A stretch of 64,000 nt of DNA from Ascidia mentula (taxonomy: Eukaryota; Chordata; Ascidiacea; Phlebobranchia; Ascidiidae): the NCBI GenBank assembly GCA_947561715.1, contig OX387197.1:14877001-14941000 (forward strand). Reading direction: 5' to 3'. Shown here one piece after another: positions 1 through 64,000 of the stretch. Position 1 is the first letter of the stretch. Each line of letters opens with the position of its first letter. The position numbers were made by a program, and so were the translations under genes. The notes under the pieces were generated by a model, which searched no databases, was not told the origin of the DNA, and saw nothing but the letters and a program-made list of their open reading frames with translations.

Positions 1-1260
1 AGGAAGTTTACTTGCGCTCGCTGTTGACGAATCTACGGACATCAACGACTCTGCGCAACTGCTAGTCTTCGTTCGTTCTCTATCTACCAGATTTGAGTTG
101 TGTGAGGATCTTCTTTCAATGGAAACACTGGCTACCCGCACCCGTGATGAAGACATATTTGATGCAGTCAAAAATGCCTGCATTCGGTCCGGATTAGATT
201 TAAAAAGTCTTTGTGGCATTTGCACGGATGGCGCACCTGCCATGACGGGTAAGCAACAAGGATTTGTGACAAGATTGTCAGATTACGTATGTAAGGAGCA
301 TGAAAATAACGAGCTCGTTAATCTTCACTGTATTATCCACCAGGAAGCATTGTGTGCCAAATCCGTTGCTTTAAGTAACGTTCTGAAAGACGTAAATGCT
401 CTTCATCACAGGCAATTTCAAGAAATTTTAAGCTCAAGTGATACGTCAGTAGAGGATGTGCTTTATCACTCCTCCGTCCGTTGGTTGTCTCAGGGAGAGA
501 CGTCTTGCCGTGTTCTGCTTTTGCGAAAAGAAATAACAGAATATTATGGCTTTAAAAACAAGTATTGCCCCCTGATCAACGTTGACTTCCTCACATCTCT
601 TGCTTTTCTGGTGGCTCATGTCAACTATCTGAACCAAAGTTTGCAAGGAAAAACAACAACAGATTGTCTCCTGTACAAAAAAGTGACAAATGTCTACTCT
701 TTAAAAGTCATCTAAGGCAACGCAATTTCTTTCATTTTCCGCAAGTGACAGCGCTGATTGACAGCGCTGATTGACAGCAAAGAAATAAATGTTGGGAATA
801 TTCCAATCGATATGTTTTCCGGCGTTTTCGACGGGCTGTTGGAGGAATTCGCTAACCGTTTTAAAGATTTTGAGAAAATTTCGCAAACAATCAGAATCGT
901 TGCTTATCCACATCTGGTGGAAACCGAAATTGCACCGTTACGTCTTCAAATGGAGCTGGTTGAGTTGAAAAATAACGAGCAGCTAGTCAAGAAATTTAAA
1001 GACGAAGAAGATTTGCTGGATACCTGGAAAAGTGCAGTTGAATATCCTAAACTGCAAGAATTGGCCAGAAAACTCTTGTTCTTTTTGGAAGCACTTACGT
1101 GTGCGAAGCAGCGTTTTCAAAAATGAAGTATTTGAACAACAAGTACCGAACACGTATGTTGGACAGCAATTTGGAGTCGGGTCTTCGTCTGATGATATCA
1201 AACGAGCAACCTAATTTCGAAAGTTTGTCTATGGGCGTGCAAGAACAAGGCAGCCATTAA
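1..1260 (+). pseudogene. hAT transposase, ZBED5/GTF2IRD2-like type, 5' part outside window
   Basis: This is the C-terminal two thirds of a hAT-superfamily transposase, which would cut and paste its own element in the nucleus. The reading starts before the window with a DESTD-like segment. It continues through CTDGAPAM and a LHCIIHQEAL block (about 220-370), both typical of the ZBED5/GTF2IRD2 group of domesticated or active hAT proteins. The frame breaks near 715-760, where a short TTGACAGCGCTGA motif is repeated, and shifts again near 1,080. The final segment (about 1,078-1,260) carries the hAT dimerisation helix with a CEAAFSKMKYL motif and ends at TAA 1,258-1,260. With at least two frameshifts the copy is dead. 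A related, separate copy lies at 32.5-34.1 kb. Confidence 0.85.
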
Positions 1261-1469
1261 ATACTTCAATACTCGTTACATTGTATTTTCGTAATTTGTA
1301 AATAATAAATAGTGCACATTTTTCAGGTATGGAATCATTTTCATTCCTTTCTTATATTGCTCACGTCAACTTGTCGAAATTATCAGGGGTATATCGTTGG
1401 AAAAGCAGTATATTCAACGGCGGCCGTTAGGACACAGTAGTGCGTGCGTTGCGGCCGGCAGTAGTAAAA

Positions 1470-1485
1470 AGGTTGTGCACCCCTG
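1470..1485 (+). repeat. 3' terminal inverted repeat of the hAT element
   Basis: AGGTTGTGCACCCCTG is the reverse complement of the CAGGGGTGCACAACCT ends common in hAT elements. It lies about 210 bp after the transposase stop. The matching 5' end is outside the window, so the 8-bp target duplication cannot be checked. Confidence 0.6.
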
Positions 1486-1586
1486 CATTAAAGCATATTG
1501 TCAATGCTTTCTTCAGCTGGTATATCCACCACCAGTACTTGCTGATCCGCAGCGACTTTAATAATTGCTTAAAGGCTGGTTTACAC

Positions 1587-3624
1587 CATAGAATACTAAA
1601 ACATGGAATGGAAACTCCGCTGAAAATGCGCCGTCACGCATGAGTAACACTTTACGCAAAATGAAAAATGCATTGGGTTAAATGCGATTTTGGTGTTTTT
1701 TAGAGGGCTTAAAAACCCATTAAATAGAACAAAATTTAAAACTTTTTTAAAGAAACAAGAAGTTTGGTCCCTCGTCTTTTGAAATATGTACATGATTTTG
1801 AATAAATCGTGTCGCATCATTTTTTACGGCGGTTTGCTGTCTACTGCCTTTAAGTCAAAATATGAACAAATAATTGCGCGCTTTTGCTGTTCGCAAGCAA
1901 TGGGAGGCCAAATCGAGTAATATTATCAACCACTATGCTTCTTATGTCAAATTAAATACTTTGCTTGTTATGTTTTTTTTAGGAGAGTATCTTTGCACAC
2001 AGTAATACGGTGGTTTGGGAATATTTATTTTGCAAAAACATGTCATTTGACATAAATAGTTGACAAACGATAGTATGAATGTTTTTTTCTGCGATTTCTG
2101 TATCTTGATCAAGATGGAGATGAAGATATTATGATGAACTAAACTATTAAAATCAGTTGATATCAGGAAACACCATGTTCATACTGCTTGAGCGCAAATG
2201 TTGCCAGTAAAGTGCACAACAAAAACAACATTTTTGTGCATAACATGGGTTTGAAAAAGTTAAGCCTTGACAAAATATATGTTGATTGGTTGCAAATACT
2301 CAAGGGCAGTGGGAATACTTCCAATATAAACCAACTATAATTTGTATAGAAGTGTTTGCATACGAGCAAATTCTGAAAACTTTCATCTTTTACTTCAACG
2401 TGACATGTTTCTTCAGAATATACTCATTTTAATACATATCCATATCAAATCCTGTTGTGTTTTACTTGAAACTGATCTGCGAAGAAAAAAAATGACTAGT
2501 GAAAAAGGTATTTTTAATATATTAAGGTCCGATTCGAAAAAAAAACAGAAGGCAATTATGTTTGGTTGAACAAAATATTACATATTCTCAACTGTGTCAT
2601 GAGCATTCAATCAAGTGTTTTGAGTAAAAAAATATACTTCTGTTATGTGTGCAATAGTTTGACAAAATAATTTCCATCAAATTCAAATTGTTTTCTTCTC
2701 AGATATTGGACAAATCAACACTCAAAGTCCAACTTTCAGACAAAAAGCCAATATACAACCAAATATTTACAATGAAATCAAATAGAAAACTCAGTGATGT
2801 GTGGGAAAAATGTATAAAGTAGATTACTAGGACAATAAAAGCAGGTTCATTGCTATTCACAAAGCATAGGCTCATATGTGGCATGAATTGCTCAAAACCA
2901 ATGGAATATAAAAAAAGACACAAGAATTCATTTGATTCTGTCAATATTTATTAGATAATTACCAACATTTATTTATCATTTCATATATAATTTCATAAAA
3001 GATGAAAAAAGGCCAGATTTAAGTATGGTTAACCAGTTTAAAGACAATTTTTGAAAAAAAAACAGCAAAAATTGGCCCTATCTTATCTCGCTTACAATGA
3101 CTACAATCTGCCAAAGACATTTTGGGCCAAAAACTACTTCATGTAGTACTGCACTATCTATCCAACATATGTCTTTACAAAAAGAGGAGTTATGAAATAT
3201 TTTGATACATACCCAATGATGACTGCAAAAATGTGACCTCTGGGTCGGCCTGTTTTGTTCATATGTTAGGTTTCTGAATCCCATGATTGCTCTTCAGGCA
3301 GATATGCAAATCTAAAATATTACGTCATCACTTGAATGACATAATACATGTCTTACGTCATCTTTGAGGTCACCGCGATGACGTATTAACAATTTTTCAG
3401 TCAGTTCGGTGACTTGTGACACACGGGTAAAAAGTGTATTATAGCGCGTCATAATTAAAATCATCCACATATTTTAAAAGATTAAAGATAGAACTACTTG
3501 AATTTCTTTTAAATGAATTCCTGTGGTTACACTAACTTATTTAACCCAATGCATTTTTCATTTTGCGTAAAGTGTTACTCATGCGTGACGAAAAGAGTTT
3601 CCATTCCATGTTTTAGTATTCTAT
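1587..3624. mobile_element. 2.0-kb non-autonomous element with long TIRs and 8-bp target duplication
   Basis: The ends are inverted repeats of about 90-98 bp starting CATAGAATACTAAAAC (1,587) and finishing GTATTCTAT (3,624). The right arm lacks a few bases near CGCTGAAAATG. The octamer GTTTACAC flanks both sides (1,579-1,586 and 3,625-3,632), and removing the insert rejoins the Harbinger subterminal sequence. I find no recognisable protein in the AT-rich interior (about 1,860-3,520). A one-armed relative lies at 27,388-27,645. An 8-bp duplication fits hAT, P or similar superfamilies; the family is unassigned. Confidence 0.78.
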
Positions 3625-3959
3625 GTTTACACTGTGCGCAGTCGTGCGACGCGAAACAAAGCGGTGCGAACTTTACACTTCGATCACTTCACGCATCTCT
3701 GCCCCCACTCGCCGCCAAGTTGACGTATTCGTTAGCAACACCAACTAACTGAAAGACAATTGCAGGACTTTTTATTATTTTGAAACTGAACTAGCTAAAA
3801 ACCATGAAGCTTGTACTTATGAAAAAGCCTACTATCCAGAGGTTTCGGGGCAATGGAAGGTCAAATTATAAATTAAAGCTATTGTATGTATTAATAAGAT
3901 TCAAACACAGTTAAGCAATCAGAAAATCGAGAAGTCATTGGGTTCATCCTATTCTTCAA

Positions 3960-4975
3960 TCACGCATCGAAAATGGTAAAGGTTCTTTAAAATTAGTTGG
4001 ATTTTGGCAAAACAATACTTTTTTGTCAGGGGAATATCATAAGTTAATGAGGGAAATGAGAATATTGAGGTTTGATGAGCTATTATCCAAAGTTGCTCCA
4101 AAATATCCAAGATGGACACGCAGTTAAGAAGATCAATACCTGCTGGGAAAAATCTGGCCATTACTTTGCCGTAAAAGGCTTAACTTTTGTTTTTGCACCC
4201 TTTATTCAAAATGTTCTATTAAAGATTTCTTGCAACTGGAGATACCTGTTCCTGACGAAAAATCGATGAGAAAAAATTGCAAGAGAGTACCAATCATTTT
4301 GGCAATTTCCCAATTGTGTTGGAAGCATTGATGGAAAGCATGTCTTAATTCAGGCACCTTTTAAGTCGGAATCGCTCTATTTTAATTACAAAAAAGTTAG
4401 TATTGTTTTGTTAGCAGTTGTGGATGCCCTGTATAACTTTGTTGTTGTGGATATTGATTCTTATGGAAGTATTTTATCAAACTTCAGTTTTGGTAGTAGG
4501 CTGAAGGATAACTTGCTTTCCCTTCCTGTGTTAAACTCATTACCTGGAACAGATATACAAGTTCCTTTTGTGTTTGTAGGTGACGAGGCTTTTCCTTTAA
4601 GAACAAACCCAATGCGACCTTATCCAGGAACTTAAGCTAAGGGTGTTTAAGTATAGATTGTCCCGTGCCCGAAGAATAGTGGAAAATGCTTTAAGCCAGA
4701 AACAGTGGATTTAGTTGTGAAAGCTTGCACTGTTCTGCATAACTTTTTAAGACATAAAGTATCCCTTCATTATGTGGAGCCAAATTCAGCTGACTTTGAA
4801 GACACAAGGGGAGTTGTTCATGACGGCCAATGGAGAAGTCAAAATGCTTCAGCCTCTTTTGTCCATTGCAGAGAACAGGTAGACGATCTACGGTCGAGGC
4901 ATCTCAAGTTCGAGACACCTTTGCAAACTATTTCCTTAGTGTGGATGGCTCCGTTCCATGGCAACTAGACAGACT
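3960..4975 (+). pseudogene. Harbinger (DDE_Tnp_4) transposase, degenerate
   Basis: This is a PIF/Harbinger transposase relic. In order it shows an N-terminal segment with FDELLSKVAPK (about 4,070), a probable short intron (about 4,171-4,222, GT-AG), a FLATGD-like block, then GSIDGKH (about 4,328), VVDALYNF, VGDEAFPL (about 4,580) and a VVKACTVLHNFL tail (about 4,715). GSIDGKH and GDEAFPL carry the first two catalytic acidic residues of DDE_Tnp_4. Several frameshifts and a deletion between the FLATGD block and GSIDGKH destroy it. The last part ends in a frame-shifted segment resembling the usual Harbinger C-terminus near 4,970. Confidence 0.85.
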
Positions 4976-5399
4976 TTAAATGTAAATGTTTTTATAAAAT
5001 AAATTCCTGTTTCCTTTCAGATGCAATTTTCCTTTGAATTTTCGCTGCATGTTTTTGTGAAATATATTCCTGTTTCCTTTTATATCAATTTTCCACTGTA
5101 TGTTTTTGTAAAATATATTCTTGGTTCTGTTTAGGTATGGTGTGGTCTTGTACTTTTATTGAGAAATAGCAACCTGGCAAAATAACATTATCAAAAAAAA
5201 AGCAATTTGCATGCAACACTAAAATGAAAGTTAACACAGAAACAATGGAAATAATTGCACCTATATCTAGCTTCATGCAGAAGTTTTATTATATCTATAT
5301 GTAATTTTGACCTTTTTTGAACTGGAACTTCCTTTGCCTGTAGTGCCATACTTGCAAAAATTAATCTTCGGAATCTCCTTGCATGTCTAAATCGCCGCG

Positions 5400-5685
5400 A
5401 ACGGCTCGAAGATCGCAACAGTGTATTGTACAGGCCTGTGTGGTTCTTCATAACTTCCTACAAAGTCCACGTCAGGCAGGATGTCATATTTATGGGGATC
5501 AATTTGATGGAAATGGCAATACAGTGAATGGTAACTGGAGACAAACTATTCCTTCAACTGTCAATATGGATTCACTTGGACATATTGGCTCGAACTTTTA
5601 TTCCAGAAATGCAGGTTTTTACAGGGATCAGTTAAAAAAATATTTTTTAAAAGATGGAACAGTTTCATGGCAGTGGAGTAGATAA
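5400..5685 (+). pseudogene. Second Harbinger transposase C-terminal exon
   Basis: A separate Harbinger C-terminus follows the first one. After a plausible acceptor (GCAACAG, about 5,405) it reads IVQACVVLHNFL and runs open to TAG at 5,685. The IVQACVVLHNFL block is the conserved helix that follows the last catalytic acidic residue. Its upstream exons are not recognisable in 4,980-5,400. It lies 165 bp before the MADF gene, so this copy, rather than the 4-kb one, may be the natural partner of that gene. Confidence 0.7.
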
Positions 5686-5850
5686 AGTTTATGCATGGTT
5701 AATGAACAATTTTTGTTTTTTTGTATTTACTTCTTTCCTTAATTCAAGCTGCCAGTTTTTGCTAAATTGCAGTGCCTTAACCATCAATTTATGATTTGAC
5801 AGTTTCTATTTCTTTTCACACCAAGTTATTCTAGGAAGTAGTGCAGTACA

Positions 5851-6862
5851 ATGGATATTGAACAAAGTTTTAATATGAAGCTTATTGACCTTGTGTCTCA
5901 AGCTAACCTAATTTTCAACCCATGTCATCCAGACCACAAAATTAGAGGCAAAACAGATTCTGCATGGAGAAACATTGCCCAGGAATTAAACTCTACTGGT
6001 AAGTTTGCATCTTATTACAAAAATAATTACTAAATTGATTTTTACTTTCAGTTGACCAGTGTCAAAAGCGTTGGCGTACGCTGCGAACAGCATATGGTAA
6101 AAAAACAAAAAAAAACACTGGAGCTCCAAGTGGGTCTGGTACCCTCCCGCCAGAGAGATGGCCGTATTACAACCAACTATCATTTTTGGATAGTTATATC
6201 AAGCATAGAGGGTATGTGGATGGTATGTAGTAATAAAAAGGATTTATTGTTCTTCCTGTTTATGTAGATCTGTAGACAACTTTGCTGATGACAGTAGTTC
6301 TCCCCAGTCTTTTTTCGACAACCCTGGTCAGTATGTTAAATGTTTATGCTTATAATGTTCAAGTGTGTCTTTCATTATTGTAGCACTTTCGCTCAATACC
6401 ATGAAAGAAGTTATATTTTTGCTTTATAATATTTAAAGAGGATTCCAGCATTGAAAGTACCAGAGAAGATAATTCATTTTCTTCTGATGCTGCTACTGCA
6501 GACATGCCTGCAAATGCAACTCAACCAGAAGAACCAAGTTGCAAAAGAAAAAAAACAGACAAACAGAAAGTACAGGTATGCTCAAGCCTATGCTTTAGTT
6601 CATGATATTATGAATAAAAAGTAAAATCAGTAATGTTTCTGTTTTGCAGACAGAGATGCTAAATTATTTAAGGCAAAGCTCAAGTCATCTTGCAGAACTC
6701 CAGGAAAGGAAATTAGATCGACTAGACCACTTCGGTAAATTTGTGGTGGCACAATTAAGAGAAAAACCTGCAGAGCTTGTGGAGGCGTACATGAAGGAAA
6801 TAAACAGTGTATTATTTGCGGATTGTGCCATGGAGTTTAATGTTGCACAACAGTCCAGTTAG
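5851..6862 (+). CDS. MADF-BESS-type DNA-binding protein of a Harbinger element, 5 exons, 238 aa
   Basis: In Harbinger elements this class of protein binds the element ends and helps bring the transposase into the nucleus. Exons fit 5,851-5,998, 6,052-6,211, 6,268-6,326, 6,439-6,575 and 6,650-6,862. All introns are GT-AG, the total is 717 nt, and the frame stays open to TAG. Residues about 8-95 form a MADF domain (LIDLVSQANLIF, DSAWRNIA, CQKRWRTLRTAY, RWPYYNQLSFLD). The middle is acidic and serine-rich with a KRKKTDKQK basic patch. The end (AELQERKL to NSVLF) resembles a BESS motif. The start ATG is the first in the open frame. It is unbroken while the neighbouring transposases are ruined. Confidence 0.8.
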
Positions 6863-7148
6863 ACTAATTTCGTTACTTTCTTTCAATGTTCTTTTTAATA
6901 AAATTTAAAAATGATAAAACAAAACTACATGAAGTTGTTTTTTTGTGAGGAATTGTTTGAGGTGATACAAAACAAACAGTTAAGCCTTTATGTCTATGTG
7001 CCTTGCAGGTGTGCGGCCCAGACGCTGTGTGCGCATACGCCCGTACAGCCGCACAAGAGCGCCGCAGACTGTCTGGGGATTCCCCGGCCGCAGCCGCAAT
7101 TGTTTTACAGTGTGCATCCCCTTAAACCAGCCTGAAGGATCCTGTAAT

Positions 7149-7435
7149 GCAGTGCTTCCCAACCTTTTTCAGTTCGCGACCCACTTTTAATGCAAGTTTT
7201 ATTGTGGACCCACAATGAGACATGACTAAACGATGTTACGTAATGATAATGCAATAATTTCTTGGAAGCACTGCTGTAATGCACAATACTTTAGCTCAAT
7301 GCCTCAAAAAATTTACACTTTCAAAATGAATTTTCTTAATGTAAAAGCGTAATTGTCTTCAATTTCATACACAACCACAAAAACTACATTTCACAATCCC
7401 CACTCTGGGTCGCAACCCAAAGTTTAAAAGGCCCG
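7149..7435. repeat. hAT-like MITE
   Basis: It starts CAGTGCTTCCCAACC and reaches GGGTCGCAACCC with a mirrored GCGACCC block near the left end. This is the usual terminal pattern of short non-autonomous hAT elements. The right tip is blurred and no clean duplication is seen. The following 7,436-7,792 holds nothing recognisable. Confidence 0.5.
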
Positions 7436-7802
7436 GCCTTTAAATGCCTTGTGCAATTATGCATGGAAATATAGGAATCATTCCAGGAGTTCACAAAAAA
7501 GGAATTGCGTTAACACATCATCACCATATAATATTATCATAAAATACTTACAGCAATTACTTCTTCACCAAAGTAGTCCATCAAGCAGTATAGTATCATT
7601 CCCGTAATCCCTTGAATGGTCCCTGGCAAATGTTTTTTTACATTTTGCTTGCATGACTTGAAGACTTTTTGTTGAAGTTTATACAAGACTGCCATGTCAG
7701 GTTTTTGTAAATAGCAATGGAAATTCGGCCATTATACCGTATAAAAACATAGCAATTCTATACTTCCTTTTCAACTTCATCCTGACTGAATGACTTACCC
7801 AG

Positions 7803-10800
7803 AGCCATAGAAATCACGAGTACTCCAACTGCCACTTTTGGCCGCCATTTTGTGTCCAGAAGCCTGGAACGCGTGTAGCCTGTTCAGTAGATGCCATCGT
7901 GGTTTAACGGTTTCGAACTTTATTGCTGTCCACAAGATGGTCTAAAATTGCTTGCTGGTGTGTTTTTTCAATGTAGAAGGTAAGTATCACGCACAAGATG
8001 TTTAACTGATAAGTTTTGTGGGTAAAATACGTCATGTAGGCCTATTAAATGAATTATATCAGCATCAGCCATAACACACAACAAAAGTTACTGATTAGCA
8101 TAAAAATCTTTATAATTATTTTATTGCAGAACATCTTGCTGCACTTTTGCTTCCAAATTGTGTTTTTTGGGAAGCCTGTTTAGTCACAGTCTTGCCATGA
8201 ATGTGGAGTCGTAACTTCATGTACTTTTTTACAATTTTTGGCACAACCTCGTGACAGTTGGGAAACTTGACATTTTCTGGCAGGGCTTCAGTAAGTAAAT
8301 ATTGAAGTACATCTTTTTGCCTTCCATGCCAACAACAATTTGGCGAAACTTGCTCTCTGCATATTTCAAAACTTCCAATAATTGACTGGAAGGAAGACAG
8401 AGGTGAGTTGTTGTTTCATTATGCATTAAATTATTGCTGGGGGTAAATGATCTGAAAAGGGTTAGAAATCCTTCCTGACTGGGCATTGCATCCTCACTTT
8501 GGCAATATAATGTGCATGTTGCACAATCAACTTTTTTAAGGACATCATGGATTGCCCAACCACAAACATAATAAAACCCCTGTTCTTCAGAACTTGACAG
8601 CATAGATGAAGCTGTATCTGCCAGGATTGTCAAGTTGCTTCTGTCGTCATCTACAAGGCCTTCAGATGGGTCACAGCTATTTCCCTGGGATTTTAAAAAA
8701 CTGACTAAATGTGGAGTGTCATCTGGCTCATAGTTTCCTTTGCTAGTTGTTTGCATCATTTGTGACAGGCAAATCATTCTTAGACTGAGCCTAAATTGTG
8801 TTGGCTTTGGGTGTGACGATCCCCTGTTGCGAACTTGTGAAAATAAGTTTTCAAGGGCATCTTGGGTTAGCCGCCCGGACATTAAAAATTTGTAGTTGCC
8901 ATGAACGACAAGCTCCTGGTGCAAAGCTAACAAACTAGTAGTGGCCAATTTGATTCCTGATTGTACAGGCTTCCATGAACTGGAAATATGTATTTTTTGA
9001 AATGTGTCCAACATCTGAAAATAATTTTATGTTGATTTAAATGCGGATATGCAATATTTTTGGTAAGTTTTTTGTAACAATTATAGTATTATTGATGTTG
9101 TTTTACTAAAATAATATTTACCTCTGTTAGCTGGTCTAACTTTTCTGCTGAATTTGGAAAAAGGGCATCCTGCATGCATCGACAGTTCATGATGTCGAAC
9201 CAATTATTAATGTACTGACAATAAAATCCAGTTGTCAGTGCTTCAGGATAAAGTTTGTTTATGGCTGAAGCAGTTGAATGACTCAATACCTGATTGGAAT
9301 TTGAAGGTGAGGACAGATAGAAAAATTGAATATTATTTACTGAGTTACATATATACCTGAGCTGCCATATTCACCCTCATTTTTTGATATTGTGTTGGAT
9401 GAATATGGCTTTTCGTCAGCTTCGGGGCTAGCTTAAACTCACCTTCCTCTTGATAATTAATAAGTTTTTCCACCCAGCTTTTTGAAACCTTGATAAAAAC
9501 ATTTATTACTTTTAGAACTTGAATTAAGTTACTGACTGTATGTGCTAACGGGGTTAAGTTAGTTTTGTGCAAACCTGATTTGTGGGAAGGTTGTATTTGG
9601 TCACAACACTGTCACTTAAATACATATCATGCTTTAAAAAAGCACTCCTTAAGTTTTTTGAAAGGTGAGGCACATCTGGCATGAAGTAAAGAAGTTGTTC
9701 AGGCAGTGCAGGATGGTGAATGCAACATCTAACTTCATCTCTGAACATTTGTAATGCAGAAAAAGGTGAGTTTTTTGCTACTGTTTATTTATCAAAAAAT
9801 GAAACAGGATATCACCTGTTGCTAACAACTCCAGCAGACTTCCACATTGCTTGGTTGCAAGCCCCCATGTCACTAATCACCACTTTGACTGTGAAACCCC
9901 TTAAGGCGAGCTGTTTAATCATTTCCTTTGTTGTTTTCCATAAAATTTCACCACTAATTGAAGTGCCAGTGTAAAAATATGCTGTTAAAAAACACAACAT
10001 TACGAATATTACACATTTAAATTTTTTACCGAAATAACCAACCAACTACTTGTTTCCAGTGTGTTGTGATGCCTTTTGCCATAAAACACAACACATGTGA
10101 TGCCATTAAATTTCCTGACTTTGGCATCATATCAGGGCTAACGTACCCCACAAATTGCTTGATGCCGGGATCGTACTCAACGGCTGTTGCAATTTGAACC
10201 TCGTCGAGCAGTAAACTACAAACACGCTCGTGCTCTTCGGTCGCCTCCAACTTGGATTTCATCCAGTCCAAAACTACATTTTGTATTCCCGGACTCATCC
10301 CTAGAGGCACAATTCTATTGCAGAGCGTTGATTACGAGGGCAGTGGGTACGTAAGCGATCTTAGAAACTCGTATCTGCGTGAGATCAATACGCGGTTTCA
10401 GTTAAAGCTCACTACAACAAACTTGACATTGTTAGATACCCTTGCTTGCCAACTGCGCATCTAATTTTTAGTGCAACTTTGATAGTCTCGTCTGACCACT
10501 CAGATCTCGAACTGTTAACTGTTTCACCTTGCAAAGCCTTGATTTGGTCATCATGCAAAAATTTCGGCAAGTTAGAAGCCATGTTTTGCAGTTTTGCATT
10601 CAAAAGTGTGATCTAATTTTGAAACAATAAATACAGAGCAAAACAAATATTTATGTTTGTACCTGTCGCTTCAATTGGCTATTTTCTGTTTCGTATTTTG
10701 TGCAATTTGTACAAGTCACTTGTACTACTTCTGTTGGTTCTGTTCTTTCTGCACTTTCAGCTTCTGATTTGCTGTATTTGTGGTCGTGACTGCATGCTAA

Positions 10801-11522
10801 ATTAATAAATACGTTTACTATCTAGGCCTAATGTTTAGCTTAGTTCCCTACTGGAAAAATCTCCTTGATTGCTGATATTCCTGTGCCGTTTCAAAAGGCG
10901 CCTTTGACTAGAAAGTTTAGCTGGGCAGTTTGGAACATTAAATAATGTTGGCACGGCTCCCAATTTCAATTTTTTCAGGCCGTCTTTTCTATTTTGTTCG
11001 AACTGGTTCGGTTCAAAATGTTTCTAAACACACTAGGGTTAATAATAACTGATCTGTGCACGGAGTATCTTTCAGTCGAACCTCGCAAAGCCGACTGTTC
11101 TTCGTTGGTACCCACTTATCCCGGCGACAATTTTGCAGCCAGCGTCTGCGAATGGATACAGCGGTAGGAAAGCGGAACATTTTAAAACCATTCTCGCTTC
11201 TGTTTACGCAGTTTGGGGCTGAGCATCCTCCCATAATGTAATAATCTTTTGAAAGCTGCACTAGCTAACCTTAATCCTGGTGCGTATTCAAGTAAATTGT
11301 CATCAAAATCGCTACCGTTTCACTGAATTCTCATATCTAATTAATCTAAACTTAAATTTTTATTAATCACGACAAAAGAAAATTTTTCTTGAGCTCGACA
11401 CTTTCTGCAAAAAAAAAATTTCTATAGTTTGGCCTATGTCCACTGTATTATTTTGGACACAAAAAGGCGGCCATGAGCTTCTATCGCGTAACAATGGGTT
11501 GGACAACTTGTGTTTTCTATGG
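7803..11522 (-). mobile_element. P element, nearly complete
   Basis: The left end has CCATAGAAATCACGAG (from 7,805) and the right end has its partner in reverse (CTTGTGTTTTCTATGG, ending 11,522). Internal inverted motifs follow (GGCCGCCATTTTGTGTCC on the left, GGACACAAAAAGGCGGCC on the right). The decamer ACTTACCCAG occurs just outside both ends (7,793-7,802 and 11,523-11,532); P elements usually make 8-bp duplications, so two of the ten bases may be chance. The 3.7-kb unit carries one multi-exon transposase gene. A deleted sister copy sits at 37.6-39.6 kb. Confidence 0.85.
8229..11234 (-). pseudogene. P-element (THAP9-like) transposase, multi-exon, one nonsense codon
   Basis: This is the RNase H-fold transposase of P elements. 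The first exon (from ATG 11,234) encodes a C2CH THAP domain: CSAPNC, FRFP, RRDKWVP and SRLCE. A GT-AG intron then rejoins to KHF at 11,023, which completes the C-x2-H zinc ligands, and AVPTLFNVPN follows. Next come a coiled coil exon (ETENSQLKRQ, near 10,680), LPKFLHDDQ, LLLDEVQIATAVEYD (catalytic region, near 10,180), VISDMGACNQ (near 9,890), DVPHLSKNLR (near 9,670) and a SGRLTQDALENLFSQVR block (near 8,870). Splice sites look usable throughout. The only clear lesion is a TAA at 10,332-10,334 (reverse strand) inside the STLCNRI exon. It is the most intact DNA-transposon gene here after the alpha-kinase element. Confidence 0.88.
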
Positions 11523-11840
11523 ACTTACCCAGCGGGCACATGCTCGTTTCGACGTATAGATAGTGGTCGTTACGTATGGTTTTTCGACGTTTAAATTTGA
11601 AGCATTATTTGGTGTGTAAATTATCAACGTATTTTGTATGTCATTAAAATGATGTCGTGGTTTCGTTTAAAATCGGTGTAAATTGCAAACACTATTCCAC
11701 GTCTTTTGGGGGGAAATTATAACAACGTAAATTCTAAGTCATTAAAATGACGTCATGACCACGTTTACAATATGTGTTGACTAAAAGATTTTCAACGTTT
11801 TTCGTGTACGTCAAATCGATACCAATGCACGCCTGTTCAA
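11523..11840. repeat. CCCAGCGGGCA repeat with ACGTC/GACGT-rich body
   Basis: It begins ACCCAGCGGGCACATG and continues with repeated short GACGT/ACGTC, CAACGT and CGTTT words to about 11,800. I have seen this look in dispersed repeats of many invertebrates and fish. No coding content. The P element landed at its edge. Confidence 0.45.
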
Positions 11841-11994
11841 CATCAAGAAAATGGGTTAATGCAAAGCACTCAACAAGAATGGTAGTGTCACAATATATTT
11901 AAGAATAATAAATCACATAGGCAAGCTAGGCAGAGGAAAATTGAATGAATCCTCAGCAGAGTCCCCCTTGCCTCCTTTTCGTGCAGGAGCTTAC

Positions 11995-12705
11995 TTGAGA
12001 TATTCAGCAGCCCTGCGAGTAAATTCTGCCTCGCTAAGATCTGGGTGATGGTTGCCGCGTATGCTTTCAAATAAAGGTAGTGCGAAACCTGCTTGGAAGT
12101 AACGTCAGTCAAAAACATGAAACAACACCACTTACCTAATATTACTGCTAAAAATGATGAATCTGCAAAAGCAAACTTCCCATGGTTTCCTCTCAAGTTC
12201 AAAACAATCTGGAAATAAAACCTATGTTTACAATATAAAGACTACAAATACTTACGTTTTAATTGTTTTGTTAACAGATTCACGCTTGGTGTAACCTCCT
12301 AATCTTATCTGTGCAACCTGAAATTTTAAAATGTATATACCTTGAGAAGATTATTTTTGAAGTTAACCGACAAGGAAAAACAGTGCATGTGCTTTACTGA
12401 CAATGTCAAGTTCTAGCTGTATTGCACATTATCTTGTTGGAATAATTAAAAACCGATGAACCAGAAATTAAACATACATTTTTGGCATCCGCTGAAGGAA
12501 TAATTTCCGACTGACATAATCTTGACTGCTTTTTAATGTTTTGTTATGTATCATACCAGTTTCTGTGTATGCTCTGGGTCGTCTAAAGTGTGCAGCTGAT
12601 TCTGTATATATATGATTTGGTCCGACTGGTATGCATCTCTAGAATTACTTGATTTAATATTTTCCTTTATGTCAAGCAACATGCTGAACACTCTCTTTTG
12701 AAATC
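11995..12705 (-). pseudogene. DUF4806-like gene fragment, 4 exons (copy A)
   Basis: Four exons can be read on the minus strand: 12,557-12,705, 12,256-12,308, 12,136-12,208 and 11,995-12,088, all with GT-AG borders. They encode FQKRVFSMLLDI, then LGGYTKRESV, then NLRGNHGKFAFADS, then a helical segment (LFESIRGNHHPDLSEAEF). The order LGG-TxRE, N-RG-GK-AF and a terminal helix matches the DUF4806 domain as I know it; function unknown. An exon ending in SNVGG before a donor lies further upstream (12,757-12,960). A second copy in the opposite orientation lies at 50.8-52.2 kb, so this is a mobile or duplicated gene. No full start or stop is assigned. Confidence 0.55.
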
Positions 12706-13650
12706 CTAGATATGAAATGACTACATTCACATGATTTATGCAACTTACGCTCCTCCGACATTGGATATGACCTCTTTTTTTTTCTGCTGTCTAAATAAAG
12801 TATATAAATTAGTGAATTGTACTGTACAATCTTTGGCATTAACACAGTGATGCGGCAGCAGCGCTACACAACCGGAAGCCTGCCACAAAAGATATTCCAC
12901 CAAATTGTTTGTATTATTCGTGAGCAATGAGAGAAATGTGGTAACTGAAAAATGAAAATAAAACACCGTTACGAAATTAATAGAATAACAAAAATGCCTT
13001 TGTGACTATCCTTTGCATACAGCGTTACAGTAGCAATATCCTTGAAACGTTTACGAAATGAAAAGAAATAAAGAGGAAAAAGACGCGTTTATATAGAGGT
13101 TGACCTTGAAAATGAGAAACTATAGAAAAATTAACACAAAATTAATGAAGCGGAACAAATGACAAGTGACGCGTGGAACAGAAAAAGGCGATAAAAGAAA
13201 GTTGCACTGCAGCAACAAGTATCCGGTGCGTTGCAGTCACATGGCTCCTCAAGAATGTCTATGTGCCGGGACATTTTCCCTAATACAGTTTGTGTCTCCT
13301 CGTTGGGTGAATCGGACCGGAATAGAAGCACCAGTTTCTGAACAGGTCGGTCCAAGGTCGTGCAGTTCCCAGCCCCGTCAGCAACCACCAGTGTAACTTT
13401 TCGAACAAGTCCATCCTCAGATGGTTGGACTTTACTAACACGTCCGAGCTTCCATTGGCTTCGTGGTAAGTTGTCCTCCTTTAAAGTTGAGAGTTGTCTG
13501 TTGCCACTTCGGACGAACTTGAAGAGTCTAGATGTACTCTCTCCGCCAACGAGACCAGAACTGGTTGAGCATGAACTGAACTCTTCTACAGCGTCGCTTT
13601 AGGTAGAGATCCGCTTTCTGAAAAACACCTGGGGGTGGAAGTAGTACCTT

Positions 13651-14192
13651 CATGGGCGTATCCAGGGGGGGGGGTCCGAGGGGTCCGGACCCCCCCCTTT
13701 TGTGAAATATTTTGGTCTTTTTTGATAACCAAACAAACGCCACTGTATTTTTTGTCAAAATCCGCGTGAAAACCAGAAATTTTCTTTGACGTTGACCCCA
13801 AAACCGCATCGTGTTGCATTCGCCATTGTTTCCAAACAGGGAGCATTGTTCCCGAACACTTGGCATTGTTGCCAAACATGTTGCATTGTTACGAAACAAG
13901 TGTCATTTTTCGTCAGTTCATGGACGAAACGTCGTTTTTCAGTGGCCACGTTGTAATGACAAGCGGTTTATTTGCGTGATAGTCAATTAGTTTAGTTGTT
14001 AAACTTTCCATAGCGTTACACAAATGCGCAAGCCAGAAAGCCACCGTTTATGTGACGATTGGCGCGAACACCGGCGTTCGTATTTTGCGATTCTCGCCCA
14101 CAATAGTTTATACTTAGTTTGTACTTGAAAATCGGGGAATTCCCTAAACAAATTTGGACGCGCCCCTTTAAAAATTCCTGGATACGCCCCTG
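13651..14192. mobile_element. hAT-type MITE with 8-bp target duplication
   Basis: The ends are CATGGGCGTATCCAGG and CCTGGATACGCCCCTG, and AGTACCTT is duplicated on both sides (13,643-13,650 and 14,193-14,200). The interior has a G run and C run hairpin (about 13,663-13,697) and about five imperfect 20-bp units with GCATTGTTNCCNAACA (about 13,815-13,915). No transposase. It sits inside BEL integrase sequence. Confidence 0.85.
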
Positions 14193-14984
14193 AGTACCTT
14201 AGATTTCATTGTAAGTACATGATTTGAGGTAATAGGTTCGGGTACCCCAGCTTCACTGACAAAATTAAATCCCAGTGGTCGGGAATTAACGATATTTTCC
14301 ACTTCGGTTAAAAATGTTCGAAATGATTCATCACTCCACATTGCATTAACAAAGGCTCAAGAACACTTCTGACTGTCCGAATTTGTCTTTCCCAAACACC
14401 TCCCATATGACTCGCAGAAGGAACATTAAATTTAAAGTCAACCCAGTCACAATTATGCCTCGAAATAAAGTCCGGTTTAGCATTTTCATTACGCAATTTA
14501 AAAAATTCATTGTGTGCCCCAACAAAATTTGTACCTCTATCACATCTCATAAGACGAACTGGACCTCGACGGGCAAGAACACGTCTAAGGGCATTTATCC
14601 AAGTGTATTGCTCTGGATGACATGCATGTAAATAAAACTCCATACCGTTTTAAATTGGACCTTTTTTCTTTGATAGCAAATGGACCAAATAAATCAACTC
14701 CACAGTTTGAAAAAAGAGGACATTCTGCCATTCTGGGATATCATTTTTCATCAATGATCCCCTGAATCTTCATGGTGACCGTTTTAGTTGTTCAACAGTC
14801 ATGCCTCTACTTGCACCGTCACTTGGGTTATCTTTTCCACTGACAAAATACCAGGAATTTTTATCAGTCTTATTTTGTATATCCTGAACCCGATTGGCAA
14901 TATACACAGGAAACCGTCTTGCCTCATCATTTATGTAACCCAAAATTACTTGGCTATCAGTCCAGAAATACTCTTTAACATTAG

Positions 14985-15534
14985 TGTAACGGCAGAATTT
15001 GCGCGTCTGGCACCGCGCCGTCGTCACACCAAGAAGGAATGTCAATTTCCAAAAACGCGTGTATTTGCCACACGGGCACAGGCACTTGACAACACGTACG
15101 AGGTACACGTGCAAGAACACGAACACGAGCACGTACACGGATACGAGCAAGAACACGAACACGGTTTTCTGTGAAGAAAACGTACACTAAGATTCCAGTT
15201 AAGCAATGTTAATAAAAATACCCTTACCGGAGTTTTGAGCCAGATCACACGAAACATCAACACACCAATCCGATTAATATATCTTACAGCAACTTATTCA
15301 ACCTTATTCAAATAGAATCAAGGCAACTCTAGCTTTAGTAAAATAAGCTTGACATTAAATTCAGCACGCTACACGTGGTACCTAACAACTCAGTTTTACG
15401 AAGCATGGCAGAAGGAAAAAAGTTCTCTTGCATTATGATGTCACATACAAGGCAAAATTGATATTGTGTTGAAATACAATTATATGTTTACTGTGTGACG
15501 CAGGGGTTGTGCATGAGTGATTTTCGATGTTACA
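14985..15534 (-). mobile_element. Solo LTR, copy A (550 bp)
   Basis: On the minus strand it begins TGTAACATCGAAAATCAC and ends CTGCCGTTACA, with ATTAG duplicated on both sides (14,980-14,984 and 15,535-15,539). It is homologous to the LTR at 23,773-24,235. A stretch of GAACACGA/CACGAGCACG hexamer-like repeats (about 15,110-15,165) is expanded here. The repeat explains the length difference in part. Confidence 0.85.
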
Positions 15535-16297
15535 ATTAGGGAGAGACATTTCTCTTTTGAGGTAACTGCTCATTTTTGCTGATATTACTACAGCATTTAA
15601 GGGTGCAACTCTTGCATTGCCAATGACAAAAGAGAAACTCACCAAACCATTCTCATCAACCTGACGAAGGTAGGAGCACTGCCCTAAACCATGTTCACAG
15701 GCATCTGAAAAGTGATGCAGTTCAAAAGTTTGGGGGGTTGAAAAATTATCAGGTTTGTAACAACGTTTTGCTTTCAATTGGCCAAGCAACAAAACCTCCT
15801 TACGCCACCTTTCCCACAGGCTTTTCAATTCATCCGGAATGGGTTCATCCCAATTCCGCTTTTTTTGCACAGCTGTTGCAGTATCCGCTTTCCTTCCACC
15901 ACTGGAGCAACAAAACCCAAAGGATCACAAATAGAACTAACAGTGGATAGTATTCCTCTTCTTGTAAAAGGCAAATCCTTAAAAACAACATGGAACTTAA
16001 AACAATTACTTTCAATACACCATGTCAAACCTAAAACCCTTTCAATTGACAGCACACATTCACCAAAATCCTTCAAGGATTCAGTTCGAAGTTCTTGCGG
16101 AATATCCTTGATCACATCCCTACTGTCTGAACAAAACTTATGCAGAAGAAGTCCTGCCCTTGCACACAATCCACAACTGGACAGAATTAAATCCTTTGCT
16201 TCAGTACTGGAACCTACAGAAATAATAGTGCATCTATCATGTCATATTAAAGAACAGTTCCCAGTATCGTGATGCTATTGTTTAACACGCAATTGCT

Positions 16298-18000
16298 TTG
16301 TACCGACACCAACCTGTTACAATTAGCCACGGGCACTTTCCAAACTCACGTCAACTCGATTTGAACCAACTTCTTTGTTATCCTCAGATCAATGGTAAGT
16401 TCTCGTTGGTTTACGATGCGAGCAATTATGCTGTAGGCGCGTCATTGAATCAGAACAATAAAGGCGTATGGGAGTCCATCGCATTCTCCAAGGCATTAAA
16501 TAACGCGCAGAAAAATTACAGTACCTTCGACAGAGAGTTGCTTGGGATGTATTTAGCGATCAAGCATTTTAAGGATATACTGCAGGGAAGGAATTTTAAT
16601 GTTGTCTCAGATCATTTACCTTTGGTTAAGGCTTTCCGATCAAAGACGAGCAATTTCACTCCGAGGCAAAACCGTCATTTGGATTATATTGCCCAGTATA
16701 CAAGCGATGTTGAATTCCTGAGTGATTTTCAAAATGTAGTAGCAGATGGTCTTTCCCGAATCGAAGTAAATGCAATTTCACTAAATGACAGCTTACTTTC
16801 GTTGAATGATTTAGCTCAGATACGGACTTTTAGGAAAGTTTACAGGACTTGTATGGTTCATTGGAGCTAACAGAAAGGCAAGTTCCTAACAGTGATTTAA
16901 AGTTGATTGGCGATTTTTCCACAGGAAGCTTTAGACATATTGTTCCTCATGCTTTGAGGAAACGTGCTTTTCACACGCTTCACGGATTATCTCATCCAGG
17001 TGTAAAAGCGACACGCTGCTTGGTGGCTAGTCGTTTTGTTTGGCACGGTCTTAATCGAGACGTTAATGAGATTTGGTGATTTGGTGCGCCATTGCGGGTT
17101 TCGACAGATCGCGGTAGTCAGTTTACCTCTAAAGCATTCAATGATTTTTGTGTGCAATTTGGCATAAAATTACAACAAACCACGGTTTATAATCCAGCAG
17201 GAAACGGATTCATCGAGGTACAACATAAGTATTTAAAATCTGCTCTCAAAGCTCATAATCAACCAAATAATTGGAACGCCAATTTAGGTCTTGTACTTTT
17301 GGGTTTACGCAGCGTTTTTAAGCCAGACATAGGTGCATGTGCTGCTGAATTAGTCTATTGCCAAACGTTAAGATTACCTGGTGAATTTTTTGAGGAAATT
17401 GTACCGGAAACATCTTTATCAAATTATTCCAAGCAATTAACCGCATTTATGTCACATTTGAACTTTGCAAATCGTAAGCCGCAGAGACCGATCATAAGGT
17501 TCACAGGCTTCGCAGCCAAGCTGGATCAGCCACTTTTCCCGACAAGTCGGAGCGAGATCTGAAAAATCAAGCTCCCGGTGAGGTTTGAACTCACGACCCT
17601 GGGCTAACCAGGCCAAACGCTCTACCAACTTAGCTACAGGAGCTCAGTGGCTTCACGGGGTATATTGTAGCCAAGGTACACTGGTGCGCAAGCGCACAAC
17701 TTGTCAGGCGACCTTCACATGCGTAGAGGATCTCCACCACCGTAATCAGACAACGCAGAATGCGTAAGCATGGCATTACTTCTCCGCAGAGACCGATTAA
17801 TGTTTATGTCGACCCGTTCTAGCGAGCTGCACACATGTTTTTGTGAGAGTACACGCCAAGAAAGGGACATTATATCCAGCTTATGATGGTCCATATAAGG
17901 TGTTGAATAAACATCCAAAGTTTTTCACCTTGGCTATAAACGGACGAGAAAACACAGTAACCATTGATCGACTTAAAGTCACTATTACCAAAAACAAATA
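16298..18000 (+). pseudogene. Ty3/Gypsy pol fragment (RNase H, integrase)
   Basis: RNase H comes first (VYDASNYAVGASL, TFDRELLGMYLAI, VVSDHLPL, about 16,390-16,760). A zinc-binding HHCC-type segment follows (HTLHGLSHPGVKATR, about 16,975). Then comes the integrase core from the second catalytic Asp (STDRGSQFTS, about 17,100) with NPAGNGFIEV supplying the Glu region. Around 17,075-17,095 about 100 residues are deleted, including the first catalytic Asp and the second Cys pair. A 291-bp SINE (17,493-17,783) interrupts the C-terminus, which resumes as YDGPYKVLNKHPKFF and VTIDRLK to about 17,998. A RRIIRKPFRYRD-like tail may continue to about 18,150. Dead copy. The flank 18,230-18,840 shows no recognisable domain. 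Confidence 0.85.
17493..17783 (-). mobile_element. tRNA-related SINE, copy A
   Basis: A 14-bp duplication CCGCAGAGACCGAT flanks it (17,479-17,492 and 17,784-17,797), and the Gypsy frame resumes beyond. On the minus strand a 73-nt tRNA-like cloverleaf (17,571-17,643) with A- and B-box sequences lies in the middle rather than at the 5' end. The unit ends in GCGAAGCCTGTGAACC next to the left duplication. A-box and anticodon stem each carry a change relative to the copy at 50.2 kb. Confidence 0.8.
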
Positions 18001-18837
18001 ATCCAAATGTTCATACAGATTCATCTATAGATACAGGCGTAATAACTGATACTTCTGTTATTTCCGACGTTGCTCCACTTATCGTTTCCCCTGATCAGGA
18101 TACACACGTCACTAGAAGATGACGCATAATCCGAAAACCTTTTCGATATCGAGATTAGACACGAACCAACAACAAAATGTACCAGTTAGGTTTTGTCTTT
18201 GTAATATAAATTTTCATGGAGCTGGTTCATAGTGGAATGCAGCCATTTAAACTTTGTCACGAAGCATTATATAAGGGGGAATACGCCATACCAGAACCCA
18301 CCATCTGTAAAAAACAAGACTCAAAATATTCCTGTCAAATTTTTTGAATCATCTTTCCAATTTCATTTCTATTTTTTTGGAGGTAAATTCCACACTAAGA
18401 AATCCATGGCCAAAGCACCACCGTCTTCATGGGCCTGTGAAGATTGGCAACGCACTCATAGCGCAGCCCTAATAGGACGATTAACCCAATCCGCTAATAA
18501 TGTTTGGTCATCCTCTTAATGAAGTAAAGGTAAATTATAGATGGCCTACTTCTTCAAAGGGAATTGTTTATAATGGTGTTTTGACAAAGTCCACTATTTT
18601 ATATGATCCCATACATAAACAAATGAAGGGTGCATGAGGAATTATGTCAAAATGCAATATCCATCGTGGTAGCTGCACAGTAGGAACACGTATTTTTACA
18701 TGGACTGTACCGCATAAAGTCGACTGCCCAGTAGTCACACCCTTAGGAACTCATGGATTTACTTTACACTTTAGACAGGATGAGAATATATACCGTCTAG
18801 AGGTAAAAGATTTTGGCCCGAGTGTTCACCACCATAA

Positions 18838-19370
18838 AAGTCGACTCGTAACCGGGTCACGTGATTTTCAAATTCGACGCGCGAAAACGACGAATTTACA
18901 TGGGGCTTTTAAGTCAGCTTAAGTTAAGCTGTCTCGGGCTGACAGGCTGTAAATTCAGACTCTGCAACAAATAAATCATCAATATTTCTGATCTTAGCAT
19001 GCAGAGAAAAGACTTTCTGCAAATTGGTCCTTGATTATAATGTTAGTTTACATTGCCAGATATATATAATAGATGATTTAACCAGAAAGCCTGCTTCAAC
19101 CCATATTTTTTAATTTCTGATCAAACTAAAAGGCTGAATTTTCATGGAATACTTCACTTAAGTGAAAATTGTATGTTTAGTTGAATTAATTGTCTCTATC
19201 CTTCTTTACACTTTCAGAACCTGTCCAATCCCATGTACAATTGAGTGGCAGAAAAGGCTGGACGGAATGTTTCATACCAGCCCAATGTTGAATAATTAGA
19301 AGCAAATATACAGAAGATGTGATAGTTACATAACATAAACTTGTGTCATGGTGTTCCTGTCATATTTGCC
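18838..19370 (+). repeat. Dispersed repeat family R1, copy a (truncated)
   Basis: It starts AGTCGACTCGTAACCGG and GTCACGTGATTTTCAAA and matches 43,740-44,300 and 53,720-54,290 over several hundred bases, including TGAGTGTCAGAAAAG-like and CATACCAGCCCAAT blocks. The left tip TAACCCTGTTTACATG present in the other copies is missing. See the R1 element at 43.7 kb. Confidence 0.65.
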
Positions 19371-19868
19371 ATGAAAGGCTATGAATGGCAAGATGACGAC
19401 TACCCAAAAAATTGAAGAAACCTACAATAAACTGGACAGAAAAAATGATTATGGATATATTTACCAGTCTTAAATATTAGGAGGAAAATGTTAACTAAAT
19501 CAGAAATTACTAATTTCTTATTGTTACAATCCCTGTTTTAACTGCAGTAAGGTTCAGAGTGACTTCAGAGTAAGACACTATACCATAAAAGTATCATAAT
19601 AATTTTATGTAATGTTTTACATGTGGGGTAATTACTGGACACTGTCCGACAATTACCCCGCATGTGTCCAATAATTAACCTAATTGGACGGAAAAACACT
19701 AAAATATCTTCTAAAATAGGTACAATAGATCAATACTTTCATTTGGGATCACAGCAGGCCTTATCCAGAACAAACAAAAATATTCAACTTGAACTTTGAG
19801 AAATTTCGCAACGTTTTTAGAAATCGTCCAATAATTACCCCACTTGACTATATATGTATTTGAGTGTT
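19371..19868 (+). repeat. Copy of the 3' tail of the jerky/pogo-like element
   Basis: It matches 36,171-36,748 from TGCCATGAAAGGC to AATTACCCCACTTGAC, including the inverted GGGGTAATTACTGGACA sites. The transposase part is absent on its left, where R1 sequence abuts. Confidence 0.65.
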
Positions 19869-22800
19869 AAAATATGTAGCTTACAATTTCATTTTGAAAT
19901 AATATTTAATCGTGCACTAAAAACAAGGTTGAGGATAAAACAGCTCTTTCTCAACATGCCGCCGAAACAGGACATGCGGTGGGATGGTTTTAGAGTCATT
20001 GAACATTAATACGCTGACAAAAAGCAAACTCTGTTTCCACCGGTGTACCGACACTAGCTAAAAAATTATGCCGATTGACATCGCGCACTTAAAAAACTGT
20101 CGAACATGCCGATCTTACTCAATTGCTGTTAAAAGACGTCACCAAATACGCTGATAACTTTGAAAGGTCAAATGTGCGCCCTGCTGAATCATCATCATCT
20201 TTTGAAGAAGATGGTAAATCGACTGAATCATGCTTGCTATTTCAAACTATTACCCCTTGCAGTTCTTCTCAGGAAGTCGATTAGTCACCGCAAATAACAC
20301 AGCAACTACGCTTTTTTTTCATTTCGCTTCTCACACATGATTGGCGGAAACTTACAGTCCTGAAAAGTAGACTTACGTATTTGGTATAGGACACCAAAAA
20401 GTTTCTTGTTGCAAAAATAAACCTTTGTCTATGACGTGCACACTACTAAACATTTGTTGTAAAGAATACGAGTTTTCATAAGTGTCCAATAAATATAGAC
20501 AAGCTGTTTTGCACAGCACCTGGGGCACTCGCAGCACATTTCCAAAATGGTGCCCCAGGTGCTAATTATCCTCGGGTTCGAAATCGACAACCTCAAGTAA
20601 GAGTTGGAAATTCAACTGTTGAGGTCCAAGTTTTGTTTTGCAGGAAAGAAAAAATATGCCCAGATGGTAAAGTGGCGGATTATATATATTGATTTTCACT
20701 TTTGCTTTGGACATGCAAGAGTAAGTAAATGTTCATTTACACGTACCAAACTAGAAAAAAAATAACCCACTTATTTTACTTTTTTAGTATGAACAAAATG
20801 CCAAAGAAAGCAAAGTAAGTAGCCTGATTGCTCAACACTTATCATGAATAATGTAAGTATTTGTTTCTATTAATCACATTGCTATTTTTGGTTCATAAAG
20901 TATTATAATTTTTTTACTGACATGATGTTGTGTGTTTTTTTGTGTAGACAAGGTTACCACACTGACCCGTAACTTCAAATTCGGGCGCAGATTCGACGTG
21001 GTTTGTGCGTTCACAAAGGCTATTGTCGTGCGTCAGTGCTGCTGATGATTTTTACTAGCTGAGTTTGTACTTCGCTGTGTGGGCACGTCGAGCATTATTT
21101 ACTGCATAACACATTGAATATTCATAAATAAAATTGATCGTTCAAACAGAAATTTAAAAATGTGATAAATGCTGCAACTAACATTTTTGTGTGCTACTGG
21201 TTTGCAATTACTCGCTTTGTCGCAAAAAAGAAGTAATGTCTTAAGATTAAACTGACTGACGAATACGGTTAAAAGTGTGTCTTTATGTGTAAAGAAGGGA
21301 CGATTTTCTAAAACGGTTATCGCATATAATGCCATTACTTCAAAAGCAAATTACGTTCCCAGCTTGTTTTAGCTTATTCTGCAAATTTGTTAATTTTCTC
21401 TAAAAGTCTGTTCTTTCCATACCTTCAAAAGTCGTGTTACTTCAAAGCCTGCATACCATGTCAAAATACTAGACTCAATAGGCAGAAATTATACAAGGTT
21501 TACAACTGGTTTCTTTGAAAACAAATCGGAATGTTTGTTTTATTTGAATTGCAGGACAACAACGATACGGAGGAACTTTTCGGTTCATGCTTCACTCCCG
21601 AGGAAGAAAAAAAAAACAGGTAACACAAGTCATTGCTATTCTTTTAAATGCAGGGTAGATGTCAAACTCGCAAATAATTTTACTGTTGTTGGATTTTTGA
21701 AAACATTTTAATATTTCTACATCCATTTCGCTGTATATGCCTGTATTGCTGAACAAATGGGCTTATATACGCCACAGCAATGGCTACACAGCAAGTCAAC
21801 ATATCACTGGCTAAAAGAAACCTTCATTTGCCCATAACATCATATTGATGTGTTTCTATATTACTGCGTTTACATGTCCAATTTTTGGGCCTAGTACTAG
21901 GCCTAACTTTCCAAACATGGTCATCGCATCATGACTCAGCGAAATTACTGGGCCCAAAACGTCGTTTTTTTAGGCCTACTATACCAGGTGGCCTACACAG
22001 TTGAAGCTCAGCCTAAAAATTTGCCGGGTTTATTGTGCTGACCATTCTGTTGCTTTTTGCGCATTAACGCATTTGTAACGTCCGTTGAACGCGCCCCGGT
22101 TCTTGGCGCGGAACGTCACACGAGGCGGAATTCCCGCAGTTAAAACGCGTATCTTTAATGGGCCTCAAACTCGCTCGCTCACTCAGTTGATGTTATGTTT
22201 GTTATCGAATGTGCAGTACGCGACGTCGGGAGGAGACGAAAGACACGTATAGGACACGTGGACCCTTAGAACACGGTTTCTACACAGAAGGCAATGTGTC
22301 AAACAAATACACTTCACGTAGATAATTACAGCATAAGGCTCACCAACTATTTGGGAACCGGAAAACTCTGGACCACAAAGACGGTCCAAGCAGTTACTGT
22401 CGCACACCTAAACGAAACAGGCAACATAAACTACAATGCGCCACTATGACGTAACACACACAATGCTTACCGATAACTTTGGGCGACAGAAGATTGAATA
22501 CCACACGCTTCACGTGTGTACAAATGCAAGAGAGACACTGTGAGTACAAAGACAGCGTCAACATCGTGTGTAAACTTAATCACATTAACAAGGGCAGCTA
22601 TGCTGTTCAGCGAACTGACTTCTAAGTCGTCGCAGTTAAATTTGCCAAAATTACAATTTACACATTTCGGTTATTTGATTCTTGAGTCGTTTCACACATA
22701 TGTACAAATAGACTCACCAGAAAATGTCCGCTCGCAACACAAAAAAACTTTTGCAAGAATGAAAATGACGTAGCACTGTGCTGCACAGTTGTCGGACACA

Positions 22801-23484
22801 AAAAGGACAAAACCACGTTGCGTTGTCACTTAAAAATTGGTCTCTTATTATTGCGTCACAGACCGTATGATATTGCAACACACATTAGTGTAGAGAAAAA
22901 TGCGCATTCATAGAAATCGGCAATTACTGGCAAACAAGATGTAACAGCATTGGAAAACTAATTTTGATAATTTGGTGATTTTTTTCGCGTTATAGGTTTT
23001 CAATTTTGCGCTGTAGGTTACACTTTGCGGGTGTTTATCGTTTTTGCAACTTCTATTTTTTAACCTGCGGGAGCAGGATCTGTGACCCACTTCAGTACCA
23101 TCAGTTGCCAATTTTTCCTGCATTTAATTAATTAGCTTTAGTTAGGTAGTAATTTTACTGTGAGTAATACCATTTTGTGGTTAGCATTGTGTTTATCTTG
23201 TTTCACTTTTGTAGACAGAGTGATAAAATCATAGTAATAGACTTTGTTGAACTACACTGTTTTAAAATGGAGAAGCACATTTTAGTAATATATAATTGTA
23301 TTGCATTGTACGTGTGTGCAATGATTTCAAAATCAAGACAGCCAAGAAGAAGAAAGGAACACCTCATGATAGCACACTTTTTGCATTGTCGACTACGAAC
23401 AAGAAGATTTTGGATGCGCAACAGCTAATAGGCAAAACCCAAACCTTTTTTTGTACTTTTGTACTACAATGTTTGTAATTTGCA
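19869..23484. other. Unassigned repeat-rich interval
   Basis: No confident gene. A broken reading frame at 19,957-20,284 starts MPPKQDMRWDGF and ends with a serine-rich acidic tail after several stops. A short open segment with good splice borders lies at about 21,555-21,619 (NNDTEELFGSCFTPEEE). A possible LTR start, TGTAACGTCCG, lies at about 22,074, but I find no matching end. At 22,900-23,480 only weak Harbinger-like upstream exons may exist. Confidence 0.3.
20515..20563. repeat. Perfect 14-bp hairpin
   Basis: AGCACCTGGGGCAC (20,515-20,528) pairs fully with GTGCCCCAGGTGCT (20,550-20,563) around a 21-nt loop. It may be a tiny foldback element or a cruciform; no coding context. Confidence 0.7.
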
Positions 23485-24496
23485 GGTCAACCGATTGGTG
23501 GTCAAAGGTGTTCAAATCATTTTCGGAAAAGGAGCCTGGTAAAATTCATATTTCAGTGTAATGATTATAATGCTGTTACCAGGTTTTTCATGATTTGTTT
23601 TTATTTACCAGATTAAGGTGGGTTAGGCAACCTATATCATTAGAAATGATAATAGCCATAGGTTTATATAAGTTAGCTTCATCATGCGAGTACAGAGTTG
23701 TTGGTAACACTTTTGGTGTTCACAAGTTCCGTCGTTATGTACTGAGGTGGGTGATGTTTGTAATATTGTTAGTGTAACATCGAAAATCACTCGTACACAA
23801 CGTTGCGTCACACAGTATACGTAATTGAATTTCAACACAATGTCAATTTGGCCTTTTATGTGACGTCATAACGAAAAAGAACCTTTTTCCTTCTGCCATG
23901 CTTTGTACAACTGAGTTGTTAAGGTGCCACGAGAACGTGCTGTAATTGCTGTCAAGTGTATGTTACTGTGGCTAAAGTTGCCTATATTCTGTTTGAATAA
24001 GTTTGCATAGCAATATCAATCTGATTGATTTGCTGAGATTACTTGTGATCTGGCTCAAAACTCCGGTAAGGTTATTTTTATTAACAATGAACAACTGGTA
24101 TCTTAATGTACGTTTCTTCACAAAAAAACCGTGTTCGTGTTGTGATGTGTGCCAAATACACGCGTTTTCGGGAATTGAGATTCTTTCCTGGTGTAACGAC
24201 GGCGCGGTACCAGACGCGCAATTTCTGCCGTTATAGTTAGAATGTAAATTTGTTGTGTAGTTTTTGCAGGGCTCTGGCAAAAATGCGACGGCATTTTATA
24301 TTTTTACCTGATGATGCAGAGGCGCAACAAATAGCAAAACAAAATTTTCAAAAATGTGGCTTTCCACAAGCATATGGCGCTATAGATGGATGTCACATTG
24401 CTATTCAAGCTCCTAAAGAAGGCCTTAGAGATTATTTTAATAGAAAACGATTTCCATCGATGGTGTTGCAAGCGGTTGTTGATAACCGATACAGGT
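23485..24496 (+). pseudogene. Harbinger transposase exons with a solo LTR in an intron
   Basis: Exons include a short one with STDWWSKVFKSFSEKE (about 23,486-23,539), one with ISLEMIIAIGLYKLASSCEY and GNTFGVHKF (about 23,610-23,750), and one after GCAG at about 24,270 with RRHFIFLPDD, GAIDGCHIAIQAP and DYFNRKRFPS (to about 24,495). GAIDGCH is the first catalytic block of DDE_Tnp_4. The LTR at 23,773-24,235 lies between the second and third exons, so it probably sits in an intron. Later catalytic exons are not recognisable before 25 kb. The 24,500-25,170 stretch shows nothing else. Confidence 0.7.
23773..24235 (+). mobile_element. Solo LTR, copy B (463 bp)
   Basis: It begins TGTAACATCGAAAATCAC and ends CTGCCGTTATA, with GTTAG duplicated on both sides (23,768-23,772 and 24,236-24,240). 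It is homologous to copy A at 14,985-15,534 but in the plus orientation. The different target duplications show independent insertions. Confidence 0.85.
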
Positions 24497-25179
24497 AGAT
24501 GATCAACAAGACTTATATTGTGAAACAACTGCAGCATGTACTTGGCTAATAAAAAAAAATTACATAGACCATAGTGAATGTTGTAAAATCTGTTAAACGT
24601 TGTGGTACAAACAGCAGCTTTTTAATGGAGTCAGTTTGCTGCATTTACATGAAACTTATGTATCTTTCAGAGAAAGAAATTTAAAAACAACACCAACAGT
24701 TTGACAGTTATGCACTAACAAAAATTTATGGATTAGGGTTGCCACGAGCAGCAGCATCCAAACATCGTGTCATACTGCTAATTGCCCCAAGCAAAGTATT
24801 CCACATTTGTGCATCCTGGTCTTGTCCTATCTCAACATTTTGAGCAGTGATCTTTTTCCACCAATAACACATCTAACAGTTTGCTCCAACAAAGTTTCAA
24901 CCCAGTTTTTTACTAACAACATAGATGTCTCTGGCATTTTGCAATCGCTCTTAAGCTTGGTCAGGGATAAAGCCATTTGTGCTTACAAATCTGACAAATT
25001 TTGCACAGTGTAATACATGATTTGCACCAAAACAGCGCCTCTAGTGTCAGCTCGGGGTCAGAGGTCCAGTTGTGCTACGCGAGCGAAATGCTGTTTTGTG
25101 TTATAGGAAGTTTTGGAAATAATCACTTATTTTTGTTTTGTTTGTTATACGTTGTTATACGGCTTTGATTCTAAACTGA

Positions 25180-25538
25180 ATGTCAGGACTTGGATGTTGC
25201 GTAATTGGTTGCAATAACAATCGAAGAAAACTTCACCAGTGGAGATCTAAACAGTGACAGGGTGAAATTCATGAATGCAATCTTGAATGTAGTCGGTGCC
25301 GCGGTGCGTATGTGATTCTCTATTTGTGCTTCACCCGTTTCCAACGAATTCAAAACATAAAGAAGATCATGATCGATGGGTGAATTTTGGGAAGGTCGTG
25401 AAAAAACGCAAATTGACTCACAATTGCTCCAAACAGCACTTTGTTAAAGGCAGGCCAACAACACAAAATGCAGTTCCTAATTTACACATGGGTCATACAA
25501 CCAGTGTTGTAGAAGCTAGGAAACCACCATCTGGTTGA
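25180..25538 (+). pseudogene. THAP-like zinc-finger relic
   Basis: It starts CCVIGCNNNRRKLHQW, then is broken by a stop and frameshift. It resumes as FVLHPFPTNSK, HDRWVNFGKVVKKRK and CSKQHFVKGRPT, ending PNLHMGHT. CX4C near the start, FP-type and CXXXHF-type blocks and the terminal PxLxMG are the layout of THAP domains in Harbinger-associated or stand-alone proteins. Its position 0.7 kb after Harbinger exons suggests it was an accessory DNA-binding gene of that element. Dead as it stands. Confidence 0.55.
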
Positions 25539-27387
25539 CGAGCAAGTAAAGAGACCTAACAACTTTTAATAGTCACAACATAAGTACAAGCCATGAAACA
25601 ATTGAACCAAGTTCTATATTGGGTGCACCGTGCAGGTGGTAGTTGCAGATGCAAGTGAACTCATTAAACCGAAAACAAAATGTATTGGAATAATGTCGAT
25701 GTGAATTTAACTTTCTGACATCTTTTGAACTGGTAAATTTGAACAAAAAATGATAAGAGATCTGTTGGGATGAATTACTGGAAAGATTCAAACTTCAATG
25801 CAACAAGAAGCAAACAAATCTGTATATGTCTGTTATTTGATGATGAGTTAGTGATGATTTTAACTGTTGGAAAAATATTTAACACTGAGGTTTGGCATTA
25901 CCTGCTCATCGGTTTCAAGAATCATAACAGCATTAACAAAATTTCTTTCGTGGCAACTAAAAATTCATAGTATTGACTTGAATGTTGACCTATCCGAGCC
26001 TTTTATTTTGAGTTGCTGCTTACTTAAAAGTTTTTGTCACAAAGAAACGTACTGGAGTGTTGATACAAATGTTTGCACATAACATTAATAAATCAGGACC
26101 ACTGTGTGAACACAAAAATTTCAATTACACGAAGTAATATGACAGTAAACTGAAAGGAACAAACAAAGGCATTTAACAAAGTACAACATAAGAAGGGCAG
26201 TTTAACAATGTGCATTTAAATATATAAAAATAATCACTTGTTTTGTCTAAGCCAGATTGCTAGAAATCTATTTCTTTAGCTTTCAATGAACCTATAAAAT
26301 TTGAGTTCGATACATTCCTCTGAAAGAGAAGTGAAGTGCACGATTTCTCTTAATTTTGTTGCTGTAGCTTCGGCTCGATGCTGCAATGTGATTGCAGTTT
26401 TGATTTAATCTAAAAAATGCTATGGTTTCAAGGCATACTGATTTCCTATTTTTGGCTACTTCACAATTAACAGGACTACCCAAACAACTTACCTGTACAG
26501 ATGCAGCCTGCAAAATTTCTCCACATGGTCTAACGCAAGGAGAATCTTTTGGATGGTGTACACTTTTGGATGCGAAAAATCAGTACTTAAGCAATAGGCA
26601 GCATTTTTTAGGTTTAATATAATGAGACTCCAGGTATTCAAATGCTCTGCTTATAGGTTGACATTTAGGAGCATTTTGCCCGCGTAAATCGACATCGTTT
26701 TCATTTAGACACAGCAGATTGTCCTTTGCAATGCCATCACATGGGTCAAGGAGTTGCTCTTTTTCAGAAAAACATAAAATACTTATGTAGGCTACTTCCC
26801 TTGCTGGTTTTAACAACTTAATTTTACACCCATAACATCTGAGGAAAAGACCAACATGTTCCGACTTTGTTTTGTTATTGGTTTGCAAACCAAACAGCTT
26901 ACAATGTTCGCGCAAACTCCCAACTATCCACGTCCGCAACGCCTATGTCATACTTAGGGTCTTTGTTTTTCATTTTGCTGCAAAAAAAATTAAAAACTCC
27001 CCAGAACTGTTGTTATACTTCACATTTACCAACCAAGTCCTATCATTTTCTACACAACAAAACGCGCGTAGCACAACTTAACCTATGACCCCGATTCTCG
27101 CGCATTGGCGTTGGTGCAAATCATGTATTGTAAATTTGAACATCTGTATCACTTGAAGCTGCTTCATTTTTCCCTTCACATGTATTAGAATCAGAAAAAT
27201 CGACATCATCATTATCTTGGCAGTTATCAATAACTGAGCTTGTACAGTCTGTTGCATTTTCACCAATTCTGTTGTACCAGGTTTGAGGTACTTGCCACGT
27301 TCCCTTTTTTCAAAACTATCTATTCGAAAAAATAAAATGAAACAGTAGCGAAGTTAAAGTCTGCGCGCCTGCTCATTGGTTGAATCA
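25539..27387. other. Unassigned interval
   Basis: No recognised domain. The longest open stretch (minus, 26,580-26,939, 119 codons) has cysteines in a loose pattern (CYGCKIK, LLDPCDG, LLCLNENDV) but I cannot assign it. It could be an exon of the THAP/Harbinger element or noise. Confidence 0.25.
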
Positions 27388-27645
27388 TAGAATACTAAAA
27401 CATGGAATGGAAACTCTGCTGAAAGTGCGCCGTCACGCACGAGTATTACGCGAAATGAAAAATGCATTGGGTTAAATGCGATTTTGGTGTTTTTTAAGGG
27501 GCTTAAAAACCCATCAAATAGAACAAAATTTAAAACTTTTTTTAAGAAACAGGAAGTTTGGTCCCTCGTCGTTTGAAATATGTGGATGATTTTGAATAAA
27601 TCGTGTCGCATCATTTTTTTAGGCGATTTGCTGTCTACTGCCTAC
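27388..27645 (+). repeat. One arm of the 1,587-3,624 long-TIR family
   Basis: From CATAGAATACTAAAAC it matches 1,587-1,850 base for base with scattered changes, through GCATTGGGTTAAATGCG and TTGCTGTCTACTGCC. No second arm follows; it abuts the DNA-polymerase relic at about 27,646. Confidence 0.75.
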
Positions 27646-30600
27646 TGCCTTGGACGACGCCGCAGCTTCTTGTATTTCTTTAAGGTAGGAAACAAATCTT
27701 TTTATTACATCCCCACAGTCCCCTGTGGATACAATACACCTTGATGACGTATACCCAGGCACATTTAAGCAAATTGACATACTCAAGGCAATATGCTCTG
27801 AAAGCAAAGTGGTCTTAGCGGCCGGGTGGCAAAAAATAGCTCTCAAAATCAAAGCAAGCACAAAAAAGAAAGTAATTCATTGATTGATCAACGTCAATGC
27901 CAACCTCTCTTAATCGATCAATCACACTTGCTGTTTCAGAGAAGAAACCTGTCTTAAAGACCTACTTTGTAACAGCCTGACATGATTTCTGATGTTCTTC
28001 ACATTTTCCGAGTCTGTCGAAAGAAATTGAACAAATCCGACAACAAAAGGTCGATGAATATTTGTTTATGTCAAAGATGTAGCTAAAATGTTTCTCAAAT
28101 AAATTCAGGTTGAGTATTCGATCCCGTTTGTCATTTAAGCGTGCAACACTACGCCAAATAAGTTTACACTTGACATCTTCCCCGGCAACCAGTTGGAAAA
28201 CATTTATGTTAAAATAAATCTTAAAATAAATTTCCAAATTAGGCAGATCGTCCATTTGTACACCAGGAAAATTAATGTGATCCAAACCGGCGTGTATACG
28301 AAACTATTTACATAGTTCAATAGCCCTCGATGAAATACCGTCCCTCCCACTCTAATCCAAATGTATAGCAAGGCAACGAAAAAAGTAGAGGTTATCAGAA
28401 AAAACTTGTCCACTTGGTGCTGTGTTTAAAGCAAATAGACCGGAATTTCGCGAAACGTACCGGGGCAAATTAACCACCTTTCCAATTGATGGACTTTCCA
28501 TGTAGTAAACATAAAAGGTTACATTCAAAATTTCGTTAGGTTTCCAAGAGCTATCAGGTCGCAGAAGTCGCACACTTTCTAAGTCATCTTTGTCTTCTAG
28601 GCTTTCAAGAAAAGCAATCAAGTCGTCGCGTGTGCGAACAACATAAGGTGTGTCAAAAACTTGAAAATTGTTAGAACTCAAGTGGAAATAACGTTGTTCT
28701 CCGGCTACATTTTCCATAGAAAAGCCAAAACTGGCATTGATCCTGAAGGCTCGATTGCCAAAGCGCAAAACTTCATCGGCAATACTACTTAAATTTTCGT
28801 AGGAAATTGGTGCGCGGAAGTTGAAGACGCTTGTCACTTTACCGATTCTTCGGTGTGTTTGAATGGCTCTGATGTTCCGAGCGATGAGTCTATCTCGCTC
28901 ATATTCCTGTCGTCGTTGTTGGGCTTCACCACTACTTCCCCTACACGAAAAGTGAGTATAATGCTGGGTCCAAGGACAACCATGTCTAAGAACTTACCAA
29001 CCTCTTTGAATAAGAGAGGACGGATTAGAAGAATTCGCTTCTGCTTCCCCGCAATATTTTTCCCTTTCCAACTCTTGAGAAGGCGTGTACTGTATCCAAA
29101 GGAAGTCCAAATCAACTGCTGCCTCGGGTCTAATTTCGCTGCAAACAAAAATTTCAGGTCCTGATCGTCAAAAAGTCAAACACACAAAACGTTACAAACC
29201 TTTCAACGCAGTTAACATTGTCGTCACCGCCGCTCGGTGCCACTCCTTCTGCAGTTTGGGGGCCCGTATATTCACTATAACCCCCATCGACGTCCATAGT
29301 TTCACTAAGTTATAATTGTACTTCATGAGCATTTGTTCTAATATTATAATTTAGTTAAAGGATATTAACGCATTCTACAAACCTTTCACCATCTTCGACG
29401 GCCGCAAAACCTTTCAACGCAACTAACACTAACGTCACCGCCGGTGGGCGCCATTTCCACTCGGTTCAATTCGATTTATTTGCTCTCGCGAAGCACCCAA
29501 TGAATTTGCGCGTTCATTGACCGCTTGTCCATCCTTGCAATTTTTTTCTACTCTCAGTTCTTGTGAAGCTGTGTACTGTGGCAAAGGTGGGTCGGAATCA
29601 ACTGCTGGGTCGGCCCTTGTTTCGCTACTAACAAACATTTCAGGTTATGGTCGTCAAAACATTAAACAGGCAAAAGCTCACAAACCTTTGAACGGAACTA
29701 ACATTATCATTACCCCCGGTGGCCGCCATTGCGCTGTTAGCTTCGATAACGCCACTATCAATGTCTGCAGGTGTTTCATAGTCTGTCGGCGACCGCAACA
29801 TGGCCTCGCTGCGAAAACAAGACTGTTTAACTCCCCTCTGTCAAACGGCGGTAAACCCAACCATACCTCTCTGGCAAACTTTGTGGAATTTCACTTGGCG
29901 TCGCTATATCAATTGTCGGCGTATTCAGTACCTCGCGTCGACAGGACATGTAAGACCGACTGCATCAAAGCTTCCATTGCGATTTATTGGGACAGATTCA
30001 AGTTCCTTTAAAATGTTGTCAAGAAATTCACTCGCAAACTGATGTTCATCACTGTTGTTACTACAAAGAAAGTATAGGGTTGTGACAAACGTTACACATC
30101 AACCCAACAGCTATTTTGAAGGTATAAACTGTACAATAGTATCGGCTCAAAAAACATTCATTAAAATCACTCTCACATATTGGATGCTCCAAACATAGGT
30201 TCTTGATTTTGAATGTTGTCAGTAGCGACTTGGTTTGACGGTTCTGTTGCTAAATTGACCAATTTCTCAGCGGCTAGTCCAATAGTTTTTCTTGTTGGCG
30301 TTGGTCGTGGATTTACGGTGGCGCCAATTGATTCACTAAGGTCCGCATTTTCTGTTCTGTTCACGACATATCGCATTGGGCAAAAACGGAATTCGTTTGA
30401 ATTCATTTTATTTTTTAACAACATTGCCATTTACCTTGGCCTTTCCTGGACTTCTGCTCCACAATTGTCAGTGTCCGATGTACGTTTTGTGGTTTTACTG
30501 CAGAAACATATATTAGATTTTAGAAATGTAAAACAATTTCATCCAAACTTACCTATTTCTTGAACCGTGGATTTTCGGGCAAGTATTTTTTAAATGCCTT

Positions 30601-30825
30601 TGTAGATTCGACCTCGCCCCAAAACTAACAAGCACAATAAAATACAATTAGTACAAAGAAACGAAAATAAAAAAAAATATTCAGTACTTACACTTTTTCG
30701 CAATGAGCACATGTAACTTGTTTATCGCAAGAGGACATGTGTTTTTACAAATGTTCTTTCTTCCAAAATCTAGCACCACAAGTGGCGCATGGAAACGGCC
30801 GTTTTTTTCCCGGTGGTTTATCCAT
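27646..30825 (-). pseudogene. Virus-type family B DNA polymerase N-terminal gene relic, multi-exon
   Basis: Read right to left, exon 1 (30,825-30,692) has CATCGARF and CDKQVTCAHCEK zinc-finger motifs with an in-frame TAA (30,745-30,747). Exon 2 (30,624-30,553) completes another C2HC finger (GARSNLQRHL). Serine/proline-rich exons follow near 30,430-30,173 and 29,640-29,435. A basic helix exon (YERDRLIARNIRAIQTHRR, about 28,890) leads into a domain with FRINASFGFSM and SGQVFSDNLYFFRCLAIH. Then come FPGVQMDDLPNLEIYF and HFSYIFDINKYS with a finger ending HQKSC. Beyond 27,960 the exonuclease start ACFDFESYF and CLNVPGYTSSRC appear in two frames. This order is one I associate with protein-primed, virus- or Maverick-like polymerases. 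The catalytic palm is absent; a repeat arm truncates it. Confidence 0.6.
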
Positions 30826-30829
30826 TTCG

Positions 30830-32158
30830 TGACAAAAACCTTTTGTAAAAAGTAAGCAACTAAATCAGTTTTTACATTGGTGTTTTTTGCCTTTTGCACT
30901 ATCGGTTACCAAGCAGTTCCGTTTGGCCATAGCGCGCTCCACAGTGGTTCGTCGTCTCTGTTGTTCGGTACCTAGTATAGGGTACCCTGCAGATCGACGT
31001 TGACCGAAAGGTACCACAAAGTGGAGACTAGTGTGCCTGCTAGTGTGAAAGCTAGCACAGTGCCACTCAACAGCTGCACTAATGAGACCTTACAGGTCGA
31101 AACAGTGCGTATACACACCCTGTCTGCAGCTTTGCAATATTATAGCTTTTTTTGCACATATTTTGAACTATATTATATCTCTAGCTTATAAACTATATTC
31201 AAACTTTCATTATTATTACTTTCTCACTGTTCATACAATTTCTAACCTTAAACTAATCTAAAGACCAACCTTCAACTCCACTGCAGCTGCAATCTATTAT
31301 TACTGAACCCTGTTACAACTCAGAACGCAAGTGAACAAACCGAAAGCCTTCACAGCCACAACTCTTTTATATCATCTAGTGACCAGTACTCATTCAAAAA
31401 ACTTCTCACTTGGGTTTACGTCCTTACTCGACCAACTCATTCAACAAATGAACCACTGTAAGTTATTTTTCATACAATATGTGACCAATCCCACATAAGT
31501 GAAGAGTGCCCATGCTACTCGGCTCATTCCTACTGCTGGGCTTGAACAGCTATAACTCTGGACTCGATGATCAAACAGGTGTGAAACTTCACAATGTGAT
31601 AGTTGAATGTCTCGTGTATAGACTTCAGAGGACAATTGCGATTCTGGGCGGGTGCACCACTATTTATTCCCCGCGGGGAATGCCCGTCTAGCACTCCTCG
31701 GTCATAGAAAAACTCGGTGATGTCACAAGCAACCGGTGATGCATTGGTGTCAATTTTCGGGTTGAATGAGCAGGGAGTTACGCGCTGTTGCCAGGGCGAT
31801 TTTAGTGCATTTTTTGCCCTTCTCATTCAGCCAGTCATTTGGTGCTGGGTGTTGTGTATAAGTTAGTTGAAAAAGCACCAAAATGTTCAAGTGTTCATAG
31901 CTCGAAATTGAATCACAGAAGTATACCTTAATCTGTGATTTTATGTTAGGCCCGCCTCTTGTCTACGCATTTAGGTCAAAAATAGTTGCCTAGCTGAATA
32001 GGGTGCAAAAAGTGTAAGTTGGTTTTGCGAAAAAATGAATCACAAAAACCATTTGCAATTTAATGTTGGCCCCAACCCTTTTCTACGCAATGGCAAAAAA
32101 ATTTCACAGAAAAGTTGTTGTGGTTGCCCCCTGGGACTGTTTTTGCTATCCTATAGGA
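30830..32158. other. Unassigned interval with a palindrome
   Basis: No coding content recognised. ATTCCCCGCGGGGAAT at 31,666-31,681 is a perfect 16-bp palindrome. The pair of similar AATCACA...TTAGGCC and AATCACA...TTGGCC stretches (about 31,912-31,960 and 32,038-32,075) suggests an old local duplication. Confidence 0.35.
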
Positions 32159-34231
32159 CAGGGGTTCTTAAACTGGGGGGCGTGGAAGGTTCACAAGGGG
32201 GGCAGCAAAATTTTTAGAACACGTTTGAAGCGACCAATCAGCGATATATTTATATTAAGTATTGCTGTGTACAGAAACCTTTAAATTGTAGCAAACATTA
32301 CGCCGTTTATCGATTTAATGCAATTGCAACAGTTAGACTCTTAATACCAAATTTTCTGTGACGCAATAATGCCGTTACTGTGACGCATAAATGGCCATTA
32401 TATCGACGACAGTAGTTTTGGCTTTCTGGCTTTTTGCCTAGTTGTTTCTTGTTTATCATCTACGGTCGACGCTGATTATTTAACAGTTAAAAACATGAAT
32501 GTTAAAAAAAGGAAGTACAGTTGAGAGTATTTGCAGTTTGGGTTTGCTGATGCTACGTCTAAAGGTCTGGTTGTACTACAATGTGTAATATGCTTCGAAA
32601 AACTTAGCAACGACGCTCTGAGGCCAAGTCGCTTGCAACGCCATCTTGATACAAAACATCCCAGCTTGAAACAAAAACCGTTGGTATATTTTTAAACCAA
32701 AAAAGAAAATTGTGGGAGAGGAAAGCTTTTGTCAAACGTCAAAGCCTCTTTTGAAATAGCGTACATGATTGCCAAGGCAAAGAAACCATGCATGCTAAAA
32801 GCAGCCAGTCTTGTGCTGGGAGAGACAAGCAGCAAGAAGCTGGAAAAGATTTCACTATCAGATTCGACTATTAAAACACGCATCGATGATATCGCCAAAG
32901 ATATCGAATTTCAAGTTCTTGAAAAGATTCAAGCATCGCCTTTCTTCGCTATCCAATGTGATGAGACCACTGATGTTGCTCAGTTGTCCAAACCACTGGT
33001 GTATGTCAGCTTCATCGGAACCACTTCAATTGAGGAGGAAATGTTGTTTTGCAAACCCCTTGAAACAACTACCAAAGCAGAAGATGTGTTCGAAGCTGTT
33101 GCTTGTTACTTTGACAACAACTCTTTGAGATGGGAAAACCTCATAGGTGTTTGCACCGATGGTGCCCCTGCAATGCTTGGTTGTCGAAGTGGATTTATTA
33201 CAAGGATGAAGGAAAAAAGTCCAAACGCAGTCGGCACTCACTACGTAATCCACCGGGAAGCTCTGGCATCCAAGACTTTACCATCTGCATTAAACTATAA
33301 GCTGACATTTGTCATAAAAATTGTCAACTACGTCAAGGCAAGTGCTGTCAACACTTGGTTTTGGATTCGGATCACAAGACTCTGTTGTTTCATACGGCTG
33401 TTCGTTATTTCTCGAAGATCACGGGAAACATGATCTTTTGCACTTTCACCTCAGACGGCTTTCAACTGTCATTGGCATACCTCGTTGACATTTTTGAAGC
33501 CCTCAATACACTGAATCGTCATTTGCAAGGAAAGAATAGCAACCGCATTAATCACACCGATATCATACGTGGTTTTATAGCGAAACTGGGACTGTGGCTT
33601 CGTCGAGTTCAACGTGGGAACGCGGCTTCATTTACAAACCTAGATGCAGCCCTCGATAAAAACGATGCTGACCTGAAGGGCGAGCTTAAGAACGAAATGG
33701 AAGCGCATCTTCAACTTTCAATTGTTGAATTTGAACGGTATTTCCCAGAACTCGCCAGCACTGAATTGGCAGATTGGAAGGTGACTAGAAATCCTTTTCG
33801 TCTCAATGAAGACCTTCTTTCGGATGATTTGCAGGAAGAATTCTTGGAATTGAAGTTTAACTCGACCGCAAAAGACGACTTCGAAGCCATGCCTATCACC
33901 GATTTCTGGGTGAAATACGTGTGTACAGGAAAGTTGGCAGCGTGGCATTGCGCACTCTACTTCCATTTTCCACAACTCATTTGTGTGAAAGTGGGTTTTC
34001 TGCACTTGTAAGTGTAAAGACAAAAGCACGCAACAAACTCGACTGTGCAGCCGATCTGCGATGTGCATTGTCGTCCACAAAGCCACGCATTAAACACCTG
34101 GTTTCAAAAAAGCAATCCCACCCCTCCCATTGACGAGTGTTAATAAAAATAAATAGCTCGAGAGTTGATTTTGAATTGTGTATTTTTCGAGTTGTGGGGG
34201 GGTCGCGAGCAACAAAGTTTAAGAACCGTTG
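32159..34231 (+). mobile_element. hAT element with BED-type transposase
   Basis: The left end is CAGGGGTTCTTAAACT (32,159); the right end is AGTTTAAGAACCGTTG (to 34,231), its inverted partner with two changes. A G-run/GACCC motif lies just inside both ends. The flanking octamers CTATAGGA and GCCTAGAA are only partly alike, so the target duplication has decayed. It abuts the start of the jerky-like reading frame. Confidence 0.75.
32500..34133 (+). pseudogene. hAT transposase, BED finger, ZBED5-like
   Basis: The N-terminus holds a BED zinc finger (CVICFEKL, SRLQRHLDTKH, about 32,590-32,660) interrupted by stops. The main body runs open from 32,729 with FFAIQCDETTDVAQ (first catalytic Asp region), ENLIGVCTDGAPAM and THYVIHREALASK. 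After a frameshift near 33,350 it resumes with FQLSLAYLVDIFEALN and MPITDFWVKY. It shifts again near 33,920 to the dimerisation tail (HLCESGFSALVSVKTKARN), ending TGA 34,131-34,133. Three frame breaks make it inactive. It is the same subfamily as the copy at the window start but not a recent duplicate. Confidence 0.85.
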
Positions 34232-34239
34232 GCCTAGAA

Positions 34240-36175
34240 AATACATACATAAACCAAGAAAGCTATGGAATGACAGGAGTTTAGCAATGGCTTGTAAAGA
34301 AAGCAAATTATCAGGTACAGGCATAAGGAAACTGGCAGAAAAATATGGAATTCCAAGATCGACCCTTCATTTCCACATATCTTTGCAGAAAAATAAAAAG
34401 CAGGTTACAGGGCAAGGATCTAAATCAGTTTTTACAGCAAGTGAAACAGAACAACTAAAACATGTATTGTAGATTTAGCAAATATAGGATTTGCACCCAG
34501 AATAAAAGACGTGAGGGAAGTTGTTCAAAGCTACATACAATACACAGATAACTATGTAGCTAAACACAGGCTGTCTTACAAAGGTGTCCCTGGTTGTCCA
34601 GGGCTAGATTGGATGACCAATTTTTTATCCAAAAACAATCTTTCTTTAAAGGAAGCGACAAAGCTTAGCACAACCCGCTACAATGCAACAAAAAATCCTT
34701 TCATAATCAATCATTACTTTGACCTATTGAAAAGCTGCTTGCAGTCATTAGGCATTGAGGAAAGGCCAGATTTAATATGGAATGCAGATGAATCAGGTTT
34801 ACCACATGAACCAAGAAAATGTCGAGTAATATCTGAAAGAGGACAGAAGACTCTCCAAATTGTTCCAGGGTCAGGCCGTGAAAACACCACAGTCATGGCA
34901 GCCTGCTCTGCAAGTGGGTAGAAACTACCACCATTAATAGTTTTTCAAGGTCAGCAGGTTCAAACAACATGGCGACCACGAATTTCAGCAAATGCTCCTA
35001 ATTATCCATGGATTTATGCAAATAAATCTGGTTGGATGGACAGTGAATTGTTCTTTAAATGGTTTGAACAATTTGAGCAGGTGACAAGGACTTATACAGA
35101 GGTATGCATATATCATGGGCTAAATTTTACGAATAAGTAACTTTAAAGTGTTGTATCCTTTACTGTAGTTCATATTCCCATTAAACATAAATACATTACA
35201 ACCTTTAACTTTTAGACTGATGGCAACGAGCCAGAGCCAAGATTGCTCATATATGATGGCCATCTATCCCATTTGTGGTATGGGACACTAGAGCACGCTC
35301 GAAAGCATAATGTGACACTCCGAAAACTGCCACCCCATACAACTGATCTTCTTCAACCACTGGATGTAGCAGTTTTCAAATCTTTGAAAGAAAATTTGGG
35401 CCAAGAGCTATTCAGACGACTTAGTTCTAGGGAAGGATTAACCATGGCAGAGTTTTGCACATTGCTTTCAAGTGATGCAGTGTGGGAAAAGGCTTTCTCT
35501 GTGGAAAACATCAAAAGTGGCTTTAGAAAATGTGGCATTATCCCATTTAACCGGGATATGTACCCAGGGCATCGCTTTGATCCCAAATTAAAAACGATAT
35601 TATGCTTGGGTAGATGGTGGAAGGCTGCCAATAACTGCAGATGAAATTGATAATATTGTTTCCAAGAATAAAGCAGAAGAGGAAGCATCAAATATTGAAG
35701 ATAATATGCCATCCTGCAGTTCTTAAACGACTGGGTTTATTTACCAGGGTAAACCAGGTAGAGTGGTATCATATTTTATTCCCGAGGATGAACCAGAGAA
35801 GATAGTGATGATAATATTGAAGAACCAGTTAGACCAGAGATGGGTGTATTTCCACCCGACACAGAAAGACAAGGTTAATTTCATTTGAGAAGAGTTTGGC
35901 AGGAAATTAATTTACCAGTGGCAGAAACAGATATCCAAGGAAAATGTTTTGCTGGTATTTTTTATTCTGATGAAAGAAGAACAATCTGTTTGTTGGAAAA
36001 GTACTACACCGTTTCTTATTTGAAGAAGGAGGTTCTACTCAGCATATTACTCTTGACTGTTTAAAGCCATGCGTTGGTGTTAATTGCACAATTCTGGAAG
36101 AAGTGCCTTCGCATTTGCCCAGAGACACTTTCTGGCATATGACATCATTGCTGGTCCTCTTGAGGTAACTGCCAT
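34240..36175 (+). pseudogene. pogo/jerky-like (DDE_1) transposase
   Basis: The frame enters directly after the hAT end with RKYIHKPRK, so the start codon region was lost at the junction. A psq-type helix-turn-helix follows (IRKLAEKYGIPRSTLHF). After a frameshift near 34,455 comes a CENP-B-like segment (GLDWMTNFLSKNN), then LIWNADESGLPHEP (first Asp, about 34,780), a TAG at 34,919, and a GT-AG intron (about 35,101-35,216). Then LLIYDGHLSHL (second Asp, about 35,250) and TDLLQPLDVAVFKSLK (third Asp, about 35,355) follow. The tail to 36,175 (DERRTICL, LDCLKPCVGVN, HLPRD) is frame-shifted. Nuclear cut-and-paste transposase, dead. The conserved DDD core identifies it well. Confidence 0.85.
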
Positions 36176-36748
36176 GAAAGGCCATAAATGGCAAGTTTAA
36201 GACTACACAAAAATTAAAGAAACCTACAATAAAGTGGCAAAACTGGACAGAAAATATGAATGTATTTACCAGTCTTAAATATGAAGAGAAAAATGTGATA
36301 TATTCCGTTGTTTTGTGTTCGTTTAAATTTGTTGGTTAAATAAATCAGAATTTGCTAATTTATAGATTATCACAATCCCTGTTTTAATTGCAGTGAGGTT
36401 CAGAGTGTTATTTTGTACTGGGGAACATTAACACACTATACCATAAAGTATCATAAAAATTTTATCTAATGTTTTACATATGGGGTAATTACTGGACACT
36501 GTCCGACAATTACCCCGCATGTGTCCAATAATTACCCTAATTGATGGGGTAATTATCGGACAGAAAAAACCTAAAATATCTTCTAAAATAGTTACAACAG
36601 ATCAATATTTTCATTTGGGATCACAGCAGTGATGTATAAGGCTTCACCCAGAACAAACAAAAATATTTCAACTTGAACTTTTTACAGAAATTATGCAACG
36701 TTGTTAGAATTCGTCCAATAATTACCCCACTTGACTATATATCTTTAA
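36176..36748 (+). repeat. 3' non-coding tail of the jerky-like element with repeated inverted sites
   Basis: GGGGTAATTACTGGACA at about 36,482, its inverse TGTCCGACAATTACCCC at about 36,501, a second inverse at about 36,521, a direct copy GGGGTAATTATCGGACA at about 36,545 and an inverse at about 36,713 form a cluster. They may be transposase binding sites or the element end. The same tail recurs at 19,371-19,868. Confidence 0.6.
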
Positions 36749-36768
36749 TAGACATATTCACTTTTTAG

Positions 36769-37180
36769 GGAACATGGGTGGAAAGTTTAAGACAAAAGTA
36801 CCGAGATGGCGTTTACACAAGTTATATGGAAGATAAACCAATGGTAAAGGAATGTAAAAAGCAGCCAATGAAGTGATACTAAAAGACAGGATGGCAAGAA
36901 CATTTGATCAAAGCATTGATGTACAGAGTGGCAAATTAACTGTTGTCGAAATAGTTGATCATGCACTGCAATTTCCCTCAGTGGTAAGTTGTTATTTTGT
37001 GTCCACTTTGCATATAGATCCAATGACGTTTGACACTTTTTGCCTCTTTCAAGAAGCAGAAAATATTTTTGGGTTCAGCATTGTCAATGCTGTTCAAAAT
37101 ATTGATGATTCTAAAGTTGCATGTATGGAAAAGTTGCTCAGCCAAAAAAAGCAACTTGGACGCAATGCACTAGGTATATG
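36769..37180 (+). other. Unrecognised exon-like coding segments
   Basis: After TTTTTAG (36,768) the sequence reads WVESLRQKYRDGVYTSYM, and after one frame change DQSIDVQSGKLTVVEIVD up to a GTAAGT donor at 36,984. A second segment from about 37,055 (ENIFGFSIVNAVQN, MEKLLSQKKQLGRN) ends at GTATAT. Composition and splice borders look like a real gene, but I do not recognise the family. 37,180-37,565 shows nothing. Confidence 0.35.
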
Positions 37181-37565
37181 TTGTAGCGTCTCTTGTTGGT
37201 CGTTAAAAATTCCTTGTAGTACCCGCATATTGTTTAAAGTCACCGACAATTTATTCAAATATCGTTTTTTCGTCTGTTCACATCCCTTTCGTTTTTATAA
37301 TCACCGAACTCTTACCTGCACCTCCGATAACAATCACTGCTTGGAACCTCTAATAATTATTTTTCTCTTCTTTTACACCTTGGTCCTTTATAAGCCGTCA
37401 CATTCCCAATCTTGACATACGTTGAGAATTGAGATATATACCCGTCGCTGATTTAATGACTGAGATAACGTGCGCAACTATTAATGGTACGTTCCTGCAT
37501 GATTTAAAGGAGAGGAGACTTATTTGCAACGAGACCACTCGTTGAATGTTGTTTCTTTGCACAGG

Positions 37566-39568
37566 AAATTATTGCTGGGGGTAAATGATCTAAAAAGGGT
37601 TAGAAATCCTTCCTGACTGGGCATTGTATCTTTACTTCGGCAATATAATGTGCATGTTGCACTTTTTCAAGGACTTCGTGGATTGCCCAACCACAAACCT
37701 AATAAAACCCCTGTTCTTCAGAACTTGACAGTATAGATGAAGCTGTATCTGCCAGGATTGTCAAGTTGCTTCTTTCATCATACACAAGGCCTTCAGATGG
37801 GTCACAGCTATTTCCCTGGGATTTTAAAAAACTGACTAAATGTGGGGTATCATCTGGTTCATAGTTTCCTGTCCTAGTAGTCTGCATCATTTGTGACAGG
37901 CGAATCATTCTTAGACTGAGTCTAAATTGTGTTGGCTTTGGGAGTGATGATCCCTTGTTACCAACTTGTGAAAATAAGGGCGTCTTAGGTTGGCCGCTCG
38001 GACATTAAAAATTTATAGTTGCCATGAACGACAAGCTCCTGGTACAAAGCTAACAAACTTATAGTAGCCAATTTTATTCCTGATTGCACAGAAACAATTT
38101 TATGTTAATTTAAATGTGGATATGCAATATTTTTGGTAAGTTTTTTTGTAACAATCATATTATTGATATTGTTTCACTAAAATCATAATTTACCTCTGTT
38201 AGCTGGTCTAACTTTTCTGCTGAATTTGGAAAAAGGGCATCCTGCATGCATCGACAGTTCATGATGTCGAACCAATTGTTAATATACTGGCAAAAAAATC
38301 CAGTTGTCAGTGCTTCAGGATAAAGTTTGTTTATGGCTGAAGCAGTTGAATGACTCAATACGTAATTGGAATTTTAAGGTGACGACAGATATAAAAATTA
38401 AATATTATTTACTGTGTTACATATATACCTGAGCTGCCATATTCACCCTCATTATTTGATATTGTGTTGGATGAATATGGCTTTGTGTCGGCTTCGGGGC
38501 AAGCTTTAACTCACCTTCCTCTTGTTAATTAATATGAAAACATTTGTTACTTTTAGAACTTGAATTAAGTTACTGAATGTATGTGCTAACTGGGTTTCGT
38601 AAGTTTTTTATAAGGTGAGGCACATCTGGCATGAAGTAAAGAAGTTGATCAGGCAGTGCAGGATGGTGAATGCAACATCTAACTTCATCTCTGACCATTT
38701 GTAAAATTTTGAAACAATAATAACAGAGCAAAACAAATATTTCTGTTTGTACCTGTCGCTTTAATTGCCTGTTTTCTGTTTCATATTTTGAGCAATTTGT
38801 ACAAGTCACTTGTACTACTTCTGTTGGTTCTTTCCTTTCTGTTCTTTCAGCTTCTGAATTTTGGTCGTGACTGTATGCTAAATTAATAAATACGCTTTAC
38901 TAACTAGGCTTAAATTTTAGCTTAATTTCCTTGAAAAATCTCCTTGATTTCTGATATTTCTGTGCCGTTTCAAAAGGCGCCTTTGACTAGATAGTTTAGC
39001 TGGGCAGTTTGGAAAACTAAATAATGTTGGCACTGCACCCGACCTCAATTTTTTCAGACCGTCTTTTCTATTTTGTTCAAACTGGTTCGGTTCAAAATGT
39101 TTCTAAACACACTAGAGTTAATAATAATAACTGATTTGTGCACGAAGTATGTTTCAGTCGAACCTCGCACAGCCGGCTGTTCTTCTTTGGTACCCACTTA
39201 TCTCGGCGAAAATTTTGTATCCAGCGTCTGCGAATGAATACAGCGATGGGAAAGCGGAACATTTTAATCCCATTCTCACTTCTCACCTCCCATTATGTGA
39301 GAATCTTTTTAAAACTGCACTAGCTAACCTTAATCCTGGTGCGTATTTAGGTAAATTTTTATCAAAATCGCTACCTTTTCACTGAATTGTTATATCTAAT
39401 TAAATTAAACTTAAATTTTCATTAATCACGACTAAAGAAAATTGTTTCTAGAGCTCTACACTTTCTGCCAAAAAAACATCTCTAGTCCGTCTATGTCCAT
39501 TGTATTATTTTGGACACAAAATGGCGGACATGAGCTTCTATCGCGTAACAATGGGTTGGACAACTCGT
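37566..39568 (-). mobile_element. P element, internally deleted second copy
   Basis: It matches the 8.4-11.5 kb P element from its 3' coding region (EPDDTPHLVSFLKSQG) through the THAP exon (FRRDKWVP, about 39,200) to the shared 5' end TTTTCTATGGACT (39,560-39,568). The left TIR and the exons corresponding to about 9,750-10,620 of the first copy are gone, including both catalytic-region exons. Near 37,980 a further short deletion removes part of the exon with DALENLFSQ. Non-autonomous and dead. Confidence 0.8.
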
Positions 39569-39569
39569 G

Positions 39570-39690
39570 TTTTCTATGGACTTTGGCTGAGACGGCTTAA
39601 GACTCTTGCCTTTTTCTCTTCGCCGAAAACGAGAGAGTCGGATCGGCGAGTCAGCTTCGAAGCTGTCTTAAACCGACATGTAAAGCTGTC
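39570..39690. repeat. Terminal segment of repeat R1
   Basis: GGCTGAGACGGCTTAAGAC to GTCTTAAACCGACATGTAAA, with a TCTTCGCCGAAAACGAGAGA hairpin-like centre. It matches 44,968-45,070 almost exactly. It abuts the P-element end. Confidence 0.7.
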
Positions 39691-40662
39691 AGCCTACATT
39701 TTATATTTTTTTAGACGAAGGAAACTGTTACGGAATTATTTCGGCAGCTTTGCAATTAAGCGGTTAGATGTTTTTGGGTGGCGATGTTATCCCCCAATTA
39801 ACCTTTCTACCTAATTCGGTACTTTGCACAAAACTGCCTCCCTAATTCTGATACTGCCCAGAACCCTGCAATAACGGCTCACCACAAAGCCAAAGTAACC
39901 CAGGCTGATTTAACTTATTGGACGTCGTGTTAAACTCAAAGCGACTAAAAACAATACAAGACGTTCTGGCAAAGATCCCGACAACTCACACAACACTGAG
40001 ATGTTCACAACGCGAAGCCCAGAAGAAGACTCGCACGTTTTAGGGAAATCGTTCGTTGCACCAAAAGTACTAACCAATCAGGATGCGCCTTTCCGACACG
40101 CGGCACATCCGGGGCATACAAAAATAATAGGAAGAAGAGGGGAGACGGAGGTAATAAAATAGTGTGGTGAAAATAGGTGTGCGAGACTTAAAAGTAATAA
40201 ATAAAGTGGTAACAACGAAAGAAAACAGTGAAATTACAAGGTGCCAACAAGAAAGGTGAAAACAATGAAATACATACAATAACTAACAAAAGTGAAAGGT
40301 GACGTGAAGGAAAGAAAATTCGTAACAAAACTAAGGACACAGACGTAACTACTGCAATTCTTATAACTGACATAATTTTTAATCTTATCTTCAATTGAAC
40401 CATTGTTTGCATCTAGTACATTATTGTCATTGCAAAACTTGCATTTCTGTCTTCTAAGATCGCCAGTTAGGCAGTTTCCAGAAATACTGTCAAATATTTC
40501 TTTTCTGTAAAGGTATACAGAACATCTTTGTGCAAGGCTTTTACCCATAGCAAGCCATTTGGCATACATGCAAATGAATACTTCACCGCTGTCAGAATCC
40601 GGTTGAAAGAAATCCGTTTCTAAGTGGTCAACACGGGAGTTATAACAATTATATAACAAAAA
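39691..40662. other. Unassigned interval
   Basis: An open minus-strand stretch at 40,234-40,659 begins with a coding-like segment (DSDSGEVFICMYAKWLAMG, RQKCKFCND) and degrades to low-complexity hydrophobic residues. I cannot assign it. The rest shows nothing. Confidence 0.25.
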
Positions 40663-40940
40663 AATATTATAAATACCGTCGCACGGCCTTAAGTCAAAGA
40701 GACCGAGGAGATAGAAAACGATATGGACAGAGGATAGAGAACACTTTCGAAGCGATAGAACTACGCTCTGGACGCTGCGCGTTTTATGTTGTTTGTATTA
40801 AACCAAGGTATGTTTGTTTATCGTTTTGTGTAATAATTAAAAGGTTGCAAAGGTAGCTTCTTTGGCAGATGTTCTTGATAGTGTTAGGAGTCGGATAAAC
40901 GGCAGTGTTTCGTTCTGCACACCTTAGGTCGCTGCAGAAA
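40663..40940 (+). repeat. 278-bp repeat R2, copy 1
   Basis: It runs from AATATTATAAATACCGTCG to GTCGCTGCAGAA and is about 97 percent identical by eye to 42,543-42,820 (direct). TATAAATA near the left edge could be a TATA box. A diverged inverted copy is at 46,750-46,965. Confidence 0.75.
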
Positions 40941-42542
40941 TTGGTGACTTTGTCTTCCGTGATATTTAAACACGCAAATTTAAACTTTCTGATATAATAA
41001 CTTCGCAATTAAACAGCTAAACTGTAGTCATTATACGAGATATAACCATGTCAAGCAAGTTTTTCAGGTTTGTTCCCTGTAAGATACTTTGGCAGACATG
41101 TACAACGAAGGAAACAAGCACTTGGGTATTTCGAAAAGGTTTGGTGCATTTTGCCAAACTGCTTTGAAAAGCATGTTTTGTAAAAACGTAAGTAAATGGT
41201 AATTATTGTTACGTAATGCCTAACCAGCATTTTAATCAACCTTATACAATGTTGTGCCGATATTATTAAATACGTTTTTAAATTTCATTAATTAATACAT
41301 GACTCCGAATCGTCAATTAATTTTTTTAATTGCGGGACTAACGGCTTCCTTATACCCGAAGTTGACTTAACATCGGACTTGGATAATCCTATTTGTTGTC
41401 TGTGATGTAGGATACGGTATAACAATGATTTTAGACTTGTGGTTGTCATGTTTAATTCCAAAACGTTAACTTTACATTAATTAATCAACTTGTCAATAGG
41501 AAAAAAAACAGGAGAAATGCATAATTTACAGAATGGAGTTTTCAGTGAGCAATCACAGGGCTATCGCGCTGGCCGCGACGCATTCACTCAATGCACACAT
41601 TTTTTTCTTCACATTTACCGGACAACTAGTCCGAAGAGCAGCACGTGACTGCTAGTCGCACCTTGACACCTCCACTTCGCAAGTGACCAGAAGCCACACA
41701 CGCTTGGTTGCTGAGCCTTTTGCACTGATTACTCTAAATGCGACTATTTTTTTTTTATTTTTCTCAGACCGCAGCTTGATGCATCACACACATATATATT
41801 CACTGCGTGTCAACAAATTGCCTTGTGGGAGATTCGTGATTACGGCCAAAACACGAGTTACATTTCACATTGCAACACCTTTTCCCATAAAGCCCGTCAC
41901 CTAGTGGACTGTATTAAATGCCAATCCTGGAAATTACTAAAGACAAGTTTGATTTTTCACTATTAATTCGAACTTTTGACACATGACAATACTCAAAGCT
42001 ATAATTATCTGTATATTATCCTCAAGTTCTCTGTCCTTGAATTAAATGTCATTTGCTTCATCGCATAAAACCGAAGCTGTTTGTCACGTAAAAAAAATAA
42101 AAATTTGAAAAATTACAAACAAAACACCTGACAAGTCATAACAACGCGCGATACGTATGAGGTAATTTAACTATTGTTTGTTCGAGTATGTCTACAGATC
42201 TCGACACCATTCTTCATCGAACTTCCGTATACGTTCGAATGCTACGGTACGACGCTATTCCGGTTCGTGACGATGTTCGGCACGATAAAACCTCAGCGTG
42301 CTAATCCGTGACGCAAGTTCAACACCTGACATTCACCCAACAAACACTTTCGAAGCGGGGGACTTTCTGCAGAGAAACTGTGTGATTAAACGTCAATTTT
42401 TGTGCATTGAAATTCCGTACAAAGCGCAGTTGGCATGTAGGTTAATCGTTTCGTATCTAATCGCCAGATGTGTTAATCGGTTTATATTTTTAATTTCGAA
42501 ATCGACGTTCCTTAATAATCGCATTTTTCTCGTTTTCGAAAA
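40941..42542. other. Unassigned, between the two R2 repeats
   Basis: No pol, gag or transposase motif seen. If R2 were an LTR pair this 1.6 kb would be the internal region of a non-autonomous retroelement. I find no primer binding site or polypurine tract I would defend. Confidence 0.25.
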
Positions 42543-42820
42543 TATTATAAATACCGTCGCACGGCCTTAAGTCAAAGAGACCGAGGAGATAGAAAACGAT
42601 ATGGACAGAGGATAGAGAACACTTTCGAAGCGATAGAACTACGCTCTGGACGCTGCGCGTTTTGTGTTGTTTGTATTAAACCAAGGTATGTTTGTTTATC
42701 GTTTTGTGCAATAATTAAAAGGTTGCAAAGGTAGTTTCTTTGGCAGATGTTCTTAATAGGGTTAGGAGTCGGATAAACGGCAGTGTTTCGTTCTGCACAC
42801 CTTGGGTCGCTGCAGAAGCA
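42543..42820 (+). repeat. 278-bp repeat R2, copy 2
   Basis: Direct copy of 40,663-40,940, with only a few substitutions such as CTTGATAGTG to CTTAATAGGG. Similarity stops at GCTGCAGAA on the right and AATATTATAAATA on the left. Confidence 0.75.
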
Positions 42821-43712
42821 GCCACATTATTGTTGTGTTATAAACCATGTAATGATAAATAAGGTTAATTTAAACACAAATACTGCATTCGCAAATTATA
42901 AATAAAGCTAAAACAAACATAACAAAGTCTACCCAAACATAAATAATCTATTTAGGCCACTTAGCTAATCAAGCTATAGAAATAACTGACGTAATCGACC
43001 AAATCGGCCACCTTCGCAGACTAAAAAACAGAGCAACTAGCGCCTGCCAAATCAGTGTGTTTTAACTGTAGGGTCAAGGCTGTTGGTTCTGCTTTAGTAC
43101 TGTCCATGTTTTGAAGAAACGTCTGTGAAGTGCTATATTATATTACTGGATTATCGACAATAAACGGATTTGTGAATAACTTTGGACTGGTTTAAAGCTT
43201 GGTGGATGTATGTGTTAGTCGAACTCCAACAGTAACCTTGAGATAGAGAAGGCAATCTGCCTACGAGGACGAGTTGCCATCGAGACCCCACGGTCACGCA
43301 GGAGGGGAGGCACCCCGACAACTGGTGCCCAGTAGTTTCGCGAGTTCACTGCACAAGTCAGTGTCATCAAAACTTGTCCGGATATTACTCCGACCATTAC
43401 CGGATTTAGCAGGTACATTTCACGCCGAACAGGTTAACTCACACTCGTTCCAGCACAGCAAGCAGTCAACTACACCAGTCATTAACAAACAAGAAGACAA
43501 TTTCCGACAACTTTACAGATTATACGGATAACGGATTATTATCGCAACTGGTCTCTCCTCGTCCTTTTTCAAAGAAAAGAATATCCTTATCAGGACTAAC
43601 AAGCGTTAAACGGAATTACCTTACTATTGGATTTACTACAGTTTGTTCCTAACAACATCCCATTCGGAGAAAGAACACTAGAACTACAGGGAAGTACCAT
43701 CAGGAAGAATAA
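42821..43712 (+). other. Possible LTR and leader remnant
   Basis: AATAAACGG (about 43,160) followed by CAACTGGTGCCCAGTAG (43,318-43,334) resembles an LTR end and primer-site region of a retroelement, but no LTR partner or gag reading frame follows. Low confidence. Confidence 0.25.
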
Positions 43713-45085
43713 GTAACCCTGTTTACATGCCCAAGTCGACTTGAGCATCAAGTCGACTCGTAACCGGGTCACGTGATTTTCAAATTCGACGCGCGAAAAC
43801 GACGAATTTACATGGGGCTTTTAAGTCAACTTAAGTTAATCTGTCTCGGACTGACAGGCTGTAAATTCAAACTCTGCATTAATTAATTCATCAATATTTC
43901 TGATATAAGCATGCAGAAAAATGTTATTGGCAGTTAGTTTAAGCCATTAAAGACTTTCTGCAAATTGGTCCTTGATTATAATGCGAGTTTACTTTGCCAG
44001 ATATATAATAGATGATTTTACTAAAAAGCCTGCTTCAACCCATATTTTTTAATTCCTTATTAAACTAAAAGGCTGAATTTCCCTGGAATGTTTTCACAAC
44101 AACACCATGGTTAGGCATTCAATTGAAAACTGTATGTTTAGTTGTATTAATTGTCTCTGTTCTTCTTCACAGGATCCTTTTCAGAAGCTGTCTGATCCCA
44201 TGTACAATTGGGTGTCAAAAAAGGCTGGATGAAATATTTCAGAGCAGCCCAATGTTGATTAATTTGAAACAAATATACAGAAGATGTGATAGTTACATAG
44301 CATTCTTGTCATATTGGTTTTATTTTGACAAACAGAGAAGGTTTATATATAAGCCTACTTTTGTATTTTATGGTTGATTGTTGTTCACATAATCCTTTCA
44401 TAAATAAGATGCAGTAGAAATGAATAAACAACCAGTTTGCATTGACTTGTTCTATTATATCACATCCGGCAGCAAATGAAAACAGTTAACACAAGTGTAT
44501 GGCTGTGGTAAGCCAAATAATAGTTTCAGTTGCTAAAAAAAATGTTCTTTTTGTGATGGAAAATGTACATGTCACATCAATATGGACATGAGTCTCATAT
44601 TTACGGATACATCATTCTTGTTTCAGGCAAGTGTCAACAACCTTGCAAAATGCATTTGTTTCCTTGAGGTCTCCAAAGTAAATCTTGCTTTTTTGTATCT
44701 TGATGCTTGCACAATTCATGCAATACTTGCACAATATTAATCAAAATTAATGTACTGAAACAGGAGTAAGCACATCTTTCTAACCCCTGTAGCATACAGT
44801 ATACACACGTAGTTGTACTAAAACTAGTCAAATACTTTAAAGTTCTGTTGTAAACAGCAAATCCTAAACGCACAACCTAATAAACAAATTACCTAAACCT
44901 AACTTCTTTGCGCCTCTTGTCCCAATTGCCTAAGCCGTCCCGTAAACCACTCTCCGCGTTAGATCGAAGGCTGAGACGGCTTAAGACGATTGCCTTTTTC
45001 TCTTCGCCGAAAACGAGAGAGTCGGATCGGCGAGTCAGCTTCGAAGCTGTCTTAAACCGTCATGTAAACGGGATTACTGATTCAA
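43713..45085. mobile_element. R1 element, Harbinger-like non-autonomous
   Basis: It starts TAACCCTGTTTACATG (about 43,712), a typical Harbinger-style tip next to TAA. It ends CATGTAAACGGGATTA (about 45,070-45,085), an imperfect inverse. Inside, CAAGTCGACTTGAGCATC and GTCACGTGATTTTC lie near the left end and GACGGCTTAAGAC...GTCTTAAACCGTC near the right. I see no transposase. Partial copies are at 18,838, 39,570 and 53,692. Confidence 0.55.
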
Positions 45086-45245
45086 TAAACATTTATTTTA
45101 TCAAAACGCTAACATACAATCATCACGTTGCCGCACGTGGTAAAATCCGCAATTTTGGCAGAGAAAGGCAATAAAAAACGCAAAACTGTATCACCTGGTA
45201 ACAATTGCATCTAGAACTAGATACCAAACTCAAATAAGAGCAAGT

Positions 45246-45653
45246 ATGGAAACCCCGGCCGACACCTTGTTGGCTGAAAATCCTGGAAACATACCACCAC
45301 CTGATAATCCCACAGTTTCAGGTCGCACTTCCCCCAGACCAAACACAAATGATAGAGAAAGTTTGGACAGAAACCCATTTAGTTTACCTCCCAAGGATTT
45401 CGAACACCGACCAACATATGTACAAACGTTTAACTTTACAGCTGGAATTAAAATTCCAAAACTATGGTCGCAACCCAACTACCGCGCGCTATTGACGCAA
45501 AACCTCGCGAACGCAACTTTTGGTATAACGAGCCGCGTTCTCGCTAAACGATTCTCGTTAAGTTCCTCGCTAACTAACGAGGATCTGAGACCAAGCATTA
45601 TGGCAGCATATTTTGCAGTTATAAGATCATCCAAAAGACCAAAAATACGATAA
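45246..45653 (+). CDS. Unrecognised 135-aa reading frame upstream of a Harbinger transposase
   Basis: It is open from ATG 45,246 to TAA 45,653. It is proline/asparagine-rich at the start (PGNIPPPDNPTVSGRTSP), then mixed, with no domain I recognise. It is 11 bp from a HARBI1-like frame and may be a 5' exon or a separate protein of that element. It may equally be chance. Confidence 0.3.
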   Translation: METPADTLLAENPGNIPPPDNPTVSGRTSPRPNTNDRESLDRNPFSLPPKDFEHRPTYVQTFNFTAGIKIPKLWSQPNYRALLTQNLANATFGITSRVLAKRFSLSSSLTNEDLRPSIMAAYFAVIRSSKRPKIR

Positions 45654-45663
45654 AGTCCGTTAG

Positions 45664-46350
45664 ATATGACTGACTTAGTATCTAAAACTGCATTATTGGA
45701 ACTTTGTGATCTTATGCGTGATGATTTACAGCCAAAATTGCAAAGCGAAAGGTGATTAACAGTGGAACAACAAGTGTTAATATCACTCAAGTTACTTGCC
45801 TCAGGAAGTTTTTAAAACTCGATAAAAGACAACATCAACGTGTCACAAACAGCCGTTAGCCGGGTTTTAGGTCGTTTTTTGGACAGTTTAATTTCGAAGC
45901 GAGGACAATTCATCAAAATGCCCGACACACCACAGGGCATTTCTTATACAAAGCAACAATTTTATGCTGTCGGACGGTTTCCTGGCGTAGTAGGAGCGAT
46001 CGATGGGACACACATACCAATAATAGCACCCGCGGAAAATGAACATCTTTACGTCAATCGAAAAGGTTTTCATTCCATAAATATTCACGTAAGTCTAAAA
46101 TGACTTTTTTGGGGATGTTGTTTGCAAAAACACTTCATGTCTTAAAGGCAGTTTGTGATGCGAACATGGTATTTCTTGATGTCGTTTGCAAGTGGCCGGG
46201 ATCCTGCCATGACTCGTATATCTTGCACCATTCGAAAATTTTGACAACATGTTGTATTGAAACGGCGTTTTGCTTGGAGAATGTTTACAAAGAGTCACAT
46301 AAGAAGACTCGTTCAATAGTGGAAAAGTATGTGGTCTAAGAGTAAACCTT
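45664..46350 (+). pseudogene. HARBI1-like Harbinger transposase
   Basis: From MTDLVSKTALLEL it reads LTVEQQVLISLKLLASGSF (stops just before and after), then the helix-turn-helix QTAVSRVLGRF and the first catalytic block VGAIDGTHIPI (about 45,990). NRKGFHSINI follows, and after a GT-AG intron (about 46,090-46,145) VCDANMVFLDVVCKWPGS, which holds the second acidic residue. The reading ends with DSYILHHSKI (about 46,240); the third acidic block is missing. In-frame stops at about 45,754 and 45,813 kill it. Confidence 0.8.
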
Positions 46351-46749
46351 ACAACCATCTTCATTATCAGCATGTAAAATTTTTAGAGCATTTGGAGGGT
46401 GATTGATCACACTGGAGGCAGACTCTGTTACAGCCCATGTGCTGTTTTATTCTTCACAACATATGCAGGCAAAGAAGCATTCCTTTGCTACAACCACTAC
46501 ACCAGGAAATCTGCCACATGATGAAACTGATGATGCACAAGGAAACACTGAACAAAATCGTATCATTTCAACTTTTGCATGAAAAACTGGTATAAATCAT
46601 TCACATTTCAGTCATGAGGTTTTATTGAAAGAAAACACTTATCAACAGTCATCAGTAGATTCTGAAGACAGTGACTTATTTTTCTTGCGCCTAATTTCAT
46701 TTGCTATGACTATTTGGTCCAGTTGCTGCTGTTGTATTGGACACAAGTT

Positions 46750-46965
46750 TGTAATACTGCAGGGACCTAGGTTTGCAGAACGAAACACTCCGTGTCAATC
46801 TGACTCCTAAGACTATTAAGAACATCTGCCAAAGAAACTACCTTTGCGACTTTTAATTAAAACATAAACAAACACACCTTGGTTCAATACACGTATGATG
46901 TTTCTTAGTGTGCGCGTAATTCGTTTTTTTTAGCTTAAGGCTGCGTGGCGCTATTTATAACATCA
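46750..46965 (-). repeat. Repeat R2, inverted diverged copy 3
   Basis: It is the reverse complement of R2 from the CTGCAG edge to TATAAATA, about 80 percent alike by eye, with several indels in the last 80 bp. Confidence 0.6.
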
Positions 46966-47510
46966 TCGAAAATGAGAATATGGACGGAATATTAAAGAAC
47001 GTTGATGAAAAATTAAAATGACGTTTAATCAAACAGTTTCTATGCAACACCTTGAAGAATTTGGTTTCGACTTCGGAAATGATCTTTCTGATATTGCCGG
47101 ACTCATTGGCTGATCAAGAAATTCCAAAAAGCTTCCACTTGGGTCTGCTGAATGGGATATCAAATTGTATTGGACTTGTTGAAACCTGCGGATCATCTTG
47201 AATTGTTGTGGAAGAACATGGTGTTTCATCTGGTGCCATTGGACTTGTGATCTTGGGTTCAGCTACAAAAAATAAATAATCTTAAAAGAAATATAAGACA
47301 AAGCATAGATTAAAATTACATTACTGCAAATAGTTTCGAGTTCCGCTGCTCCATCCACAGACTGCTTTCAAATTATGTTTATAACTCTGTAGTGGATGTC
47401 CGTTTGTTGAACAGCAGTATTTGAACCTCCTGTTTTTTTTGCTCCCAGAGATATTCAATGAATTCACCTTGAAAACAAAGTAAGGATACGGAAACAATAC
47501 AATAAACTTA

Positions 47511-47692
47511 AGTTGATGGTGATTGTTTTTCACGCTTGTTGCTCTGAGGCAAACGTTACTTCACTGGAAAACGAACCCAAAATGTGACACTAACGCAGCT
47601 AAGTTGATGGTGATTGTTTTTCACGCTTGTTGCTCTGAGGCAAACGTCACTTCACTGGAAAACGAACCCAAAATGTGACACTAACGCAGCTA
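47511..47692 (+). repeat. 91-bp tandem duplication
   Basis: AGTTGATGGTGATTG at 47,511 and again at 47,602. The two units differ by one transition (ACGTTAC to ACGTCAC) over the compared length, so the duplication is young. Confidence 0.85.
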
Positions 47693-48089
47693 CTTTATCT
47701 GTGGTCCACCTCGATATTCCTAATTTGCTTCAACTAATGTACACAATCAACAGATCTATCGTAAAGTGTTGCTACAAATTTATCAACAAAAACACAGACA
47801 AAGACTGGCAACAACATGCCGCACGTGGCTATTCGCTGAGTCAGCGGTCCTTTTTTCCTACAAAGTGACGCATTCTCTCGTTTTCGTTGCGCGCTTATAC
47901 GGGGTCCTAACATGATGTGCTCGGCATACCATTTCCCGTACCGACGTCCTCGCTCGTAAACGCCTCGCTAATGTCTGTTTTAGCGATCTCGGTATTTTAT
48001 CGAACGAGAAACTTCTCATCATGCCGCCCCAGAACTGTTAAAGATTGCAAACTTTAACAAAACAAAAGTAACAATATGACCACCCTACA

Positions 48090-48585
48090 AGACAAGAATG
48101 TGCGCAACAGTCTAGAAATCGAAACGCTTATTACCAACTACATCAAGGAAATTACAGACAGCCCTTCCGACAATACCAAAGGCAGGGGCAATTGAAAACT
48201 CTGTCTACCCAACACCAACCAACAGATGGCTTGTGTTTTTATCATGCACGCTTTGGTGACAAGGCATTAAAATGCAACAAACCTTACAGTTACAATCAAG
48301 TCAATAATATCAACATCTGTATGATCAGACAGAATCAGGTTCCAAAAGCTCCAAAACGTCAGCAATATTTTAATTCAGCCTCAAACTCTTTGCCGCATGT
48401 CTACGACAGAATTGATAAAATGTCATTTCTGTTAGACACTCGATCATTCAAAAATTTCCTCCCAGTTACACAGCACCACACTCAAAAAGTTGAAGAACCT
48501 GTTCTCGGATACTACTTCATTCAAAAGCAAGACTTGTTTAATTGCAGTCATCACGAAACAGGAAAACAGTTCCAACTTAACATGA
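48090..48585 (+). pseudogene. Ty3/Gypsy gag-protease boundary fragment
   Basis: LCFYHARFGDKALKCNKP is the gag C-terminal motif found in one group of Gypsy elements, and a degenerate protease start follows (DKMSFLLDTRS, ETGKQFQLN). The protease Asp motif is not fully intact. The frame stops at 48,590, where a different coding sequence begins without a gap, so the junction is an insertion or recombination point. Confidence 0.6.
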
Positions 48586-48586
48586 A

Positions 48587-49842
48587 ATAGCAGACAAGAT
48601 AGCCCAAGACTTCTCGTATCCTGAGCTCCTGGCCAAGAGAGCCAACCAGACGGCTGTATTCGGTAAACAAAGTCGAAAGATGAAGAAGGCATTTAAAAGA
48701 ATGGCAAAGCAGAACAAACCATGGGCTAAAGAAGACGCCAAGCAAATAATCAAAGACATAGTCAACGAAGCAAAGAACATGAAGTGGAATGGCATCAAGC
48801 TAAACACAAAAGAACTCCTCATTATCTTAATCCAAGCAGCCCTTGAAGCGCGTAACCCAGAGGACGACGACATCACACTTGCTCCTCATATTGTACTCCA
48901 CGGAGAAGCGGGAAAGACTCTCTTAGGAATGTTCCTGTTCCCCCCATAGGTAGCAAGTGTGATGACCAACGACAGCGCTGAAGTTGGTCAGATGGCGTTA
49001 CGTTTCAAACATAAGGTACTTAAAATAGATGACGCCGGCTCAGCATTATTCTCGGATGACAAATTGATATCAGCAATAAAATTTATGTTCCACAACAATT
49101 GGAGTGCCAAAACCCACGGAGACAGGCAGGATAATAAGGCCACCTGCTGTTTCATAACTACAAACCTGCAAGATCCAATCACCAGACTGAGCAATTTGCG
49201 GAACACCGCTTCGTTGTAGCCCAATGGACCGAGGAAGCGCGCAATCCCAATACAGGCAGCGAGAAAAAGATCACGGGCAGTTTAACCGATGACGTCGTAG
49301 TAGAAATGGCTCAAGACATGGCCAAAGAAATCGAAGAAGGTCTTCCTATAGATGCAGACATCTGTCCACTAGCGGACTATATAAGAGATTTTGTGGAAAG
49401 CATCGATACACAAACAAGTGAAGACGACGACGAAACGGACATGGAGGAGGAAAGAGTGTTCAATGCAGACACAGCACCAAGATGCAAACATGGCAACCAA
49501 TTGCTGTGCATGCAATGCCATAAGTCGGATAGTCCAAGAAGAGGGAAAGGTGGCGCGCCCTTGAAGCGCCGCCTCCCAGAATACGAGTTTAACGAGCGAC
49601 GAGGAAGGCACGGCACAGCCGAAAAAGAAAAGTCCTCGAAAAGAAGAAGTGCCAGATTTGGAGATAAAATAATGAACGCGAAACCAGTAGAGGACGGACG
49701 AAAATGTGAACATAAAGGCATGGAGGCACAATGCCTATGTGAATTATTAGACGTCGACATGAGCGAATGGGAACGCAACATAGAAGAGGACGACGATATT
49801 CTAGCCCAGTGCATAAGGGAAAGTGGACTCCATATTCCCTGA
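48587..49842 (+). pseudogene. SF3-helicase endogenous viral-like element
   Basis: This is a replication-helicase relic. Order: a lysine-rich helical N-part (ELLAKRANQTAVFGK, MKKAFKRMAKQ), then LHGEAGKTLLGMF (Walker A, 48,899-48,937) in which two residues of the GxxGxGK loop are missing. Then a TAG, NDSAEVGQMAL, VLKIDDAGSALFSDD (Walker B, about 49,020), WSAKTHGDRQDN and CCFITTNL (motif C, about 49,145). The A, B, B' and C order is that of superfamily 3 helicases from small DNA viruses and relatives. A one-base shift near 49,170-49,200 leads into a long open tail to TGA 49,842. That tail is acidic, with two Cys/His clusters (CKHGNQLLCMQC, CEHKGMEAQCLC). The viral family is not clear to me. The copy is broken at least three times. 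Confidence 0.6.
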
Positions 49843-50107
49843 GCACTGTTGATTTGTGTTGAGTTAACAATGTGTGGAGTTAGTTTAACCCTGCTAACTG
49901 CTGAAAGGGGGAGGGATAGGAAAGGGGGTTTTATAGGTTATGGTGACGTTCCACAAAATGGGTATCAGCGGAAATTCAAAGCGAGATGATGAAAATATTG
50001 TCTCGTGCAATAATTAGAAGCAAAATCGATTGTATCAAAGGGCGGTATTATTCACTGATAGCCGATTAAACAAGTGACATCGGTAATAAAGAGCAAGTCA
50101 GTGTATG
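49843..50107. other. Non-coding tail after the helicase
   Basis: It has a purine run GGGGGAGGGATAGGAAAGGGGG (about 49,905-49,926, quoted in part by position) that resembles a polypurine tract, and AATAAAGAGC at about 50,088. It could be a retroelement 3' end. Nothing else. Confidence 0.25.
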
Positions 50108-50332
50108 AGTGGCTGCGAAGCCTGTGAACCTTATGATCAGAATATTAGAGCGGTCGCCTGACAAGTTGCAAGCGCACCAGTGTACCTTGGCCACAATATA
50201 TCCCGTGAAGCCACTGAGCTCCTGTAGCTCAGTTGGTAGAGCGTTGGGCCTGGTTAGCCCAGGGTCGTGAGTTCAAACCTCACCGGGAGCTTGATTTTTC
50301 AGGTCTCGCTCCGACTTGTCGGGAAAAGTGGT
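50108..50332 (+). mobile_element. tRNA-related SINE, copy B
   Basis: It contains the same unit as 17,493-17,783, but the block GGCTGCGAAGCCTGTGAACC lies before the tRNA-like part, not after it. This fits the 3' end of one unit joined to the start of a second, truncated at GGGAAAAGTGG, where hAT sequence begins. No target duplication found. Confidence 0.65.
50218..50290 (+). tRNA. tRNA-like SINE core, Thr(GGT)-type anticodon
   Basis: 73 nt fold into a cloverleaf: acceptor GCTCCTG/CGGGAGC, D arm GCTC/GAGC, anticodon stem TGGGC/GCCCA with loop CTGGTTA (anticodon GGT), T arm GTGAG/CTCAC with loop TTCAAAC. One extra nucleotide lies between the D and anticodon stems and position 37 is T, both unusual. 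A-box TAGCTCAGTTGG and B-box GAGTTCAAACC are intact. Because the same flanks occur at 17.5 kb, this is a SINE promoter rather than a translation tRNA. Confidence 0.5.
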
Positions 50333-50809
50333 ATTTTTCGTTATGTTGATTCACAGCTGCAAATACATGAAAGTTTTCTTGTTGTTTTTGCAACTCATGC
50401 CACAACTTCCGAAACACTGCACCAAATACTGACGTCGACTATAGAATCTGTTGGTCTATCATTATCAAACTGCAGAGGCCAAGGCTATGACGGAGCTGCC
50501 AACATGAGCGGGAAAATATCTGGCGTGCAGCAGCGATTCAAAAATCAGTTTCCGAAAATGTTTTATGTCCACTGCATGGGCCACAACTTGAATTTGGTTG
50601 TGCAGGACGCACTTACGTTATCACGGGATATAGTTACGGCAACATCTGTACTCACTACTAAAAACTGGCTTTGTTTAACAGTTTTGTTAGTTGTTTTTGT
50701 GAAACAACAATGCCATGATGGTTTTATTTGTGATGCCATTCAAATTTGCAAACTAAAAAGTTGGTTTCGAACCCCATGTTGTTCAATGAAATTTGATATC
50801 TATTTCTGA
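50333..50809 (+). pseudogene. hAT transposase fragment (ZMYM/DUF4371 type)
   Basis: IFRYVDSQLQIHESFL, then NCRGQGYDGAANMSGK and VHCMGHNLNLVVQDA are the catalytic-core blocks of DUF4371-type hAT transposases. The frame loses homology after about 50,640 and stops at 50,809. N- and C-terminal parts are missing. The reading frame runs in from the SINE without a break, which is accidental. Confidence 0.75.
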
Positions 50810-50829
50810 CACTAATTGCTGCCAATGAT

Positions 50830-52165
50830 AAATTGCAAGTAATACTACCAACTAATGTTGCAAATCTATTTAGACAACTTTCAGTAAAAAATGACAGCGT
50901 GGAATTTGGCTGTATGGAAAGAGGGAGATGTGGAAGAGGAAAGGCTGTGCCAAGCAACTGGGTTAAAGAAAAAATCATACAATGTCCACCAAAAGGCCAA
51001 AATGCTGAAAAATTAAAAAAGCAGCGAGCAACACCTGGACTCAATTGGCAGAAGTTTGGTTAAAATAAAGTTTTCATCAGGTATATATCTACACTGTTTC
51101 ATCCATCCAAGTTTGAAAAAGTAGTTTGGTAGTTTTTATGTACAGTAGATACTAAAGGACTTTAACACAGTTTGACACCTAATTTTTTTGTCAATGTGCC
51201 AGTACCATAGGTGCTACTAATATCATTTAATGGTAACACAGGAGTTTTCCCCATTGCTTATTATATTTTGGCTGTTTTCAGTGTGCATTTGACATAGCTG
51301 AGGAGTTTGTGAAAGTTCAAATATATCTAGTTTTGAGGACCGCAGATGTAAATGGTCATAGTTTTAATTTTATACATATTTAGATAACATCAAAGAATGA
51401 AGGTATGATAACACAACGACAATGGAAGACCTTTCTGATACAGAACAAAGAAAAATAAGCAAAAAGACTCATAAAGAATTTGTACAATTCTAACTGAATT
51501 TGCTAACATGCTGTTTTCCATTTCCCTCTAAAGACATTACAATATTATGAATAACATTTGTAAATGTCCAATGTCGGAGGAACGTAAGTTGCATAAATCA
51601 TGTGAATGTAGGCCATTTAAAATTATAATTTGATACATATCTAAGTGTGTACAATGCACAACGCAACATGTCATTTCATGTATAGGATTTCAAAAGAGAG
51701 TGTTCAGCATGTTGCTCGACATAAAGGAAAGTAATAAATCAAGTAATTCTAGAGATGCATCCCAGTCGGACCAGTTCATATATATACAGAATCAACTGCA
51801 CACGTTAGACGAGGTGCATGAGCTTGCAGGCAAAATAGAGGACCCAGAGCATAGACAGAAACTGGTATGATATATAACAATAAATTAAAAAGCAGTCCAG
51901 ATTCTGTCAATCCGAAATTATTCCTTCAGCAGATGCCAAAAATGTAGGTTTAATTTCTGAGTCATCGATTTTTAATTATTCCAACAAGATAATGTGCAAT
52001 ACAGCTAGAACTTGACATTGTCAGTAGAAGCACATGCACTTGTTTTCCTTGTCAGTTAACTTGAAAAGTAATCTTCTCAAGGTATATACATTTTGAAATT
52101 TCATGTTGCACAGTTAAGATTAATAGGAGGTTACACCAAGCGTGAATCTGTTCTTCCAGATTGTT
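50830..52165 (+). pseudogene. DUF4806-like gene fragment (copy B)
   Basis: The first exon-like part (about 50,880-51,075) has VPSNWVKEKIIQCPPK and GLNWQKFG, the tryptophan/PP-rich N-terminal segment I associate with DUF4806 proteins; it contains a frameshift. The second exon (51,686-51,864, GT-AG) matches copy A (12,557-12,705) but is 30 nt longer. A third piece with GGYTKRESV (about 52,115-52,150) then breaks, and only scraps of the NLRGN exon follow at about 52,190. Orientation is opposite to copy A. Confidence 0.5.
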
Positions 52166-52199
52166 TTCAAATGCTCTAATGGCAAAAATGAACTTGAGA

Positions 52200-52630
52200 G
52201 GAAACGAGCTTTGTATATCGGACAAACACTAAGACAGAATGAACGGACACAAAAATGATATTCGGCACAACAACTACGAGAAACCGGTAGGAGCTCATTT
52301 CAACGAGCCTGACCACAGTGTTGAAGACTTGAGGGTCATGGTGCTACAGAAGGTTAAGAGAAGAACGAGACTAGCGAGAGAGACGGCAGAACAACCCCTC
52401 ATCGAAAAATTTGACTCTATCAACCACGGTCTCAATAGAGACTGGGGCTTTATGAGTTATTATACGCACCAAGATGCCACGGGCACTCAATGACCAACAA
52501 TGATCACCTCTTCGTGCCTTTTTCCTATTTTCTTTCTTGTTTTTAGAGCTGTTACTGCATTTTATTTGACACGTTATTTGCTGCACCTGATGAAACGAGA
52601 TCAATCTCGCGAAAGCTCGTGCTTTTAAAA
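52200..52630 (+). pseudogene. Penelope-like element 3' end (GIY-YIG C-terminus and tail)
   Basis: LYIGQTLR is followed by a shifted frame starting MNGHKNDIRH, with PVGAHFNEPDHSVEDLRV and LIEKFDSINHGLN. This is the C-terminal GIY-YIG endonuclease segment of Penelope-type retroelements, which nicks target DNA. RT is absent. After the stop (52,493) the tail holds CTGATGA (52,587), a 5-bp hairpin CGAGA/TCTCG and GAAA (52,611), flanked by GCAC/GTGC. Confidence 0.65.
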
Positions 52631-53691
52631 TGGTTTCATAGTCAGTCTCTTAGAAAAGCAGTGCACAAGCAAGCATATAGTCATAGATCAGAGACTGACA
52701 CGACAAATTGAAGAAATTCTTTAATTAAGGCTTGATATTTTTTGCGAAGTACAATTGGTATTCAGCCTGGCATAAATGTGGCCTTGGTTTCTTTCCAGGT
52801 GGAATTGTGATAGGTCACTAATTTGTGCATCATCCTGTGGAAATATTTTGTTTTATTGGTAGTTTTTGTTGTATATTTTGATACTTGAGGCAAATATGAT
52901 TTTACTGTTGCACGGATTGGATCAATTTTGAGTCTTAGATTAATTACATTTTTTTTATAATGGCTATGAGCCAAATGACGTAAAAAATATGTTTTAGGAA
53001 ACAAGTGGGATGCAAGCATATCTTAGAAAATGCTGTAGACAACAAAGAACAGCCACCAGCTATATGTCACTCATTGGTAAGTGTGCATTGAAGTGATCTA
53101 TGTTGGTACATGAGCAAAGTTAAGTAAAAATTGGAGGGCTTTTTAATCCATGGTATCCTAGTTTTTTGCTATACACCAATATTGGAAAAAAATCATGTGT
53201 ATTTTGTGCTACAAAACAACTATGTATAAACAATATACAAAAGAAATAAAATGGCATGGGCACCGATAAAACCACAAGGTTTATTTTCAGGTGGTCAAGC
53301 AATAGATGGTCAACTACAAATATAAGAAGGAAGGTTCAGCAGAAAATTTAAATGGAAGTGTGTTCCTGATGTAGAATATTCGATAATTTTTGCATTTTAT
53401 GTGTAGTGAAAAATACCAGCTGTAACTTCAAGAACAGCTTTTCCACAAGTAGTTCAGGCCAACTAGTAACATGAAAGCATTGGTGTTTAACTGCTCTTGG
53501 ATATATGTATAACAGATGTATGTGATATTTTATTTCCTGAAATGATAGTGCAATCTGAGGATAAGAATTTGTGTTAGTTGTATTACTGTAATTGTGCCTT
53601 CGCTAATTTTAAACCAGTGTTTAGAATTAGTTTGTTCCTCTTTCAGACGTGCATTTGTATTGATTAGCAGGAGAAAATTCTGGCAGTAACC
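52631..53691. other. Unassigned interval
   Basis: AT-rich; no domain or clear repeat structure recognised. Confidence 0.3.
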
Positions 53692-54439
53692 CTGTTTCCA
53701 TGGCCAAGTCGACTCGAGCATCAAGTCGACTCGTGACCGGGTCACGTGATTTTCAAATTCGACGCGCGAAAACGACGAATTTACATGGGGCTTTTAAGTC
53801 AGCTTAAGGTAAGCTGTCTCGGGCTGACAGGCTGTAAATTCAGACTCTGTACTAAATAAATTATCAATATTTCTAATCTAAGCATGCAGAAAAAAGTTAT
53901 TGGCAGTTAGTTTACGCAAATGCTTGCTGCAAATTGGTTCTTGATTATAATGTGAGTTTACTTTGCCAGATATAATAGATGATTTAACTAGAAAGCCTGC
54001 TGCAACCCATATTTTTTTAATTTCTGATTAAACTAAAAGGCTGCATTTTCCTGGAATGTGTTCACAACTACACCATGGTAAGAGTATTCAAGTGAAAATT
54101 TCATGTTTAGTAGTATTAATTATCTCTGTCCTTCTTCACAGGATCCTTTTCAGAAGCTGTCTTAATCCCGTAATCCCATGTACAATTGAGTGTCAGAAAA
54201 GACTGAATGGAATGTTTCATACCAGCCCAATCTTATTTTTGAAACAAATATACAGAAGATGTGATAGTTACATAACATATACTTGTGTCATGGCATTCTT
54301 GTCATATTTGTTTTATTTTGACAAACAGAAAAGGTTTACATAAGCCTGCTTTTGTATTTTATGGTTGATTTTGTTAACATAATCCTTTCATAAATAAGAT
54401 GCAGTAAAAATGAATAAACAACCAGTTTGCATCGACTTG
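53692..54439 (+). repeat. R1 copy, left part of the three-level nest
   Basis: It starts GTAACCCTGTTTCCATGG and CAAGTCGACTCGAGCATC and follows the 43.7-kb copy closely to GCATCGACTTG, where the solo LTR interrupts. R1 sequence resumes at 58,774 (CTTGTTATATTATAGCAC) to about 59,010, matching 44,447-44,775. Confidence 0.75.
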
Positions 54440-54522
54440 TGTAACGTTTTATGTTATGATGTAATGTTCACATTTGGGTAACTTTCCATTAGGTAATGGA
54501 GAGTGACTTGCAATATGGTGTA

Positions 54523-55100
54523 TGGTGGACCATCGCTATCACACACATTTTAACAAAAAAATATCAAATGCGTATTTTGTTTTGCATTATGACTTTATTT
54601 TTAATTACGTTTTTAAAAGCGATAATAAATTGAAATGGAAAACGCATTTTTAAAATTAACTTCGTTTCAAAACAGATTTCAAACTTGACTTTGAGATGTA
54701 TTTTGAATACAACTTTCAAATAAATTTTTAATATCACTTTCAATTTTATTTTGGAAATCAATTTTACATTTCATTTTCAATTTTATTCTGAAAATAGTTT
54801 TAAAATCTATTTCGAAAACCATTTTCATTTTGAATTTCATTTTCATTTGAAATATGCGATTTTTTAAATCCCCACGTAGCCCAGCGCTATCACATTTAAT
54901 AGAAATCATACAACGTTCTAAACAAACTTCGTAATTAGTGCTGCAATAAAGTAAAGTGTTGTTTGGTTGCAGACGATGTATTTATTTGTTCCACGTCGTT
55001 CTGTTGTACTTGTTTGTGCCATGCGAGGCTGAATTAAAACTAGACAACAATCTTCTTTATAATTCCAAAAAGTTGCGCCAATTTTTGGGAACGAGATTGC
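54523..55100 (+). repeat. Left terminal inverted repeat
   Basis: About 578 bp, about 93 percent alike by eye to the right TIR. From 54,600 to 54,860 it is a run of degenerate 24-bp units (TTTCAAATTTATTTT-like). A second, internal copy of the terminal word, CAGCGCTATCACA, lies at about 54,882. The inner 190 bp is non-repetitive and ends near GGGAACGAGATTGC. Confidence 0.85.
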
Positions 55101-55359
55101 ATTGACAGCCTGCGATGCCAACAATAGGTTTTTGGGGGACTGGAGGATATAATGGTCCAACGTTTATCTTTAACACCGTGTGGAAGAATAAAAACAATTA
55201 AACTAATGCAAGTTTAATGCACCGCTGCGCTCGGATCTTGAATTTGATTTTAAGTTTCTTGGTCTTATTTTGGCATTTTTTGCAAATTTTCTTATGATTT
55301 CGTATTTTTGCAGCTTTGTAGAATTGATGGTCTAGTCACATCCAGGTGCAAAAGTTATA

Positions 55360-56560
55360 ATGTGGCAACAGAGTAGTGATTTAAAAGCTATGTTACAAAA
55401 TTGTGTTGCAAAAAACATGAAGCGAAAAGAAATTTTGCAGTTGGTGAAGAAAAGGTTTTCTGAATATTCTTGGAGTGTTGCAACTCTAGACCGAAGACTT
55501 CGCTATTTTGATATTACATACATAAGATACGACACTTCTTTGAATGAAGTTTGTGCTGCTGTTGATAAAGAGTTACAGGGACCTGGTAAACTGTTGGGTT
55601 ATCGAGCAATGAATCAAAAGCTACGGTGTAAACATAAAATATTTGTGCCAAGGCATTTAGTTCAGAAAGTGTTGCAAGAAAAAGACCCTGAGGGTGTTGC
55701 TAGTCGAAATGTAAGACAGAAAATTAAAAAACTTAAACAACTGTTTGCTTGTAGTGGCCCTCTTCAACTCAAAAAAAGTATCATTGGATGGGCACGACAA
55801 GTTGTGTGGATATCAAAACTACACTTTTCCGCTGGGCATATATGGTGCAATAGATATATTTTCACGTAAAGTGTTTTTTCTCTTTGTTACTCACTCAAAC
55901 TCCAACCCTCAGATTATCGGAAAGAAATATTTGGAGCACATATATGAAACTCAAACAATGGCAAAGTTTTTAAGACTGGATAGAGGAACTGAAACAGGAA
56001 AAATGGCAACAATACATACATATCTCAGGAACAAACATGGAGATTTAGAAGATCCGACAGAGAGTGTTATATATGGTCCTTCTAACACAAATAAAATTGA
56101 GCGCTGGTGGAGGGAGCTGCATGAAAGATTAGAGCTTTTTTTCAAAGCACAACTTAGATCATTAATAACAAATGGAAAGTATGATCCACATTGTCTAACT
56201 GACCGTCAGCTACTGTTTTATATTTACAAACCTATTGTACAACGTGAATGTGATATTTTTGTGGCAAATTGGAACAGTCATCGCATACGCAATCAAAACA
56301 ATATTCTTTTACCTACTGGTGTACCTGAACATATTTTTGAATGTCCTGAATTTTATGGCACAACTTGTAAAGGTCTTACAGTTAATGACTGTGACCTTAA
56401 AGAAGTTGCTGAAATATCTGGTGTTTTACATGCCCAGGAGGAATGGTTAAGCACCAGTATAAAAGATAAATGTTTACAGCTTGTTCCCAATCCTGAATTA
56501 ATTTCTTGTGGAGATGCTGACAGCATCTATTGTTTTTTACGGCAAAATTTTTCTGCATAA
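55360..56560 (+). CDS. Integrase-type DDE transposase of the alpha-kinase element (one frameshift)
   Basis: It would cut and rejoin the element in the nucleus. The N-terminus is a helix-turn-helix (RKEILQLVKKRF, WSVATLDRRLRYF), then GPGKLLGYRAMNQKLR. The catalytic core follows: SLDGHDKLCGYQN (Asp at about 55,787), IYGAIDIFSRKV, LRLDRGTETGK (Asp at about 55,979), PSNTNKIERWW (Glu at about 56,099), so the D, D, E triad is present. A C-terminal helical part ends at TAA 56,560. This matches the rve-like integrase-domain transposases seen in cnidarians and fish. The only lesion is one extra A in a seven-A run near 55,772-55,778, which shifts the frame; it may be a mutation or a sequencing error. 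A polyadenylation signal AATAAA lies at 56,569. Confidence 0.8.
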
Positions 56561-56654
56561 CTGGAAACAATAAAAACAAATGTATCATGTTTGCTTTTGT
56601 AATAGCAGAATTGAAACAAATTACAGAGTCACATAAAAGTAACAAAAACATGCT

Positions 56655-57809
56655 TTAGGTATTATTTAGATTTAGTTGAGGAAGACACATCATAACACAA
56701 AATTTGTTGCAAATGTGACTCTCAATAAATGTATCAATAGCAACACTTGACAAATTGCCTGCACAAAAAAACACTTCTGCATTTTCATCCAAGAGATGTG
56801 TTGTAGCAATTTCGGGATCAAATAATGTGTGGTTCACTCCTTGAATGTCGAGCAACATCATTTTCTCTTCAGAAAATATGTAACTAAAGTGCACCAGACA
56901 TTCACATTTTTGCTGTAGAACATTGTTGGTTAATTTACAGCATGAACCATCATTGTTTACATATTTCACGAATTCACCAGAATAATAGTTTTCCACAGTA
57001 GCAGGGCTTTCATTGTATTTGCAAAAAAATACATCATCATACTTCAAATGTTCTCCAAATTCAATGGGCACTTTTTCAGAGAACTTTTCTGTCAAACTTT
57101 TTGCCACTGTGTGCATTTGAACTTGCTTTCTGCAGTGGTCTTCCATAGAAATGTGTAAATCTTCCTGGATGGTGGAAGCAGCACTTTCATTGTACAGTTT
57201 TACTACAAGTTTATCTTTTGGGGGAACCTGATTTGCCATAAATGCCTTGCGGAAGGCACCACTAGCAAAGCTGGTGCATGATACTTGCAAAAGTAAGTTG
57301 GCTTTACTTTTCCATGCACAATCATCTAGAACAAACTGCTCTAAGTCCACAGAAACAGACCTCACTTCATTTTTTATTAACTTTCCAGCCTTGAAAAGGG
57401 TGCTTATGGAGATAGACTTTTGTACAGGCTGAGGTGGTTTCTCCTCAACAAGGTTTTTCCTGTCACGCCCTACTGGCTCCATAAATCTAACGTAGTAAAA
57501 CTTTTTGCCCTGTATTTGTTCATATCTGGAACAAGAAGGTCCTCTGTCCGATGCAAGTACATCACAAGAGCCAGGCGGTGCTTGGTAATAAGACTCACAA
57601 GCTAATTTTATGTTTTCTAAATTTACTTCTTCGTAAGAGAAGGGAACAAAATCCCTTGTGTCCAAAGGTTCAAATTTTTTTATTCTTCCTGATGGTGTCG
57701 AAGATAACCGTTGGACCATTATATCCTCTGGAACAGCCTTAGTTTGTTTTCTGCGTTTCATTCCGACCCTTTTTTCGAAATCTTCCCACGTTTCCTTGAC
57801 TCGTTTCAT
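56655..57809 (-). CDS. Alpha-kinase (MHCK/eEF2K family) carried by the transposon, 384 aa
   Basis: An atypical serine/threonine kinase domain in an unbroken single exon. The N-terminal 150 residues are basic then mixed (DFVPFSYEEVNLENIKLA, CDVLASDRGPSC), unassigned. The kinase starts near residue 170: SGAFRKAF (184-190), VVKLYNE with the ATP-binding Lys at 204, VPIEFGEHLKY, YYSGEFVKYVNNDG (275-288), LVHFSYIFSEEKMMLLDIQGV with Asp 321, and DPEI with Asp 331. His 327, His 365, Cys 367 and Cys 371 form the H...HxCxxxC zinc site that holds alpha-kinases together. All key residues are present, so it is predicted to be active. Its start is 53 bp from the right TIR. Possible roles are modifying the transposase, host silencing proteins or the cell cycle; none is shown by the sequence. 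Confidence 0.88.
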   Translation of the reverse strand: MKRVKETWEDFEKRVGMKRRKQTKAVPEDIMVQRLSSTPSGRIKKFEPLDTRDFVPFSYEEVNLENIKLACESYYQAPPGSCDVLASDRGPSCSRYEQIQGKKFYYVRFMEPVGRDRKNLVEEKPPQPVQKSISISTLFKAGKLIKNEVRSVSVDLEQFVLDDCAWKSKANLLLQVSCTSFASGAFRKAFMANQVPPKDKLVVKLYNESAASTIQEDLHISMEDHCRKQVQMHTVAKSLTEKFSEKVPIEFGEHLKYDDVFFCKYNESPATVENYYSGEFVKYVNNDGSCCKLTNNVLQQKCECLVHFSYIFSEEKMMLLDIQGVNHTLFDPEIATTHLLDENAEVFFCAGNLSSVAIDTFIESHICNKFCVMMCLPQLNLNNT

Positions 57810-57861
57810 CTCGAACAGGGTTTACGTTTACGTCTTATGCAACTGTAGTATGAATATACTA

Positions 57862-58433
57862 CGCAATCTCGTTCCCGAAAACTGACGCAACTTTTTGGAA
57901 TTATAAAGAAGATTGTTGTCTAGTTTTAATTCAGCCTCGCATGGCACAAACAAGTACAACAGAACGACGTGGAACAAATAAATACATCGTCTGCAACCAA
58001 ACAACACTTTACTTTATTGCAGCACTAATTACGAAGTTTGTTTAGAACGTTGTATGATTTCTATTAAATTTGATAGCGCTGGGCCAATGGCTATTGTATG
58101 TGTATGGGATTGATAGCGCTATTTCAAATGAAAATGGTTTTCGAAATAGATTTTAAAACTATTTTCAGAATAAAATTGAAAATGAAATGTAAAATTGATT
58201 TCCAAAATAAAATTGAAAGTGATATTAAAAATTTATTTGAAAGTTCTATTCAAAATACATCTCAAAGTCAAGTTTGAAATCTGTTTTAAAACGAAGTTAA
58301 TTTTAAAAATGCGTTTTCCATTTCAATTTATTATCGCTTTTAAAAATGTAATTAAAAATAAAGTCATAATGCAAAACAAAATACGCATTTGATATTTTTT
58401 TGTTAAAATGTGTGTGATAGCGATGGGCCACCA
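57862..58433 (-). repeat. Right terminal inverted repeat
   Basis: Inverted partner of 54,523-55,100. It carries 58 extra bases around 58,080-58,125, including GATAGCGCTGGGCCAATGG and a second GATAGCGCT, both close to the outer tip GATAGCGATGGGCCACCA. This suggests that an older, shorter end lies inside the present TIR. Confidence 0.85.
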
Positions 58434-59010
58434 TAATGGTGCTACCAGGAAATAACTCTCGTTCCTGGAACGAAACAGGAGAAATTCTCGTAACACGTAA
58501 TTAGGTATCGCGGTTCGCACGCAAGCCGCATAACTGATTGCCTATATAATTTGTGGGTTCTGCGGTTGAATTCATTCTACACGTTGGTACGCCTTTAGCG
58601 TAGAATCACCGTTTGTTTATTCTACTCTGGGGTTGAGTTGTATTTCTGAACATATATCTTTCGTCTTGGTGAATAAAACAAACTAACACAAGTTTGGTTA
58701 GTTACGAAGAGGAGTCCGGAGTCAGGGAAACGCATATCGCAGTTCAAACAAACAAACAATACACATTCCTACACTTGTTATATTATAGCACATCCAGCAG
58801 CAAATGAAAACAGTTAACACAAGTGCATTCTTCTTTCAAGCAAGTGTCAGCATTCCTGAAATGCATTTATTTCCTTCAGGACTCCAAAATGCAACTTAGG
58901 TCCTCAAAACGAATGTTGCTTTTTTGTATCTTGATGCTTGTACAATTCATTTAACACTTGTGCAGTATTTATCAAAATTAACTCGAGTAAGCACATTTAC
59001 ACTTGTTTCA

Positions 59011-59597
59011 CAATAAATCATTTTGACTACTAAACGTTGTTGCTTTACAAACTGGATAAAACAAACACTGTACAGAAAAGTAGAATTCATTGGCCCTACC
59101 AGTACCAACGAAAGTGACAGTGTGACACAAATTGTTTCTGCATATTATTTTCATAATCATCATTGTTATACTTGATTGGCTTGAAATTTTTAACACATGA
59201 ACTACAAGGTAATTCGAGTCCTACTGTAACGGACAGAACTGAGTATGATTTCTGTGGGTGCACTCATGCGCGGAAAGTTATTTTGTGTTTGGGTTGTGCG
59301 CGTGCTTGTAATGTTGAGTTAGTGTATCCATTGCAATCTAGTTATTTCTACGTTATTTTAATGCCTTCTTGGCTGTGATAAGTTGCATTCTATTTGAATA
59401 AGGTGGAGCCGTGTAGGCATTTAGTTTTAAATCGTTTGCTGTGAAACTGCAAATTGGAATAAAAGGTTGAGAATTGCACGCATATAAAAAAGTACACGGC
59501 AATTAAGGATCTGTATCCTACATTGAATTTAAAACTAAAGTCAAAACTGCATTGTTTTGAGTTACTCACATTGTGACGTAATACGCAACGTGCATAG
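59011..59597 (+). other. Probable 5' LTR and leader of the BEL element
   Basis: It has AATAAAAGG (about 59,459) and a TATAAAAAAG box (about 59,484). A TGTAACGGAC start at about 59,228 could be the LTR tip. No 3' LTR is in the window, so the borders stay open. Confidence 0.35.
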
Positions 59598-60029
59598 TTG
59601 ATTGGAATGGATGAATCAGGCGAGGAGCCCAATGTTTCTAAGGAACTGTTTAAAATACTGGACGTTGTGCGCTCGGGAAATGGTTCTGTAGGGAAATCAA
59701 ACGCTTCAACAAACTGTGGTTCCTTTGGAAAAAGTTTGCGTTCCAACAGCTCGCGTGCACGTAGACTTGTTGATGAAAAATCACTGGCACTAAAGTATGC
59801 TCAGGAACAAGTTGCCATTGAGGAAGAAAAACTGCTTGTTGAAGCTGAACAACGTCGTTTAACGTTGGAAGATGAACAACGTCGTTTAACTATGGAATCT
59901 GAGCGTCGACGTATAGAACTTGAAGGTAAAATAAAGAGCTTTGAATTGAAAAAGCAAATGGCTAAAGCCAGGGAAGAGGTGGCACAGGCCACACTGGCTG
60001 CTGAACATGTCAGTGAGAGTTGCTCTTAA
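59598..60029 (+). CDS. BEL/Pao gag N-terminal coiled-coil segment
   Basis: 143 codons from ATG 59,598 to TAA 60,029; GMDESGEEP also allows a start 9 bases later. Residues about 60-130 form a long heptad coiled coil rich in Glu, Arg and Gln, with a short internal repeat QRRLTLEDEQRRLTMES. Such a coil precedes DUF1759 in many BEL gag proteins and would drive particle assembly in the cytoplasm. The next frame starts 48 bp later and one frame over, so gag is probably split by a frameshift. Confidence 0.7.
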   Translation: MIGMDESGEEPNVSKELFKILDVVRSGNGSVGKSNASTNCGSFGKSLRSNSSRARRLVDEKSLALKYAQEQVAIEEEKLLVEAEQRRLTLEDEQRRLTMESERRRIELEGKIKSFELKKQMAKAREEVAQATLAAEHVSESCS

Positions 60030-60076
60030 TCAGAATCTTTGTCTGATATTGCGTTAGATGGTACACCAGGAAAAGG

Positions 60077-62305
60077 TTGCCAATGAAACGTTTGACGTGC
60101 TTGACTAAGGCTTTCGATGAGCGGCGTGGCGGAAAAGTTTCGGTTCATGATGTTTCGCCAACATCACCTTTTCTACTAGGAAGACCACATGTTAATGCTG
60201 CATCTATAAATGTTCGTGCTGATCACGAATCACCACTTGTTGCATCAAACTCGTTGGGTCCACTGTTAGAATTGGACGGGGCGCATAAAGATTTGCCGCC
60301 GTCTCGGAGGGAAACTGGTATTTTGTCTGCAACCGATACTGATATTCCAGGCAAAGGGAGAAACGCTGACGTGGAATATGGGACTCTTGATCAAAGCCCT
60401 ATGAACCAACCTCTTGGACCTGCAGTATCAGGTACTAGACCGACTTCAGATATGGTGTTTTTTGCTGAAATGATCAAACAAAGTTTTAATTTGCCACGCT
60501 TGACCATAGAGAAGTTTGATGGTGACCCGTACAACTATCACAAATTCCTGAATGACTTTAATCGTCAGATCAATCAAACGAACCTTAGTAACTCTGAAAA
60601 ACTTAGTTACCTTTGTAAGTTTTGCACTGGACGTGCAAGGTCTAACATTGTGGAATGCAAAAGTTTGCCATCTGATATGGGCTATTCTGAAGCATTGAAA
60701 ATACTACACCATCGTCATGGACGAATTGAATTGGTGGTTCGTGCACATATGGACAAACTGATTGGAAGGAACCAGCTGCGAGAAAATGACTTTCGAGGTT
60801 TGCAAATGTTTCGTGCGCAGGCAGCCGAAAGTTACAAATTGTTTGGAAGATGGAGTTGTCGCTACACGCTGGACTTGCCACAGAATTTGGAGGCTGTGGC
60901 TCAGAGAATGCCACCGGATTATATTGCACAGTTCATTACAAAGTGTTCGAAACTTAGACTCAAAGGAATATCTCCAACGTTCCAGACTTTGCTTAATTTC
61001 TTGGAAGTTAAGTGTGAAGACATTCTGTCGCCGATGATGAAATACCTTGTGCGGGACACTCAAAAGACAAAGGTTAGGAACCAGTTTGGTAAACAATCTC
61101 GAAGTGTGTTTAATACGGTTGTAGCGAACACGGAGTCTGATGGACATCATTGTAAAGGGTTGGTGGAATGTCGAGATTGCGGTGGACGACATAGCTTGAA
61201 GGATTGCAAGTCATTTATAGGACGGTCCCTCAAGGAGAAATACCAGTTGGCCCGTCGTTGCAGACTGTGCTTTAAGTGCCTTGGGGATGGACACTACATT
61301 GATGCATGTCCATCTGAAGAGACATGCCAAGTAAAAGGTTGTAGCAAGTCGCATCATACACTGCTACATTGGAGCAAGATTAACAATGCATTGGGACAGT
61401 CACAGAAGGGGCGAAGCTCCATTGACCCAGATACGGTAAATGGGGTCGGTGTTGTTGCTTCAACGTCTACTGCTCGATCATTTAATGTGCGATTGAAAGT
61501 TGTGCCCGTCAAGGTACGTACTGTTACATCGGATAAATGTGTACTTACATATGCATTTTTGGATAATGGTGCGAATACGACCCTGTGCTCTTCTCGCCTA
61601 ATGGATAAGCTTGGGCTTAGTGGCAGGTTGAATCCTTTGTCTATTGAAACTATAGCAGGGACGCATAAGATTGATAGTTGTTGTGTGACTCTTTCTGTTC
61701 ATGGTGTGGGACAACACGCTGATGTCGCCTATGACCTAACTGATGTTAGGGTTGTTCCGAAATTACCCAGCTTGGCTGGGAGCATTCCTGTTGGAGAAGA
61801 CAGTTTAAGATACCCACATATTAGCCATTTAGACTTACCTGTGGTTCGAGATGGTGGGGTTGATTTATTGCTGGCAGCTGATCTGCCTGAAGTTCATGAA
61901 TATACAGAGATTATCCATGGAGGTCATGGAGAACCTGATGCATTACATACACCACTGGGATGGTGTCTGTTTGGTACAGAACGCACCAGGGGAAAGCCTC
62001 AAGCATCAGTAAATTTTGTACAGACTAGCTGTAATCAGTGTGGTCAACTTGATGAAATATTTGGACGAGACTTCATGGATCAGGGAGGTCATAAGCCCAC
62101 ATACTCATTGGAGGACAAGCGGGCTCTTGCTGTGATGGAAAGCACGGCCACTTTGGTGGATGGACATTACCAAATGAGCCTGCCCTGGAAGTCTGATAAC
62201 CTAAAGCTGCCGTACAATAGAAATATGGCAGAGAGGAGACTAAAGAACCTTATGCGTCGCTTACAGAATGACGAGAAGCTTTGTGAGCAATATAAATTAC
62301 ATTGA
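60077..62305 (+). CDS. BEL/Pao gag-protease (DUF1759, zinc knuckles, aspartic protease)
   Basis: 742 codons without a break. DUF1759 begins near residue 145 (EKFDGDPYNYHKFLNDF, LSYLCKFCTGRARS). Two cysteine-rich zinc segments follow (CRDCGGRHSLKDC near 364; CRLCFKCLGDGHYIDAC near 394), which bind RNA. The protease active site (AFLDNGANTTLCSS, near 493) has DNG where most BEL proteases have D-S/D-G. The RT N-terminal linker (LPYNRNMAERRLKNLM) closes the frame. The frame ends at TGA near the start of RT; coding similarity carries on in another frame (IENGFARRIP). Confidence 0.85.
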   Translation: MPMKRLTCLTKAFDERRGGKVSVHDVSPTSPFLLGRPHVNAASINVRADHESPLVASNSLGPLLELDGAHKDLPPSRRETGILSATDTDIPGKGRNADVEYGTLDQSPMNQPLGPAVSGTRPTSDMVFFAEMIKQSFNLPRLTIEKFDGDPYNYHKFLNDFNRQINQTNLSNSEKLSYLCKFCTGRARSNIVECKSLPSDMGYSEALKILHHRHGRIELVVRAHMDKLIGRNQLRENDFRGLQMFRAQAAESYKLFGRWSCRYTLDLPQNLEAVAQRMPPDYIAQFITKCSKLRLKGISPTFQTLLNFLEVKCEDILSPMMKYLVRDTQKTKVRNQFGKQSRSVFNTVVANTESDGHHCKGLVECRDCGGRHSLKDCKSFIGRSLKEKYQLARRCRLCFKCLGDGHYIDACPSEETCQVKGCSKSHHTLLHWSKINNALGQSQKGRSSIDPDTVNGVGVVASTSTARSFNVRLKVVPVKVRTVTSDKCVLTYAFLDNGANTTLCSSRLMDKLGLSGRLNPLSIETIAGTHKIDSCCVTLSVHGVGQHADVAYDLTDVRVVPKLPSLAGSIPVGEDSLRYPHISHLDLPVVRDGGVDLLLAADLPEVHEYTEIIHGGHGEPDALHTPLGWCLFGTERTRGKPQASVNFVQTSCNQCGQLDEIFGRDFMDQGGHKPTYSLEDKRALAVMESTATLVDGHYQMSLPWKSDNLKLPYNRNMAERRLKNLMRRLQNDEKLCEQYKLH

Positions 62306-63813
62306 AAACGGATTTGCTCGTCGGATTCCGGATGAATGTCTGAAGCGTACTGATAAAACGTGGTATAGAGACCAACTCTCTTGTTGGTGTGCTTTTACGC
62401 TTTCGCCAAGACCCTGTGGCAATTATAGCGGATATTAAAGCCATGTTTCATCAGGTTAGAGTCCAGCCTGTGGATTGTGACTCTTTGCGGTTTCTTTGGT
62501 GGCCTGCAGGTGATTTCACAAAGCCACCAGTTGATTATCAAATGATGGTCCACCTGTTTGGGGCAACAAGTTCTCCCAGCTGTGCAAGTTTTGCATTGAA
62601 AAAGACCGTGTCGGATAACAGCCATCTTGTTGGTGAAGATGCTGCAAAGAGTGTTTCAAACAATTTTTATGTGGATGATTGGCTGGTGTCAGTCGCTTCT
62701 ACGAAGCAAGCAATTACCTTGGTAAGGGACGTTACCACAATATTGGATATGGAGGGTTTTCATTTGACTAAATTTGTGAGCAATTCTTCAGGGGTTCTTG
62801 AGTCACTTCCTGGCTCAAACCACAATATTTCCTTCCTTGATTTAGACTTTGAACACCAGTTAGTTGGTCGTACACTGGGTGTCCGATGGGACATAGTTAA
62901 GGATTCTTTTGGGTTTAGAGTAAACATATCACCCAAGCCATATACCCGTAGGGGGGTTTTGTCAATGATGAGTCAAGTGTACGACCCCTTAGGTTTCATT
63001 CAGCCTTTTCTTCTGCCCATGCGGTGCCTTCTGCAGGGTCTTTGTAACTTAAGTTTAGGATGGGATGACCCCCTTCCTTCAGATGCATTAGTGCACTGGG
63101 AAGAGTGGCTTAGACAATTGCCTCTGTTGGAGCACCTGCACATTCCTCGTTGTTTAAGGCCACCTGTAGGGTTTACTTCTGTACAATTACATTGCTTTGG
63201 GGATGCTAGTAATTTAGGATATGGTGCAGTGTGCTACCTTCGATTTGTTGACTCGGTTGGTCATGTCAGTATTTCATTAGTTTGCGGCAAAAGCCGAGTC
63301 ACTCCCTTAAAGCCCGTTACCGTTCCGCGGCTTGAGTTGGTAGCCGCTGTTATTACGGCGAAGCTCGGTGCTATGGTGGTGCGCGAGTTGGATTACGTCA
63401 TCGACAACGTGATGTTTTGGACCGATTCGTTGACCGTGTTGCACTATATCCACAACACTTCAACAAGATTTCAGACATTTGTCGCCAACCGTCTTGCTGT
63501 GATTCATGAGTTGACGAAGCCTTCACAGTGGCATCACGTTGGTACCAAGGATAACCCGGCGGATATTGCTTCGCGTGGTGTAATGCCGAAAGAATACAGT
63601 AATGTACGGACGTGGTTTGAAGGACCGGAGTTCTTGCAGAAGGAGGCGAAATTTTGGCCAAGCCGGCCGAATTTGGAAATTGGTTTATTTCAGGACGATT
63701 TGGAGATAAAGAGGCAGCGGCGTGTGTATGTCACGATTGCGTCTCTCGATGTGCTGCATCTTTTGCTGCTTCGCTATTCGTGTTTCAAAAGGCTACAGAG
63801 GGCGGTCGCGTAG
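62306..63813 (+). CDS. BEL/Pao reverse transcriptase and RNase H
   Basis: Open from about 62,389 to TAG 63,813. RT palm blocks include IIADIKAMFHQVRV (first catalytic Asp), FGATSSPSCASFAL and NNFYVDDWL (second catalytic Asp pair near 62,670), then the BEL-specific TRRGVLSMMSQVYDPLG. RNase H shows HCFGDASNLGYGAV, PRLELVAAV, FWTDSLTVLHYI and KDNPADIASRG, giving all four acidic residues. Between 62,365 and 62,380 about 45 residues of the RT fingers are deleted, which should inactivate it. The deletion is the main lesion of this element. Confidence 0.85.
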
Positions 63814-64000
63814 TTGCTGCGTTTTAAACGGTGGATAATTTGGAAATTCTCTCGCCGAGAGGATAGAAGACCAACATTTGAAGTTGAGGGACTTACAACC
63901 CACGAGATAACAAATGCGACACTGAGCATTGTTCGACTTGTGCAACGAAAGTCATTTCCGGAGGATGTAAGATGTTTGTTGAACTATGAGAGTATTGCAG
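63814..64000 (+). pseudogene. BEL/Pao integrase N-terminus (runs off window)
   Basis: In frame with the RT/RNase H reading after one TAG: LLRFKRWIIWKFSRRED, then LTTHEITNATLSIVRLVQRK, the segment that precedes the zinc-binding part of BEL integrase. It continues past base 64,000. Confidence 0.75.

Follow-up and report, generated by a model that had tools for sequence, protein, structure and literature searches.

An alpha-kinase as the probable long-term partner gene of an IS3EU-type transposase in the ascidian Ascidia mentula

Analysis of a 64,000-nucleotide stretch of the Ascidia mentula genome (hereafter the window; assembly GCA_947561715.1, contig OX387197.1, positions 14,877,001 to 14,941,000 of the forward strand) identified a DNA transposon that encodes an alpha-kinase next to its transposase. 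The mitochondrial COX1 of the assembly points to an ascidian host as well: it has 16 AGA/AGG codons, many of them at sites where other animals have glycine, and translates well with table 13, the mitochondrial code of ascidians. On sequence grounds we consider it probable (about 0.8) that this is a two-gene, cut-and-paste ascidian transposon of the IS3EU type whose kinase would have been long co-inherited with the transposase, constrained, and acting for the element. The element spans positions 54521..58435 (3,915 bp), has TATGG..CCATA ends and is flanked by a perfect 6-bp target site duplication (TSD), ATGGTG, located by boundary comparison at 54515..54520 and 58436..58441; the termini of the window copy read TATGGTGG..CCACCATA. 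The initial annotation had described a 3.9-kb element bounded by terminal inverted repeats (TIRs) and encoding both an integrase-type transposase and an alpha-kinase, and the arms, the TSD and Pfam matches far beyond chance bear this out, although arms and TSD place each end two bases further out than the limits given there (54523..58433). The left TIR (580 nt, 54521..55100, + strand) and the right TIR (573 nt, 57863..58435, - strand) are 94.1% identical over 580 aligned positions with gaps and 98% complementary in each of two ungapped blocks (54521-54835/58121-58435 and 54879-55100/57863-58084); a figure of 6.2% for the left-right difference is inflated by gaps.

The two genes are convergent, their stop codons lying 94 nt apart. 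The transposase gene lies at 55360..56560 on the + strand and the intact kinase gene at 56655..57809 on the - strand, the kinase ATG sitting 53 nt inward of the right arm's inner edge. The right TIR contains a TATAA 96 nt upstream of this ATG, which is a candidate promoter element of the kinase, and the TATAA-containing arm sequence also occurs in the left arm, where it precedes the transposase ATG by about 300 nt. Both genes would be transcribed from the mirrored arms towards the centre of the element and would share one promoter. In addition, an inverted remnant of kinase codons 28-48 (55143..55203, + strand, 52 of 61 nt identical) was found upstream of the transposase, and because of it the left arm was probably once copied from the kinase-side end, with the kinase already aboard. 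The remnant was detected in four of five copies of this subfamily (A), the exception, with the motif used, being the copy C52.

The transposase matched the Pfam family rva_4 (integrase core domain, E=6.1e-18). D141 and D205 were invariant and E245 at least 90% conserved in an alignment of 65 sequences (63 of 121 plus two loci), and these residues presumably form the catalytic triad of a DDE enzyme. The window copy is one of the A copies with a broken transposase frame (overlapping ORF pieces 55360-55869 and 55745-56560); an unbroken 405-codon frame was present in two of the five bounded A copies, giving 397 aa from the ATG in L026.

The kinase ORF encodes 384 aa in which the Alpha_kinase domain (residues 182-371; E=5.7e-32, 111.7 bits against a curated cut-off of 21.3) was the sole Pfam domain found, preceded by a conserved N-terminal region at about residues 29-110. 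Alignment to TRPM7 identified K204, H307, D321, D331, H365, C367 and C371 as the catalytic Lys/Asp residues and a His/His/Cys/Cys zinc site. The initial annotation had named the same residues with one exception, H327 as the fourth zinc ligand; H307 is the correct one, because it lies 14 residues before D321, the spacing of H1751 to D1765 in TRPM7, and because it is invariant, like D321 and D331, in 69 aligned homologues, among which H327 reaches neither full nor 90% conservation. The full-length kinase model was confident (pLDDT 90.5). Alignments to PDB chains cover its kinase part, with at least one fifth of them spanning only residues 147-383, and the N-terminal piece folded alone and without an alignment reached a pLDDT of 48, too low to be of use. 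MHCK-A fitted the predicted fold as well as TRPM7 did. If the kinase acted on host physiology and not on chromatin, that is, on translation as eEF2K does or on cytoskeleton and cell cycle as MHCK-A does, it could bring about a cell state favourable for the element; this seems unlikely, since by sequence TRPM7 was the best match (1.4e-15, against 9.6e-11 for MHCK-A and 1.6e-7 for eEF2K) and since most of the ten kinases compared, P0081 excepted, have a Lys/Arg-rich N-terminus. As to a viral or prokaryotic origin of the kinase, the kinase alignment, used to scan contigs of IMG/VR and of GTDB, gave 122 and 98 pattern stretches, none of which was confirmed as a relative, and we rejected this origin within the reach of those scans, which distant relatives could escape.

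Five A copies could be resolved to their boundaries, each with its own 6-bp TSD (ATGGTG, CATTAT, CACCAG, GACCTC and CATAAC), and they differ from one another by 0.6-1.3%. The A family is low in copy number, with 15 arm matches in the genome. Two loci were left out of the copy counts: L054, which represents subfamily B and whose right end was not located, and the arms at C69:21370171-21393154, which are not flanked by a matching TSD; a second reading of the latter locus (A_C69b_T) was ignored, and the kinase inside these arms (L005) has an open frame of only 327 codons. The transposase ORF of L054 can be read as locally irregular near the first Asp. L055, representing subfamily C, also has a 6-bp TSD and TATGG..CCATA ends; its kinase lies in tandem with the transposase and looks rearranged at the C-terminus, near a 78-nt inverted repeat.

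The kinase was open, with a 388-codon frame, in four of the five bounded A copies. Set against the two with an open transposase, this could suggest domesticated host kinase genes that stand beside transposons by chance, but these four copies, at four separate sites, enclose the kinase in TIRs and each have a TSD of their own, and along their entire length they are about 99% identical (differences of 0.6-1.1%), making such a coincidence very improbable. The fifth copy, C52, has its own TSD and a deletion, equivalent to window positions 56474-57803, that removes the end of the transposase and nearly all of the kinase. Pairwise substitution counts among close A copies are small (4-9 nonsynonymous, 1-7 synonymous) and do not alone prove constraint.

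The association of both genes extends over the whole genome (195.8 Mb, 79 contigs searched). The profile PF02816 gave 23 matches. A related transposase lay no more than 5 kb away from 18 of them, where chance would give about 0.06; 14 of these pairs are convergent and four in tandem. Two pairs of kinase loci (C70:12749965/12758828 and C71:4872295/C69:8694960) score identically and are probably duplicates, so that 18 of 23 is too high as a count of independent insertions. Among the five matches away from transposases, three were fragments that resemble the kinase of the element (L057, L058 and L059) and two (C69:5602178 and 5602510) were exons of one exon-split host gene. At a tblastn threshold of 1e-4 this host gene (C69:5602178-5602884) did not match the element kinase, and we read it as eEF2K-like and separate. 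These data support the kinase as a resident second gene of the transposon. The initial annotation had expected many loci with both genes convergent between matching TIRs, and 14 of the 23 matches are convergent, with four TIR- and TSD-bounded copies carrying both genes; the reverse pattern named there, a kinase confined to a single-copy host gene with all other element copies lacking it, was not found, the one bounded copy without a kinase being C52, by deletion.

The 75 transposase matches fell into 48 clusters, 18 of them with a kinase within 5 kb. The remaining 30 include a related lineage of the same genome with about 31% transposase identity and at least six open 433-aa frames, in which no genome-wide alpha-kinase profile match fell within 5 kb of the transposases; the kinase is thus not needed by all relatives. 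In the one copy of this lineage examined, a convergent gene for a 609-aa protein takes the place of the kinase, and the second-gene slot may consequently be exchangeable between IS3EU-like lineages. This protein is weakly suggested to be HECT-like by a Pfam match below the cut-off (E 0.094), by E6AP chains, which it matched at 4e-4 along 34 residues, and by the HECT annotation of two of its 27 relatives. An N-terminal module common to the alpha-kinase and the HECT-like protein was rejected, as the profile score was 9.5 whereas 60 controls with shuffled columns reached up to 15.7.

Relatives outside the A family indicate that the partnership of kinase and transposase is old. Between subfamilies A, B and C identity is 47-64% for the kinase and 58-71% for the transposase, and the kinase dN of 0.29-0.47, compared with a dS that is saturated or 1.85, points to strong amino-acid constraint over that divergence. 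Protein searches gave 152 relatives of the kinase (E<=1e-5) and 279 of the transposase, the best 120 of each being listed. Among the matches listed the best for both proteins came from Ciona intestinalis (60% for the kinase, 74% for the transposase), identities that suggest a host other than this species; most were unnamed, and the named ones were from Ciona, Phallusia, Actinostola and Oculina for the kinase and from Ciona, Clytia, Exaiptasia, Dendronephthya, Actinostola and Patella for the transposase. Ciona and Phallusia are tunicates, Patella is a mollusc, and Actinostola, Oculina, Clytia, Exaiptasia and Dendronephthya are cnidarians. Comparing 116 kinase with 115 transposase matches on contigs of known size, we found eight pairs on contigs of exactly equal size; seven of them exceed 2,500 nt (81 by 85 matches compared), whereas shifting the lengths gave 0.19 on average. 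Equal size is an indirect indication, and because of this excess both genes probably share contigs in other assemblies, some of only 2.8 and 5.4 kb.

Furthermore, pairwise distances of the kinases and of the transposases were correlated (Mantel r=0.81, p=0.0002) over ten pairs, namely the seven equal-size contig pairs plus subfamilies A, B and C of the ascidian; a pair with a contig of 1,640 nt was excluded, and the A pair combined the kinase of the window with the transposase of L026. The sequences thereby support that kinase and transposase have descended as a pair through deep divergence, the kinase under amino-acid constraint. They leave almost no room for a host kinase captured recently as the neutral passenger of one insertion, for which only the small number of A copies spoke: the kinase is present in several subfamilies, has relatives in cnidarians and in further tunicates, co-diverges with the transposase and is constrained, and the exon-split host gene did not match it by tblastn at 1e-4. 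Recent neutral capture is refuted as it stands by the subfamilies, relatives, co-divergence and constraint.

The kinase very probably serves the element. In the cycle that we propose, the transposase, its catalysis being presumed, would bind the arms, excise the element and insert it with a 6-bp stagger, and the kinase would act in trans for the element. C52 suggests that the kinase is not needed in cis if its deletion preceded insertion, although the deletion may also postdate it. The TSD of C52, together with the related lineage that has no nearby alpha-kinase, makes a regulator or an anti-defence factor more likely than a part in the cutting chemistry. The kinase could be a direct regulator of transposition whose target is the transposase or the complex of transposase and DNA, with effects of this phosphorylation on activity, nuclear import or copy-number control. 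The co-divergence of both proteins and the mirrored arms as presumed promoters fit this role, which is nevertheless doubtful because related open-frame transposases occur without an alpha-kinase match within 5 kb, the one such copy examined carrying another gene instead.

Our first choice, tentative and about equal to transposase regulation, is by analogy that the kinase may be nuclear by virtue of its basic N-terminus and may phosphorylate chromatin or a transposition factor, most plausibly a histone or silencing substrate, counteracting silencing as a nuclear TRPM7 fragment might. We prefer this silencing-countering role because of two parallels: the TRPM7 kinase fragment has been reported to enter the nucleus, resulting in histone H3 Ser10/Ser28 phosphorylation (PMC12699267), and a TET/JBP enzyme of rust-fungus IS3EU elements was interpreted by Kojima as anti-silencing (PMC12730594). 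The equally good fit of MHCK-A to the fold counts against histone H3 as the substrate.

A bolder extension, which appears somewhat improbable to us, is that an ancient transposon lineage across animals and fungi keeps the alpha-kinase as a standard second gene dedicated to a chromatin-acting, anti-silencing role. If true, the expanded "orphan" alpha-kinases of rusts, cnidarians and tunicates would largely be transposon genes and not host signalling. More generally, our data indicate that alpha-kinases, usually studied as host signalling, have a large transposon branch in animals, and names given to some of the relatives, for example "myosin heavy chain kinase D-like" (Ciona) and "eukaryotic elongation factor 2 kinase" (Phallusia), may denote transposon genes. 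The element is compact, with two genes and recent-looking copies, and its host belongs to a group of laboratory animals, which lets the targets of a transposon-borne kinase be sought directly.

Lastly, the element can be placed among known systems. By the features tested it belongs to IS3EU: a 6-bp TSD and TAYGG..CCRTA termini were present in all five A copies and in L055, and the transposase is of the integrase DDE type. IS3EU/GingerRoot elements are described with TA..TA termini, a usually 6-bp TSD and an integrase-type transposase (PMC10045372), all of which the window element shares; the word kinase is absent from the text of that paper. Styx of Zymoseptoria is a multi-gene element for which its authors inferred an IS3EU ancestor, and its other genes are, in the available text, two with DNA-binding motifs and one DUF3577, with no kinase described within the element (PMC10853768). 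A 2012 meeting report mentions multi-gene elements of fungi that arose from transposons, IS3EU among them, and have captured host proteins, its available part naming no kinase cargo (PMC3520738). The kinase itself shares the alpha-kinase fold, the catalytic Lys/Asp and the zinc site with TRPM7, MHCK-A and eEF2K, and differs from them as a stand-alone, transposon-encoded protein of 384 aa with its own N-terminal region. The initial annotation had known of no transposon family with an alpha-kinase as second gene, but one has already been reported in rust fungi, where IS3EU elements with TIRs of more than 30 bp carry transposase and alpha-kinase genes in opposite orientations, a 6-bp TSD and TAYGG..CCRTA ends (Kojima 2025, PMC12730594). 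The window element resembles these in opposed genes, TSD and ends, a likeness judged from the published description, and differs from the fungal TET+ families, in which a TET/JBP dioxygenase lies between both genes (PMC12730594), in having only 94 nt there. In the literature searched, alpha-kinase and IS3EU were joined only in the available text of PMC12730594 and no animal description was recognised; Repbase, outside this search, may hold such entries. Alpha-kinase-bearing IS3EU elements are hence already known from fungi, and the window element is a well-supported animal member; what is new here is the animal distribution, the TSD-verified copies, and the co-divergence and constraint that point to an old, co-inherited kinase.

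An inverted remnant of kinase codons lies upstream of the transposase in the window copy of the element (window 55143-55203) and is a probable trace of arm copying, that is, gene conversion, behind the long TIRs. In L055, a copy of the C subfamily, the kinase and transposase genes are in tandem and not convergent, probably as a result of internal rearrangement, and a perfect inverted repeat of 78 nt (L055 2864-2941 and 3357-3434) is found at the kinase 3' end. Additionally, contig C70 of the host assembly carries two kinase-transposase pairs (loci L037, L008 and L038; C70:12746560-12762727) separated by about 9 kb, whose mirror orientation and identical scores suggest a large inverted duplication or an assembly artefact.

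To the right of the element, beginning about 1.6 kb away, we found a BEL/Pao-type retrotransposon (window 60077-63813). It has a DUF1759 domain and a Pao peptidase A17 domain, together with a reverse transcriptase domain whose match falls under its cut-off.

The same genome also contains a second IS3EU-like lineage, of which one copy was examined (L060; C1:11375000-11382500). In this copy, an open rva_4 transposase frame of 433 aa (782-2083, + strand) is accompanied, in place of the alpha-kinase, by a convergent gene for a HECT-like protein of 609 aa (2688-4517, - strand), and inverted repetitive blocks flank the pair. The HECT assignment comes from a weak Pfam match and from HECT annotations on 2 of 27 relatives. 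The closest of the 27 is a Clavelina protein (56%).
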